Source: Fragilaria crotonensis
Taxonomy: Eukaryota > Bacillariophyta > Fragilariophyceae > Fragilariales > Fragilariaceae
Assembly: GCA_022925895.1 (NCBI GenBank)
Contig: JAKSYS010000026.1
Location: forward strand, 141,687 to 205,686
Direction: 5' to 3'
Length of the DNA: 64,000 nt
Shown: positions 1-64,000 of the stretch, one piece after another
Layout of the letters: the number at the start of each line of letters is the position of its first letter
How positions within the stretch are numbered: position 1 is the first letter of the stretch
The notes under the pieces: model-generated
Databases searched by the model: none
What the model saw: only the letters and a program-made list of their open reading frames with translations
What the model was told of the DNA's origin: nothing
Program-made: the position numbers and the translations under genes

Positions 1-760
1 TGAGTGATAGAAAGCCATACACTTGCGAATGGCAACGTAGTACAGCGTGTACGACATACTGAAGACTTAAAAATTACTCTGAGTACTTTACTCTAAGTAC
101 ATTTTTTAATGCATACATTTTATAGGTAATGTATACCATGTGACTTGACCCAAAAAGTTCAGGAGCACAGAAATCACTCTAAGTACTCTCAATACACACG
201 GCAAGGGTGGCGAGCACATGGTCGGTGCATACCAAATAGCTACGTAAAAATGAGTGTGTTTATCACATGACCGATATGTGATAAACAACAATGCAGATGT
301 ATACTACGCAGAGTAGTATACCAAAGTATTGTAGATAGAAAAATTTAATATGTACTAATGTGATATTATTTTGTATCATGAAAAAATTTGTGGCGTATGG
401 AAGAACGTATGTAACATTATAATGATTAATATGATATAAAATGTAACGGACGCACCATATTTACAGAAACAATGCCAAAACACATGTTACTTGAATAGTA
501 TGATTAGTACCCAAATTAGTCGAAGTAACTTGTCACGAAACATTATGAAACATCAACTGACAATAAACAAACTATATTACAATACAGATTGAAGTTTAAG
601 GTGGATTAATTACATAATCACTATACAAGGGTCAATATATGCGATTTCAAAAGATATGTTCACAAGATTGTTCAACAATGCACGACTTCATTCAAACAAG
701 GCAAAAACATACTAAGCACGCAATAGTAGCCTTGCAACATATCGCATAGAATTTGCTGTT
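1..760. other. AT-rich intergenic DNA
   Basis: Low-GC sequence with only short, composition-driven open frames and no recognisable domain. I see no RNA gene or clear repeat. Confidence 0.6.
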
Positions 761-1020
761 CATCAATAGTTTAATAGTTTGATAAGACTACCACTTCCAC
801 TCTCTTCTTGTGTACATCCATCATGGGTCCATTGCCAGCTACGAAGACAACGGTCCACCGGAGACAGCTTCGGAAGACGAGGGTCCACCGGAGAGATGAT
901 GATTCCTCCTCGTCGCAAGTCCCCTCGCACCCGTAAAAAGAAGCGAAGGCGACAAGAGTGGCGGCGATTGAGGAGGAGTTCCAGAAGACTGCAAGGAGGC
1001 AACTGAACAGAATCAAAGAA

Positions 1021-1113
1021 CAAGACGAATGAAAAGGTACGAACAAGGCGAATGAAAAGGTACGAACAAGACGAATGAAAAAGATACGAACAAGACAAAT
1101 GAAAAAGTAAGAA
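1021..1113. repeat. 23-bp tandem repeat, about 4 copies
   Basis: A unit containing caagacgaatgaaaaggtac recurs at 1021, 1044, 1067 and 1091 (steps 23, 23, 24) with a few substitutions. It follows a short Lys/Arg-rich reading (779-1006, plus) and looks like expansion of a basic low-complexity coding stretch. No function is apparent. Confidence 0.75.
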
Positions 1114-1390
1114 GAATGTTGTAAGTACTAGTACCAACCAGAATGATGAGGAACCACTGCTGCGGCTCCATTGATGAGCGAACGCTGCTGCTGATTCACT
1201 TAATACCGACGACAAGAAGAGGAAGAACAAGAACCCGCAGGTAAGCACGAATACTACCAACAAATCAGTAAGGCGCAGCAAAAGTGGCAAAACTTGTGAA
1301 GAAGACGGTGGCACGTAGGGTGGTGACAAGGCGTAACCGGCACCACCTGAAGAAGAGGAAGAGCAAACATCGGATGACGATAAATCATCG

Positions 1391-2717
1391 GTGGCAGAAA
1401 TTGTTTTGGTACGTACAGTGGGTACGAAACATAATCCAAAACCACGTGTAAAGGAAGAGGAAGAAGAAGAGCAAAACTCCGCTGCTAATCATTCACCAGA
1501 TCCACCACGCTATGTCAATAGGGACGATGTTGATGATGACGAGGAATATGAAACTAGCTACCATACTGCTGACCATTCATCATCAGATGATGACGATGAC
1601 ATTCTTGTGGACAATGAAAATGAAGAAGCAGTGGTGGATTGTGATCAGGAGGATTTGTCAACTTCAAGCGACGAGGAGTACGAAAGGCCAGGGGCGTAGG
1701 GACAACGAGTATACTACGGGTCATACAGCCAGTAAAATCCCAACGGTTGCGGTTGTTGCCAAAGCACCAACAAGTGCTGCCGCATCAACTCTGGGACTTG
1801 ATGGTGAAACGCTCCACATACGCGGGATGTCGCGATCGCAGTCAATTAAAAATCGGCAAAAACATGTCACTGACCGTGTACGAGTATTTGTCAAATCCGA
1901 TATCTTCAGGAAGATCAAGTTTATAAACAGTGATGCGAGTTTTCAACAGGCAATCAGGTTGGTGATGGATCATGAGAATGTGCGGAACAGCAGCGTGGTC
2001 ATTTCAGATGCTATACGAGCGTGTTTAATGAAGCCTTGAACACCAAGCGAAGTTCTTGTGAGCAATCGGGTGGAAAGATTGTTCGAGAAACCATCGCCAA
2101 GTTTAAATTGACTGGAGAGGAATTGTTCACAATGGACGAGCTCTGTAAGCTGAGAAGAGCCACAACGGAACGCGAGTTGCAAGCTTTCTATTGGTTTTGG
2201 AACATACTTGGAATGCGTGTGCGGAAGGAGGTATTGGGGAAAGCACAAGACAAGGCAGTTGATTTCGGGCAAGAGAGCCCGGTGGTCGTGGCAGAATTGT
2301 CACAAAAGTGACAAGGCATTTGCGTTACTAATGTTTGAAAATTATATTGATAAGTGGAAATCCATGCCTCCTGTTGCTGATGAGGCCGAAGATTCTGATT
2401 CAGAGCAAGGACAACGAAGAAGAAAGCGAAACCTAGACAGCGAGGAGCATACACACGAACAAAAGTGGGCACTGCAAATACGGTGGGTGGAGTCATGAGG
2501 AATCGCACGATTCAATGAACTTTACAGCCTTGTGCAGGAAGACAGGCAATGCACCCAAGCAGAGGCAATGGAGAAGCAATTACTGGCGTTTTGCATGAGT
2601 CAGGCAGGTCTAGTGCATGGACGAGATGCACGAGGAGGAGAACAAGACAATGACACTGCAGTGCCAGCAGCAATGACTGCAACCTTTGTTGAGGCGGCAT
2701 GGGATTTAGATGATTGA
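1391..2717 (+). pseudogene. Decayed acidic hypothetical gene, probably transposon-associated
   Basis: Protein-like sequence continues on the plus strand but changes frame several times (pieces 1391-1699, 1700-2039, 2021-2311, 2300-2498, 2505-2717). The first part is very acidic (runs of Glu and Asp with Ser). The middle reads like a folded domain (SQSIKNRQKHVTDRVRVFVK onward). The end carries a segment around RFNELYSLVQEDRQ preceded by a GGWS-like stretch, a pattern I associate with repeated hypothetical proteins of algal mobile elements. That association is from memory and unverified. No catalytic motif was recognised. The neighbouring DNA is all transposon-derived, which fits a dead element. 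It could also be a real multi-exon gene whose introns I have not resolved. Confidence 0.4.
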
Positions 2718-3063
2718 GAACGACTGTTTTGCTGAACGACAAAAGAAAAGTAAAGAATCGATAAGATAGTAATACACGGTATCTATGTGCAAGGGATGTT
2801 GCGTTCAGAACATATACGAAATAAATTCCGAGTCTTGTCCAAATTTCTCTAAGTCCGTTTTGTCGGATGAGTCGTCTGCTTCGTGGTTTCGTCGTACCGT
2901 TGTCTCGCGCACTGTCGCGTCGATTCGTGTGTTGTCTGTGGTCATTCTCGTTTCTCTTTTGTGCTCGTGAGACTAGTAGAAATAAATAGATGGCATCGGA
3001 ATCTGGTCCTAATAGTTTTGTCTCTCTCTCCTGGTTCGTCTCGCGGTGTCGGTCCCGTGATAG
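2718..3063. other. Spacer before the DIRS-like element
   Basis: No coding signal is recognised. From about 2880 the base composition changes to the GC-richer, TCG-rich style of the retroelement that follows, so the element edge may lie here. I could not find terminal repeats. Confidence 0.4.
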
Positions 3064-4285
3064 TTATCTAGCGGGGGGTCCGTCGCGCGATTGTGAGTCG
3101 ACCTGGTTTCCGCCATTTTCCGGTTGTCGTTCGTCCGCAGAATCTGGGGCGATCGTGTAGAAAGATTGTCGACTCGTCATGCGTGCGGCTACTCCGAGTG
3201 TCGAGTCCGGCACTTGAATTCGGAGGTATCTCATGAACGTCTGGCTTCGCCACCTCCCCACCATCTGAATCGTCTCACTTGGAACTCCGGCGAGGTGCAT
3301 GGCCATCGCGGCGCCTGATCTGATCGAGTGAGTGCCGATGCCACTCGCCTGGAGGCCAAGCCTCTCCTCCCCTGCGAGTCGTCGCCATCCTGAGCTGCCT
3401 CAGTATGGACTTGGAAGAGATGTGTTGGGGTTCGTCTGAGTCCTGCGTCCTGACGGCGTTAATCTTCGGGTTCGTCCGTGAATGGCAATCGTAACCGTAC
3501 CCTCGTCGTCAGGTCCGCTAGCACGCGGACGGGGCAGATGTCCGTTTGTCCCTGCCTGTCGTTTCGATGCTGAGTCACTGTCGCGCCTTTGTCCCCGTTC
3601 TTTTGTCGCCGGAAGGTGATCGACACGGTGTCGGCATTCTCCAGTTGTCCTCGGTCGGTTGTCTGCAGGTCCTGTCCCTTCTGTCGGAAACGAACGTCGT
3701 CCACTCTGATCACTGATGTCGTCCGTCGGCTTCCGACATCGGAATATTCGCACGACCTCATGGCGAAAAAGAACGCGACCACCACAAGTTGTCCAATAGC
3801 GATGTCCGTCTCGTTTCTTGCCCAGGATCGAACCTTTCGAATCACCTCTAACGGCAGCGCCTGCTGTGGGGTAGGTCCTGGGTCCTCGTCGGCGTAACGT
3901 TTCAGTTGTAAAGCCAGAAGGGGGTCGAGTCGTCCGGCGGCGTCGTGGATTGGGCTCTCAAATTTGTTAAGCCTGAAGGCCTGAGCCACACCGTCGAGGG
4001 TGGCACGAATGGAACCGGACAAGGGTCCATTGCCAGCTTCCTGAGGTTGTCGGGGCGAAGCCGTCCGTCCCGAAGGGCGGCGGCGAAGCAGGCGAACGTT
4101 TCTGCTTTCGCTTCTCGTCCGAGTCCTTGGAAAAAGGCTCCTCCCGACTCCGTCGATTCGTCCGAGGAATCTTTCGTAACAGCGCCAGCTGCTATCGCGC
4201 TTGGCACGGGTTGAGTCGGCAAGAGCTGCGTTTTGGGCAGCAGCTGCAGCCAGCCTCCAATCTGCGAAATAAGGGCTGGCCGCAA
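3064..4285 (-). pseudogene. Tyrosine recombinase of the DIRS-like element
   Basis: Integrates the circular DNA intermediate by breaking and rejoining strands through a Tyr nucleophile. The core-binding half is at 3902-4285 and the catalytic half runs from 4022. Visible catalytic elements are the first Arg in FFFAMRSCEYSDV (about 3750), the His/Arg box THSIRSGAAMAMHLAG (about 3290-3340), the third-position box VGRWRS with Trp in place of His, and the nucleophile in FMRYLRIQV (about 3220). Frame changes at about 4280 and 3440 break it. This domain distinguishes the element from LTR retrotransposons. Confidence 0.75.
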
Positions 4286-4329
4286 AGGGATGATCCTGAA
4301 GTTCTGTGGAACAAACGGTGAGCAGTTTT

Positions 4330-4817
4330 CGTGATCAAGTCTGTCAGTGCCGCGTCGTCTAGAGCGAAATCTCGGGAGAGCATGTCCGCCACCTTGTTCT
4401 CTTTCCCGGGAACCACTGCGTGTAGTGGTCTATCTCGTGCGTGAGGCAGAAATCAGCGAACGCTCGGGCTATCGTCAGGTGAAGCGGACAATCGTCGTTG
4501 AAGTTCGACTTAGCAAGCCATCCCGCTGCTGAGGTGCTGTCTCCTGACTGAGCAGAACGTCTTCGTCCGTCCACGCGGCCCCTTCGTGGAATTCCACGAT
4601 CATCCCCACAAAGGCAGCAAGGAACTCGAGAGTGTTTAGGGTCGCTCGCCCCAGCAGGTGCTCTGGTAGCTGATATCGCCACGCCAGGCCGCTCTTGAGG
4701 CAGTAGCCTCCGATGCCTTGTGGGCATGCGTCCACCCTCACTATGCGCGTCGGCCACCGGCAAACCAGCCTGTTGATCGAGATACCTCGCGACGCCTTCT
4801 GAAGGAAAGCCTTCCAC
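4330..4817 (-). pseudogene. RNase H of the DIRS-like element
   Basis: Degrades the RNA strand of the RNA-DNA hybrid. RVDACPQGIGGYCL (4700-4741) gives the first active-site Asp, TLNTLEFLAAFVGM the Glu-containing helix, and KENKVADMLSRDF (about 4370-4410) the C-terminal motif typical of DIRS and LTR RNase H domains. Three frames contribute, with shifts near 4740 and 4420. It follows the reverse transcriptase and precedes the recombinase. Confidence 0.65.
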
Positions 4818-4845
4818 AGAATCAGGTCGTCCAGTTGGGGTTTGG

Positions 4846-6086
4846 TCAGTCTCGCCTTCCGGCCTGCTTCGAACGCTCGCAGGCCTTGTATAGCCTTCCC
4901 ATAAAGTGTCTTGCGTAAGGGATGACGTAGGCGGCGTGGCTAAAACGTCCGAGGGTCGTCTCTAGGTCTCTCGTCGTCACGAAGGCATGTCTGTGCGTCA
5001 GCATCCTGTCAACGGCTTGCGTCCAGCTCATGTGCTTATCGTGAGGCAGTGCGACGACGAAGCGGCGTGTGTCCACGATCCATCCGAGGATCATCTTCCT
5101 CTCGGATGGTTTGGCCTCGGCCAGGAACTTTGGGATCGCAAGGATATCGTCTCTGGGAAAAGTCTCCTTAACCTCGGGGTCGCAAGGCCTCCCGACCAGG
5201 TGGAGCGCCAGCGGGATCGCGGCAGCGCTCTTTTCTGCGTCGCGGGGGGTTGAAGGCCCCAAAAAATGTCGTCCAGGTAGCAGTCGAAGCGAGGGAGGTC
5301 GTCGTAGGGTGGATAGTTCACTGCGAAGTAGTCCGCCTTGCCGAAAACACTCATTTTGTCGACCGACCCTTTGTCATTGTCCACTGCCCCTTCGGTGTCC
5401 AGGAGGTGCTGGTGCGGCGAGTGGTAGACGCTCGGATCCCAGTCGTCCCTGCGGACAAGGTCGTTTGCCAAGTCCGTGATCATCTCCGACACGTCGCTCC
5501 ATTGCGATGGGTTTGGCGCTCCACCGAACGTCATCCTCAGCGCCACTAACAGCAGGTCGTCGATACTCGTGCAGGACTTCATGGCTGTGGCTGCTTTGAG
5601 ATGGATTCGTCTGTAGGCGGATTTGCAGTCGACCTTCGTCATCCAGATAGGCTCGTCTGGCCATAGTTGGCGCAGGAACGAGATGTGGTACATGAGTCTG
5701 CTGAATGCTTTTCCGAAACGTGCTTCTGTCAGTTGGGATGTGTCCACGCGTTCATTTACGCTTCGTCCTGCCACTCCGCTCGGGCTGAATGACTGGTCAT
5801 GTGTCAGTCGGAGTTTCTCTATTGAATTTCCTTTCTCGTCGATCGACGTCTGCGCGACCATCCCCAGAGGCGCGACCTCGCATCCCTTGATCTCTAAGGC
5901 GGCTTCTCGCGGCAGTGGTAGCTGCCAACCCCTTGAGGCTTCGTCCTTCAGCATGGATATCAACTTTGCCTCGTGGCCTCGGGCCGATTTGTGATTGCCG
6001 CGAGCTAAGTTGGCGCGCACGTCCGCGAGGCGGTCAGAATCCGAGATCTCGCGAAGCGGAACTCGGCCCTTCGAGATGCGCTCCTG
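4846..6086 (-). pseudogene. Reverse transcriptase of the DIRS-like element
   Basis: Copies element RNA into DNA. The N-terminal stretch (REISDSDRLADVRANLARGN and onward) leads to fingers and palm motifs: KVDCKSAYRRIHL, then MTFGGAPNPSQWSDV, then the catalytic YxDD box as CYLDDIFWG near 5280. The thumb and connection continue in another frame (AEKSAAAIPLALHLVGRPCD onward, 5240 to 4846), so a frameshift lies at about 5245. The Asp residues of the palm are present. It sits between the gag-like region and RNase H as expected for a DIRS polyprotein. Confidence 0.75.
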
Positions 6087-7599
6087 AAAACGCGGCCAGA
6101 GGGTGGGCGGACAGGAGCGGGGCGAGAAGTTCGGTGGGGCGAAACTCGGATCCCGGCGTCAGGGCGCTGAACGGCTGGGCCCGAAGGGCGGCGTCGAGGT
6201 CGAGGGCGTACCGTTTGAGCACCGCGAGGTTGTGGCGGGCGGCGTCGTGCGTCCAGTCGAAGCGAAACTCCGTCGCGTGGGTGCGCGGTTGGCCGGAGTG
6301 CAAAATAGTGGCAAGGGCATCGGCCAGGCGTGGTTCGGGAGTCGTGGAACGGCGAGTCGACGTTCGGGAGCGGGATCGTCGGCAATGGCACCAACGATGG
6401 GAACTTACCGGGAAGCGGGCGTGGCGTGTCTGCGAGGGCTGATGTCGGCGCGTCGTGGGCGTCTCCGGGCGACAATGCGCGCGCACGGGTGGTCGGTCGG
6501 TGGCGAGTCGAGGGCGGGAGCGTAGCGCTCCAGGCCCGACTTCGTTTCGTGACGGGTCGTCGCGGGCTGGCGAGAGATGCGGGGCGTCGGCGACGTGGCG
6601 GGGCGAGAAGGTTCGTGCGCGTGGGTTCCCGCGGGACTGTCTCGGGCGGCAGATTCCGATAAAGTCCGGGGCGTCCTACGTGGCGTCTGTTGTGGAACTC
6701 GGCCGTCGACCGTTCCTGGTCGAACGCCCATTGCGACGGCTGTGCGACGAAGGCGGGCTGGAAGTAAGCAGATGCAGAGGGTCCTAATTTTGTTTTCTTG
6801 CTGGGCGGCGTCGCGTCGGACGAGGGGCGGCGCATGCGCGCCCGGCACTGCTCTATCCACGCTCGTACGGCGGTCGTCTGTTCGGTCGTGAGGGCGACGT
6901 GCGAGGCGCTCAAGAAACAGCTCTTGACGCACTTCCCGTTTAGGTGCCACCTGCAGCACATGTTCGGGATCGGTCCACTTCGGACGTGATCGAGGAACAC
7001 CTGCCAAGTGTCGTTCGCGTCTCTCGGGAAAAGGTCCTGCTGTGGGTTTGTGACTGCGTCCGCGGGTTGCCCGCGACGTCCGGCTCGAGCGCTCCCGGCG
7101 GCGGCTACAGGCTGCGAGTCGCCCTTTTGGTCGACTCCACGTCCCAGCCGCTCCTTGAGAAGTCGCAGGCCGGGAAGACAAAGGCGCCGTCCTCCAACTG
7201 CTGCCGGGTGGACCTGAATTCTAGGAGTGCTGGGTTGATCTCGTCCTCGTGTTCGACTCCAGCGCAGAGAACTAGGTATTGTTGCATGCGTTTTTCGATG
7301 AACCAACCTAACCTGCACGCGGCTGAGGGGTCAGCGTGCGCTAGCTGGCGGAGCGTCGCCAGTGTGGAGCCGACCGCCCTGGTCAGGAAACGGCTCCACT
7401 CGTCCAACATGTGTGTGAGCGGGGAATTGGCTCCGAAAAGGAGCTCCAGCACTCCGCTCATGTTCTTTGTCGATTCGAGTTCGTTCGGATTGTGAGCAAT
7501 TCGTATCTTGTGTTGTGTTGTGTCGTGGTGTTCGTCTGTCTGTGTCTCGTGTTCGTCTGTCTGATGGCGACTGCCCGTCCTTTCCCGATCTTCGGACAT
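6087..7599 (-). pseudogene. gag-like region of the DIRS-like element
   Basis: The 5' coding part of the element. Possible starts are the Met codons at 7599 or 7461. Near 6905-6980 it encodes a compact Cys/His cluster (CRWHLNGKCVKSC followed by SASH), giving a C-x3-H-x4-C-x3-C-x5-H pattern that resembles a nucleic-acid-binding knuckle. Downstream it is Pro/Arg-rich. The C-terminal piece (6034-6486 frame) reads DLDAALRAQPFSALTPGSEF and then runs into the reverse transcriptase through a frame change near 6090. It presumably packages the element RNA. The family assignment rests on position and the Cys/His cluster. Confidence 0.55.
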
Positions 7600-7644
7600 G
7601 CCATGGATGACGGTGATGTACCAATTATAGTTTGAATTAAACAT

Positions 7645-7978
7645 AATATGATTATGAACCGACTCTTATAAATTGATGTAATTGCTGAGTACGTAACATA
7701 AACGTTTTAATCTCAACAAATATGTTTTGTGCTTGTTTTGTTTGAGACAAATAAATTGCAAATCAACTTTATGAAGCTGTTGCGCAATATTTGTTTTATT
7801 CATAACCAAAAATAGTGAAAAGGTACTGATCGGTCATAATTTAATGTTTGGAACTAAACATCTAAAAAAACTAAACAATACGCACCTTCTGATGAGGGCA
7901 CTATAAAGCACCAGCTGGGAATCAAACCGAACAATTTCGAAAACTCAAATCAAAGAGCGACGAGATAACGACCTTCCT
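7645..7978. other. AT-rich spacer between retroelements
   Basis: AT-rich DNA with no coding sequence, RNA gene or obvious repeat. The sharp fall in GC at about 7625 probably marks the boundary of the DIRS-like element. Confidence 0.5.
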
Positions 7979-8099
7979 GTGGACATGCCCCCTTACGCGA
8001 CTCGAAACATGGACTTTTTATTATGCCTGCTACCTCCCAAGTGTTGGTTATCCACTAGCGTGCTCATCCCTTACACGACAACGACTGGATCAGGTACAA

Positions 8100-8917
8100 C
8101 GGAAAGCGATGGCGATCATTGTCCCACGTTGCGGTTTCAATCGGCATACCAAGGGCGAGATCCTCTACGGTCCTTTGGAGTTGGGTGGGGCGAACTTCCG
8201 TCATCTCTATGTTGAACAAGGCATTGGGCAAGTGTCCTCTTTATGAGGAATTGGAGATTGGAAATCGACAGCGGGAAACTCCTTCGCATTGCAGTCGGAT
8301 GGTTCCAACACCAAGTCGGTACCTCATATTCAATTCTGGAACGAGTCGACACGGTCCTCCCCATCTAGAATCCAAGTGGCTGGCCTCGCTACGCGACTTT
8401 TAGCTTCCATACAATCAAACCTCCAACTTGACAATCCGTGCATTCCTAAGATCCAACGTTACCATGACACACATATTATGGACGCTATATTGACTTCTGC
8501 GTGGTTCTCAGCATCGGAGATTCGACGCCTCAATTATTGCCGCCTTTACCTTCAGGCCCAAACAATTTCCGATCTCACAGAGGTTTCGGGCGTTATCTGG
8601 ATCGAGCGAAGTATGAAGGTCGCTTCTCGCATAATAGTAGCTGCACGCGCGGCATGTGGATCCACCAGCAATGCCCGTCGCCTGCAGAGTGGAAATTGTG
8701 GCAGCGAGCGAATTTGTTGTGGAGTGATGAATCTGGGAAGTTACATCAGGCATTGGGTCCATGGTTAGACACCATTGATAATCATCGTCAAACTCACTCA
8801 GCCTATCAACTGAACACGCGTTTGTGGCTGCGAGAACATCAAGATTACAGACTGTGTAAATTGTCGAACAGGACCGAGGAGGGACAGTACGGTTATTGGA
8901 GGACTGGAACACTGTGA
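8100..8917 (+). pseudogene. RT thumb/connection region of the non-LTR element
   Basis: Reading across frames gives a continuous protein-like path. It starts with GPLELGGANFRHLYVEQG near 8170-8215, continues to SASEIRRLNYCRLYLQAQTI (8508-8565), and ends with CPSPAEWKLWQRANLLWS (from about 8670). This succession is typical of the segment between palm and RNase H in algal non-LTR polyproteins (family recollection, not searched). At least three frameshifts are needed. There is no start codon in context. Confidence 0.55.
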
Positions 8918-8948
8918 ATGGCAACAGATTCCTCTCGAGGCGTTTCCT

Positions 8949-9960
8949 GTGGAGGTTTGTCAAGTTGCCGAGGAAGAATGGACTGTAGTTGAGAGAAGCG
9001 TCGTTCGTGTTCCTCATCATCTGGTACATGCTGCAACGTTTGAACAATACGTTGAAGATCTTGAGCCGTGGGAGTATGACTTATTATCTCGCACGAACCT
9101 ACCGACGGATCCCTTTTCGGTCGGACTCGCCTTATCTCAGGGAGTCCGTGGTGTCAGTGACGGGTCGGTTTGGCTTAAGCAAATGGGTGCGTTCGGATGG
9201 ACGTTGAGCACAGATTTGGGAGAGCGATCGGCTGAAGGGATGGGCCCAGCCCCAGGAGCAAATCCTAATTCGTATCGGTCTGAAGCGTATGGAATGTTGG
9301 CCATGTTGTGTTTTTTGAAACGCCTCGCAGAGTTTACGTACCAACATGAACCGTGGTGCGGCACACTCGCGACCGATAGTTTGAGTCTGGTGGAGACGGT
9401 TCTTGGCATTAAACGGAAACCATCTGTGATGGAGGCCGCGGTATCGGAACCGGAACCCGTGCAGCTTCCATTGGATCCTCTGAGCCCAGAATGGGACTTG
9501 ATCGTTAATATCCGTCGGTTGCTTTGCGAAATGCCGGGGCTAAGCCTGGAACATGTACGAGGTCATCAAGATCGTCGCGGCACCTATCAGCGATTGAGTC
9601 TCTGGCACAACTCAATGTGGATGCCGACGACCTGGCCAACACTTTCCAGCGTAGTATGGCGCGATTCGACCGCTTGCCTTGTTGACAGAGGAGGCTGGCG
9701 TTCACTTGATTACACCGAAGGAACCGTCACCACGAAATATAAAACAGCCATTCGACATCAAGCGACCTATGGTCCATTATTAGCTCATCTTCAAGCACGA
9801 AATGGATGGAACGCTAGTACGACAGAACGGATCAATTGGAAAGCGCACGCTGCATGCCTCCACAAGCGCATCAAGCGACGAGATCACTACATCAAGTTAG
9901 TTCAAGAAATACTACCGACTAATCACCGGCAGCATAGACGGATCCTAGCCGCAGAGGGTG
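8949..9960 (+). pseudogene. RNase H domain of the non-LTR element
   Basis: RNase H removes template RNA during target-primed reverse transcription. The four expected acidic or His motifs are visible in order: GVSDGSVWLKQMGAFGW (Asp), YRSEAYGML (Glu), LATDSLSLVETV (Asp) and LEHVRGHQDRRG (His/Asp). The open frame 8949-10160 covers the domain, but after about 9960 the meaningful translation moves to another frame. The Met at 8949 is not a true start, because the polyprotein continues from upstream. Confidence 0.75.
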
Positions 9961-10345
9961 TCCGGTGTGTCCGTGTGGTGATGAGGATTGGGACCATATT
10001 CTGCGATGCGCGCATTCGAGTCGAGCGGCGTGGCGAGCGAACTTACTCACGGTCATTGGAAAGACTTGTGCCAAATGGGAAACTCGTCCCGGTCTACGTA
10101 TCCTCCTGGATGGTATCAAGGGTTGGTTTGAGTGCGATGATCCAGAGTCGTATCAATTAGAAACGGCGATCTACGACGACGAATACGAACGCCTCATTAC
10201 ACAACAAAACAAGATTGGTTGGAGACACATATTTCTTGGCAGATTCAGTTGTGAGTGGGTCGATTTGCAGGACGCCCATTATGCCACAAGACCAAATTAT
10301 AACTCGAAGAAAAGCAAAAAGGTTCCAAGTGGCAGGTTGCTATGA
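9961..10345 (+). pseudogene. C-terminal zinc-binding segment of the non-LTR element
   Basis: CPCGDEDWDHILRCAHSSRA followed by WRANLL matches the C-x-C, H-x3-C pattern seen at the C-terminus of many non-LTR polyproteins. It probably binds the element RNA. It is one frame away from the preceding RNase H, so one indel separates them. The tail is basic (NSKKSKKVPSG). Confidence 0.6.
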
Positions 10346-10831
10346 TTGGGCGATTGTGGGACAATTGGTATCTGCTATGGGAAAGCAGAAACAATGATTT
10401 GCATGGAGCAGATGCCAGGCTGAGCGCTTGCGGACAGGAGGAATGCATTACAAACATTGAGGGAATTGTATGCGTTACGCAACATGTATGAACCGACTGT
10501 TCAGGAGTTATTGATGGAGGATGTTCGAGATCACGAAGCCAAGTCAACGTGGCATATAAAGACCTGGTTGCAGATAAATGAACCGATTCTGAGATTAAGC
10601 GTGAAGAGGGCGACTAAATTAGCGACTTCGGGGATGCGATCGTTAAAGTCATATTGGGCACAACGATAGGACATGAGAAACTACCAAGTTTGTGGGGTCC
10701 AGCCTACTCCCAGGCTACGGTCTCACCGTGTGGGTCGAGCGTCTATATAACCCGGACACAGCGGCAGCACGTTAAATTAGATATGGTGTTTTTTTTATGT
10801 CGTACGCCCTGAATGGGATTACACCGACGAG

Positions 10832-11782
10832 TTGTTTCTCGACGATGATGAGATGAGGCGCTTCCAGATGCCACTAGAAGGCGAAAACTTCAAGCGTGAC
10901 AACAAACTGGTATTCCAGATACTGAAATCGGCTTGTATTAAGTCCGATGCTTGGACATGGATCCAAAGTTACGATCGCACTGCGAATGGCAGAAGAGCAT
11001 GGTTGGCGCTTGTTGCGCATTACGATGGCACGGGAGAGTTAAACAAACGTGTTGAAAAAGCTAAAGAGGAAATCTCTCGCTTGCATTATAAGGACGAGAA
11101 GGTGTTCCCGTTTGAGAAATTCGTCACGAAGCTCAAGGAGAACTTCCATGTATTGTCAAAAGATAAGAGCGAGGAATTAACTGAGAAGCAGATGGTCGAC
11201 AAGATGCTTCTTGGTATCCGTTCTACGGACGCAAGTATCACGTCTGCAAAGGTCAACGTCTATCAGAACTATCGCGCCAACTTCGATAAGGCCGTTGAGT
11301 TCTTGTCTGGACTAATTTCGAGCATTCATGCCGCAGCCCAGTTGGATTATGCCAACCGCCACTCGGGCAACAAACGCCGATATGTCAGCGCAATGGGATC
11401 CAATGATCAGCGTGGCGGCCGTGGCAGGGCCCGTCAAGGCGGCGGTCGTAGTGGCCAACGCGGTGGTCGCAGCAACGGACGGGGACGAGACGGTCGCGGA
11501 CGCGGGCGTGGCAACGAACGCAGAACATATGCGAATAACGTCGATATCACTGACCCTCACCGGAATTTCACTTCCGATGAATGGGAGCGTCTTGGCTCTA
11601 TGCGCCCTACGTCATACAGTTGCGAGAAGGCGGCCGTGGTGGCCGCGGAAGAGGCGACCAGAGTTACCAAGGGAGCAATACAAATCGAACGACTAGCAGT
11701 GTATCTGCAGCGAACCCGAACTCCAACGAGACGACGAATACATCTAGTGCGCCGGCTGACCAGTCGGTTGTGTCCGACATAA
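10832..11782 (+). pseudogene. copia gag
   Basis: Structural protein forming the virus-like particle. The open frame continues upstream of the Met at 10832 (…EWDYTDELFL) to a T-run near 10790, so the true start is probably lost or shifted. An alpha-helical capsid-like region (FVFQ-like start, FEKFVTKLKENFHVLSKDK) is followed by an Arg/Gly tract (about 11400-11515: RGGRGRARQGGGRSGQRGG), which replaces the usual zinc knuckle as an RNA-binding tail. The useful frame changes near 11600 and fades after 11840. Confidence 0.75.
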
Positions 11783-11904
11783 CGGAGCGTGGCTCCCAAA
11801 ACGGTCGTAGCTTCGGTCGCGGCGCGTACAACACCTGACTCGCAGAGGCCAGTGGTGCACGTCAGGCGCAGGCACACGCGTTAATTTCAAGTGCAAGGCG
11901 CACG

Positions 11905-12360
11905 GGCCCCACACACCATAAGCCCAATGAACCAACCCCTGGCAACATTGCCATCAATGAGATCGATAACCACGCTGACACCACGTGTGCTGGACCGAAT
12001 TGGCGTTTGCTCGAACTTTCGGGCGAGTACTGCAATGTTTCTCCCTTTCTGCGGAGTATCAACCGAAGCCAGATGTCCCGATTGCGAAGTGTGCTACGAC
12101 GTACACGTGTCCCACAACCGGCGACTCTGTCGTCCTGGTCGCTGACCAAGTGCTGTGGTTTGGCAGTGATTTACACTGCTCCTTAATCAACCCCATCAGA
12201 TCCGAGCCCATGGCTACGGCGTTTGTGATGATCCATGGGATCCGCACCGACCGATTGGCCTTGATTTGGATTCCATTTTTATTCCCTTACCGTTTCGGGA
12301 CCGAATCTTTCATTCGAGTCACGCGTCCCCACTGATTGGGAAATGTCGAATCTACCGATT
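11905..12360 (+). pseudogene. copia aspartic protease region
   Basis: Processes the polyprotein. The recognisable box is INEIDNHADTTCAGPNWRLL (about 11955-12015), the diatom-copia equivalent of the D-T/S-G active-site loop. It is followed by PKPDVPIAKCATTYTCPTTG and DQVLWFGSDLHCSLINP. Several indels move the reading between frames, and the catalytic loop reads D-N-H-A-D-T. The protein is clearly broken here. Confidence 0.6.
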
Positions 12361-12639
12361 GTCGAAATTACTTCGCCGACTTGGAATCCCGCGGACATGC
12401 ACATGTCTGCACCGCGTCGGAATCCAGCGCGTGCCGTCGACTGTATATCGACCGCTGGACGGGATATATGGTCCCATTCGACTGCACCCCGACGGCGATC
12501 TTCCCCACTTCTGACCCGCGTTGCGTGTCTTCTTTGTATGCGAATGCTATTCGTGTCCTCTGCGCTTACGGGGACGCACGGTGGGATAAGCGCAACGATC
12601 ACGAGCGAACGACACTCGACTGTAACCTTTGAGAATCTA

Positions 12640-14403
12640 AGTCGCAATGGAATATTGGCCTCGAGACGGCCAAGCGAACCCTTCAGGTAACTACCCAGCG
12701 CGGGGTAAGAACGGCGGTTCACCCGTTGCATCGAAGATATCGTGTTGATCACTTACACCTGAACCGGCGACGCCTAAACGGGGACTGGTTCACTGATACC
12801 TTATTCTCGAAGGTCATATCAATCCAGGGTAACACGTGCGCGCAAGTATTCACTAACGGATCGTTCACCACGGTCCATCCTCTCGATTCGAAATCGAAAG
12901 TCGCTCGGGCGTTGACCGAATTTGCCGACGATGTTGGCATTCCCGACTCTTATTGTCTGATGGAGCTCCTGAAATTGTTGGTCCTAAGACTGACTTTATG
13001 AAGGAGGTAAATCGTTTGAAGATCAGGTTAAAGCGATCTGAGGTTGGACGATCGAATCAGAATTACGCGGCCGAGAGAGAAATCGGCGAGCTCAAGAAGC
13101 GATGGAGGAATCGCATGCTCAAGCGGAAAGTCCCACCTCGTCTGTGGGATTATGGTCTGGTCTATGAGACTAACATTCTAAACAGAATTCCTCGTGGCCA
13201 ACAACTGCGCACCGGGATTGAGATTGTCACCGGTGAGACACCAGACATATCCGAGTGGATCGACTTTGAGTTTTACGATCGCGTATGGTACTATGACCAG
13301 AAGAAAATCGAAATCGACGGCAGCGGGCGACGTCTCGCGCGATGGCTTGGTGTTGCCCACCGGGTCGGGAGCGATCTATGCTATTGGCTACTACTTGAAT
13401 CCGGCAATGTAATTGCCCGAACTACGGTACAACATGTCGTACGTGACGACTACCTGAACAATGACGTCAAAACCGAAATCGAGAGTTTCGACCGCGCAGT
13501 TGACGAGCGTCTGTCAGATCAGAACTTTATGGTTAATGCAGCTGACGGATTTTATATCCAAGACGAGTTTGATGAGGTGCCGAGTGGCACCGTACGCACC
13601 GATGAAGATTATGGTGATATGGATACCCCTGACACGTTGGATGCCGACGACATCAACGACGACGTAATTGACAAGTATTTGAATGCAGAACTAATATTCG
13701 ATGTCGGTACCGGCAGCGAACGCAAAGGCCGTGTGGTCAAACGTGCAAAGGGTACCTCTGGCGAACCGATTGGTCGTGCACATTCCAACCCCCTGTTCGA
13801 TACCCGAGAATACGTTGTGGAGTTCACCGATGGATCCACTGAGAACTACTTCGCAAATGTGATTGCAGAGTGCATGTATGCACAGGTTGACTCTGAAGGA
13901 AATCAGTATCAATTATTGAGCGAGATCACTGACCACAGGTCTGACAACTCGGCGATTCAAATCGCAGATGGTTTCACCACAAGTCGTAATGGGAATCGTA
14001 TCCCGAAACCGACAACCCGAGGCTGGTCCCTTTTGGTCTCGTGGAAGGACGGGTCTTCGGACTGGCTACCATTGAAGGATTTAAAAGACGCCTATCCTGT
14101 TCAAGTTGCAGAACATGCAGTGGCAAACAAAATTGCCAATGAGCCAGCGTTTAACTGGTGGGTACATACGGTTCTGCGGAAGCGAAATCGCATTGTTGCG
14201 AAGGTCAAACGCTATTGGCGTACGACCCACAAATTCGGCATACGTGTGCCAAAGACAGTCGAAGAAGCCCTGACGATTGACGAAGAGACTGGAACCGACT
14301 TCTGGCGCAAGGCACTAGGAAAGGAGATGACAAAGGTGAAAGTCGCGTGGAAAAGCGCTGACGGATATCACCCGCGCAAGCACGAAGCGGAAAGGAGCCA
14401 TCG
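12640..14403 (+). pseudogene. copia integrase and linker
   Basis: Inserts the element cDNA. HPLHRRYRVDHLHLNRRRLN leads into the catalytic core (TDTLFSKVISIQGNTCAQVF, then EFADDVGIPD, then AAEREIGELKKRWRNRMLKR), giving the D, D and E positions. The frame changes once near 12960. The long frame 12953-14407 then covers the C-terminal integrase part (PDISEWIDFEFYDRVWYYD) and an acidic linker. A chromodomain-like or linker segment (WSLLVSWKDGSSDWLPLKDL) precedes the reverse transcriptase. Confidence 0.8.
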
Positions 14404-15323
14404 ATGATTGGTTTTCAAGAAATTCGATGTCATGTGATATTCGACGTCAAAATGGATTTCACCCGAAAGGCAAGATTTGTTGCCGGAGGGCACACGACCG
14501 ACACGCCAGGATCAATAACTTACTCGAGCGTGGTATCGCGCGACAGTGTACGCCTGGCGTTTCTGATTGCTGGTCTGAACGACCTCGACGTGCTGGCGGG
14601 GGATGTAACTAATGCATACTTAAACGCATCGTGCCGTGAGAAGATTTGGTTTGAAGGCGGCATTGAAACTGGCGAAGACCGCGGTAAAGTCTTGATTGTA
14701 ACGCGTGCCCTATATGGACTCAAATCATCAGGCGCTGCCTGGCGTGCGGACTTGGCGGCAACGCTGTGTCATATGAACTTTACATCAACACAGGCAGATC
14801 CAGATGTATGGATTCGAGTGCCGGAACGCACTATGATATGGTGCTGGTATACGTTGATGACATCCTGATATTCGCGAAGGAACCAAAACAAACTATGGAC
14901 GAATTGGGCAAATTGTACGAGCTCAAACCGGAAAGTGTCCATGAGCCCGATATATATCTTGGAGCCAATATGGAGAAGGTCCAATTGCCGAATGGTAAAG
15001 TGGAATGGGCCATGGGCAGTAAGACTTATGTCAAGAACGCCATCAAAGTTGTCGAAGCATTAATTGCAGAAGACGATCCGGAAGCGAAGTTGAAGTCAAC
15101 GGCGAGGAATCCATTCCCCAGCGGCTATAAACCCGAGCTGGATGTAACTCCTGAACTTAGTGACGAAATGGGGTCGCGTTTCCTTCAATTAATTGGAATA
15201 CTGCGATGGGCAATTGAACTCGACGCCTCGACATATTTGTCGAAGTATCGCAATTGTCCCAACATCAGGCACTGCCACGGCGCGGTCACCTTGAGGCATT
15301 ATACCACATCTTCGCATACTTGA
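14404..15323 (+). pseudogene. copia reverse transcriptase
   Basis: Copia palm motifs are clear. VTNAYLNASCREKIWFEGG carries the first Asp, VTRALYGLKSSGAAW is motif 4, and the catalytic box is VLVYVDDILIFA (about 14840-14875), in a frame one indel away from the first part. A further shift near 15240-15300 separates it from RNase H. Confidence 0.85.
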
Positions 15324-15448
15324 AGAAGCATGAGAATGGAGCTCGAATTGTTTTCGATCCGAAAACCCTGATATCGATGAACGTGTGTTCAACTCTGATG
15401 CCGATTGGCGAGATTTTTACGGGACGTATGTGAGGAACTACCCCGAAC

Positions 15449-15937
15449 ATGCCAGAACCAAAAGGTAAATGTGTGAATATATCATGTTTTGTTGATGCGA
15501 ATCACGCAGGAAATGTTATTACTCGAAGATCGCATACTGGGATTATCATTTACGTTCAGAATGCGCCGATCATTTGGTTTTCGAAACGGCAAAATACCGT
15601 TGAATCCTCCAGTTTTGGGAGTGAATTTGTCGCGCTTCGAGCTGCGAAGGACATGCTTGTCGCGTTGCGATATAAGCTCCGAATGTTTGGCGTGCCAATT
15701 GATGGTCCGGCCAATATATTCTGCGACAATAACGGTGTCGTGAAAAACACAACTATTCCCGAATCAATGCTTGCAAAGAAGCACAATGCAATCAATTATC
15801 ATGCAGTACGCGAGGCTGTTGCCGCGAAGATCATACGTGTGGGAAAAGAGGACGGCATGACTAACTTGGCCGACCTATTTACGAAGGTACTCACTGCAGA
15901 CCGTCGTCGAGCACTATGTCGCCACATTATGTATTAA
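15449..15937 (+). pseudogene. copia RNase H
   Basis: Copia-type RNase H. FVDANHAGNVITRRSHTGII carries the first Asp, SSSFGSEFVALRAAKDM the Glu, IFCDNNGVVKNTTIPES the second Asp, and the end is TNLADLFTKVLT as in most copia elements. This piece is uninterrupted to its stop. It is the last domain of the polyprotein and lies just before the candidate LTR. Confidence 0.85.
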
Positions 15938-15949
15938 GAATGGCATGCC

Positions 15950-16260
15950 CTGGGTTATCGACCGTTGCGTGGGCGAGGTCGTTTACCCCCTGGAGCGGAT
16001 GGAGTCCGCGGGCTTTAATACCAGGTCGTTTTTGCGGACAAGGTGGAATGAGGGATAAATCATTCTGTCACGAGGCGAATTCATGATTTACGGGGACCGT
16101 TTGAATACGGACGATACAGTACGGAAACCGCTAGTACAGTAGTAATCAGAGACAAGAGCAGACGTAGACACAAGTTTATCGTTTACTACTTTTGTACGCT
16201 TCTTGTGTTACTACTTTATCGTTTATCTCGTCTTCTCTAAGGTAAGAGTCGGCCGTTACG
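15950..16260 (+). repeat. Candidate 3' LTR of the copia element
   Basis: The non-coding tail follows the RNase H stop and a purine-rich stretch (ggagcggatggagtccgcgg, 15991-16010) that could act as the polypurine tract. The next bases (about 16130-16260) contain acaagtttatcgtttactac-type repeats. No second LTR copy is visible in the window, so the exact limits are a guess. Confidence 0.3.
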
Positions 16261-17071
16261 TACACATTTGAACGAAGACATGCGCATCATGCATGGAGTC
16301 CGCTGTCCAATGTCCACTGGTCGTACAGCGTCAAATACTTTTAGGGTTTACTACTAGATTGTAGGGAACATTTTATCCAGTGCAGCCTACCTGTACCGTT
16401 GTACTCCGAGTACATCGCATAGTGTTCCAGTATCTGATACAGCGTACCCTCGTATCATCATTATGAATAGAATGTGCCACTTCCGTTATAGGAGGCTCAT
16501 TGACCCGGAGATCTGTTTTCAATACGTATGGGAATGCAAGTCAATCAACTGCGACAACACGATCGTGGTGTGACGGTCAAGTGGTGGGTTGGGATGCATC
16601 GATCGCGGTCTGGGACGTGGCTTTTTCCTGGCGTCATCGAATGATGATGCATCTGTACCCATGATCTTCTGCTAGAGTTGAAGAGTACAGCAATGCACCA
16701 TTGTGCCAGTCGTCGGGCGATACGGGCTGTACATGGTAGGAGGCGGACGTTGTAGAATGCATACGAAATGGTCACAGACAAATGTGTTGATGGTATGCCC
16801 TTTCACAATCCCCTTGAGTCCGTATAGTATGCAATACTATCTCTTTGAATAAAAGTCTTTCGATCCGCAGACCGAGACGACAGCTCATGATTCATGACCC
16901 ACGACGATGCGCACAAGGCAAGAAGGAATCAAACTATTGTGAGTATCATAGATATTGTTAAGCATTCCCTTTTGTTAACGTATGGCATCTGACCCAAAGG
17001 AAGCTTCGCATTTTTTCATCGTGAAGATGCAAGAAACGTAAAGACACTGTTGAACGGGATCGAGGTGGGAA
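16261..17071. other. Spacer with no gene
   Basis: No coding region or RNA gene recognised. It includes the downstream flank of the subtilisin-like gene on the minus strand. Confidence 0.5.
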
Positions 17072-18766
17072 CTACTTGCAAGTCTTCTTCTTTTTTCCTT
17101 GGCAGGTACCACTGCAGCAGTTTAAGGTAACCGCACATGCTCGACCTTTTGCAGTACAGCAGCCCTTTGACAAGTAGTCGGAGGCCGCCTTGGCTTGGAC
17201 GAGGCCGTAACCATAGGTGTCGTCCCTCCCTTCGGTACCCAGGTCCATCGCAGTGACGAAAAGGGCGTTAACGATGTTCTGCTTGGTGCAGGCAGGGTAG
17301 CGGCTCCAGACTAGAGCCGCCACACCCGACACGTGTGACGTCGCCATGCCAGTGCCATCATAATAATCATAATTGGTCGCGACAACAGAAAGAGTGGCTG
17401 ATGTGCCCGCCATATTGACCAGTGCTGCGCCATCGGTGCCGGATATGCCGACAGCAGGTATGACTCCTGTGGGGGAGGCACTAAGGGAGCCTAAAAATAG
17501 TCCAGGTTCCTTGTTGTAGATGATGACACCAAGCCCCCCCCAACTCTCGCATTCCTGGACTTTCTCAGGGAAGCCGATACTTCCACGCTTGATGACGCAA
17601 ACTTTGCCGGAAGCACCTTCACAGTCTCCTGGGCTGCCTAGTCCATCGATTTGACCGCATATGAATAGGGGACCGGTTGCGGTATTGGTCGCAGAGGCCT
17701 CCATTGCCCTGACTTCGTAGCTCATCCCGGCAACGACCAAAGATCCTGCCCTCCCCTTGCCCATATGCCAGGTCGACAGGACATCGACACCCGGAGCCGC
17801 CAAATCCACCTGATCGTTCTGCTGGGAGAAGGATGCGATGGTCTTGCTTGAGTCAATGGCGGCAACGGAAACGACTGAGCTGTACGAAGCGGGATACAAG
17901 TAGGAGGTGTCTCCGTCATCCCCGGCGGTAGCAATGGAGAGCACGCCCGCCTTGCTTGCACTATTGAAGGCTTTTAATTCAGTCTTGCTTGGATCGGCAC
18001 TCCAATAATGAATGTTAACGATTTTGGCACCAGCAGATCTGCAAGTGTTCAGAGCGGCAACGAGGGTGGACGAGTACGCCCACAAACCATCATCATCAAA
18101 CACCCGCACGATATGGAGCTTAACGCCAGGACTAACGCCGACGACGCCCATATCATTATTACCGATAGCAGCGATCGTCCCAGCGACATGCGTGCCAAGG
18201 CCAGTTCCATCTTGGGACCAGGGACCTGCTCCGACATCAGACGCGCCGTTGACACCACTTGAGGGAAGGTCTTCGTGGCCCAAGGTGTAGCCAGAGTCTA
18301 TCATGCAAACTTTGATAGGGGACGTGGTATTGAAGGATACCTTGTCAGCTTGGACCATCCCAATGCCGTATGGTTTGACCTCGGCGAGCCTCCTATGGTT
18401 TGGCGACGATGGGACAGAGTTAGTACCGCCACCGCGAAGGCCGATGAAATGGCGCTTGTAGTCTTGCTCTACATATGCGATGTTCGGGTCAAGTTTGAGC
18501 GCCTCGACTTTGCTCGGGTTCATGGTTGTTGCGACTGCCTTGTAGTTGGGGAAGTTGTGGCGGACGGCTTTGGCGTGGGACCTAGCCGTGTCAAGTCCCA
18601 TTTCGTTATGGTACCCTATGATGTACTTGTCCTGTTCAACTTCATCGGCAGCGTCAAATATGCCGACGCCGTCGTGGACGGGCTGCACCGGCTGACCATT
18701 GGCGGGTACGAGTGTCTTGAGCCCCAAGTGGGCGAACAGGAGCAACGATGCAAATGCTAGCTTCAT
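17072..18766 (-). CDS. Secreted subtilisin-fold protein (peptidase S8 relative) lacking catalytic residues
   Basis: 564 residues in one exon. The order is signal peptide (1-24, MKLAFASLLLFA start), I9-type propeptide (about 48-105), S8 fold (about 145-530) with an inserted PA domain (about 365-455), and a short Cys-rich tail (536-563; C-x6-C-x5-CC-x3-C-x7-C, knottin-like spacing). Asp157 of the catalytic triad is present (KVCMIDSGYTLGHEDLP). The catalytic His position is Leu190 (GTGLGTHVAGT), the oxyanion-hole Asn is Asp283 (ATAGDDGDTS), the nucleophile Ser is Gly473 (DGTGMATSHVSG), and the substrate strand normally reading S-L-G-G is N-I-H-Y-W-S. Peptidase activity is therefore unlikely. A binding, inhibitor or decoy role, or recent loss of function, are the options. 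The Met at 18766 is chosen because it opens a clean signal peptide. Confidence 0.9.
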   Translation of the reverse strand: MKLAFASLLLFAHLGLKTLVPANGQPVQPVHDGVGIFDAADEVEQDKYIIGYHNEMGLDTARSHAKAVRHNFPNYKAVATTMNPSKVEALKLDPNIAYVEQDYKRHFIGLRGGGTNSVPSSPNHRRLAEVKPYGIGMVQADKVSFNTTSPIKVCMIDSGYTLGHEDLPSSGVNGASDVGAGPWSQDGTGLGTHVAGTIAAIGNNDMGVVGVSPGVKLHIVRVFDDDGLWAYSSTLVAALNTCRSAGAKIVNIHYWSADPSKTELKAFNSASKAGVLSIATAGDDGDTSYLYPASYSSVVSVAAIDSSKTIASFSQQNDQVDLAAPGVDVLSTWHMGKGRAGSLVVAGMSYEVRAMEASATNTATGPLFICGQIDGLGSPGDCEGASGKVCVIKRGSIGFPEKVQECESWGGLGVIIYNKEPGLFLGSLSASPTGVIPAVGISGTDGAALVNMAGTSATLSVVATNYDYYDGTGMATSHVSGVAALVWSRYPACTKQNIVNALFVTAMDLGTEGRDDTYGYGLVQAKAASDYLSKGCCTAKGRACAVTLNCCSGTCQGKKKKTCK

Positions 18767-18865
18767 CTTGTCCTCACTTAACGCTCAGTAAAGCAAACAA
18801 CCCAAGCAACAACTACTTCAGATTATTGATGTCAGATTGTGACTTCTCGGTGTCAACATGTATCA
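18767..18865 (-). promoter_or_regulatory. Upstream region of the subtilisin-like gene, duplicated at 21.5 kb
   Basis: The roughly 95 bases before the start codon (5' UTR or proximal promoter) recur at 21495-21586 in opposite orientation with about 90% identity by eye, including the stretch gtagttgttgcttgggttgt. Conservation over both copies suggests they duplicated together with the leader exon. No TATA element is evident. Confidence 0.5.
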
Positions 18866-20785
18866 GAAAGGGATTACAAGTGGTACTGTATTTAAGATAT
18901 TATATTTACTGATACGTACGAAGCGAATTGACATAGGTGCGTTCCTACTATGGCTGGGTTCATATTTTAGGTACACTAGGTAGCTTAACGTAGGCCTAGT
19001 ATTATGATTTTTGGTGCTGACCGAGAAAAGTATACGAAGTCTACGGTACTTGTACAGCTGTGTACTGAACTGCTGATGCCCAGATGACCCACAAACCCAA
19101 AGGTAGCCATGGCGAATCAACGCACAAGAAAATGGAAATGGCGTTCGAGTGTTTCAGAACCTGCAATGCGAGCGCCAGCGTGACAAGATCTGCACCACAA
19201 AGCAGCCATGCTGGTAGATACAATGACAAGATTCGTGAGCAGCCAACAACAAAAATGAGCCCACGATCGAAATCCAAGAGTGTTCGTTATCTCCTTTAAT
19301 CAAAGCCCCTTCTCCTCCGCCATGCTCTTGATCCTCCTCCGGCTTGTTGGATAAAGAGAAGGCCATGGAAATTATATGCCCCAAGCGAAATCCAACCTTT
19401 TGAAAGAAAGCAGCGTCGTGATTATACTATGTGGCGGGCAATGGTGGGCATGTAGTACCGCTTGTGACTGACAACTGCGCTCGAATTGCATCCGAGGAGA
19501 CGTGTGGCAGTATCAAATTATTTCAAAGTTCGTAACAGGCGGGCAGAGGTAGGCGCTGGGATAGGAGGGCTTGCGCTTCGGATCAAGAACAATTGATTTG
19601 AAGTTGTTGACAAGAATCAGGTCCGTACTGCTGGGCAGCAGTGTTGAGAAGTTTGCTTGAATCTTATGATCTCGTCATCAACATATCCTGGTGGATCCTG
19701 ATAACATATCAATAACTGCTGCCCAAGTCCGGATATTTGAATTGCTCTTGGCGAACATCCGCCAATGCTGTCTCTTCCAATTCATGAGCGAACTTGATAA
19801 TCGGCAACTTCTGGATTCCAGGTTTCATGTTGATAAAACTCGCGAAACTCGCGGACCAGCCACCGCCAAGTTTGGGTGACTATGAAGGGATCCCAGTGTT
19901 TAGAGGCAGGTTCCCCCATGCGCGTCAAGAACTCGAGTCCTGCAAGATGTTGGGTACGTTGTAATTTGGCTGTGACAACAGGCTACCACAAGAGGCCGTG
20001 ACAAATTGATCCAGCAGCCAGGGACGGAACCGAGATCGCAAACCAGCGATGTCAACATGGTTGCCAGTTCTCAAATTGGCAATATTGCAACAGTCCTCTT
20101 CATCAGATAATGTTTCTGGAATCACCAGAGAAGTTGTAGTAGATGCTCAGCATAGACCGCCTATTTCTGGCACGTTATCAGTAGAAATGTGATTATTGGC
20201 CGTGAATCTTTCAAAACAGCGTTTTCTGTGGAGCTTCCACGTGATTTCACTCATGATGAGGAAGGAGATGATGTTTATGCAAGAAGCTCCACGGAATATC
20301 AAGGATTGGTTGAGATGTGCACCATCATGGTCCATGGACTCAGAAGCAAGTGATTCGGCGTGTTAATCTATTTTCAATTTTCGCCGTCTAAAAAAATAGT
20401 GGTACTAGTACGTAGAGCTCTACCTCGAGAATCTTCCTGGTGCATCCAGCCATAAGTTGAAATCAAGCTCAATTTTTTGAATTTTTTGAAAATCGTATCA
20501 TGCGATAATCTTAGCTAAAATACATGTGTGTCGCCATTCTTACCAAAATTTTTGATTTTATCGGTATCATATGGTTTCACAAGATACCGTACCTTCGCCG
20601 TTGAGCCTTTTGGATCCGTTACATGGCAGGTATGGGCAATATCAAAGGTTATTGCAATTTCATCTGCGCGACTCCCTCCAACAACTTCCAGGATCAAAAA
20701 TTCAAGATCCGCAAAGATTCTGTCACAAACCCGGAAATGATACCAAAATTCCCAAAAATCTCTTGGTAAGAACGCCCATTACGGA
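18866..20785. other. Long non-coding stretch with one ORF remnant
   Basis: No complete gene is visible. From 20186 to 20353 (plus) an open stretch of 55 codons starting NVIIGRESFKTAFSVELPRD and ending in a stop reads like the C-terminal exon of an unknown protein, without recognisable domain or start. The rest shows no coding signal or RNA gene. Confidence 0.35.
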
Positions 20786-20787
20786 AC

Positions 20788-21336
20788 AAGTTGAAAAATA
20801 TTTATGATACGCATGACGCGAATTGGCTCAACCTGGACCAATTGATACCTATATGGCGACAACGGAAACGACTGAGCTGTGCGAAGCGGGAAACCAGTAG
20901 GAGGTGTCTCCACCATTCCCGGCGGCAGCAATGGAGAGCACGCCTGCCTTGCTTGCAGTATTGAACGCATTTAATTCAGTCTTGCTTGGATCAGGACATC
21001 CCAAACTCATGCTGACGATTTTGGCACCAGCAGCTCTGCAAGTGTTCAGAGCGGCAACGAGGGTGGACGAGTACGCCCACAAGCCATCCCCAAACACCCG
21101 CACGATGTGGAGCTTAACGCCAGGACTAAGAAATTAGGTTTATGCCACCCTTGGGATACACCCGTCGGCAAGGCAAAGTGAGGCACATGTAAAGGCATTC
21201 TCAAGAAACGGGACATGCGTTTCACGACATTCCTTGTATCGCTTTTGGAATTTGGATGGCTTTAAATGTAGGCATCAATTGGTCCAGGTAGAGCACATTC
21301 GCGTCATGCGTAACATAAATATTTTTCAACCTGTAT
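20788..21336. mobile_element. Inverted-repeat unit enclosing a subtilisin gene fragment
   Basis: About 65 bp at 20788-20853 (containing gttgaaaaatatttatgata, then cgcatgacgcgaat, then cctggaccaattgat) reappears as its reverse complement at 21271-21336 with roughly 85-90% identity by eye. The enclosed 420 bp is mostly a piece of a subtilisin gene (20854-21127). The arrangement looks like a foldback element or non-autonomous transposon that captured a host gene piece. No target-site duplication or transposase was identified. Confidence 0.6.
20849..21127 (-). pseudogene. Subtilisin (S8) gene fragment
   Basis: An internal piece of about 84 codons, near identical to residues 216-304 of the intact paralogue at 17-18.8 kb (FGDGLWAYSSTLVAALNTCR, then KIVSMSLGCPDPSKTELNAF, then LSIAAAGNGGDTSYWFPAS). 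Unlike that gene it keeps the normal substrate strand (S-M-S-L-G) and the oxyanion-hole Asn (AAAGNGG). It therefore derives from a less altered relative. It has no start, signal peptide, His box or Ser box, and it is bounded by inverted repeats. Confidence 0.85.
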
Positions 21337-21478
21337 CGGTAAGTCAATTCGCTTCCTGCGTATCAGTATACATTTTTCAACTTGTGTGCATGTAAGTTTC
21401 AGAATTTGGATCATCAGGTGGTGCGGTTGATCAAATTTGCTTCATGCATATCAGTATATATCTTTTCTATGCAGTAAT
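21299..21478. repeat. Three diverged copies of a ~38-bp motif
   Basis: Related segments begin at 21299 (ttcgcgtcatgcgtaacata), 21349 (ttcgcttcctgcgtatcagt) and 21438 (ttgcttcatgcatatcagta), each followed by an A/T-rich tail ending near tttttcaacttgtg or a variant. The first copy is part of the right inverted repeat, so the repeat arm seems to have been amplified. Confidence 0.55.
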
Positions 21479-21489
21479 CCCTTTCTCCT

Positions 21490-21662
21490 AAATGTTGACA
21501 CCAAGAAATCACAATCTGACAGCAATAATCTGAAGTAGTTGTTGCTTGGGTTGTTTGCTTTACAAAGTGTTTATTGAGGACAAGATGAAGCTAGCATTTG
21601 CATCGTTGCTCCTGTTCGCCCTCTTGGGGCTCAAGACACTCGTACCCGCCAATGGTCAGCCG
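21490..21662 (+). pseudogene. Displaced 5' end (promoter plus signal peptide) of a subtilisin paralogue
   Basis: The promoter-like stretch and first 26 codons of the intact gene recur here on the opposite strand. The start is at 21584, the product begins MKLAFASLLLFALLGLKTLV and is identical except His13 to Leu. After PANGQP the match stops, and the frame continues into unrelated sequence for about 60 codons (to 21842). It could still direct secretion of a short peptide if transcribed, but no evidence supports that. Confidence 0.8.
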
Positions 21663-21842
21663 CTTAATTATTTATGTCTATGTCTCACAAAAAATGAATC
21701 ACTGACATTTAATCGGATTTGTCTATGCTTGTCATCATACGCTCATGCAAATACCGATGAGGCAAGGGTATACATCGTACATAAATACGCACTCCGTGCT
21801 CATGTTCAATATTGCAAAATCGTGCACAATTTGCTCAACTAG

Positions 21843-22960
21843 CGGGTCTCACTCTTTTGTTGTCTAATTCAATTTGTAGTGTCAAGAGTAGTTGAGGACA
21901 TCAGGATTAGCAAAAGCTGGAACCAAGAATGCAAAGTGAGGTGCTTGAGCAGCCATGATGGTGATCTTGGAGACCAAGAAATGATGAAGAACTTGACTTG
22001 GAAGAAGAGCTTGATGAGTGATTGCAGCACTTGGCTTGCAACTGAGTGCTTATCAAGGATATGCAAAATTTGAGTTTGATTGATCAAAACTCAGCTTGAT
22101 TGATCAAGACTTGAAGAACTTGGCTTATACTTGGTGGCTGCAGAGAAAGCGTAAAGTTTTATTCAAGGCAATGGAGCAACAAATATGGGCTCTGAAATAA
22201 CGAATCAGTTAAAATACTTGGTAGGTTTGTTATATTTTGCAATAGACTACTAATTCTGCAATGAATAAAACAAGCAGGAAAGGAATTTGGAATGACCAAA
22301 TGAGAGCTCTGAAGATCACTTTCCTTGTTCTTTCTGTTCTCTGGTTGTTCCTCGATTGTTCTTTGTTGTTCTTCAGAATCCCTTGAGTAGAATGATTGTT
22401 GAACGATACTGAATCACAGATGTGTACTATATATTGAAAGATAAAGCATGAAACATGTAGATTTGGTGATGCACCAGTTTGTGTTCTCTTTTGAGGTTGG
22501 CTGGCAATTGCGCTTCTCGTTGATATATCTGCGGAACATTCAACAATGATGCAAACACTCACAAGAATGCAAACGCGACACTCACAAGAATGCAAACGTG
22601 ACACTCACAAGAATGCGATCGCAAAGCATGACTGAATCGTGCAAAAGAGAACAAACTTGAATGCAAGTTGGAAAATTTTTGCTGTATACTCACCCCCTAG
22701 CTAGTAAGGTTGCATGTGCCTGTTGCCGTATAGGTGACGTGGGTCATGGCTGGTGAGGTAGCGAGTGGTGTCCTGGCGGGTGTCATGGTTGGATGCCTCG
22801 GTATACGTGGGGACAACGTGGTCAGAGATGTCATGGGCAAGAATCCCAGGTGGGTTTCCATATACCTGCACAGGTGGTCAGCTAAGTAGTAGGTGCGGCG
22901 GAGGTGGTCACTCATGGTCTAAGGGCTTATCAACTTTTTTCTGGATAAGGTGGGCAGGTG
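21843..22960. other. Non-coding stretch with a short 23-bp tandem repeat
   Basis: No gene recognised. At 22555-22619 a unit acactcacaagaatgcaaac plus 3 bases occurs three times at 23-bp spacing. Scattered repeats of 'gcttgattgatcaa' type occur around 22070-22110. Confidence 0.5.
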
Positions 22961-22965
22961 GTGTC

Positions 22966-24382
22966 CATACAAAAATATTTCGATCCAAGTTTCCAAGTGG
23001 TCGAACTAATCGACTCGTGATTCAACTTCGATTTTTGGTTTAGTGGGACTCATCTTTCGTTAACTTGGACATCCAAGTTAACGAAAGAAATTTAGCCAAG
23101 TTTGCACATCCAAGTTTCATAACCTGTTCAACCTGTACTGTCATGGCCACATGTTTTGTACTTGTATCATACCTGACCTCAAACAATGTTTTCGCACGTC
23201 TTTCGTACATGCATCTTAGTATATTCTTGCATGATTTTTGGTGGCATCGGAAGGTTCAGTCACCATGGCACTCTTGTTCTTCTCACACTGATGCATGCAG
23301 TGAAGAGGGCCTGGTTCAACGATGATGAAGGAGGCCTGTCCCTCGACTAGGAAAATCTGAAATGTGCTCCCTAGGAGGGTATTATTGACGCAGCGCCTCT
23401 GGTCAGTTTCTCCAAGAAAGCCGCTTTCAAGTCCAATGATGACGAAGGTCACCTCATCTTTATTCACTTACCGTTCCTTCTCCAACAGCTGTTCCAATGG
23501 TGTTTCTGGTGGTGCACTTTTGATGGCATCTCCGAAGGGAGCACATAGGAGGACTATGACAGAAAAATTGGTGGCGCTTGACAACTAGTACATTGCTTAG
23601 TTGATGACGGTCATGATGTTAAGATGTGCGGACAAATTGTCTCGTATTCTGTGGGACTACTTTGCTCTGTAGTCATTCCTGCAATGTCATTAGCAGACAA
23701 ACAGAAGACAAAACGCAGATTCCGTGGCCTCGTTGTGCGTTGTTGATACCAACACGAGGGCGAAGAAATGGATCAGCAGCAGTCGTGTACCACCAGCAAA
23801 CTGAGCGTGAGGAATATTGGTGTTGTGGTAGCAAGATCTTATAGGCAGAAATCAATTTTCCGGCACTATGATCAACCAGCAATATCTAATCAATATTAAT
23901 CGTAGTACGATAGCATTTGTAGTTCTACTTCTCTCGCCCATGCTACTCCTAGCGCAGGTACTACTAGTGTTCATCATCCGTTTCAATCTGAGAGGAGGAG
24001 GACACAGAGTCATACAATAGACTCTCCTTTTCCTTCTCTATTGCTAATGGTGATCAATCATTGTTGTGTCTTCGTTTTCGCAAGAAGTTCATCACCATTT
24101 ACTGAGTATCTGATCTTATTGCGTAGCAATCGTGCAAGTGTCGAGGGTAGCAAGTACAAGCGAGTTGCTGCATACTGCATAGTATTACTGGTTCATACTT
24201 GTACAGTACCTGTACTCACCAACGACTTTCAAGGTGGCAACTTGGGAGTTTCAAACTTCGATACTTCGATGCCCATTTTTTTGTATGGACACCACTCTGA
24301 CGTGACAAAAATCGAACCTAAAATTAATTGGTTATGCGCCCTTGGAAACTTTGAAACTTCGATCGAAATATTTTTGTATGGA
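22966..24382. mobile_element. Candidate terminal-inverted-repeat element, non-coding
   Basis: The left end begins gtgtccatacaaaaatattt at 22966. Its reverse complement ends at 24382 with about 35 of 38 bases matching, and weaker similarity extends further inward. A second copy of the right end lies just inside (ending at 24293). No transposase is encoded and no target-site duplication is visible, so the call rests on the inverted ends only. Interior DNA has no gene. Confidence 0.45.
23053..23088. repeat. Perfect 17-bp inverted repeat with 2-nt loop
   Basis: CTTTCGTTAACTTGGA, two bases, then its exact reverse complement; one further outer base pair also matches. It could extrude as a cruciform or fold as an RNA hairpin. 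It lies just inside the left end of the candidate TIR element. Confidence 0.85.
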
Positions 24383-25119
24383 CACAGCCTAATTGTTGTG
24401 AACGCACTCACGGGTGACTGCCAGATCGTCTCATGATCGGCTCACGTTACACTGCCATTCACCGCACACACCGAATATCCTGTAATTTGATGTCGTCCCA
24501 GCGGATGTTAACGACGAGGAATGTGATATTGATTATTAGCCAGATTGCACGGCTGGCACGATGTTGTGTACGAGTTGTTAGAAGGCGAATGCTGCTGTTG
24601 CGGCATCTTAGTGTAGGCAGAAAATAGTGAGGGCCGTTGGCAAACTGCAAAACCAAACATCAGACTTGGTGCTTCCCTCCCTCGTGTACTGGAGGAGAGC
24701 CCGTCTGTGTCCCCATTTCGAGCGCATCAAGCCAGCTAATTATTTTTACACTGTACAATTAAATACTATTAAAGTACTATATGGTCTATGTCATACAATT
24801 GCCGTTTTTTTACCGTTTCATTTTTTTGACTATTTGACTTACGGTTGTGAGACGTTATTTAATACATGTGTTACAACTGCCTCAATGGAATCTTGCATGA
24901 TGTGATATTCAAAAAAGTTTTGTGACTTGGATCTATCATCCTCTGCTCTTGTTGTCATTTGTTTTTTGGCGCGGGTTCTCTCATCACAAACTGAGAACAA
25001 ACAAACTAAGCAACACAACGCACACAACAACACATCACGATCAACACAGCACACAACAACAATTGATCGACTGCGGGCAACCATTGTGAAGGAGGGGCAC
25101 ACGAGCTACTTCACTACTA
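24383..25119. other. Spacer before the JmjC locus
   Basis: No coding region or RNA gene recognised; AT-rich with CACA/ACAAC-rich stretches near 25000-25060. Confidence 0.45.
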
Positions 25120-25488
25120 ATGGATCCATTTGTCCTCAGTTGCATTACTGCTCTTGTTGAGGTGAATAAACAATGGGTCACTGAATTTCTTCCTATAGAA
25201 GTTCAGCTTGTTGAAGGGCAGGTTTGTGAGGACGAAGTTCAGGTTGTTGGTGAGGACAAAGTTCAGGTTGTTGGTGAGGATGAAGTTCAGGTTGGTGACA
25301 GTGAAGTTCAGGTTGGTGACAGTGAAGTTCAAGTTGGCGACGGTGATGAGTCCATCAGGACTGTTAATCTTGCTGACTTCATTGGGACCGGAATGCGTAG
25401 CAATCGGGATGACAATTGCAAGCACCTTGTCAATATCTGCCTCGTCGCTTTAATTCCAACAGTCCCTCATCCCGAAAAGAGCATGTGA
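25120..25488 (+). CDS. Hypothetical acidic repeat-bearing ORF
   Basis: 122 codons starting MDPFVLSCITALVEV. The middle consists of short imperfect repeats (E-D-E-V-Q-V-V-G, then D-S-E-V-Q-V-G) from 21-24-bp DNA repeats at about 25225-25345. It could be the first exon of the gene that follows or a chance frame kept open by the repeats. No domain recognised. Confidence 0.3.
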   Translation: MDPFVLSCITALVEVNKQWVTEFLPIEVQLVEGQVCEDEVQVVGEDKVQVVGEDEVQVGDSEVQVGDSEVQVGDGDESIRTVNLADFIGTGMRSNRDDNCKHLVNICLVALIPTVPHPEKSM

Positions 25489-25679
25489 TCCCATTTATTG
25501 CAGTGGCATGTGCCCAGGCAGGTTTCAAAGTGGCATCCAAAGGTTGGGAGAAGGCATCGAATAAACTGCATTCTTTTGTCAGCACTCTCGAGCTCATGAC
25601 GACAAGAAGGATCTTTTGAGGAACAAGATTGATGACAACGACAATGACAATGATAATAACGACAACAACAACGACAACA

Positions 25680-26364
25680 ACATCAACCAGTACAAGTCTT
25701 CCGGTCGTTCGTCAAAACGCATTCGCCCTCAGCAGCAAACAAGGAGTCAATATGTCCATTTGCATTCTCACTATATTGGGAACCAAATGATGGCCTTAAC
25801 GACAACGTTGCTGGACGCTGGTACTTTTGTGCGGATGGGACAGGTGTAAATCCCATGAAGGTCACCAAAAAGGAACCTGCTGATGTCCGATTGTCGTATC
25901 ACACTGTGCCGCAATTGGAACTTGAGTTATCTAGGCAATGCATTTCACTGAATTCAGAGCCTGCAATTGTGCAGGCTCTGATTGTGGAGCGAACTGGCAT
26001 CTCTCTTTCCTCTGACCAGCTGAGGAGGTGTGCTGGCACACGAGGAAATCAGGTCGGTCCTGGTGGCGGTACTGCAGTGGACTTAGGTCAATCACCAGCT
26101 GAAAGACTTGTGCACTACTTGCGCAATGAGGAAAGCCTTGATTACATTCTTCTTGTACACGACAATACAGCCACCCGGCTTCTCACTATAATCAGGACTG
26201 GGAGGAACAGGGGATCCAGTTCTGAGCACAATCATTATTGCTCACGTGAGACTGATGCTTCAACTCTTTCCTATGCTGAATCGGTGAGAAAAGCGCTTGG
26301 TCTTAGTGGGAATACAAAGCTGCTCCTTGGTGCAGCTTGGGCATCAAAACAGCAGCAGCAATGA
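25680..26364 (+). pseudogene. Transposase-like zinc-finger region (FAR1/MULE-type), N-terminal part of the JmjC locus
   Basis: The meaningful frame reads QVFRSFVKTHSPS, then ESICPFAFSLYWEPNDGLND, then VAGRWYFCADGTGVNPMKV. This is a Cys-containing WRKY/FLYWCH-like finger as found at the start of MULE and FAR1-type transposases. It continues to ERLVHYLRNEESLDYILLVH and LLTIIRTGR, wording also typical of those proteins just before the DDE domain, which is missing. An Asn/Asp-rich tract (25620-25690) lies just upstream in another frame. The reading ends in a Gln run and stop at 26364. It may be spliced or shifted into the HA repeats that begin only a few bases later. The family call is from motif memory and uncertain. 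Confidence 0.35.
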
Positions 26365-29112
26365 TGAAATATAAGGAGACACATGGGCACTTGACGTTTG
26401 CAAAAAGTGATATTTCCAACCAACAATTGAGTTGATGGGTCAGGAAACAACGAGAATACAAAAAGAAGGGACGGCTGAGGCAATGCAGAATTGACAAATT
26501 AGATTCTGTTAATTTCGATTGGGATGCACGGGAGAGGACATGGAATGAGTCATTCCAGGACTATGAGGAGTTTGTTAGGTCCAACGGCATTTCTGGTGTT
26601 CCAAAGTACAGGAGTCATCTCAGCTACTGGATGAGCAATCAAAGAAAAGCGTATAGGAACGGCTTATTGAAGGCTTCCCGTGTCAAGCTCCTGGACAACA
26701 TTGGCTTCTGTTGGGTGTTAAAAGGTGAGGCGGAACCAGCTCCATCTGTCGGTACTGGTGTTGCTCCTGCTTTTGGTGCTCCTGTTGTCGGTGCTCCTGC
26801 TGTTGGTGCGGGGGTCGTCGGTGCAGGGGTCCCTGTTGACTACTATGTGGAAGATATTGCTTGGAGGCAATATGCAGTGCACACTTCTGATGTTTCCAAC
26901 CTTCTCCCTCTTCCACCCCCTGCACCTCTGCCGCCATTGATATCAGACAATGACGATACATCATGCACATGGCATCTGGACAAAGAGAATTCAATTCTGA
27001 GGGTAACCCTCAAGCATGGTATGAACTTGTCTAAGAAAGCAAAAGAGTTCCTTTATGTCATGATGGAACGTGATGACATTGCTGTCATCACCTCCGGCCT
27101 TTATCATGGCATGGGACATGAATGTTGGAATCAGGATAGGATGGCACACGAGTTGGGTGCAGACCGGTACCACAGTTTCCGCCGCTTTGCTTGCGTTGTC
27201 AATCCCGCAACAGGGTGTAAAGAGTACCAGGAGATTAAGAAAGATGTGACCATGACCATTGGGGATTACTTTGCATACCTCAAACGACGAGGAAGGGATG
27301 GTACTTCAAATGAAACGTCACACAGCAACACTGAAGTTGAAGAGAAACTTTATTTCATCAACAACTCGGGAGGTGGAAAGGAAGAGTTGGACATGACAGA
27401 AACCATTTATATGCTTGATTTTCGTATGGAAACTCAACTTCCAGCTGCCTTTAATCACTTCATGAAGAACTTCTTGTTCCCCGAGATCTTACCTGGAGGG
27501 GAAATGTGTGCAACACACACAGTGCCAAGACCTGCTAGACCTGACATGGGGCCTAATCTTTACGTAACTCCCCCAAGGGCCTTCACGAACTTTCACCAAG
27601 ATGGTAAGCATAAAATGTTATGATGCAGGCGCACTACGTATGCCCACACTGACAGTTCACGTTTTAGGTTTTGGGACAGTCGATTCAGGGCATCTTTGCC
27701 TATCTGGTTATAATGAAGTTATACTGCTTCGTAGATTGCCTAAGGGGCACGACACAAATGCAATGCTCAATACTCTTGGTGATGATGTTTTCAAAACTCC
27801 TCATTACAATGAGGAACAGGTAAGGATTCCACAAATAATTCCTTGGAGAATTCAGCACTGTCCGACTTTGAAGTCCACTTTAGTCTCACGTTGTTGTGTG
27901 CATCATCACAGGAAGGAATGAAGTTATGCAAGTGGCCAGGCAACGATGAAATCATGCAAATGAAATCACTAAAGTAAGTATTTATGACTTCTCATTCCTC
28001 ATTTCAGCGTGTCAACTAACACTTTTGTCTATCATAGCTATTGCCCAGTTGTTCTGGTATTGGGACCTGGTGAACATTTACACATCGGGAAGGGTAGGTT
28101 CCACGCATTTCGAAAGCTTGGGTTGGAGGCACTGGCAAAAGATGATTGCCATTCATATCTGAGGAAGGAAATTTTAAGGAAAAAGAAAGTCAGAAGCAAA
28201 AGGGGGATGTTGGAGTTCAAGAACATGGTGAACTTCTCCATAGCCTGGGACTGGTGCTTCATGGGGCACACAGCAGAGGGCATCAACAGAGAAATGACGT
28301 CGACACTGGAATCTGCGTTTCGCAACAGAAACTTTGCACCACCAAAACAGTCTCTTGGCATCCCCAAACTGTGTTTGCTCAAACAAAGTGCTCAAAGTGA
28401 ATCTCATTTATCAGCTGGGAAGCCTGAGGATCCAGAATTCCATCGGAATTTACTACGAGGTCTATTGCCATCATTGGAATTCGTCATCAGGCATGAAATG
28501 TGCGTGGTTGCTGAGGTTTTCCCACAAAAATTGCCGAATACATCTGAGAATCTGTCTGTGTTTCCTGTTGATCCATATGATAACACAGGATACTCTTGCA
28601 GTCTTTGCTATCATGAGTTATCAAACACATATATGCACTGTTGGGGATGTGAGCAGCTGCTACAAAAGGATTTCAACGTGTGCAGCCAGTGTTATGGCTT
28701 GGAAATGCATCGTCGGTTCCATGTCATGAACATCAATGTTGATGCACAGAACAGTGCTTTCAATCACACTGGAGCTTTTGGTGCATCAACTGCCCATAAG
28801 GGTTCTTGTGATGAAGGAAACCTGTGCCCGAAGTGCGCAGGTGGGCAGGAATGCTGTTGCACATGTCACTCAAACTTTTCGATCGAGCAACGCTTCTTCA
28901 GCAATGACGGGTTGTCTAAGCTGCTGTCAGCAACAAGGAAGATAGTTGGGATGCAGAGGATTCCTTTCTTTGACGAGGTTTCTCCCCGCTTAGAGGCAGT
29001 TGCAAACTTTCGTGAAGGTGCTTCGCAACAGATGACAAAGAGTACTAGAAAGGTAAGAAAGAAGAGAGTTGGAAGTACTCACGCTAGTGTCGTCCGAAAG
29101 AAAAGAAAATGA
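26365..29112 (+). CDS. HA-repeat, JmjC-like dioxygenase, ZZ/Cys-rich finger protein
   Basis: The proposed structure is exons 26365-27603, 27668-27819, 27912-27973 and 28038-29112. The three GT-AG introns (64, 92 and 64 nt) each restore frame. Two helicase-associated repeats come first (KYKETHGHLTFAKSD; then YWMSNQRKAYRNGLL). A Pro-rich linker follows, then a JmjC-like core with Fe ligands in NFHQDG split by intron 1 (His-x-Asp) and a distal His in GEHLHIGKGRFHAFRKL. C-terminal Cys pairs form a ZZ-like finger (YSCSLCYHEL; HCWGCEQLL; CSQCYGLEMHRRFH), followed by a second cluster (LCPKCAGGQECCCTCH) and a basic tail (KSTRKVRKKRVG). JmjC enzymes use 2-oxoglutarate and Fe(II), often on histones. 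An in-frame TGA at 26433 interrupts the first HA repeat, so either the start lies downstream (Met 26631) or the copy is damaged. Confidence 0.7.
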
Positions 29113-29202
29113 ATAAAAAGTTAGTAGAAGTACTTAAACATCAATTACAAACTCATGTTGTAGTTCCTCATGGTCACATATTTGTAGTGACTCATGTTTT
29201 GA

Positions 29203-29463
29203 TCCCGCGCTGTACAAGATCCCACGCTGTACAATTGTACGAGATCCCACGCTGTACGAGATCCCACACAGTACGAGATCCCACGCGGTTGCTAGTACGA
29301 GATCCCACGCCAAACGATCCCACGCAGTACGAGAAACGGTGTTGTATGAGATCCAACGCGGTATGAGATCCCACGCGATAGTACGAGATCCCATAGGCAC
29401 ATACAGTACGAGAAACGGCACGGTAGTACGAGATCCCACGCGGTACGCGGTACGAGATCCCAG
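29203..29463. repeat. GTACGAGATCCCAC short repeats, downstream flank of the dioxygenase gene
   Basis: About a dozen imperfect units of gtacgagatcccac plus 2-6 variable bases (for example at 29236, 29254, 29272, 29296). The same unit, with slight change, builds the array at 31310-31800, so both sides of the TET/JBP-like gene carry this repeat. Confidence 0.8.
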
Positions 29464-29541
29464 GACGACTGCAACCAAAGTGACAACAACTGCGACGACG
29501 ATGATAGCAAACGCAAGCTACCAAGAACACAATTAAACAAA

Positions 29542-30337
29542 TTACATAGGTAAACGATTGTCATTCTGTCCAACAACTGCAGTTTTCAAATACAAAGACA
29601 AGCAGAAGACATCATCGTTTTCATACCTTGCCGTTCGTGACGACAAGCAGTGATGATAAAGCGGATTGAAGATCAGCATGTCACCAGGCCTCAGCGCCAC
29701 AGCAATTCCTTGTTCGGCAAACGTAAAGTAGTTGCAAATGGCGGCTTCCATCATGTAACAATCATTGTCTTGCACTCCCTGTTCCGAAGCAACAGTTGTC
29801 AAGGAATAGAAAAAGTCTTCATCCACATGAGAATTCAAATAGTAATTCTTCCCACATGCAAGGCTACCCCAGAGGGGATTCAATGTCACTCCACTTATTT
29901 GCTGCCACCCCCCAAGCAATTGAGCAAAAAGAAGTCCTCGGACTTCAGTTGATGGTAGATACCCTTTGGCAACTTCCTGACATCTACTCATTACTTTTCT
30001 AATCACCTCTCTATCAGTCTCACCCAACTTCTCAGGCCAAAACTCGGATACGCCTGTCGACCCTCTCCTTGGTTTCAAGCCGACAGTTGCGTACTTCCCA
30101 TTGTCTTCCGCAACTGTGATTCTTGATTTCCCTCTCACTTCGGAAACCCTTTTCCCTTTGTCTAGAGCATACAGTGCCATCAATGTCCTCTTCACATAAG
30201 TATTGTCCTTGATTGCGTCATGACGTGGAATAAAAAAAAACGGTATCTCCGGTCAATGACAACATTCGAGCACCAGAAATTGTATCAATCACACGCAAAT
30301 CCTCAACTGCAGATAACATAATCCCATTCGGAATTGG
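29542..30337 (-). CDS. TET/JBP-like 2-oxoglutarate Fe(II) dioxygenase
   Basis: The main open frame encodes 217 residues (30195 to 29542). Core motifs are NYYLNSHVDEDFFYSL (His123-x-Asp125, iron ligands), AVALRPGDMLIFNPLYHHCL (distal His181/182) and FCLSLYLKTAVVGQNDN. This arrangement resembles the TET/JBP-type oxygenases found in algae and linked to transposons in fungi. Substrate is unknown; nucleic-acid base oxidation is a family-based guess. The frame clearly extends upstream (MLSAVEDLRVIDTISGA, then SLTGDTVFF) but is shifted at a run of nine T (30232-30240). With eight, it would read through to PRHDAIKDNTYVKRT. The N-terminus may include the repeats at 30.6-31.0 kb. It converges with the JmjC gene 430 bp away. 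Confidence 0.7.
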
Positions 30338-30589
30338 GTTTGGAAGCGTTCAATTTTTGGTTCCACTGTAAAACACTGGTCGAGTGCTCAGAAATGCCCT
30401 TCCCAATGCATGAACACTTGATGACACAACTTCCGTCAGGCACGCAATCTTTCTCGTTTTTGCTTTGTCACGTCTCATGGCATTTTTGCTTTTGGAGCAC
30501 CATTCCTAACTGTAGCCTTGTAGGCCTCATTCACTCTGCGGCTCGAGTTTGTAGTTGTTGACTTGTACAGGTGTTGGAAGCCACGTTTG

Positions 30590-31012
30590 CATTCGAAGCC
30601 ACGTTTTGATTCGATGTCATCAGTGCTCCTGTTAGTACTTATAACAATGTCATGGCTAGCAGTGGCCTTTTTTGCAACAGTACGAGGCATCATGCTGAAA
30701 CTTGCATTGATCTCGGTGCTACTGCTGCCACCAAGTACAATGTCATGGCTAGCAGTGGCCTTTTTCACACCGGTAGCAGGCCTCATGATTGTTGTCGCGT
30801 TGATCTCGGTGCTACTGCTACCATGATGGCTAGCAGTGACCTTTTCACAACGCAACTACGAATCATGTTCCCACTCCCGATGATCTCGGCGCTACTGCTA
30901 CCAGGTACAATGTGCTGGGGGCTAGCAGTGACCTTTTTCACGATGAAGCTTGCAACATGGTCCAAGTACCATTGGTCGCGGCACTACTGCTGCCACATAC
31001 AATGTCAATGAG
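30590..31012 (-). repeat. Degenerate ~90-100-bp coding-like tandem repeat, about 5 units
   Basis: On the minus strand each unit encodes a variant of K-K-A-T-A-S-H-D-I-V-x-G-G-S-S-S-T-E-I-N-A (for example VKKATASHDIV then GGSSSTEINA at about 30700-30760, AKKATASHDIV at about 30640). The frame shifts between units near 30840 and 30960. It lies upstream of the dioxygenase gene and may be its N-terminal exon. Amplification is evident; function is not. Confidence 0.65.
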
Positions 31013-31170
31013 TAAAAATGGGAGCTATTTGAATTAATGAGAGAAGCTCTTTAAGTCACTGAGTGAGGATGGAGGACCTTTCCCAGCAGTGGTCTTGTGA
31101 GTATGCAACGCGGTCTTGTGAGTATGCAACGGGTGTCGGATACTATCATCCATCGAACCGTGCAACGCTA

Positions 31171-31282
31171 AATGGCGCACTCCAACGCCAGCCCATAACG
31201 TATCAGACAATCATACATGGCGCAGTAATGATACGTTAGGAGTGCTGGTTGAGTGCAACATCGAGCGTTGGAGTGCGCCATT
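31171..31282. repeat. Nested inverted repeats (possible cruciform)
   Basis: The outer arms AATGGCGCACTCCAACGC (31171-31188) and its exact reverse complement (31265-31282) enclose inner arms TAACGTATCA (31196-31205) and TGATACGTTA (31229-31238). Two direct copies of a 21-bp segment (ggtcttgtgagtatgcaacg) precede it at 31091-31131. Confidence 0.85.
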
Positions 31283-31309
31283 GAGCGTTGGCCGTTTGGT
31301 TTTGAACGA

Positions 31310-31802
31310 GATTCCAAGCGGTACGAGATCCCATGCAGCAGTAGTACGAGATCCCATACAGTACGAGTACAAGAAACGGCACGGTAGTACAAGATCCCAT
31401 ACAGTACAAGAAATGACACGGTAGTACGAGATCCCATGCAGCAGTAGTACGAGATCCCATACAGTACGAGCACGAGAAACGGCACGGTAGTACAAGATCC
31501 CATGCAGCAGTAGTACAAGATCCCATACAGTACAAGAAATGACACGGTAGTACGAGATCCCATGCAGCAGTAGTACGAGATCCCATACAGTACGAGTACG
31601 AGAAACGGCACGGTAGTACAAGATCCCATGCAGCAGTAGTACAAGATCCCATACAGTACAAGAAATGACACGGTAGTACGAGATCCCATGCAGCAGTAGT
31701 ACGAGATCCCATACAGTACGAGTACGAGAAACGGCACGGTAGTACAAGATCCCACGCAGCAGTATGAGATCCCATGCAGCAGTAGTACGAGATCCCAGAC
31801 AG
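31310..31802. repeat. 126-bp tandem repeat array built of gtacgagatccca units
   Basis: The segment aaatgacacggtagtacgag recurs at 31411, 31537 and 31663, exactly 126 bp apart, with near-identical sequence between. Each 126-bp unit contains four shorter units of the gta-c-(g/a)-agatcccat type. Because 126 is divisible by three and the unit has no stop codon in any minus-strand frame, long frames of 234-337 codons appear here in all three frames. They are repeat artefacts. Confidence 0.9.
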
Positions 31803-32650
31803 TACAAGAAACAAACGGTAGTCCCATACAGTACAAAAAGCGGCACAGTAGTACAACAAGCCGCGCCAAAATGAAATGAAGTAACAGCAAGCATCAACAA
31901 AACAGTAACAAACATCCATCACAAACACTGCAACAACATCATTGCACAACTTACCTGACTCCTCTGTGAACTGTGAGCGTTGCAGAAACAAACGGTAGTC
32001 CCATACAGTACAAAAAGCGGCACAGTAGTACAACAAGCCGCGCCAAAATGAAATGAAGTAACAGCAAGCATCAACAAAACAGTAACAAACATCCATCACA
32101 AACACTGCAACAACATCATTGCACAACTTACCTGACTCCTCTGTGAACTGTGAGCGTTGCAGAAACAAGCGGCAGTCCCATACAGTACAACAAGCCGCGC
32201 CAAAATGAAATGAAGTAACAGCAAGCATCAACAAAACAGTAACAAACATCCATCACAAACACTGCAACAACATCATTGCACAACTTACCTGACTCCTCTG
32301 TGAACTGTGAGCGTTGCAGAAACAAGCGGCAGTCCCATACAGTACAACAAGCCGCGCCAAAATGAAATGAAATAACAAGCGTCAAAAAACAGTAACAAAC
32401 ATCCATCACAAACACCGCAAAAACATCATTGCCCAACTTACCTGACTCCTCTGTGAACTGTGAGCGTTGCAGAAACAAGCGGCAGTCCCATACAGTACAA
32501 CAAGCCGCGCCAAAATGAAATGAAATAACAAGCGTCAAAAAATAGTAACAAACATCCATCACAAACACCGCAAAAACATCATTGCCCAACTTACCTGACT
32601 CCTCTGTGAACTGTGAGCGTTACAGAAACAAAATGCAAAGTGGGGAACAA
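31803..32650 (-). repeat. Five copies of a 152-177-bp repeat with exon-like and splice-donor-like sequence
   Basis: The landmark ctgactcctctgtgaactgt begins at 31955, 32132, 32289, 32443 and 32595 (steps 177, 157, 154, 152). On the minus strand each unit reads acagttcacagaggagtcag followed by gtaagttg, a good 5' splice-site consensus, then T/G-rich sequence. Length differences come from indels. The right-most copy grades into single-copy DNA, which suggests a real gene end (exon 1 plus donor) was amplified leftwards. Confidence 0.85.
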
Positions 32651-33491
32651 AGGAGAAGAGTAGGAGGGACAAGAATGGTAATGGGGCTGGTTTGAAATTT
32701 GTGTGTGTTTTGTGTGAAGGACACACAAAAATGCTAGTAACATCCTCGAACTTGAACAGCACATTTTTTTTCCAAAAAAGGGAAACCAAGATTCCTATGC
32801 TGTCGCAACATCGATCGATCTGTGATTTAGCCGTTAAAATATATTAATATAAAAGTATTCATGTGCTATATTTTTTCCATTCACATCATAAGATATATCC
32901 CTTCACTATGAAGTTCGCTTTGAAATGCATGGACGGCTCGAAATGGGGACACAGACGAGTACTACCGGAGTTGGACTTGTAATGAGTTACGTACTGGTAA
33001 TCTGTAATCCAAGACTCCATCATTTCTATTTCCATATTTCCATGACATGTGCATCGACATTCTTCCGTCATACATACGCGCATACGACATCTGACAAGTG
33101 ACAAGTCACATACTGTCGTACAGATGAGTACATCCCTCTGCACTTCACGCCAAACGACCGTCCGTGTGTCGTGTGTACTCTACTCCTATAACGCTATAAC
33201 TGATACCTGATACCTGATACCGGATGAGGCGTCTCTTTGGAGAAGACAAGAACAAAACTGGTGGTGTGCTGTACATTGTTTTACATGATCGAGGCCACAT
33301 TTTCAGAATTCAATGCATGTCAATGAATATCAAATCTACGTACTAATCCGAGCGCTTGTGGCGTAAGCGCCAGCCCTAATGTTCATGGTCGAGCTCCTCG
33401 TGCCCACCAACAACTAATGCGACCATTCCTATCATAGGTGTGCAGTATTCAAGCAAGCCATCAAGTGTTCGATCCCTTTATTATTTGGTAA
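32651..33491. other. Spacer between repeat array and kinesin
   Basis: No gene recognised. It may hold the promoter of the amplified unit (reading left) and the 3' end of the kinesin transcript. Confidence 0.5.
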
Positions 33492-36183
33492 TTATCTCTT
33501 CTTTGAATATTGAATATGCTTGGTTGCCTTTCCTAATTCAACCGAATTGACGCGTTGAGCAAAACGCAGAGAACAGAGACTTTCATTGCTGCTCTCAAAT
33601 GTCGGACTTAAGTTGACAAACATAAGAGCTTTGCCATCCCCACTGAGGCAATCTTGTAGCAAATAAGTCAACTTCGAGTTGCGGTATGGCACGTGAGACG
33701 ATCCGGTAGCAAGAGCGTTGAAGACATCACCGAGGCAACTGAGACTCTTGTTGATGGCTGGGTTTCACGAAGTCGCGCAGCATCCGTGCCAGCACCACTT
33801 CTATCCAATCTCTCACTCCCGGCGAGATCACACAGGTTGAGTGCCCCATGCACATGAGCACCACTATCTTCGTTGTAACCGCGAAGATGCAGCATAAAGA
33901 CAGAATGACTTCGAGAACTTTGAGCATTCATCTTTGTGCTGGCAACGGAACGAGAACGAGCGGCACACTCCATAAGTGAATCGAGCTGCTGCATGCCGGC
34001 GAGGCAGTCTGTCGTATCGATCGTCACCTCTGTCAGGTTTTCCACGAAACTCTTTCCTTCGCGGTCCCTCTTGATCGCCAGCTTTCCTCCCTTGGTGCCA
34101 TCTGCGTTCATTGAGCCGAGCAGATCTTTGAGTTCTTCATTGTAAATCTCCAAGAAGCTTGCAGTCATGTTGAAATCCCACTTTTGTGTTTGGAGGCTTT
34201 TAGCCTGTTCCAAGATCTTTTCAACCGCTCTTGGTATGATTCCTCGCATGGCACCGTTTCCGCTGCCCTGCATAGTGTGGGTCTTTCCTGATCCAGTCTG
34301 ACCGTACGAGAACAAACAGACATGGTAGCCGTCAAGCGCGCTCTGGACAAAATCAGAGACTTCTTCAAAAACAGCATCCTGTCCAGATGACGGACGGAAG
34401 ACTTTATCAAACTTGAATGAATGATCCCCACCTCCACGATGGTCGACAATCGACAGACTTTCTCCATCTGGGCATGCATCAATGGAAGGTTCCGTCTGAT
34501 TTCCATCTCCTGGTAGGAACGGACGTGTTCGAACGTACACACGAATGTTTCCACGCAGTTCCTGAATTCTATTGTGCATTTGTCGTCGGGCAATTTCTCC
34601 CTGAAGCATCAGTGCTTCAAGTTCGGCGATCCGGCGATCTCGTTCCTCGATGCGAGCTCTCAAGACTGCTTCGTCCTCCACTTCCGGATCCACAACACTC
34701 TGATCGTCATCGACAACTTTTGCTGCTCTTGTTCTGAGAACACTCATTTCAAACTGAAGGGCAGCAACCTCCCTTTTGTGAGCCTCGGCGGCAGCCTCGT
34801 TTGTTGCTTCGTTACGTGCTTTCGTGGCAGCAAGATCTGAACATACGGCGTTAAGTTGAGCAGCAGTTGCAATGTGCTCTCGAGTCAGAACCTCAAGTTT
34901 GATTTCCGCCTCTTTGCTACTGGCCTTTGACGCTGCTAATTCTTCATATTCAGCCTGCAGCTCATCGAAGGCACGGAGAACAGAGTCGAGTTCAATTTTT
35001 GTCGCGTTGACCTCTTTCTCAACCGAAACCTTTCGAGCCTCAGAGACTTGATCTCTTCTTCTGCGCCACTGAGTTTCTCCTTGAGCTCCGCAACATCACG
35101 ATCGTTCTGTAAATGACGAGACCAGCTACTGTTGTCGGTTGTATTGACTGAACTCGCTGCCTTTCGAACTGCAAATCTTAGCTTGGTGCATTCTTCCTCG
35201 AGTGAATCACATTTGACAACCAAGTCGCGATAACGCTCATCGGCTTCGAGTGCTGCATCCCTGAGCTCGTCAATTTCTTGAACATAGCGGTTCTTTTCCT
35301 TATTCCAGACATCCTCCTTCTGGCGGAAACGAGCCTCCATGGGTGCCATCGACATTGACATTTGCATTTTTTCCTTCTCTAAGCGATCAATACGTTGCTG
35401 TTGCTCTAAAATAGTCGAACGAAGCCCTGCTCCTTCTACCGTCCCAAGCTCTTCGTCAATGAATTGAGTCCGTGGTGTTGGTGCAGAGTTGATCGAAACC
35501 TGACTTAATTGGGAGGCTGTGCAAATACAAGAATTCAATATGTGAGAACATGAGTCTTGCAAATGTCAGAGGAGCGTGCCGACTAAAGGAAAAAAAGACT
35601 TACAATCTGGTTCTTTACTTTCTTGGGATAGCGATTCTCTTGCATGTCGGTGAATTGCTCCGACAGAAAAGCTTTTTCGCCTAGTCGCTTTTCCAGAACT
35701 TGCCAGACGTCGACTAAATGATGGCGTACCGCAGGAGATTCCGATAGTACCAGCGACTTTGCTAAAGTCACCAGTTTCTTCATCATCATATGCCGAAGCG
35801 AGGGAACGTGCAGGAGGAAGCAGTGGTGGACGCGATCCAGTAGCGGATTCTTCAGCGTATTGTTGCAAGAGCTTTTGTTGTTTCCTCATGCGATACCTTT
35901 CTAAAGCAGTGGAACCTTCCGGGATACCAAGTGGAACGGCAGCCCCAGTATCAAGCGCGTGTTCTCGATCTCGCTTGTGGCCGCTACTAGGTTCTTCATT
36001 TTTAACCTGACGACGCCAATCATCCAAAAGGGCACGTCGATCCTGCAGAGGAGATTCCTTAGCCAACGCAGCACCTCCCAAGGATTGACGTCGGCTTCGA
36101 GAATTCAGACGAGATGAGGAGTCTCTAAGCGCCAAGCCTCCAAGGGATTGCCTTGACGACATGGCTTGTTTCTGGGCTGACAA
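33492..36183 (-). CDS. Kinesin-14 family motor (C-terminal motor)
   Basis: A minus-end directed microtubule motor. The start is at 36183. Exon 1 (to 35604) is Ser/Arg-rich with two RQSLGG copies. The intron at 35517-35603 (87 nt, gtaagt…cag) joins in frame to a long coiled coil ([32 protein letters not shown]; down to about 34740). The neck [20 protein letters not shown] immediately before the motor is the kinesin-14 signature. The motor has [11 protein letters not shown] (P-loop), [11 protein letters not shown] (switch I), [12 protein letters not shown] (switch II) and [20 protein letters not shown]. Two single-base deletions break the frame: near 35030 (after EEEIKSL, continuing [11 protein letters not shown]) and near 33765 (between RLRETQ and [13 protein letters not shown]). 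The rest is fully conserved, so sequence error or a very recent lesion are the choices. Confidence 0.9.
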
Positions 36184-36669
36184 TGGAGTTGCAGGTTCCA
36201 GATCTTGGACGCAAACGTGAAAATGTGAGAATTTGGATGGGATAGGATATAACGGGAATTCTTAGTAGGAGCGATTCGTAGATTGTACGCCTCCTGCCGT
36301 TTGTCCGTTGCCAAAATGCATGTGTGACGAAATGTTTCCCTTGGTTTCAATGGAAATGATGTCATGTCTGATGCTCACTCAGGGCCTTACTGTCGTACTG
36401 GAGTACTGTATGAACAGTTTTTTAAGGTGAACGCATCATTGATCGAACAACCGCGATCCGTGACGTCGTGATGACTGCGTCGTACTACAAACAAAATGAG
36501 TGACAGCAAACAAAAATGATGTTGTCATCGTTCCTGTTTGACCATTACCATCGTCCAAATGTACCAAACTATCATGGACGGACAGCACATCAATGCGAAG
36601 TCTGAAGAAATGACAACTCTCCACAACCGATCAACTTTCGATCAGGCGCGAAGCGCAAGAAGGGTCGCA
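36184..36669. promoter_or_regulatory. Bidirectional promoter region, kinesin-14 / thioesterase
   Basis: 486 bp separates the divergent start codons. It contains a small cluster of gtac motifs around 36393-36410 (tcgtactggagtactgtatg). No TATA box stands out. If the thioesterase used the upstream Met at 36538 the gap would be 354 bp. Confidence 0.45.
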
Positions 36670-37638
36670 ATGCAGTCAAGAACGTCATTTATCATATCCT
36701 TCATGGTCATCCTTCTTCACTTCCATGGCTGCCACGCATTCTCAACTTATCAACTATCGGCACGATCACGAAGTGCCCTTCATCTATCGACATCTACTGC
36801 TGTTACGGAGATAAAATTGGAATCTCCGCCAATGCAAGTTTTCATTGAAGACACAGATGCCTACGGCGTCGTCTACAACACCAACTATGTTAGAGCCTAC
36901 GAACGAGCACTTCATTGGTTCGGAGAATCGTCCCCAGTTGCAAGCGAGTTATTAAGAAAACAGGATTGGTCCACTGTGAAAGTGGAGAAGCAGCGCTTCA
37001 AAAAATCACATGCTCTTGGCGGAGACTTTGTCGTGACTGGCACGAGAAAGAGTCAGTCACCAACTCTGGAAGTCTGGGAGCTGGAAATGGCGAATCAAGA
37101 AACTGGAACAGTCTATAATTCGGCTGTCATTACAATCGGAACCGAACTCCCATCACCTCCGCCTCTGAATTATGATGAAGCCTTATCACCCATGGCGGGC
37201 AACTTTCTTCTCTATCGCGACGAATTCGACATTAATCTCCATGGTCGCCTACCGCTTCGAAATGTCATGAATCCATTTGAACGCTCCAGATCCAATAGTC
37301 TCGGTGGTCCTGACGCATTAAGAAAATTACAAGAGGAAGATGGACTGATTATTGTCGTTACCAGCGTCGATGAAGCCGCTCTGATTCACAACGATGCTGT
37401 TCGTTGTCGTCCCGGTTCCACCGTCACGGTCACAACGATCTTCCAAGTCAAGCGACGCGGTATGATTCGGTGTCTCCACACCATGTGGGCAGATGATGAT
37501 TCGGGCGTGCCACATCGAGTGGCACAAGCTGTCGTAGTTCTCATGATTCTCGATGCCGCCAGCCGAAAGCCAACTTCCGCAATTCCGGATTGGCTGAAAG
37601 AAAAGCTGACTTTAATGGGAAGCGGAGATCTTCGCTAG
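36670..37638 (+). CDS. Plastid-targeted double-hotdog thioesterase (4HBT-like)
   Basis: 322 residues from the Met at 36670. This start is preferred to 36538 because it opens a signal peptide (MQSRTSFIISFMVILLHFHG) ending CHA|FSTYQLSARSRSALHLS. A Phe directly after cleavage followed by a Ser/Arg-rich, acid-free segment is the bipartite plastid presequence of diatoms. The first hotdog domain has VFIEDTDAYGVVYNTNYVRA with the conserved Asp of 4-hydroxybenzoyl-CoA/YbgC-type thioesterases, then YERALHWFGE. A second hotdog-like half follows (about 37290-37560). It should hydrolyse an acyl- or aryl-CoA/ACP thioester. DHNA-CoA thioesterase in phylloquinone synthesis is one plastid possibility, inferred only from fold and location. 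Confidence 0.8.
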   Translation: MQSRTSFIISFMVILLHFHGCHAFSTYQLSARSRSALHLSTSTAVTEIKLESPPMQVFIEDTDAYGVVYNTNYVRAYERALHWFGESSPVASELLRKQDWSTVKVEKQRFKKSHALGGDFVVTGTRKSQSPTLEVWELEMANQETGTVYNSAVITIGTELPSPPPLNYDEALSPMAGNFLLYRDEFDINLHGRLPLRNVMNPFERSRSNSLGGPDALRKLQEEDGLIIVVTSVDEAALIHNDAVRCRPGSTVTVTTIFQVKRRGMIRCLHTMWADDDSGVPHRVAQAVVVLMILDAASRKPTSAIPDWLKEKLTLMGSGDLR

Positions 37639-40103
37639 AACTTTATGTTCTTCTAGTGATAAGGCACAGCACAGCATGTGGTATGATAATAAACGAGGCC
37701 TCGACAAGGAAATTTACCGGAGGGCCTGGCCATTAGCTACCGTTTACCAGCAGGGTAATATCCAATACCAGGTAGCTTGATAGGATTACAGGACTGACGT
37801 AGTACAATAGACTGCAACGAACACCTTTCCATCGTTATACAAATATTAATTCAATTCAATGCAGTATGATAAGGGTTCATGCTCAAATATACTATAAATG
37901 ATCAAATTCACTCCAGCACCTCAGCACCTCTCTACCACAGAACAATGCCAACAGGCCCATGGGAACAAAGGCTATCAAATTGGTCAACCATCATCCCAAG
38001 ACTTCCTCTACCCAAACTTCCTGCTCAATCTTAATTTGATAATGAAATCATCACTTGATTTGGCTGCAATCTGACTTGACCTGTGCTGTTGCACAAATGC
38101 CACTGCCATGGTAGTTTTACCATGGCCTTCATCCATGCATTCAAGCACACCCACCAATGCCTGGGCTGAGGTCAACTCCTGCCTGACCAGTCATGACGAA
38201 GCTGTTAATATATTTTGACAGCATTGATGTTGCAAGAGTTCCCAGACAGTCCATTGCCATTTGCACCACTAAGTGTGTCGACACCGCAGCATGGTGCGTA
38301 CAGCTGAGGCATCGACCATCATTGTCGGAATCAATGAAGGACATGATTCACATGATGACTCCCATTCCAAATTACCTTTCTAGTTCTCTGAGATATTACT
38401 TCTTGTAGGAGCATGCTCATTGGCTGATAGTGCAACCTCACCAACTCTATTGCAAAGCAAGATTGTGTCAAAAAGAGTTGAATCATGTTGTTCATAAAAA
38501 TAGGACAAATTGGAAAAGGTGTTGTCTTGTCAACATAATATTGCTTTAGTGCTCCTGAACATCAGGCAGATGGAGTCCTTGAGATACTTCAGCGTTCTTG
38601 GTTTGACTGTTGCACGTTCAAGAAATTCATGTAACATTCTACCAATTCTGAGGAAGTGCAAGGGGATCATCACCAAAACAAGCCGTCAAAGATACCGCTG
38701 GCTACTATGATGGTGATGACAATGCGAGCTCTGACAATAAAGAGGATCAGGTGAAACAGGAACAGGTAGTTGCTAGATGGTAACACTCCAGGTAGTGCTC
38801 TTTGCCCCATTAAATGCCTGTGGGTAATTATTTCTCCGGCATGGTTGGTCACTTTTTTCATCGGGTTTTCATCGTAGCTTGTAGGCGATACCTACCAGTC
38901 TAACAATTTCAGCTCATCAACAGTGCCCGCAGCGACAATGGACTGAAGAAAAGGAAGCATATTGTGGAAGTATCCATAACAAGCAAAGATAGGGATACCG
39001 ATATGGCATATCTTTTTCTATGCCCAACCTTATGAGACAAAGTTGAGGCTCTATTTCGATCGACGAACAAAGTGGCGATCAAGGTTGTTGGGGTCAACTT
39101 TTTTCTAAACTTTGATGAAAAAAGTTGACTGGAGCTCAACATTGTTTAGCGAGCAACTCTTTTCCATATGGGCGGTAAATTTTGAAAAAAACCAAGTTGA
39201 GGCTCAACTTTTTCCTCAATTTTGTTTGCCATGATCCATGATGATAGGACTGAGCATAATAATTCGTTTTGCATTGTTATAGCAAACTCGCAAGTTTGCT
39301 TAATTAAAGGAAGAAATGGAATACAGAACCGAGGGCTCCTTGTCTATGCATATTGATAATTGATAGAGCCATATCGAAAGCTAAAAGTTCCGGAACCTTG
39401 AAAATTCCGAGGTATGTCGGGGCAACGTAGCTGTTTACACAACCATACGACAACCCTACAGATGACCATCAGGCATCAGGCAGAGGTGCATTCCTGATGA
39501 CCCCATTCGCACGCCGATCGGGAGTGCTTTGAGAGGCATGTTGGCATATTCCTTCTGTATGACATCATTTAGTCATTCCTTGACAGATGTCCACCGATTG
39601 CTGCCAGCAGGCATCAGGCACACCTCCTGGGACGGTCCGGCAATCGACGGTTTCAGACTCGTGCAAAGATAGCTATAAATGTTTAATGATGACTGTGCAT
39701 GCTGCGTTATGATGGGGTCACAGCTTCGATTTGTTGAGCATCCATGCACGTATGATGTTACTGGGCCCTGGGACACAAAAGCTATCCAAGTGCGTAAGAC
39801 TCCGAGCTCTCTGAGCGTGCGTTATAGAGCGTCTTCGACACTTGTGTGCTGAGCAAGCGCCCTATTTATAAAGTACTGGTGTTCCTATGTAGTACTTGTA
39901 GTTTCTACTCAGAATACGATTCTACTACGTTCACCGTCATGTAATACCTATGCATAGTCATTGGTCATACGTACGGCACATATGGTGTGTAATGTACCGA
40001 TGTGTATTTCTCGTGACGCAGCCATCCACCCGATTTCTGAAATGATGCGGTTGACCCTTGACCCAACAGTTTTACAGAAGACAGTTCGTGATGATACGAT
40101 ACC
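37639..40103. other. Long intergenic stretch with no supported gene
   Basis: Short open frames only. A minus-strand piece at 38141-38344 (STHLVVQMAMDCLGTLATSM) is protein-like but lacks a recognised domain or partner exons. A 13-bp perfect inverted repeat (gtcaacttttttc at 39093-39105 with its complement at 39117-39129) sits in a region of repeated caactttttt motifs. Confidence 0.5.
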
Positions 40104-41429
40104 ATGCTCAATTCGCACAACCGAAATAGACATATCATTCAAGGTTTGCATTTTAATAGGCTTGCCATGTGTGCTGAAAATGGACGCAGTGCTCCTCAAA
40201 GTGCGCTAGATTCTATGTCCCTCCCCTTGCAGTTTGCACTGCTTGGGAGCGGAGTGTTCTTCTTCTTTGGAATACACAACATTTTGCAAGAAGCAATCAT
40301 GAAAATTCCTGGCTTTAACTTCGGAGTCATGCTCGGCTATATGGAAGTCATTGGGTGAGTTGAACCTTGCGCTGCGATGCCTCGAATCCTGGGATAAACT
40401 TCATTTTTGCTTTGTTACATGTTATTCATGAAGGAAGAACGCTTTGGTTGGCGAGACACTTGTCGCTGTATATTCACTCTGAGTACTACGTTGATTGTGA
40501 CATCGTACGCCTCTAATTTTTTCCCGCTATTCTTTCGTTTGCACAGAGTTTGTGTCTGCTCATACTTTGAGAGAACCTGCATTGCTAACGAAACCGGTCG
40601 CGTCGCTCCCTTGAGCGCCTATCCACTCTTGACATTTTGTTTGCTAGCGTCATCCGCACTTTCGAACATGGCGTTGAACTACATCAACTTCCCAACCAAG
40701 GTCGTGTTTCGATCCTGCAAGTTGATTCCTACAATGTTGGTGGCATCCGTGCTCAACAAGCGAATTTTCGCTTCATTCGAATACGCGTGTGCGTTTGCTG
40801 TTTGCATCGGTTTGGTTCTATTTGCTGCCGCCGATTGGACGCTGACACCCAGCTTTCACCCCATCGGCCTTGTCTTGGTGTTTCTGAGCATTTGCGCAGA
40901 TTCCATTTTGCCAAATGCACAAGAGCGCCTATTTCGATTTGGATCCTCAAGATTGGAGGTCACTTTCTACACCAACTTTTTCACTCTCATCTGCATGACG
41001 CTTACGACCTTTTTGAGTGGTGATTTAATTGGAATTATTCGGCATGCGACGAATGATCATCAATTGGCACTCTACATGGCAGTATATACCATTGTCGCGT
41101 ACATTGCTATATCTGTGCACATGATGGTGGTGAAACGCTTCGGAGGAGTCGCAGCGGTAGTGTTGGCAACTGCTAGAAAGGGTATGACTTTGGTCCTATC
41201 CTTCCTTCTGTTCCCCAAGGCCTTCTCTTGGTACTACGTGTTGGGAGCTATTCTGGTTCTAGGAGGATTGCTCGTCCATTCACTAATAAAGATTCACAAC
41301 AAAGAGAAGGCAAAGGCGACTCCTCGCTTTGAAACGAAAAATTCAGAATCGGATTTGGAACTAGCTGGCGACGATGAAAAGCTAACGCAGCATTTGCTGG
41401 ACGATACGTCGGAAGAAAATGAAAAATAA
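40104..41429 (+). CDS. SLC35-type nucleotide-sugar/PAPS transporter
   Basis: A multi-spanning drug/metabolite-superfamily transporter of the Golgi or ER membrane. It has two exons: 40104 (or Met at 40167) to 40354, and 40547-41429; the intron of 192 nt is gtgagt…gcacag. Exon 1 ends with a first membrane span (LGSGVFFFFGIHNILQEAIM; GFNFGVMLGYMEVIG) and joins in frame to VCVCSYFERT. The following region has about eight further hydrophobic spans and the SLC35B-like segments SALSNMALNYINFPTKVVFR, SCKLIPTMLVASVLNKR and TARKGMTLVLSFLLFPKAFS. The C-terminus is hydrophilic and acidic. The fold is close to UDP-sugar and PAPS carriers. Substrate cannot be told from sequence alone. Confidence 0.85.
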
Positions 41430-42630
41430 TGCGACGAAGGTTGCTTCGTTTTCTGTGGCGACGAACTCGATGCTTTATCGACCAAGCCACTGCGCCGGTA
41501 CCATCATTATCATGGAAGACCATGTCCTCGGAGTAGACACACTGTGGTCGAAGAATAAAATGATTATAGACGCGCATTCCGGTACTGACACGTTGCACTT
41601 ATTGCCCAGCCTAGGTTGTTTTGGGTCTCTTGTCAGCCATGCAATCCTCAGCAAGATCATGTCCTGCTGTAGTAGAAGCGGGAAAAGTTTGTGAAGACTG
41701 CACCTTAGAGTTGTTCAAGGCGATCCGCCTCTGGAAATCATGTACTGAACATGATGAGCTAAGGACAGCAACGGGCGGGCATTGATTATCACCCGATTTA
41801 GCTGTTCTGCATGGTGTATTAAATGCTAACACTGGTCAATCCTAGACACCAAATACCATCTGCTACAGTTGCATGCGGCAAATCGGACATAAACAAAAAT
41901 GACCTGCAGCAAGCACAAATGCCACCAACATAAACGATGGACGACACCAGGCTGGTGGTACAGCACTGCAGTACTGAGTTCCAACTTCGATTACTTTCTA
42001 AACTCTCTAAACCCTGTATGCATTATTCCTATTCGCTTGGTAGGGATTGTATGCATACTTTGTACAGTACGACTAGTAGGACTGTAGGACTTGCATATCC
42101 ATTATGAAGTGAACTTTGTCATACAGTAATTTACTACGGTGCCTCAGAAACCATTCCAAATTCCAAACAGCACCCTATATTCATACTTCATACTCAGTAC
42201 ACTTCATACAAAGTACTCGAGTACTCGAGTACTGTAGTAAATGTAAAATGTACACATGTCTGCTGATACAACCGGTACATGTAGTACAGTACCGAGACTG
42301 AGATTTAGTGTCACGTGGAAACACCTCTCGAAGCTTTTACTTGTACAAGGAGTGCGTAGTAGAGCTAGCTACTACTGTACTGGTATCTCTCTTGGCCTAC
42401 TGGAATAGTGCATGTGGCTGCTTGTGGCTTGTTGCATGGCGGATTGCGGAGTGGTCCATTCGACTGCTATCTGAAGTCTGAAGTCTGAAGGGGCTGATAC
42501 CTCTCATTGTGCTCGATCGCTTTGCATTGCACGTCAGTGATTAAGCAGAGCTACTACTTGAATACTCCTGACAACTTACCGAGGTTGCTAGAGATCTATT
42601 TATTATCTTGCTTTGATATCAAAATTCAAG
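41430..42630. promoter_or_regulatory. Intergenic region with GTAC-rich tract before SPC25
   Basis: No gene is seen at 41430-42600. Between 42055 and 42385 the palindrome gtac occurs about eleven times, including aaagtactcgagtactcgag and gtacatgtagtacagtaccg, far above chance. It lies 250-580 bp upstream of the SPC25 start and recalls the tract upstream of importin beta, so it may be promoter-linked. Confidence 0.5.
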
Positions 42631-43299
42631 ATGGGAAAAGGCAAGAAAGAGGCTATTCCAGTCGTCGCAGCCGTCGACGTCGTTCCCGTCGATGCGTCTG
42701 ATACTACCTACGACGAGTTGGAACTGTTGCAAGTGGACGTTGGCGATCAAGTCAAATTGAAACAAATTTTTGATGAAACTGTCGCAGCAACCATCCTCGA
42801 ACATGTCTCGGAAGACTACAGACTGGACAATATCAAGTTGGGTATCATGATTACAGCCTGTCTCTTTGCCTGCATCGCACAGTTCGCTCCTGTCCCATTC
42901 CCCGACTGTCGACCAATCCTTGGCGTCTGCTGCTGTTTGTACTTTATTTTCAGTGGAATCTTGCAACTCATCACCACCTTTATTGACAAGGATTGCATCC
43001 TCTTGACCAAACCACTCGCCGATTCCAAAAACAAGGCTCACCGCGACTACGGCATCCGCGTCCGCACCAACTTGCCGCGGTTTTCGGAATTCTACACCGT
43101 CATCTTGCAATTTCAAAACATGCCCGATAGCCCGATTGTGGAACAAACATGGTCTGTTGGAAAGTTCTTGGACGTGGATGGTATGTTTGATGAGATCGGA
43201 CTCGTGGAGGCCGTCAAGGAAGTTTACAAGCGTCTGGAGGCTGGTAATTATGATTCCAAAAGCATTTCTGCGGCTGGAACGAAGAAGAAGACAGAATAA
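42631..43299 (+). CDS. SPCS2: Signal peptidase complex subunit 2 (SPC25)
   Basis: 222 residues with one exon. The Met at 42631 (caagATGGG context) is preferred to the in-frame Met at 42613, as it opens MGKGKKEAIPVV. Family features are the cytosolic N-terminal stretch VKLKQIFDETVAATILEHVS, the segment EDYRLDNIKLGIMITACLFA forming the first span, the conserved AQFAPVPFPDCRPILGVCCC, and a second span (YFIFSGILQLITTFI). Both termini face the cytosol, and the subunit links the signal peptidase to the ER translocon. Length agrees with SPC25 proteins (about 180-230). It is convergent with the Sar1 gene. Confidence 0.9.
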   Translation: MGKGKKEAIPVVAAVDVVPVDASDTTYDELELLQVDVGDQVKLKQIFDETVAATILEHVSEDYRLDNIKLGIMITACLFACIAQFAPVPFPDCRPILGVCCCLYFIFSGILQLITTFIDKDCILLTKPLADSKNKAHRDYGIRVRTNLPRFSEFYTVILQFQNMPDSPIVEQTWSVGKFLDVDGMFDEIGLVEAVKEVYKRLEAGNYDSKSISAAGTKKKTE

Positions 43300-43764
43300 A
43301 TAAATAATGGCATGAACGAGGAAAGTGAATTCGTGTCAAGATCATAGAATCGCCTTGATACTTCTGTTTCCATCTAGGGGCAGCAGCAGTAGTAAAACTG
43401 AATCTTTCGGTCTTGATGCGCGTGGATGTAGTTCGGACTCTCAATGGAGTGAATCCGCATCTCGGATGCTCTCTCATAACCCGAGCACTACCAAGTGGGA
43501 GCGTAAGATACAATCCTACGAATTGCATCCAAGGCAACACATACTCGAAGCGTCATCATCGATGCAGGCTGTTGGTGCGAGCTGGAGAGACTACCTTCTG
43601 GAAACGGGGGAAATCATTATCCGAAGCAGTGATAAAGGCATATTTCATATTTCTCATGGAGCGACAGAGGCAATAATTTCGTTAGAAATGGCTGAGGCGT
43701 ACATCCATAGGACGAGGTAGCCGTACATTGGAACTACAACATTACAAGGCTGCGTTGACTTGGA
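43300..43764. other. Convergent 3' spacer, SPC25 / Sar1
   Basis: 465 bp between two stop codons. A 131-codon frame (43325-43720, plus) has no domain, and its composition does not look like protein; I regard it as chance. Polyadenylation for both genes should lie here (aataaataaat at 43297-43307). Confidence 0.5.
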
Positions 43765-44334
43765 TTACAAAAACGAAGCGATCCACTGAAAAGCTTCTTG
43801 GTATCCTTCACCTTTCAATACTGAAATTCGAAAGATTCGTAGCTTATCACCACGATGCGCGAAATCTGCGAATTGAATCTTTTCACAAATCTCTGCCGAT
43901 GATCTTGCCTCCGGCAAATCACATTTATTCAACATGATGGCTACTGGAATCTTCTCATCTAACTCCGCCAGGAGCGAATCCAGTTCATATCCCGCTTCTT
44001 CTAACCGATCGACATCCACGGCATCGATCAAAAATAACAGTGCCTTGCATCCCACGCCATAATAGTCACTCCACAAATGACGGACGGCTTCGTGTCCTCC
44101 TAAATCCCATGCTGAAAAGGTAATACCGGCAACAACAAACTTTTCTGTCAAGGATGGTCGGTCGGTGGGAGGATAATTGCGAATCTGACCGGTGCGTAGG
44201 CGATGAAGCAAAGTTGTTTTGCCAGCATTGTCGAGTCCCAGGAGAAGCAGAGTCCCCTCCTTCCCTTTGAAGCCAAGAGAAGCAAAGAGCGTGCGTACTA
44301 TCGACAGCCAGTAGTCGTATATTGAGGATGACAT
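43765..44334 (-). CDS. SAR1: Small GTPase Sar1
   Basis: 189 residues. The start at 44334 (MSSSIYDYW) is preferred over the longer frame from 44481 because it matches the Sar1 N-terminus. Nucleotide-binding motifs are GLDNAGKTTLLHRL (G1), PPTDRPSL (effector region with the Sar1-specific Pro-Pro-Thr), WDLGGHEAVRHLWSDYY (G3), LNKCDLPEA (G4) and RISVLKGEGYQEAFQW (G5 region and C-terminal helix). Sar1 recruits the COPII coat to ER exit sites. There is no lipid-modified Gly at position 2, which separates it from Arf. No intron is seen. Confidence 0.93.
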   Translation of the reverse strand: MSSSIYDYWLSIVRTLFASLGFKGKEGTLLLLGLDNAGKTTLLHRLRTGQIRNYPPTDRPSLTEKFVVAGITFSAWDLGGHEAVRHLWSDYYGVGCKALLFLIDAVDVDRLEEAGYELDSLLAELDEKIPVAIMLNKCDLPEARSSAEICEKIQFADFAHRGDKLRIFRISVLKGEGYQEAFQWIASFL

Positions 44335-45114
44335 TACAAGGTAGTCAGCGATAGGATTGATTGAGACGAACAAGGACGTGCCAGAGAGGGAGAGCGAATG
44401 AACACTAACGATCAGGTTGAATATCACATCGACCAAAGACAACAATGCACAATGCGACAATGAATGATACAGGTGGTACAAGCATGCAGTATTGGATACG
44501 GCATGTATGCTTACCTGTATGATGTATGCTCTCTATCATACTGTACTACCAGTACCAGAGGTAGAATTACCACTCTATAGTGTACACGTACTCGTAGTAA
44601 TACTCATACCACAAATTATCAGATGCAGTAGAACTAGTACTCGAGTACAAGTACTGTACATGCTTCTTCCGCTACAGTAGCAGTGCATCGTCCAGGATTC
44701 GGACAGTATTTCGAGTAGAACCCGGTTACAGTAGTACTGTACCAAGTACGAAGTACTGCTTCAGAAATAGTGGTACGTATGTTGTACTGTCGATCTCCGG
44801 TGCATGTACGACATACTGTAGTATGCTACACACCACGTACAAGTACTAGTATGCATACCATGTACGATACTTGTACCAGGTCCCAGTCCTGGATCATAGG
44901 AGCAGGGATATATCCGTCGCTACGTCGCACGCTTGAAATCGGACCAATCAAACGCTGCCAAATCTCCGACGGTGCTCGAAAATCTCACAGATCGACGGTC
45001 GTTCGATTTGAATACAACTATATTAGTGATTGTCAGGCGAGCTCATCATTAAACTACTACCGTATCTTCCATCGTTGAACATCTCTTACCAGTCACAGTC
45101 GCCTTCACCTCACC
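44335..45114. promoter_or_regulatory. Bidirectional promoter region with dense GTAC palindromes
   Basis: Between the divergent Sar1 and importin starts. From 44575 to 44880 the tetramer gtac occurs about seventeen times (for example tagtactcgagtacaagtac at 44635-44654 and gtagtactgtaccaagtacg at 44731-44750), against about one expected by chance. The importin start has a strong context (caccATGG). Confidence 0.6.
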
Positions 45115-47927
45115 ATGGACTTGACACAGACCCTCCTTGCGGCTGGATCGGCAGGTACGTCTCTTTGAATAGAATTCAAGATAATGCAAACAGTGGGCAC
45201 CGTGATCGATGGTATACTACCGTCGTTGGTTGTTGTTGTGGGACGTTTTTGAGGTGAAATTAGTACTGCGTGTACGTAAAATGTGAAATGGCATATTCTC
45301 ACTCATCGCGTATTTGCACTGTTGTTTGTTATACTTCAGATCGAAATGCCGAGGCTGCCCTCACCGAATATCAAAATCGAAACTACCCCGAGTTTGTCAA
45401 TGCCATGGCCCTTGAGCTGGCCACGGAAGGGAAGGATGTTCGTGCCCGTCAGTTGGCCGGTCTTTACTTGAAAAATCTCTTGTACGCCCAGTCGGAATCA
45501 GTTCAGATTCAGAAACACGAAGCTTGGAAGGCTTTGGCAGATGATGCCCGACGAGGTGTCAAGGAATCCCTTTTGAAAGCCATGCGATCGCCCGAGGCTG
45601 TTGCCCGCCAAGCGGCGGCTCAGGCGGCCGCGGAGGTTGCAACTGTGGAGGTTCCCTACGGCGTGTGGCCCGAGTTTTTGCCGTCCATGTTGGAGAATGT
45701 GACTGCCGAAGCGCATTCGGAAGGAACAAAAGTCGCATCGTTGACGTGTTTGGGATACACTTGTGAGCGTATGGCGTTTTTGGATAATTTGCCAGAGATC
45801 GCCCCGACCACAACAGATGCCATGCTGACGACTATTGTCGATGGGATTCAAAAGACTAGACCAGAAAATGTCAGACTGGCAGCAACCACGGCCTTGCGAA
45901 ACTCTCTTCTCTTCACGCATCGAAATATGGAGCGAAAAGAAGAACGTGATACGATCATGAGCAATATTTGTGAGGCGACCATTAGCTCCGATCAGCGTGT
46001 GCGGAAAGAAGCGTTTGCTTGCATTCATACGGTTGCATTCCACTACTATGAGAAGTTAGCCGAATACATGATGACTATATTTGAATTGACGACCAAGGCG
46101 ATTCAGAATGACGAGGAGCAGGTGGCCACCGAGGCAATTGAGTTTTGGAACGTGATTTCTGAAATCGAAGAGGAAATGCTCGCTGATGAAAGCGATGGAA
46201 TTCCTGGTCGTCAATGCCAAAAGTACGCATTCCAGGCGATTGGGCCTCTGGTACCACTTCTCTTGGAGGCAATGACTAAGCAAGAAGATGATGGTGATTT
46301 GGATATGGACCAGTTTTCCCTCAGCATTGCTGCTGGCGTTTGTCTGCAATCTTTGGCACAAGCGGTGGGTGATCACATCACAGGTGCTGTTTTACCGTTC
46401 GTGCAAAAGAATATTCAGAACGAGAATTGGCATTTTCGAGAAGCTGCTACCATGGCGTTTGCTGCCATTTTAGAGGGAGTTACAGTTGATTCGATTGGCG
46501 CCGTCGTGCACCAGAGTATTCCAGTCTTGATGGGAGCACTCAATGATCCCGTCCACTGTGTCAAGGACACAACTCTCTATGCCATTTCCAAAATCTGTGA
46601 ACTACACTCACGCGCCATTCCTGGTGACGTTCTTCCAACTTTGATCAATGGACTCATCAGCAAGCTCAGCTTTGCTGAACCACCGCAAGTCTCTAAGCAG
46701 GCGTGCAATGCACTTCACAAGCTAGGCTGTGCGTTCGATGGCGATTTAACTGGCGAGACAACGGGAACGAATCAATTATCTCCCTTTATGCCCAATCTTC
46801 TGCAACAGCTCATGGCATGTGCTGATCGTCAAGATGCCGACGAATCAACGCTTCGCGTCGCCGCTTTTGAAGCCATCAACGTTTTTATTCAAAACGCAGC
46901 TCCCGACTGCCACCCATTGTTGCTACAAGTGTTTCCTGCAATCATTGAACGTCTTTCGGTTTCCTTCGGACTGCCTCTGGATAAGGAAAGCAAGGACGGT
47001 CTCCAGGGCCTATTGTGCTCGACGACTCAAGTGTTGTGCCAAAAGCTCACCGTGGAAGAGATCGCACCCAAGCTGACAACACGATGCAGAATGTGTTGCG
47101 AGTGTTGCAAGCCAAGAGTAGCAGTGCTCAGTGTGAAGCGTTGTTAGCGATTGCCGCTGTTGCGTTCGTTCTGGGCGAGGCGTTTGAGGTGAGTCTCTTT
47201 TCGGTAGTTTTTCGTTTTTTCCTGTTCACTCTCTCACCCTTTCCTGCTTTCAGAAATACATGTCAGCTCTTCAACCGTTCTTGGTTGCTGGTCTCCGTAC
47301 GTTTTCAGCTCCCGAAGTATGCAAGGCTAGCGTCGGACTTGTCGGTGATATTTCACGCGCACTCGAAGGAAAGATACATCCATTCACCAATGACATTATG
47401 GATGCCCTAGTGGACTCTCTCAAGGATGCGGATTTAGACAGAGGTGTGAAGCCTCAAGTTTTGAGTTGCTTTGGAGAAATCGCCATGGCCCTGAATGGTG
47501 CCTTCGAGCCATATCTTCAGCACTCCCTCATGTTGCTCATGCAAGCAGCCGCCATGGATGTGCCGCTTGATGATGACGAAATGATCGACTACATGAATGA
47601 ACTCCGAGAAAGTGTGCTGGATGCATACACAGGAATCATCACTGGAATGCATGACGGCGGAAAACTCAACCTTCTCGTTTCCTACCTTCCTGCGATCCTC
47701 GCATTCCTCCAGAAAGTTGCAAGTGACCCCAATAAGGACGAGGCTGTTTGAGGACAGCATCCGGCCTGCTGGGTGATATTGCCAAGAATTTTGGGGCGCA
47801 GATCAAGGATCAAATCAACCAGCCATTTGTTGGCCAGCTTCTCACTGAAGCCGGTAGATCACCGTCGCAAAGCACCGTCGACGTTGCTACATGGGCGATG
47901 CAGGTTGTGCAATCGGTCATTCAATAG
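45115..47927 (+). CDS. KPNB1: Importin subunit beta-1 (karyopherin beta 1)
   Basis: Nuclear import receptor built of HEAT repeats. It carries importin-alpha cargo through nuclear pores and is released by RanGTP. Exons are 45115-45154, 45340-47188 and 47254-47927; the introns are 185 and 65 nt, both GT-AG and frame-preserving. The N-terminus MDLTQTLLAAGSAGDRNAEA is followed by ALELATEGKDVRARQLAGLY (importin N-terminal, Ran-binding), the acidic loop (EIEEEMLADESDG, DDGDLDMDQF) and WHFREAATMAFAAILEG. Together the exons give about 854 residues, normal for the family. Two missing single bases disturb the frame, near 47085 (KL|DNTMQNVLRVLQ) and at 47752 (DEAV|LRTASGLLGDIAKN). Both sites lie in short homopolymers or doublets, so assembly error is likely. 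Confidence 0.93.
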
Positions 47928-48566
47928 ATAGGGTCCAAAACGACCGCCAAGTGCGCAAACAAACAGACTGTTTGCTCACGTGGCCGTCGTGGTTACAGAC
48001 GGCGAATCATTTTTCCAAGAAACTTGATTCGCCCTCCTGTACCGAATAACATATGCAACCCATAGAATGTGTAGATTGATCGACTCAACTAGTAGTAACT
48101 AACCCGAATTGTTGAGTTTGCTTGGTGCGCGATCTTCCAACACACCTCAATGTGCTGGAATTCTTCAAAGTAGCATCCGGTTCCACCAAAGAACCTTCTG
48201 TTCAAAAACGTTTCTGATGGTGAAGTACGATACACTATTATGATGTGCTGGAAGCATCCCGTTCCACCAAAGAACCTACTGTACAAAAACTCACGATGCA
48301 AAAGGTCGCTATTATTATACATCCAATCTATAACAAAGCGAAGTGAGGTTGTTATATACATAATCCATCCGCGAGACGTGTCAAATGTACGTAGGAAATC
48401 CCCCGTATCTTTCAGACCCAAAATGGCAACCAAATTGCATCCATTTGAGTGCAAGCCCCTTGGTTTCGAACAACGCTGTGTTGTTGTTGTTATTGTAGCA
48501 GGCATACCAGCAGGCCAGGGCATTTGTAGCGTAGTAAAAGATTCTGCAAAGAACAATTTCGTTTTT
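47928..48566. other. Intergenic region with a direct repeat
   Basis: No gene recognised. A segment with gttccaccaaagaacct is repeated (48179-48210 and 48259-48291), each followed by a ctgt-caaaaac stretch. The copies are about 80 bp apart. Confidence 0.5.
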
Positions 48567-49088
48567 CTAGGCAGCCTTGTTTCCTTGTGACCGTCTGTGC
48601 ATGGGAGTAAGATCTTCCCTTGGAGGAATTGCTAGCATCAATGTCAGATCTTCTAAGCTCTTCATGCTGAAGCATCCTTCTTTGTTTCCCGAATCAACAG
48701 AGAGCAGATCGTCCCACACTATTTGTTCCTTGTTGGACATTTTGACAGTTTCAATCGATGATGTGGACTCGGCCAAACTGTTGCGTGGTTCCATACTATT
48801 TCTGCGAGAACCCGCCAGAATGGAATCAATTTGTATTCTTGATTGGCGACGTTGAGGATAAGTACGTTCGTATTCTGGTTCTCTGTCGCCTTGATGAGGA
48901 ACCGTATTTTGTCTCGTCATGATGAGTTCGGAGGAAAGGAAGTTGGCCAGATCCATGACACTGGAGCCGTTATCATCCTCGTCTTCCTCCTTTTTCTCTT
49001 CATTTGTCATGGTATTATTAACATTGAATGTGCTAACAGGTGCAGTTGATGACATGTTTGTGTGTGGCATTTTGGATACGAAGAACAA
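48567..49088 (-). CDS. Hypothetical protein, acidic and Ser-rich
   Basis: 173 codons (Met at 49088, or 49070 as MPHTNMSSTAPV). No domain recognised. It has an acidic run (NEEKKEEDEDDNGSS), a basic Ser/Arg stretch (YPQRRQSRIQIDSILAGSRR, with RRQS and SRRNS potential kinase sites) and a C-terminal QIVWDDLLSVDSGN motif. No signal peptide or membrane span. Composition is protein-like and the frame is clean, but no homology can be claimed. Confidence 0.5.
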   Translation of the reverse strand: MFFVSKMPHTNMSSTAPVSTFNVNNTMTNEEKKEEDEDDNGSSVMDLANFLSSELIMTRQNTVPHQGDREPEYERTYPQRRQSRIQIDSILAGSRRNSMEPRNSLAESTSSIETVKMSNKEQIVWDDLLSVDSGNKEGCFSMKSLEDLTLMLAIPPREDLTPMHRRSQGNKAA

Positions 49089-50203
49089 GTTGTTGACGTT
49101 TATGTGTGTTCAACCCAATTGGAAAGAGACAAGCTGCTGAGAGAAATCAAGACCTTGCAACACGGAGTTTCTTGTTCGGGAGTCAAGAGTGCATTTGCAT
49201 TCCTGGGCTTCGGCGAAAGCAAGGGATTCAACGTAACTTCTACGTTTAAATTATTACGAGAAAGTGGAATGTCGCAATTCCATGGTTGATGTTGGGCCTT
49301 TGTCTAAAGTGACTGGGCATGACTTGAAGGGCCAATAATGCCACTTCTCCGGTAGTAGGTTCTTTCGTAACAACGTGAAGCTGGTGTTGGAACGTTCGAC
49401 CTCGGACATTGTTCGTTACTACTCCGAATAAGACCAAGTACATCAATATCCTACAGATGGCAATAAACAGATGACTCGATCACGCATCACGACGTTCGAA
49501 GGAATAAGTTTTCGAAAACGGTACTAGTATCAGATATCAACCAATCACACAATTAAGCCGATGACAAAATCATGACATTCGAAAGAATAAATGTTCGGTT
49601 ACAATACGAACCAATCACGGAATTTAACGTCGTATCAACGTCGAATATGGTTGTATGAATCGTGTTTCCAACTATTATTGTTCTTACACGATCGGGGCTT
49701 TGTCGTTGATTGTTGGATCATTTGACAAATCCTTGGTGAGCTAAACACTTTTTTTGTCACACTTCGAACGCCATCATGTCGTAGATTTCTCGTTTTAAGG
49801 CCCACATTGGGCAGAAGAGAGATGTTTGAGCTTTGTTTAATTCTGTGGATTCCCGAGAGACGTGCCCAGTGGGATAGCAACAAATATATATCCATATCTG
49901 AATTCTGAATATCACGGAGAGGCATGGGTACTCGTAGAAGTGTGGAGGGTATGAATACACGGTGCAAGTACACTTGTGGTGTGGGTGGGCCAGGTACAAA
50001 AAAACTAGGAATCTATTTTACGTGCTGTCGCGTTGCTCATGATTAGGGGGCAGTCGACCCACACGACGAGGACCAGGTACAAGTACAAGTAGTTCTACTT
50101 ATCGAACGACGTTGTATGAATCGATCAGTCACACTTGGCTGTTACTGTAGTTCAAATTCCCGAGTCCTTAGCGAGCGCGAGAGCCCAAAATCCAGACTTG
50201 TAA
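49089..50203. other. Intergenic region, no gene seen
   Basis: Only short frames. Two related segments (about 49490-49530 and 49560-49620, containing cgttcgaaggaataag and cattcgaaagaataaatg with 'accaatcac') look like an old duplication. Confidence 0.45.
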
Positions 50204-51256
50204 TCACAGGTTGGAACTCTGAAGTGGACCCTGTATTAACCTGCCATCAATGTCATCATCATCGCCATTTCGGTCAGGCTTTAGTTCCACAGTCGGCTTT
50301 CTCACTACCGGAGTTTTTTTAATGTGCTCTCGTGGTTGAATGTACCTCTCGTTGCCATCTTCAAACGCCCATTCTAGAGGTTCGTGGATGCGAGGTAGCT
50401 GCAATTGACCGAGTATCAAGTTAAGGTATGTCGCTCCCATATGGACTAGGGTCTCATAAGACACAACAACAAGTGCTGGTATCATCACCGACGAAAGCGG
50501 TTGATTCCCCCATTGCTCCATGGCGTCCTTCATGATACGCTTGCCCATTACTTCTTCCTCCTTTTGAAATTCTGGTACATCACAATGTGTCAACGAACGC
50601 GCCACGGAACCAATAGTCTTGTCGCGTATCACCAGGACCGCTGTAGCATCGACGCCACGATCACGGTACCATTGAATGTGAGATGAAATATTGACAAAGT
50701 ATCGAACTGGATACTCGTAGTAGGCTCGTGGTGGCGCAACATCATTATTCATTAACTCTGGACATTGCACAAACTGTTCTTGTTGTCGTTCTTGTGACGA
50801 ACGCTTCTTGTTGGACAACGTCATACCTGCAGTAGCAGGTTTGCATATGGCTGGATACAAGACAGGTATTATGCGAATCTGACCTTGGCATTTCATTCCT
50901 GATGGCAGCGATGCATGTTGTACTTGATATTCGCGGAAGTTCTCGTGCACCGAATGTTTTACGCCTGTGGATCGCTCCAAAAGCTCCGTGACAAAGGTCG
51001 TTCCGGAAGATTCCAAACCAAATACAGTCAGCAGTCTGCGTGGGAGGTATGGCGATTGAATAGTTGCATTTTGAGATGTGTTGTTGTATTCCAGCAACAC
51101 AGTGCGTTCGACCTTGTCCTCCTTCTCCTTGCTGCAATCCAATCCTATCAATTCAGGAAGGTTCGCTAGTGCAATCAAGAACAGGGCTTGCAAGGACACA
51201 ATGACACACGAAACGAAGACAAGACAGCGACGGTGTTGCTTGTGGAGAGCTGTCAT
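50204..51256 (-). CDS. Type II membrane sulfotransferase-like protein
   Basis: 350 residues. A short basic cytosolic tail (MTALHKQHRR) is followed by a signal-anchor span (about 11-32) and a luminal domain. TVFGLESSGTTFVTELLERS (77-96) resembles the 5'-phosphosulfate-binding loop of sulfotransferases. TAVLVIRDKTIGSVARSLTH (about 215-235) resembles the 3'-phosphate-binding motif (R-D-x-x-x-S). It would transfer sulfate from PAPS to a glycan or protein in the Golgi. The acceptor is unknown. N-glycosylation sites occur (NNTSQNAT). The C-terminal tail is basic/acidic and low complexity. The first about 120 bp plus upstream region is copied at 60.3 kb. An uncharacterised glycosyl-type enzyme is the alternative. 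Confidence 0.65.
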   Translation of the reverse strand: MTALHKQHRRCLVFVSCVIVSLQALFLIALANLPELIGLDCSKEKEDKVERTVLLEYNNTSQNATIQSPYLPRRLLTVFGLESSGTTFVTELLERSTGVKHSVHENFREYQVQHASLPSGMKCQGQIRIIPVLYPAICKPATAGMTLSNKKRSSQERQQEQFVQCPELMNNDVAPPRAYYEYPVRYFVNISSHIQWYRDRGVDATAVLVIRDKTIGSVARSLTHCDVPEFQKEEEVMGKRIMKDAMEQWGNQPLSSVMIPALVVVSYETLVHMGATYLNLILGQLQLPRIHEPLEWAFEDGNERYIQPREHIKKTPVVRKPTVELKPDRNGDDDDIDGRLIQGPLQSSNL

Positions 51257-51460
51257 GTACTCGGAATATCCAATATTGACGTCATTGCGGCAGGTTTCAT
51301 TGTTGAAATGGAGTCCGAGGGAAGGTCGGTAGAATATAGAAATTTAGCAGTCTTCATATGTAATTGTCGTTTGACCTTCTAAGTATTTTCATGTCGTGCG
51401 TTGTTTGCCCGTTGAAGTATGAGCATGTGTGTGACCTAACGGCACGCGCGCAGACCTCGT

Positions 51461-52047
51461 GATGGGACCAGGCCGTGTAAAATTGGGGTATACCCCAAAA
51501 ACCCCAGAATAGGCTATTTCTGGGGTGAATTTGGGTCTTCAAATGGGGTGCAAACTGGGGTGCACCATTTCCACGCCTAATCCAAGGTCCCCGTCTATAC
51601 TAATAGACATGTTTACGACGTAGACCACACTAACCTGTCTTTTATCTTTAAATTTTTTTAGCTAGTAGTAAACCAGGATCCCCAAGAGGGAAAGATCAGT
51701 GAGACTACGGTAGTACGAAAAGGCAGACTCAACAGCAGCGGTCGCAGGAGAAACAGTTGCGAGACCACCTAAGAACCAATTTTAGTGGTTCAAAATGATT
51801 GTTGTTGAATGGAGCCCAAGCCTCAGCAAATAAGCCCAACATAAAACTCGAAATACGCAGAATCAACTCCATGCACCATGGTTTCCCTCCAAATCAACAC
51901 AGGGACCTTCCGCCAACCCGCCAATACTATCATACTACTTCCTACGTATTCTACGTGATTTTGAATTGGGGTAGATTTCATGTTCAAATTGGGGGAAATA
52001 CCCCAGTTTGAGGAAAATACCCCAATTTTACACGGCCTGGATGGGAC
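51461..52047. mobile_element. hAT-type MITE with perfect TIRs and 8-bp target duplication
   Basis: The element spans 51469-52039 (571 bp). The left end starts CAGGCCGTGTAAAATTGG and the right end is its exact reverse complement over 23 bp. The target GATGGGAC is duplicated precisely at 51461-51468 and 52040-52047. CAGG-type ends with an 8-bp target duplication are diagnostic of the hAT superfamily. No transposase is encoded. Inner ends hold many TTGGGGT/ACCCCAA motifs, which probably are transposase-binding subterminal repeats. Perfect ends and duplication imply recent insertion. Confidence 0.93.
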
Positions 52048-52131
52048 CAATTCCGGTGGAACTCACAGGCCGATGCTGGTTTTTTTTCAAAAGTTTTGAA
52101 AACCAGGGCCGGCCGAGATTGCACTGTGAAT

Positions 52132-53009
52132 GCTGAACCCGATGTGGATTTGGTCATCACGACTACTATACACTATACATAGCGACTAGCGAGTGGATCG
52201 ACTTGATCCGTGAAAGTTGTTACTCTTCCGATGCAAAGGGTTATGCGAGAGTATGTTGAATCGCTGGAGCCTGCACAATCCGCACATCTCTGGACGCTAA
52301 TGGTTGTGTGTGTGGACTCGAATGTGGTGTTGCTGGTCGAGGTAGGATCAAATGATTCTCACGCCACCCAAAATTTGAGGATAACTTTTTCGCCCTCAGT
52401 TCGGGTGGGTATGCTGATTTCATCTTTCGATTTGCCGCCAAGAATTTATTCAGGTTCACTGTTGAGGGACAACTCCCCTTCCTTGGAGCCCTGTCGAGAA
52501 GCGCGGAAAGATGAGTGCACGAGTGGCCGCGTCATGAAATAAGGAGTATCATGCCGTTTCTCTCTACCAATTATCTTATGGGAGCTATTCTATGCAGCGG
52601 CAAGTTGTGGATGATGCCGTTCCCGATACGATTTGCTACAGCCTACGGCCTTCAGACACTGCAGCGCATCCTCCACCGCGTAGATACGAACGAACTTGAA
52701 TATGATTACATCGAGGCCATGGCTTGTTGTCCGTCCGGATGCCTTAATGTTGGTGGTCATGTAAGGTGATCCGATAACGAATCCCCCAAGGAAACTCGCC
52801 AATGCGTGACCGAAACACAAACTCGATGTCAAGTTTTGTCGTGTAAATATGGCAGCACAATGAACACGGATGTGTATTCCAACACGTGCCCCTCCGGTCC
52901 ATTCGGTCCGGACGCTCAGTTGCATCTCCATACATGCTATCACCTTGTTCCTCCTCTTCAACACTTGTTGGGGGCTGCGGCCGGGGTGGCGGTAGAAAAT
53001 ACACAATGA
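52132..53009 (+). pseudogene. Decayed NAR1/CIAO3 (iron-only hydrogenase-like) gene, 3' half
   Basis: NAR1 is a cytosolic iron-sulfur assembly protein. Across three frames the fragments follow the family order. EPDVDLVITTT is at about 52135. SSGGYADFIFRFAAKNLFR is at 52398-52455. RFATAYGLQTLQRILHRVDT, then DYIEAMACCPSGCLNVGG with the cluster-binding Cys, spans 52628-52760. ESPKETRQCVTETQ is near 52780. LHLHTCYHLVPPLQHLLGAA, then AGVAVENTQ and a stop, spans 52920-53009. The MACPSGC box has one extra Cys codon. The C-terminal Trp typical of Nar1, which other CIA proteins recognise, is replaced by the TGA stop. Frameshifts and internal stops make it a pseudogene. The 5' half is absent, and a hAT MITE sits 90 bp upstream. 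Confidence 0.78.
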
Positions 53010-53054
53010 TAGAATGTCCCGTTTCTTTTCTTGTTTAGTGTAGCAGCCCGTGGA

Positions 53055-53218
53055 GCGCATTGAACGATCTTGCCTATCGCTCCTCAGAGCTGATCAAGAC
53101 CAGTTGTCAGTGGTGAATGATGCGGATGCTGAAAGGTATCGAGAATCCGAAAGCGTTGCGGGTATTTGCAACGGAAGGACATCCAGGTGCGATGTACAAA
53201 GAACTCAAGAGATAGGCG
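53055..53218 (+). pseudogene. Short unidentified coding remnant
   Basis: In one frame, NDLAYRSSELIKTSCQW is followed by a stop and then MMRMLKGIENPKALRVFATE and GHPGAMYKELKR with a terminal stop. It reads like a protein but I do not recognise the family. It follows directly after the NAR1 remnant and may be part of the same duplicated segment. Confidence 0.3.
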
Positions 53219-53598
53219 TCATCGATAGACCCGTACTCCAGGTTCAGGAATCTCTTTTGAGACGTCAGGCATGATGGCATTGTGTACTGACTTGGAAATG
53301 ATCATGACCTGGAGGATCGCAGGTAGTTCCTACTACTGCGTCCTTGTTAAAAGAGGGATGTCATGTGAACTATGCATATGGTGTTCCTATCCATCCCAAA
53401 AGGGAAAGTCCTATTTGTCGAGTACAACTTGGGCTTCTGGCTTCTAGGCATGCTGTATCGCGGTGTCGTGTCGACATCTCATCAGTTTGGCCATTTAATG
53501 GCATATTGAATCATACACGCTAGCAAGAACAAGTTCTCTACTGTCACAGTAGGACAGCAAGCGGCATTGAAGGTTACCACTAAGTCGGGTTTGTCAGA
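53219..53598. other. Spacer downstream of the DUF3431 gene
   Basis: No feature recognised. Confidence 0.4.
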
Positions 53599-54681
53599 TT
53601 ACTTTATTTGCGTGAATGCAACTTGCCTTTCCCACTTCCATTCGAGGCTACTGAGATTACTGGGCAACTGCGGTTCTTCGCGTTCCGCATATAATTCATA
53701 CAGCGCTGCCCTCCACAAATCCACGGTATGGGTTGTATTTCTTTCCACGCAGAAGAATCTACCATTCACTTCCGACTCAGAATAAAATATTGATCTATTC
53801 CCGCAGGTCTTTTGGGTAGTCCTCCAAGCCATACCTTCACTTGCAAAACCGTTCCCGTCCTTTCGAAAGTCACTGGGAATCACCTTCGCCGACAAGTCAT
53901 GCTCATTGACCTGACAAAGTTCATTCATGAATAATGTGTCGACACACTGAAACATTGCCGCCGTCCAAACTTCCATGCTGCAGTCATTTGCGACACAACT
54001 TTCATTGCAATAATTGGCATTGAACTCCGTGTAAACCTCCTTCGGCACGCGTTGCAATGCATCCCGAGACGCCATGAACTGACCTCTCCAATTTGTGAGC
54101 CATGAGGAATGATTCAAAAGATCCGGTGCCACTCTCTGGATCATGCTTTCTCGGACTGGATCAGCGTCCATATGCCAGCCACCTCCGACGACTCGCGCCA
54201 AGTCCGTGTAATACGTACCTGGGAGATAACGCAATATGTCATGGCGAAGATGAGGGTTTTCGGTCAAAGCGCCACCCTGGATGAATGCCACCATTGCAAA
54301 AGGCAAGCTTTCATAGGAGCTCTCCACGTACTTGAAGTAGGCATACCCTTCCGTTCCGCAATTTTCAATGTGATGAATAGTGACACAATTCGAAATTGTA
54401 GAAAACTCAGGGTCGGGAGCACCACACTTGGACATGATGATGAATTGGAGGCGGTTACATCCAAAACGATCCAAATAGCTGAGATCTTCCTTGCAATAGG
54501 CAACTACAACGCCTACAACTTCGTTATCGGACAGTTGTAGGATGGCGGACTCTGTCGAACGCGAATTGATGGCCAGATTGACAGCCGTTTGCATACAAGT
54601 ATCATCTCCTACTGCCCACCAACCACGTCGTGAAAAGAGTGAACTGTACCAGCCGACGTTGATGCATGCTAATAGGAGCAA
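53599..54681 (-). CDS. Secreted or membrane-anchored DUF3431-like protein
   Basis: 360 residues. The N-terminal hydrophobic stretch (MLLLACINVGWYSSLF) is short, so the true start could lie further upstream or be a signal anchor. The region VVGVVVAYCKEDLSYLDRFG, then GTEGYAYFKYVESSYESLPF, then AMVAFIQGGALTENPHLRHD (about 55-155) matches the DUF3431 pattern (xVARYxEDLxWL … NxGREGxxYLxxI … FxQ), known from fungal and algal proteins of glycosyltransferase-like character. The C-terminal half has many Cys residues and N-glycosylation sites (NHSS, NESC, NRSI, NTTH). The biochemical role of the family is not established. Confidence 0.65.
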   Translation of the reverse strand: MLLLACINVGWYSSLFSRRGWWAVGDDTCMQTAVNLAINSRSTESAILQLSDNEVVGVVVAYCKEDLSYLDRFGCNRLQFIIMSKCGAPDPEFSTISNCVTIHHIENCGTEGYAYFKYVESSYESLPFAMVAFIQGGALTENPHLRHDILRYLPGTYYTDLARVVGGGWHMDADPVRESMIQRVAPDLLNHSSWLTNWRGQFMASRDALQRVPKEVYTEFNANYCNESCVANDCSMEVWTAAMFQCVDTLFMNELCQVNEHDLSAKVIPSDFRKDGNGFASEGMAWRTTQKTCGNRSIFYSESEVNGRFFCVERNTTHTVDLWRAALYELYAEREEPQLPSNLSSLEWKWERQVAFTQIK

Positions 54682-55425
54682 GCACCCCTCCTATCACTGA
54701 GCCCTTTGCGTGTATCATGCCCTGGAATCAAATCACGAAAGTCGTCGCAAATAGATGTGGAAACTCTACTTCGTGAACAATATCCTTTATTCATACGTAC
54801 CGAAGCAGAATGGAAAACTGAACTCTCGTGATTAGAGCGAGTGCTTCGAATGTCCTCTGTGGAATACAGATTCAAACTGCATATGCAGAACACAATGCGA
54901 CTAACAAGATCCTTTCTTCATATATATTCCTTTCTTCATATATATGCTAAAAAAATGTGTTTACTCCGTTATACTTAACTAACTTGACTACTAGTATCAT
55001 AGGTCTCCTTGACTGGAAGTATGATATTGGAGGATTCGAGTCTCGCGCATTCAACGTTATATAAATACCAGTCTGGTGGGCGGCCGTTGGCCGCCCATGT
55101 TGCAGAGGGGGTCTGGTTCAAAATACGTTGAGTTCTGAATTCCTTTCTACTAGTAGAATCTACCTTTTGTATCTTTGATGTACGGAATCCTGAAACCTTC
55201 CGCACTAGGTACCATTCGGCCTCTGGAACAGTGACATTATTTTTCGTCATTTACTTAGGGTGCCGGCCAAAATCCGGAATCTTACTTTATTTCAGAGTGA
55301 ATAACGGCTTCTTTCTAGGCTTTCAATAGAAGAACGCAGCGTTGTGTAGTTGTGTTCCATGTTACATGTATATATATAGACTAGTGGGTACCTCACATTT
55401 GATCGGAGTGTCTACTACAGGAAAC
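54682..55425. other. Spacer with short repeats
   Basis: No supported gene. An 18-bp tandem duplication (tcctttcttcatatatat twice) lies at 54910-54945, and a 9-bp perfect GC-rich inverted repeat (tgggcggcc-gtt-ggccgccca) near 55078-55098. A 91-codon minus-strand frame (54975-55250) has no domain. Confidence 0.45.
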
Positions 55426-55429
55426 TGGA

Positions 55430-56415
55430 CGTACAGTACCCCCAACCTGGAGGTTCCGGAATTTCGGCTCTTTTACCTATAATTGTTCCGTAGCTACGTA
55501 TACTGATTATACAACTTCGTTCGTCACGCCGGACAAATATGCCACGTTCCATCACCCCTTCAAATGTCTGGATCATTAGGTACATTAATCACATGACGTG
55601 ACAAATTTTGAGCCTTTAACTAAAGAACTTGAGATTAGACTATGCGACAACGGAATCGACGTTTTATGAAAATCCTACTTAAGGATATTAGACATTTGAA
55701 GTGTCGGCAGCCGTTGTCTCAAGAGCCACTGGCTCAAGAGCCATTGGCTCAAGAGCCGCTGGCTCAAGAGCCAACGGCTGAACAACAGCCCCCGGCGAAG
55801 TCAAACTCAAGAACAGACGTTTTTTGTGTGTCATAGAGCTTGTCCTCAAAAGTGCTCGCACTTTATGTCATACCCGCCACTCCTTGTCATTCGCTGAATG
55901 TATTCTCTTCATACCTGTATATTGTTTCGCGAATGCTTACAGAAAATGTTCTACATAGCAACCTTAGATGACCTGTCATTTTTTTCCCCGTGCGGCGAGT
56001 TCTCATTTAAAGAAAACACGTTCCTCGACTAGTTCGACGGAGTTAATTGGCTCTTGAGCCAGTGGCTCTTGAGCCAGTGGCTCTTGAGCCAGCGGCTCTT
56101 GAGCCAGTGGCTCTTGAGCCAATGGCTCAAGAGCCAACCTCTTTTCTGAATACCCCTACATAGTACTAGTTCATCCAAGACATTGAATCGATGTCGTACT
56201 TGTCATAACAAACAATGATAACAAAAGTTCCGAAAGAAAGCACGGTTTTTATTATTGTGAGTCAACAGAAGACATACTACTTGTATCATTTTGGAAACGT
56301 GGAATTATTTTGGTGTTCGTCGACCAAATTTCTGGTAGATAATCTGCGTGAAAGGTACGAGACACATAAAAGAGCCAAAATTCCGGAACCTCCTGGTCGT
56401 TAATGTACTGTAGAC
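55430..56415. repeat. Palindromic repeat unit with opposed GGCTCAAGAGCC arrays
   Basis: The outer arms share ggaggttccggaattt and ggctctttta (left 55449-55476, right as reverse complement 56366-56392), with scattered further matches to about 40 bp. Inside, a 15-bp unit containing the self-complementary core GGCTCAAGAGCC is repeated about 4-5 times at 55716-55785 and about 6 times at 56048-56137, in the opposite unit orientation. A frame at 55642-55836 translates the array as L-A-Q-E-P repeats; I do not consider it a gene. Confidence 0.75.
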
Positions 56416-57460
56416 CTGTTGTACATGTAATCCACGTAACAGTGCAACAGTACCCCAGAGTGGTCATACTCCGTAACAGACGGACGCACGCACACAATTA
56501 ATTTATAATATAGTAGGATATATGGGTCTCACACGCTGATCGTCATTTTGGATGGAGGTCCAGGAAATATGGCTGCTGGTTTCATCCTGAGCCTGCATAT
56601 CGTTGAATCACGTGGACTCAGTAATAGTAAAAAAATTTAGTTAAAGCCCATTTCCTCGGCTTTTTGCTCATCAGAACAGAAGGAACAGCAGCATTGAACC
56701 ACACCAAGGGGACCTCTGTCTCATTGGTGTGTTCTTACAAGAACACATTGCAGGAATGATGCAAATGAATTCATGTACTAAGAGAGCCCATCGACATCGA
56801 TAGCAGTCGGGTGGGTCTTAGTGGTGATATGCCCGGCTATCACCGTTCCATACGTGGTATCAAGTGGTTGTGGCATCATACTATCCTTCCTTGTTCTTGC
56901 TCATGCCGTTGCAAAGAGAGAAGTTCACCGATGATTCCAACAATTAAGACTCGATCGTTCAAATGGACTAGTCTGAGCGCTTTGTTCCTCATCCTGGCGG
57001 CAAACTGCAACGAAGAAGTAGTTTGATTTGTATCTTAGGTGGTATCCCGGGGAAGGATGTGTCGGCTTCAACAATAACAATCAAATCAGCTCCATTCATG
57101 AATTAGGAAGGTATTCTGTTGAATACGCTTGACCGGTTTGTAAATTCGAAATGAAGATCTTGCGGAGGAAAGAACTTCCAGCAGAAGAATTGGTCTATGT
57201 TGTTGTGTTTGGTGTCATGCGGAAAGTATTTGTCTTTTCCCTTAACACGAAGGCACGACTTTAGGATGGAGGCACAAGTTAAAGGAGCGATGACAAAGAA
57301 TTGGAGGAACAGATCAATCTTCACAGGCATGGTCAGTTGCCAGAGCTTGCTTCAGACAAATATCCAATTTGCTCACGCTGGTGCAATTACATTAGCCAAG
57401 GATTGACGAGGAATCAGTTTTGGCATACAGCAGCGCTTCCAACTGAAGCGAATCTTGTGT
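56416..57460. other. Mostly non-coding; possible transposon-derived start
   Basis: Fragmentary frames at 57197-57534 (for example ELASDKYPICSRWCNYISQG) look like eroded coding DNA on the plus strand, perhaps the upstream part of the Harbinger-like remnant, but no domain is recognised. Confidence 0.35.
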
Positions 57461-57668
57461 CCAAAGAAAGCGCAGGAGGAGCCATTGATACACTGAAAGG
57501 TTGCCATTTGACGAGAGGGTTTAGCCTATTTTGAAACTGGGTGTGTTGTTATCTGGATTGATTGTCGGCCCAAAGAAAGTGCAGGAGGAGCCATTGAAGG
57601 TTGCCATTTGACGAGAGGGTTTAGCCTATTTTGAAACTGGGTGTGTTGTTATCTGGATTGATTGTCGG
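57461..57668. repeat. Tandem duplication of ~100 bp
   Basis: The segment from ccaaagaaag at 57461 to attgtcgg at 57568 repeats from 57570 to 57668 with about 98% identity. The first copy has an extra 9-10 bp (tacactgaaa). The near-identity indicates a recent event. Confidence 0.9.
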
Positions 57669-57859
57669 TGCAACAAGATTTGACGTCAAGTCTGGCGGGG
57701 TGAAAAGGCACGCTTCTGATTTGACAATGCAGTTCATGGACTTAGCCACAATTTTGAGACTGATGGTTCTCCTATGTAGTCTAAAGGAAGTCATTACTAA
57801 ACCTACAATCTGAAATGCAAAGCAAATAAAAGATGTGTCTCTAGTCTCGGGATTTGGCT

Positions 57860-58600
57860 GATTGCCGGCGACGACAACTACAGTACTGACAGCAGCACCT
57901 ATGGCAACGTCTGGCACACCGAATATCGTGTTTATGACAAAGAGGAGCAGGAGAATGAAGCATCAGACCATGATTGCCGGTTACTGGAAAGAAGCAAGAC
58001 CAGACGTATGGTCGTGAGACTATTTGATGTCCACACTCCAAGAAAGTTACATCTTTAAACCGTATTGAAGTGATGTCAAGAAGTTTCGAAGATTTTTCCG
58101 ACTTCCTACTATGATCTTTTTTGTTGGTGGGCCTTTGTAAGGAACGGTGCTGGTGGACAGATTGGACGCCGGAAAGTGTTGACACAGCTGGGAAGCTTGT
58201 GTCCAGCATCGACTTGAAGGTTCTTGGTGCGCTGTACATCATGGGAACTGGTGCTACTCAGCACCAGGTCGGGGTGCAAACAAACCTGAGTGAGGAGGTT
58301 CATCATTGCTTCTTTTTGGTGCGTGTGGATTGCCAAAATGTCTTTGGTTTAGAAGCAGTACATTTTCACGCCGACAAACGACGGACAATGTGAAAGGGAA
58401 GATGTTGAGTAGCTATTCAACGCGGGGGCTTCCGTATTGTGCGGACTGGGTTGACTGTGCGTGTTCATGTGGGTTGCAACAAGTATCCCAGTATGTACAT
58501 GCACATGTACTCAGGAAAGGAGGTGTTTCCCTTGATTGCCTATGAAGTCCTCATTTGCACTTTACGCAAACTTATTCAGTCTGCTTCTGTAGGACACCCC
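57860..58600 (+). pseudogene. PIF/Harbinger-like transposase remnant
   Basis: The strongest region reads DLKVLGALYIMGTGATQHQV followed by GVQTNLSEEVHHCFF (58212-58320), matching the helix before the DDE domain of PIF/Harbinger transposases (LxxLGALRxLGRG … ISxEVHRxFF). In another frame VHVGCNKYPSMYMHMYSGKE then VFPLIAYEVLICT (about 58465-58560) matches the VHVGWDRCP … YxGKEGFPTxAFEV block around the catalytic Asp. Frame changes and stops show it is dead. The upstream piece (57910-58020: NVWHTEYRVYDKEEQENEA) may belong to it. Terminal inverted repeats were not found. Confidence 0.55.
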
Positions 58601-59333
58601 AATGGCAAGCATAGCTAGTCTTAGGACCGATGATTTGCGACGGCGGGTATCATCACTGGCGCGCCACCAGCCAGTGAAGGCGTGCAATCCTGGCAGTAAA
58701 GTGCTGAAGTGGAGTCAAAATGTAGAGTCTGTGCAAACAAATTTGAAGGAGTCGTCGGGAGTTTGAAGGACACCAGATTTAAGTTTCTCAAATTTCAACA
58801 GCTTGAAACACCATTCGGCCATCGATAACGCTTTGTAACATGTCATATTTTGCACAACATGTTGCTTGAGTCAGATTGATGGCTGGATCCCAACCTCCTT
58901 CCACCTTTTCCCGGCGGAGTTGAGGAAAATTGTCGAAGAAGTTTGGCAACATTAATGGAAATATACAAAATGGGACCACTGGCATTTGGAATCGAGTTGA
59001 GGACGACATCATTGATGAATAAATGAATTGCAAAAGCCAGTGCCATAACCTATCAAATGCAACAAGAAGGATGATTGGACAATTTGTAGGGCAAAAGCAA
59101 CTGCAGCACTGGTTGATCATCACCACTTTTGTATGCTGAATATGTACAACAACTTGAATAAGTAGTGCATAAAATGTCAGCAACCCCAACAATCAATAGT
59201 AATCTTCTATTAGTAAAGAATGATGACCAAAGTTGTTGTTACAGATACACTTGCTTTTATAGTAACGAGGTACTATATTGTTGGAGCTGCTTGTTCAACT
59301 AGCTTCTACTAGTAGGCTCGTAGCCATACCGAT
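58601..59333. other. Spacer
   Basis: No gene or RNA recognised. The 134-codon minus frame (58788-59192) lacks domain or start context. Confidence 0.4.
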
Positions 59334-60072
59334 TCACTTGGAAGAGGGGAGAGCTTCACGTTCTTTGGCAAATTGATGACACTCCACCATGTTTGAGGTA
59401 AGTTGCCCACTCCTCAGCAAATTGATCACAGGAGCCAAAGTGTTGGTCCTGGTTTCATCATCAATTCTTGGCTCCCCACCGCTGATCATATCATCCTCGT
59501 TGTTCGCCGCTACCAACTCCTCGGCCTCATTCACTGGAACGCAAAAAAACACGGCACTCCTGGTGCTGCCTGCTTGTGGTACAGGCATGTGAAAATTACG
59601 GCTGCTCTCATTCTTGATTAGAAACAAGTCAGGAGACTCGTCATCTGCTGCACCAAAATGAAGAACAGCATTGACATCAATAATGTCACTCATTGAATGT
59701 CACAAAATTGGGAAATGCAGCAAGCACCACATTCTGGACCCCCTTTTCACACACTTTGGCACCAATCACTGGTGGCACCATTTGGACGAGCATTGCCATC
59801 ATGGCTTTCTCAAGCTCCTCCATTTCCCCCTCCTTTTGCAATGTTCTCTGCCTGCGCCATAGAGGCAATAACTTTTGCCCGGAGAAGCTTCGGACTGGTT
59901 GTCGCATCATCTGCAAGTTAACATGATCGGAACCAAGCTTCTTGGCACCGATACTTCCCAATGGTTCTGACATCTCCTTTGCTGATGTCTCATTTTGTTT
60001 TTGTGTGAATATATGCGGCCTGATGCTTTTGTCTCTCCATCTCGTCTGCCCTGGAGATAGGAATGTCGGCAA
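59334..60072 (-). CDS. Hypothetical protein in two overlapping frames
   Basis: Two minus-strand frames adjoin: 60072-59686 (128 codons, with LWRRQRTLQKEGEMEELEKA and MMAMLVQMVPPVIGAKVCEK, a helical-looking segment) and 59693-59334 (119 codons, MSDIIDVNAVLHFGAADDES onward). They probably form one protein broken by a one-base indel near 59690. No domain recognised. It lies on the strand opposite the Harbinger-like remnant. Such elements often carry a second DNA-binding protein, which is a weak hint only. Confidence 0.3.
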
Positions 60073-60085
60073 CCGAAGAAAAATT

Positions 60086-60152
60086 TGGCCACCACATTTG
60101 GTGTGAGCTGTGGATCATTTGGCCACCACATTTGGTGTGAGGAGCTGTGGAT
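60086..60152. repeat. 33-bp direct repeat, two copies
   Basis: The segment ttggccaccacatttggtgt gag…ctgtggatca occurs twice in a row (60087-60117 and 60119-60152), the second with an extra gag. Confidence 0.85.
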
Positions 60153-60297
60153 CACATTGAAATTTTTTCATGGACAATCCAAACAGCCAAGGAGATTGAC
60201 TGTACTCCCACAAATGAGGAGGAGGTATGGCATCAACCTCTGTTTTGGTTGTTTTTGGTAACTCCTGGTGGATGAGGGGCAATGGATAAGTCAAGGA

Positions 60298-60420
60298 CTC
60301 AGCGACGCACGAAACGAAGACAAGACAGCGACAGCGTTGCTTGCGGAGTGCTGTCATGTACTCGGACTATCCAATATTGCCGTCATTGCGCCAGATTCCA
60401 TTGTCGAGCAAATGGAGCCT
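60298..60420 (-). pseudogene. Copied 5' end of the sulfotransferase-like gene
   Basis: About 120 bp here matches 51200-51320 at roughly 85% by eye: upstream flank, start codon at 60357 and first 18 codons (MTALRKQRCRCLVFVSCV versus MTALHKQHRRCLVFVSCV). Downstream the similarity stops within the signal-anchor and the frame continues into unrelated sequence (to 60115). It is therefore a promoter plus N-terminus duplicate without the enzyme domain. Confidence 0.8.
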
Positions 60421-62237
60421 TCAGGAACATTTGAAAACAAATATAAATAAATACAGCTGAATCGCTGATCCATATTTACTTGTTTGCCGGACTGTACGGA
60501 CCTCCAAGGATTGATGGAACCGTGCGTCCCTTGACCTGTTAGACCGGGAGGTTCCGGAATTCACGTTCCCTTGGTGATAAAGGCGTGTGGAATTTACTGA
60601 GACTCGAGTCAAGTTCCGAACCCCCCCCCCCCTTCGTGTGCAGATCAAGTTGAACTCAGAAGTTATTGAATGCCAGGTTCAGACATGTCCTCCGACTTAC
60701 TTTGGAAGGACAAGGAGTACAAGCATAAACTAGATAGGGAGACGGTTTGTTGTCAGGCAGTAGTGAGACACTTTCTTTAAACGTCTCAAACACCGTATTG
60801 ACGCACTTTGACTTCGATTTTCGTGCGTTTAAAAGTTGTTCTTAACGTTATTTGGTGGTTAGGTTCTGTAGCTACTTTTGGCATAGTCACCTTGGCTCAG
60901 GAGTTATCTCCGACCGAAGTTCGCGGTAATTTTTTTCGCGACACATAAAATTTCCTGACATCAATTGCTCTTTCATACTCACATGTCAATGCAAAGGAAG
61001 CAATCCTTGCAACCAATTTGCAATGCATCACTGAAAAACATGAAGGGCTTCAAAGAGGTGCATCAATAAAGATGTAGTGATAATGGTATGTCATTCATTG
61101 CAAAAGGGTGCTCAAAGCCTACCATTTTGTTGTGATGATGGTTTGAGGTTGATGCTGTGATGGCGACGAAAATATTTTTCTTCACGAACGATTGTACTGC
61201 TAAATTTTCTCTCCAAACATTTTGTTCTGCTAAATTTTTCGCGGGTCAGACGACAAACTCCATCGTGATGGCTCTCACCAATGAATGAGCTCAAACGATG
61301 ATGAACTCCATCTCCCACACCCATTTGAATGTTCAGGCCTATTAAAATTATAGTTCTTATCATGTTTCAAGTGTTTGGACTCAAAAATACCACCTTGCTG
61401 TATCAATTTGCAACAAAGTACGATAGCTTGCATTGTTGTCAAGTTTTCTCCACTTTCAAGTCGTGTAGAATGTACTGTAAATTATACGAGTGTCTCGTTA
61501 TTTAGTTTAGTTCCTCCGGGTTCCGAAAAAGTCGATTAAACATAACTTCATCAATAACACTCCTTTTCCAAATGTTTTTGATTGAGCATGTGGACGGGAA
61601 GATTCTGCATCGTTTGGTACATTTTGAAGCCAAAAGGACGATTTTTCGGTGGTGTTTAATTTTTGTCGTCTCACTATCTAGTTTATGCTTGTACAGGACT
61701 TCTGCTACGCTATGCATAATGCTTATGTGTAACTGACAACTGCATTACTGTAAGTATTCTGTCTACGGAATGTATTTCGTATTTAGCCGCTTATGACCGA
61801 GCACCATTGGTTGTCTGGACATGTTCCAAATAAAATGTCTAATATACATGGAGAAAAAAATGAGCCACAGGAATGACATAGACTCAAGATGACCCGAGAA
61901 CCGCTCCCGCACTCGAAGGTCCAAATAACGCAACTTAAAAAATCATCAACTTCGTCTACTTTCGTATACTACTACGAATCAAATATTAGATGTGTCATTT
62001 CTTGATTTTTGGACTATTATTGGAATATAATGGTTAAATGATTTTCAGATGGAGATGAAAGCAGAATGACACTATTGATAATGCCTCAAAAGCTATGTAT
62101 CATATTCGGACTGCCTCTGAGCATCACTATACCTTCGTACGCTGACTCTGACGGGCACGAGAACCCACTTTCACGGTAAGGTGGTGTCGATATTGAAGTG
62201 CTTGTCGTTCAAAACGGTGAGCTACATAAATTATGAG
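60421..62237. other. Non-coding stretch before the second copia element
   Basis: No gene recognised. It contains one more copy of ggaggttccggaatt at 60549-60563, a run of ten C at about 60626, and possibly the LTR of the minus-strand copia element (62000-62230), for which no partner is visible in the window. Confidence 0.45.
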
Positions 62238-63998
62238 CTAGATTTGAGTGGCCCTGGACTTGGTCATAGTGCTGTGTCCTGTGACGTAATCACAATGACC
62301 TTCCGGGTTCCCCGGGTATAACAACACACCCTCACCAGGGCTCACTGTAGAATTGGCCGCAGGAGGCGGCGTTGTGACATCATCGGAGAGGCAGTCAAAG
62401 TAGTTGCGCGTAGGATTCGTAGGTGCATATAAGTATGTGGAACGAATGGCCCGATGATGAGAAGCGGGATGATGTTTGGAAAAATAATCGGCACGGTTGG
62501 TTTGACCTTTGCTCCAGTAGATCTTGAACTGGCCTTGGCGTACTCGATCGCGGATCCAGTAAAAGCGCATGTCGATGGCTTTGGACCGCTTTTGTTTGAC
62601 GGTGTCAGTGGCGATGCCGCTGGCGGTATTGTTGTCTGTAGCCATTGGGGGTGGCAGGTTGGGGATGACCCATTTCTTCAAGGGCAATCCGTAACGGGCA
62701 GGCTTCTTTGCCGTTATGGAACAGCGCGCCGAGTTCGGCTTCGGCAGCGCTTGAGAGAACCTCGCGCATGATGTGGCAGAGGACGTGAATGGCACCGTTT
62801 GGTTTGAGCGGTGCGGTGGGAGTGGTCGGTACGTCCGTGAGGTAGAAATACCCGGCGGCGCGTGAACGTGCTTTGACGACAGATAAGTAGGAAGCATCAC
62901 TTTCGACGGCAAGGAGCATGTCGCTGGCGGTGAAACGGACGGTGGCGTTGGGATTGGTTGCGCAATAATTCAAAAGTTGCGAGAGCTTTTCCATCGTGGT
63001 TTTAGTGCCCTCAGATTGCTCGGTGGCGAGTTCGCCGATGGCGGTAAGGAGCGTGGAGTCAATGGCGCGAGCGTAGAAGAGGAGCGTGCCGAGTACCTCG
63101 AGAATGCGGCGTTTGTCGGTGGCATCGAGGGCCGAGGCATCATCAGGCAGAAGGGCGAATTGGGTTTTGGCGCCGTAGTTGGGCTTTTGCCAGGGATGTG
63201 GGGAATGCTCTGGTTTGTTGGGCGTGGGATGCTGGAAACGCAGAAGGGCGCGTTCAATATAACCAGGCATTGAAATGTCGCAAGTGTGGGCAGCGTAATC
63301 CCACTGGAGGGTGAGACCGCAGTATCGGGAGCCAGTCCAGTCGGTGCTGACCTGGTAAGCAGTTTCCAGGGTGGAAATTAAATGGTCGGCATCGGCGCGC
63401 GAGGTGTAACGGACGCCGAAATCGTCGACGACGAGACTGAAGACGATGTCTTTGGTATCGTGTCGCCAAAGGCCGGGGGTGAGTGGAACGGGACGGTATC
63501 CGTGTGGCGCCAGAAACGCGATAAGTTGATCATTTGCGAGGCGCCCAGCTTGGGGAAGACCGTACATACCGCGGCGAATCTCAACGTAGACATGTCCGTT
63601 GTGAAATAAGGGGCGCAAATTGTACTGGTCGATAATGGCCTCGGGAAGCATGTCGATAGGAATGCGCATGTACTCGTATCGAGACATGGGAGTGCCGAGA
63701 TAAAAATCTTTGAGGTCGGCTGTCATGTATCGTGCATTGGGCGTGGAGATGGTGCTGTTGATGAGTAACTTAGCGGTGGTAAGGTCGGCTGTTTTAGTGC
63801 TGACGTCGTCGGGATAGTCGATGCGATCGCCGCCGACAGTCCAGCGCACGCGCCGTGGGTTTGCTTTTTCCGGGCGTAACGCGGCGACGACGCGAAGATA
63901 CGTGGCTTTGCGTCCTTTGGGAATGTCGGAGACCTTGATGAAGAACATCGTGTTGGTGCCCTTGGTCGCCGTGGCCTGAGCAAGGCGGCCGATTTCAT
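62238..63998 (-). pseudogene. copia-like RT/RNase H polyprotein segment
   Basis: Partial at its 5' side. RT motifs are DVSTKTADLTTAKLLINSTI, MTADLKDFYLGTPMSRYEYM (first Asp), EIRRGMYGLPQAGRLANDQL and the catalytic box SLVVDDFGVRY, where the usual Tyr before x-D-D is Val. Connection and RNase H follow (AVESDASYLSVVKARSRAAG for the Asp, REVLSSAAEAELGALFHNGK for the Glu). After a shift in a run of five C (about 62645) the frame continues ATDNNTASGIATDTVKQKRS, then YWIRDRVRQGQFKIYWSKGQ, then TNRADYFSKHHPASHHR, the usual RNase H end. Confidence 0.8.
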
Positions 63999-64000
63999 CT
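62238..64000 (-). mobile_element. Second copia-like retrotransposon, 3' part, continues past the window
   Basis: Minus-strand reverse transcriptase and RNase H of a copia-type element distinct from the one at 10.8-16.2 kb. The 5' part lies to the right of the window. LTRs are not identified. The coding region is open over 448 codons and then broken once near 62645. Confidence 0.8.

Follow-up and report, generated by a model that had tools for sequence, protein, structure and literature searches.

An intact subtilase-family gene of a diatom with a replaced catalytic cleft: a candidate secreted pseudopeptidase

Inactive members of peptidase family S8 are already known as a kind. According to PMC5753285, MEROPS regards an S8 homologue as having a replaced active site if any such residue is replaced in the family member. 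The S8 pseudoprotease CspC of Clostridioides difficile, which acts in bile-acid germinant signalling, carries Gly in place of the Ser and Thr in place of the His with the Asp kept; its prodomain stays uncleaved, it cannot autoprocess, and it is a working signalling protein (PMC6636752). The propeptides of subtilases can act as folding chaperones and as inhibitors of the mature enzyme (PMC10580911), and in plants an inactive subtilase precursor fails to shed its prodomain and does not reach the cell exterior (PMC11203471). In the part of the open-access literature that was covered, outside of which most subscription papers lie, no S8 pseudopeptidase from a diatom was found.

The locus that we compare with these systems lies in a 64-kb window (the whole stretch of DNA analysed, C197:141687-205686) of an assembly of 62.1 Mb in 881 contigs. 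The assembly encodes light-harvesting proteins, and its Rubisco large subunit scores 1048-1067 bits against five solved Rubiscos (7yk5, 5n9z, 5mz2, 5oya and 6ftl), which are diatom enzymes, with 926 bits for the following one. Gene A of the locus has a paralogue B on contig C218 and a paralogue O on contig C139. A preliminary description of the window had proposed an intact frame that keeps the PA domain and the subtilisin fold, and both parts of this proposal hold. Translation of the open frame and alignment to B and O reveal neither a stop nor a frameshift in the 564 codons. The Pfam profile Peptidase_S8 matches with 117.7 bits (cut-off 21.8), which places the protein in family S8 by sequence, and the Pfam profile PA matches with 45.4 bits (cut-off 23.9) at residues 380-449. 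The best solved relative, 1v6c, aligns to residues 128-537 and has its PA insert at the matching place. We take this structure to be that of Apa1 from Pseudoalteromonas. As the 1v6c chain begins at A128-E-V-K-P-Y-G of gene A, the end of the propeptide is expected at residue 127. In the core of the signal peptide codon 13 encodes His in A and Leu13 is found in the paralogues; the best 11-residue hydropathy is 2.02 in A versus 2.55 and 2.75 in the sisters. The paralogue alignment further exhibits a 21-nt in-frame deletion after codon 27 that is specific to A. A predicted structure of A, calculated from a four-row alignment of A and three related loci, was set aside with a mean pLDDT of 33.8. The features of the locus are collected in Table 1.

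Table 1. Features of gene A and its surroundings; positions are those of the window unless a contig is given.
Feature	Position	Strand	Description or basis
A-B duplicated unit	16279-18867 and C218:683446-686067		alignment
3' non-coding flank common to A and B	16279..17071	-	783/792 aligned bases identical (98.9%)
Gene A	17072..18766	-	564 codons, single exon; subtilase of family S8 that contains a PA insert and has a degenerate active site
C-terminal tail, codons 533-564	17075..17170	-	C-x6-C-x5-CC-x3-C-x7-C
S8 domain, last part, codons 463-532	17171..17380	-	Pfam and PDB alignment
Ser477 for invariant Pro of GTSMATPH	17336..17338	-	codon comparison, S8 alignment
Gly473 (GGC) for nucleophile Ser (TCC in B and O; two changes)	17348..17350	-	paralogue alignment
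PA insert and linkers, codons 336-462	17381..17761	-	Pfam PA 380-449
S8 domain, first part, codons 128-335	17762..18385	-	contains Asp157, Leu190, 251-257 and Asp283; Pfam, PDB and paralogue alignments
Asp283 (GAT) for oxyanion Asn (AAT)	17918..17920	-	codon comparison, S8 alignment
Thr280 for invariant Ala, oxyanion loop	17927..17929	-	codon comparison, S8 alignment
Codons 251-257, N-I-H-Y-W-S-A for S-M-S-L-G-G-P (B)	17996..18016	-	paralogue alignment
Leu190 (CTT) for catalytic His (CAT in B and O)	18197..18199	-	paralogue alignment
Asp157, sole catalytic residue retained	18296..18298	-	PDB, paralogue and S8 alignments
Linker and propeptide, codons 25-127	18386..18694	-	start of 1v6c alignment
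Signal peptide, codons 1-24	18695..18766	-	boundary by eye; paralogue alignment; hydropathy
Conserved 5' region	18767..18877	-	common to B (to 18867) and O (to 18877)
Paralogue fragment, codons 211-306	20853..21129	-	93% identical to B, 89% to A

The set of an active S8 peptidase (Asp, His, Ser and oxyanion Asn) is reduced in A to the Asp, and with H190L, S473G and N283D the gene falls under the MEROPS definition of a replaced active site. Alignment to 1v6c, to subtilisins and to both paralogues confirms the replacements by Leu190, Gly473, Asp283 and N-I-H-Y-W-S, together with the retained Asp157, that the preliminary description had listed. The losses are real and more extensive than first stated, with two more invariant cleft residues being replaced, A280T and P477S. 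Single-base changes had been suggested for both His to Leu and Ser to Gly; this is correct for the former (CAT to CTT), and the latter needs two (TCC, found in both paralogues, to GGC). For the replaced strand at codons 251-257 no donor was found, as its 26-base pattern has no second match in the assembly within 3 mismatches. The N-I-H-Y-W-S-A stretch may have originated from two compensating 1-nt indels: aligned in this way by eye, it has fewer mismatches to B and a smaller drop relative to the paralogue fragment.

To judge these positions against the family we used nine outside S8 proteins, namely seven plasmid-record proteins and the genes on C177 and C412 of the same genome. The seven were hand-picked for coverage and relatedness from 17 plasmid records with a match, and the other ten were left out. 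From 366 sites at which at least seven of the nine outside proteins are aligned, 50 positions are invariant, and A departs at nine of them compared to one in B and two in O. One departure, D465N, is common to the three genes. The remaining eight are specific to A (190, 253, 254, 255, 280, 283, 473 and 477), with O departing too at position 254, where it has Ile. The cleft was defined as the 44 codons at a distance of at most four from Asp157, His190, Asn283 or Ser473, plus codons 250-257. All eight A-specific departures fall among the 22 invariant positions near the catalytic residues or the substrate strand (hypergeometric P = 6e-4), and if adjacent changes are merged to six events the concentration in the cleft gives P = 5e-3; both values are optimistic because the hits were already known when the cleft set was chosen.

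The paralogues are the reference for the direction of change. B (569 aa, 86% identical to A) and O (564 aa, 70% identical) are both intact with the full architecture and canonical residues. A profile search of the assembly with PF00082 yielded at least 15 matches at no fewer than nine places, which are A, B, O, C177, C412, C55, C715, C250 and the fragment in the window. Inspection by eye covered C250, which has the catalytic set as do C177 and C412, and likewise C55 and C715; among the eight non-fragment places A alone has lost catalytic residues. Within the family one S8 gene occurs in three near-identical copies (C412:17000-26999, C55:16000-25999 and C715:6500-16499; 98.0-99.6% over 4.7-6.3 kb), and the frame of the C715 copy is split into three pieces. 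The fragment at 20853-21129, previously described as having the normal Asn and S-L-G, does carry S-L-G and A-A-G-N when read by eye. As the full-length paralogues B and O are canonical, the losses of A are derived, and the fragment adds to this polarity, so that the derived state already assumed in the preliminary description now has two full-length paralogues and one fragment behind it.

At 20786-21334 the sister-gene fragment is flanked by 69-nt inverted arms (90% complementary), as if it had been captured by a fold-back element, and an inverted copy of the 5' region and the first ~26 codons adjoins it at 21434-21662. A multi-copy repeat element at 18948-20457 lies upstream of A and ends 182 bp from its start; it is 99% identical to a copy on C563 and 95% identical to copies on C390 and C576, with many partial matches at ~80%. 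At 12953-15937 consecutive open frames have the look of a broken retroelement, with an RVT_2 match in 14404-14868 (52.8 bits, cut-off 31.6) and no Pfam match in the other three frames tested. From RVT_2 this element is presumably of the Copia type. We considered B as an allele of A and rejected this, since 30 kb of C218 compared with the whole window share little beyond the 2.6-kb unit, that is two pieces of local debris and three other short matches. Scans with the alignment of the three sisters (two propeptide patterns) returned just four weak relatives from a collection of genome contigs and no match from a viral contig collection. A phage collection gave 17 matches, and none of the 10 of 17 listed covers 80% of the query.

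The divergence between A and B is unevenly distributed over the duplicated unit. The coding parts are 91.9% identical (1552/1689), corresponding to a divergence of 8.1% versus 1.1% in the 3' flank, which shows no difference over the 217 nt that follow the stop codon. Among fourfold sites 23 of 267 differ (8.6%), and in the flank 9 of 792 positions do (Fisher 2e-8); the synonymous divergence according to the codon model is ~0.12. The flank was located at A and B only; a further site on C218 matches a 74-base piece of it at 84%. The contrast between flank and coding part points to recombination or to accelerated change in the coding part. With the flank so similar and the coding part so divergent, the two loci probably exchanged their 3' part later than the coding parts diverged, or the coding part took up foreign tracts. 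The two indels between the coding parts are both triplets (21 and 6 nt), and the 3' non-coding flank has five non-triplet gaps.

Substitution rates were examined with three-sequence codon models, which give an omega of 0.64 for A, 0.70 for B and 0.97 for the O branch. The data do not reject an omega of 1 on A (2dlnL 2.25), nor equality of A and B (0.04). The dN/dS comparison put forward earlier as a check for neutral decay therefore comes out below 1 on A and is not separated from 1, and the whole-gene value is undecisive since it is high in active-looking genes too. Counting codons by parsimony, with 22 ambiguous ones set aside, we find 32 nonsynonymous and 19 synonymous changes in A, of which 13 and 3 lie in the cleft. 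That 13 of the 32 nonsynonymous changes are in the 44 cleft codons indicates that changes were not spread regardless of site. Outside the cleft the ratio of nonsynonymous to synonymous changes is 19:16 in A versus 28:13 in B. With site classes, half of the codons have an omega close to 0, and for a further quarter it is close to 3.8. Making the A branch neutral throughout lowers the fit by 3.0 log units (5.5 if gap-adjacent codons are masked), and doing so for the B branch costs 4.3 log units (2.4 masked); as these costs are similar, the constraint on A appears to be about that of its canonical sister. If the conserved-site class is freed on A its omega is 0.06 (0.12 gap-masked), and a merely relaxed conserved class on A gains just 0.1 log units over M2a. 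Freeing all classes on A gains 7.5 log units with three parameters, leaving 2% of the codons at an omega of ~28 and 68% at 0.21.

In the branch-site test 2dlnL is 4.33 for A (1.3% of codons at an omega of ~42) and 0.66 for B as control; the posterior is 0.64-0.76 at codons 253, 269, 333, 334 and 473. The signal is borderline, being sensitive to multi-nucleotide changes and resting on codons with two changed bases. M2a is preferred over M1a with 2dlnL of 37 for A, B and O together, 40 for B and O alone and 15 for A and B alone, and the gain vanishes if the analysis is restricted to the 472 of 553 codons that remain without the 81 multi-hit ones, which differ at two or more bases. We do not accept positive selection as proven, given that the M2a gain depends on multi-hit codons. 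Substitutions are clustered in A and in B, and the M2a signal could stem from mutations of several nucleotides at once or from gene conversion.

The preliminary description had left the choice between a pseudopeptidase and a very young pseudogene, and both readings are live. We favour A as a recently derived, retained secreted pseudopeptidase and regard this as somewhat probable, in view of the in-frame derived loss, its confinement to the cleft and the triplet-only indels, set against an omega that is not significantly below 1. The young pseudogene, in which A was active until recently, selection was then lost and the frame is open for lack of time, is the less probable reading but has to be taken seriously. 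It agrees with the whole-gene omega and with the number of stops, since on a neutral A branch a mean of 2.0 would arise and none with a probability of 0.125; the absence of stops alone is thus weak evidence for retention. The weakened core of the signal peptide, the repeat element close upstream and the nearby debris of another copy, a sign that copies decay at this locus, point the same way. The absence of frameshifts is more telling and speaks against decay. At the five gaps per nine substitutions of the flank, a ratio drawn from a small and recombined stretch, ~40 indels would be expected on a neutral A branch, and the probability of no frameshift is 0.002-0.008 at 0.1 indels per substitution and 0.05-0.09 at 0.05. 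The poorer fit of the neutral A branch argues in the same direction. Neutrality would further lead to a mean of 4.5 hits at invariant sites compared to the eight observed (P>=8 = 0.067). A-specific changes are nevertheless absent from all 28 invariant sites that lie outside the cleft set, and nonsynonymous changes outside invariant sites number 34.7 compared to 46.5 expected (P = 0.008). One must keep in mind that A may have lived most of its branch as an active enzyme, which calls for caution with all of these tests, and that the small likelihood gap to neutrality, the His in the signal peptide, the repeat upstream and the plant precedent on export count against retention.

Two further explanations carry far less weight. 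A cryptically active enzyme, whose altered cleft would hydrolyse or transfer by another chemistry, might be seen in a cleft that is rebuilt and not scattered, with a block swap at codons 251-257 and two bases changed at codon 473, and in the codons picked out by the branch-site test. We consider it very improbable, as the cleft has lost both proton shuttle and nucleophile, carries Asp at the position of the oxyanion Asn and holds a bulky H-Y-W in its substrate strand, and no candidate nucleophile is evident. An error of sequence or assembly is, if anything, more improbable still. A base-call error is unlikely because six separate events would be needed, and these stand amid synonymous changes and the 21-nt deletion. 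The replaced strand matches once in the assembly, and a stretch of the window ~27 kb away has a single assembly match, with no second haplotype contig there.

The tail of A contains six Cys residues (537, 544, 550, 551, 555 and 563), all of which are kept in O. B has Trp at the fifth (Cys555), leaving an odd number of Cys at C218:685137-685253. The spacing of these residues in the tail of A, a putative knot, agrees with that of the inhibitor cystine knot (knottin). The preliminary description had suggested that a binding or inhibitory function might use this tail. In this spacing A resembles knottin peptides, and it differs from them in profile matches: the tail hits no Pfam family at E<=1, and a genome search with it returns the three sisters alone at E<=1. 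O has a sub-threshold match to the Pfam profile Conotoxin (23.2 bits, cut-off 25.1), and that of the B tail is at chance level (10.3 bits, cut-off 24.3). The outgroup sister O combines a live cleft with the complete six-Cys tail. One could imagine a reciprocal division of labour after the duplication, with B keeping a live cleft and losing a knot Cys and A keeping the six-Cys tail with a dead cleft. A would then be a binding or decoy partner whose cleft was rebuilt under positive selection, and which would steer or shield B in an extracellular arms race. This idea follows from the six Cys in A and O and the Trp in B, has one codon of B as its basis, and seems improbable to us.

For A as a retained pseudopeptidase we propose the following course. 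The gene would have been born by duplication in a small, fast-evolving diatom family of S8-PA proteases, and its cutting site would have been lost through at least six separate cleft events, with constraint kept on the propeptide, the S8 and PA framework and the Cys-rich tail. As the catalytic His and Ser are gone, A should not process its own propeptide. The protein might stay a one-chain propeptide-S8-PA body, or it might be cut by a sister protease. Its action could consist in binding: the protein might serve as a decoy that captures ligands, inhibitors or substrates of the active sisters, or else as a propeptide-bearing modulator of these sisters. We infer secretion, expression and a binding role for A. 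The retention of inactive precursors in plants argues against export, unless a sister cuts the propeptide. We favour a protein that binds with its propeptide either still in place or cleaved in trans, because A should not autoprocess and CspC works with its prodomain uncleaved.

If A is retained, it would represent a pseudopeptidase at an early stage, with its two active sisters available for comparison, so that the order in which catalysis was lost and a non-enzymatic function gained could be studied directly. The rapid change at the cleft and the PA insert hints at extracellular conflict in diatoms.

Among known systems the loss in A is the same as in CspC, with which it has the subtilase fold and a prodomain in common. 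CspC is a spore protein with a jelly-roll insert (PMC6636752), whereas A has a PA insert and, unlike CspC, loses the oxyanion Asn and the substrate strand too. With the CspC model NF040808 A scores 23.8 bits (cut-off 675), which does not make it a member, and the active-looking B scores 26.2. In its layout A is like the alkaline serine protease 1v6c and S8 proteins of Vibrio and Pseudoalteromonas, where a PA domain interrupts the S8 domain ahead of the nucleophile part. Identity to B is 32-52% among the 17 plasmid matches, which cover 39-86% of B. Unlike A, the seven inspected relatives have the full catalytic set; none of the seven has the six-Cys tail pattern, and two of them, both from Pseudoalteromonas, are without the PA insert. 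In its proposed role A would be comparable to PCSK9, a secreted S8 protein whose effect on its receptor does not need catalysis (PMC13276728).
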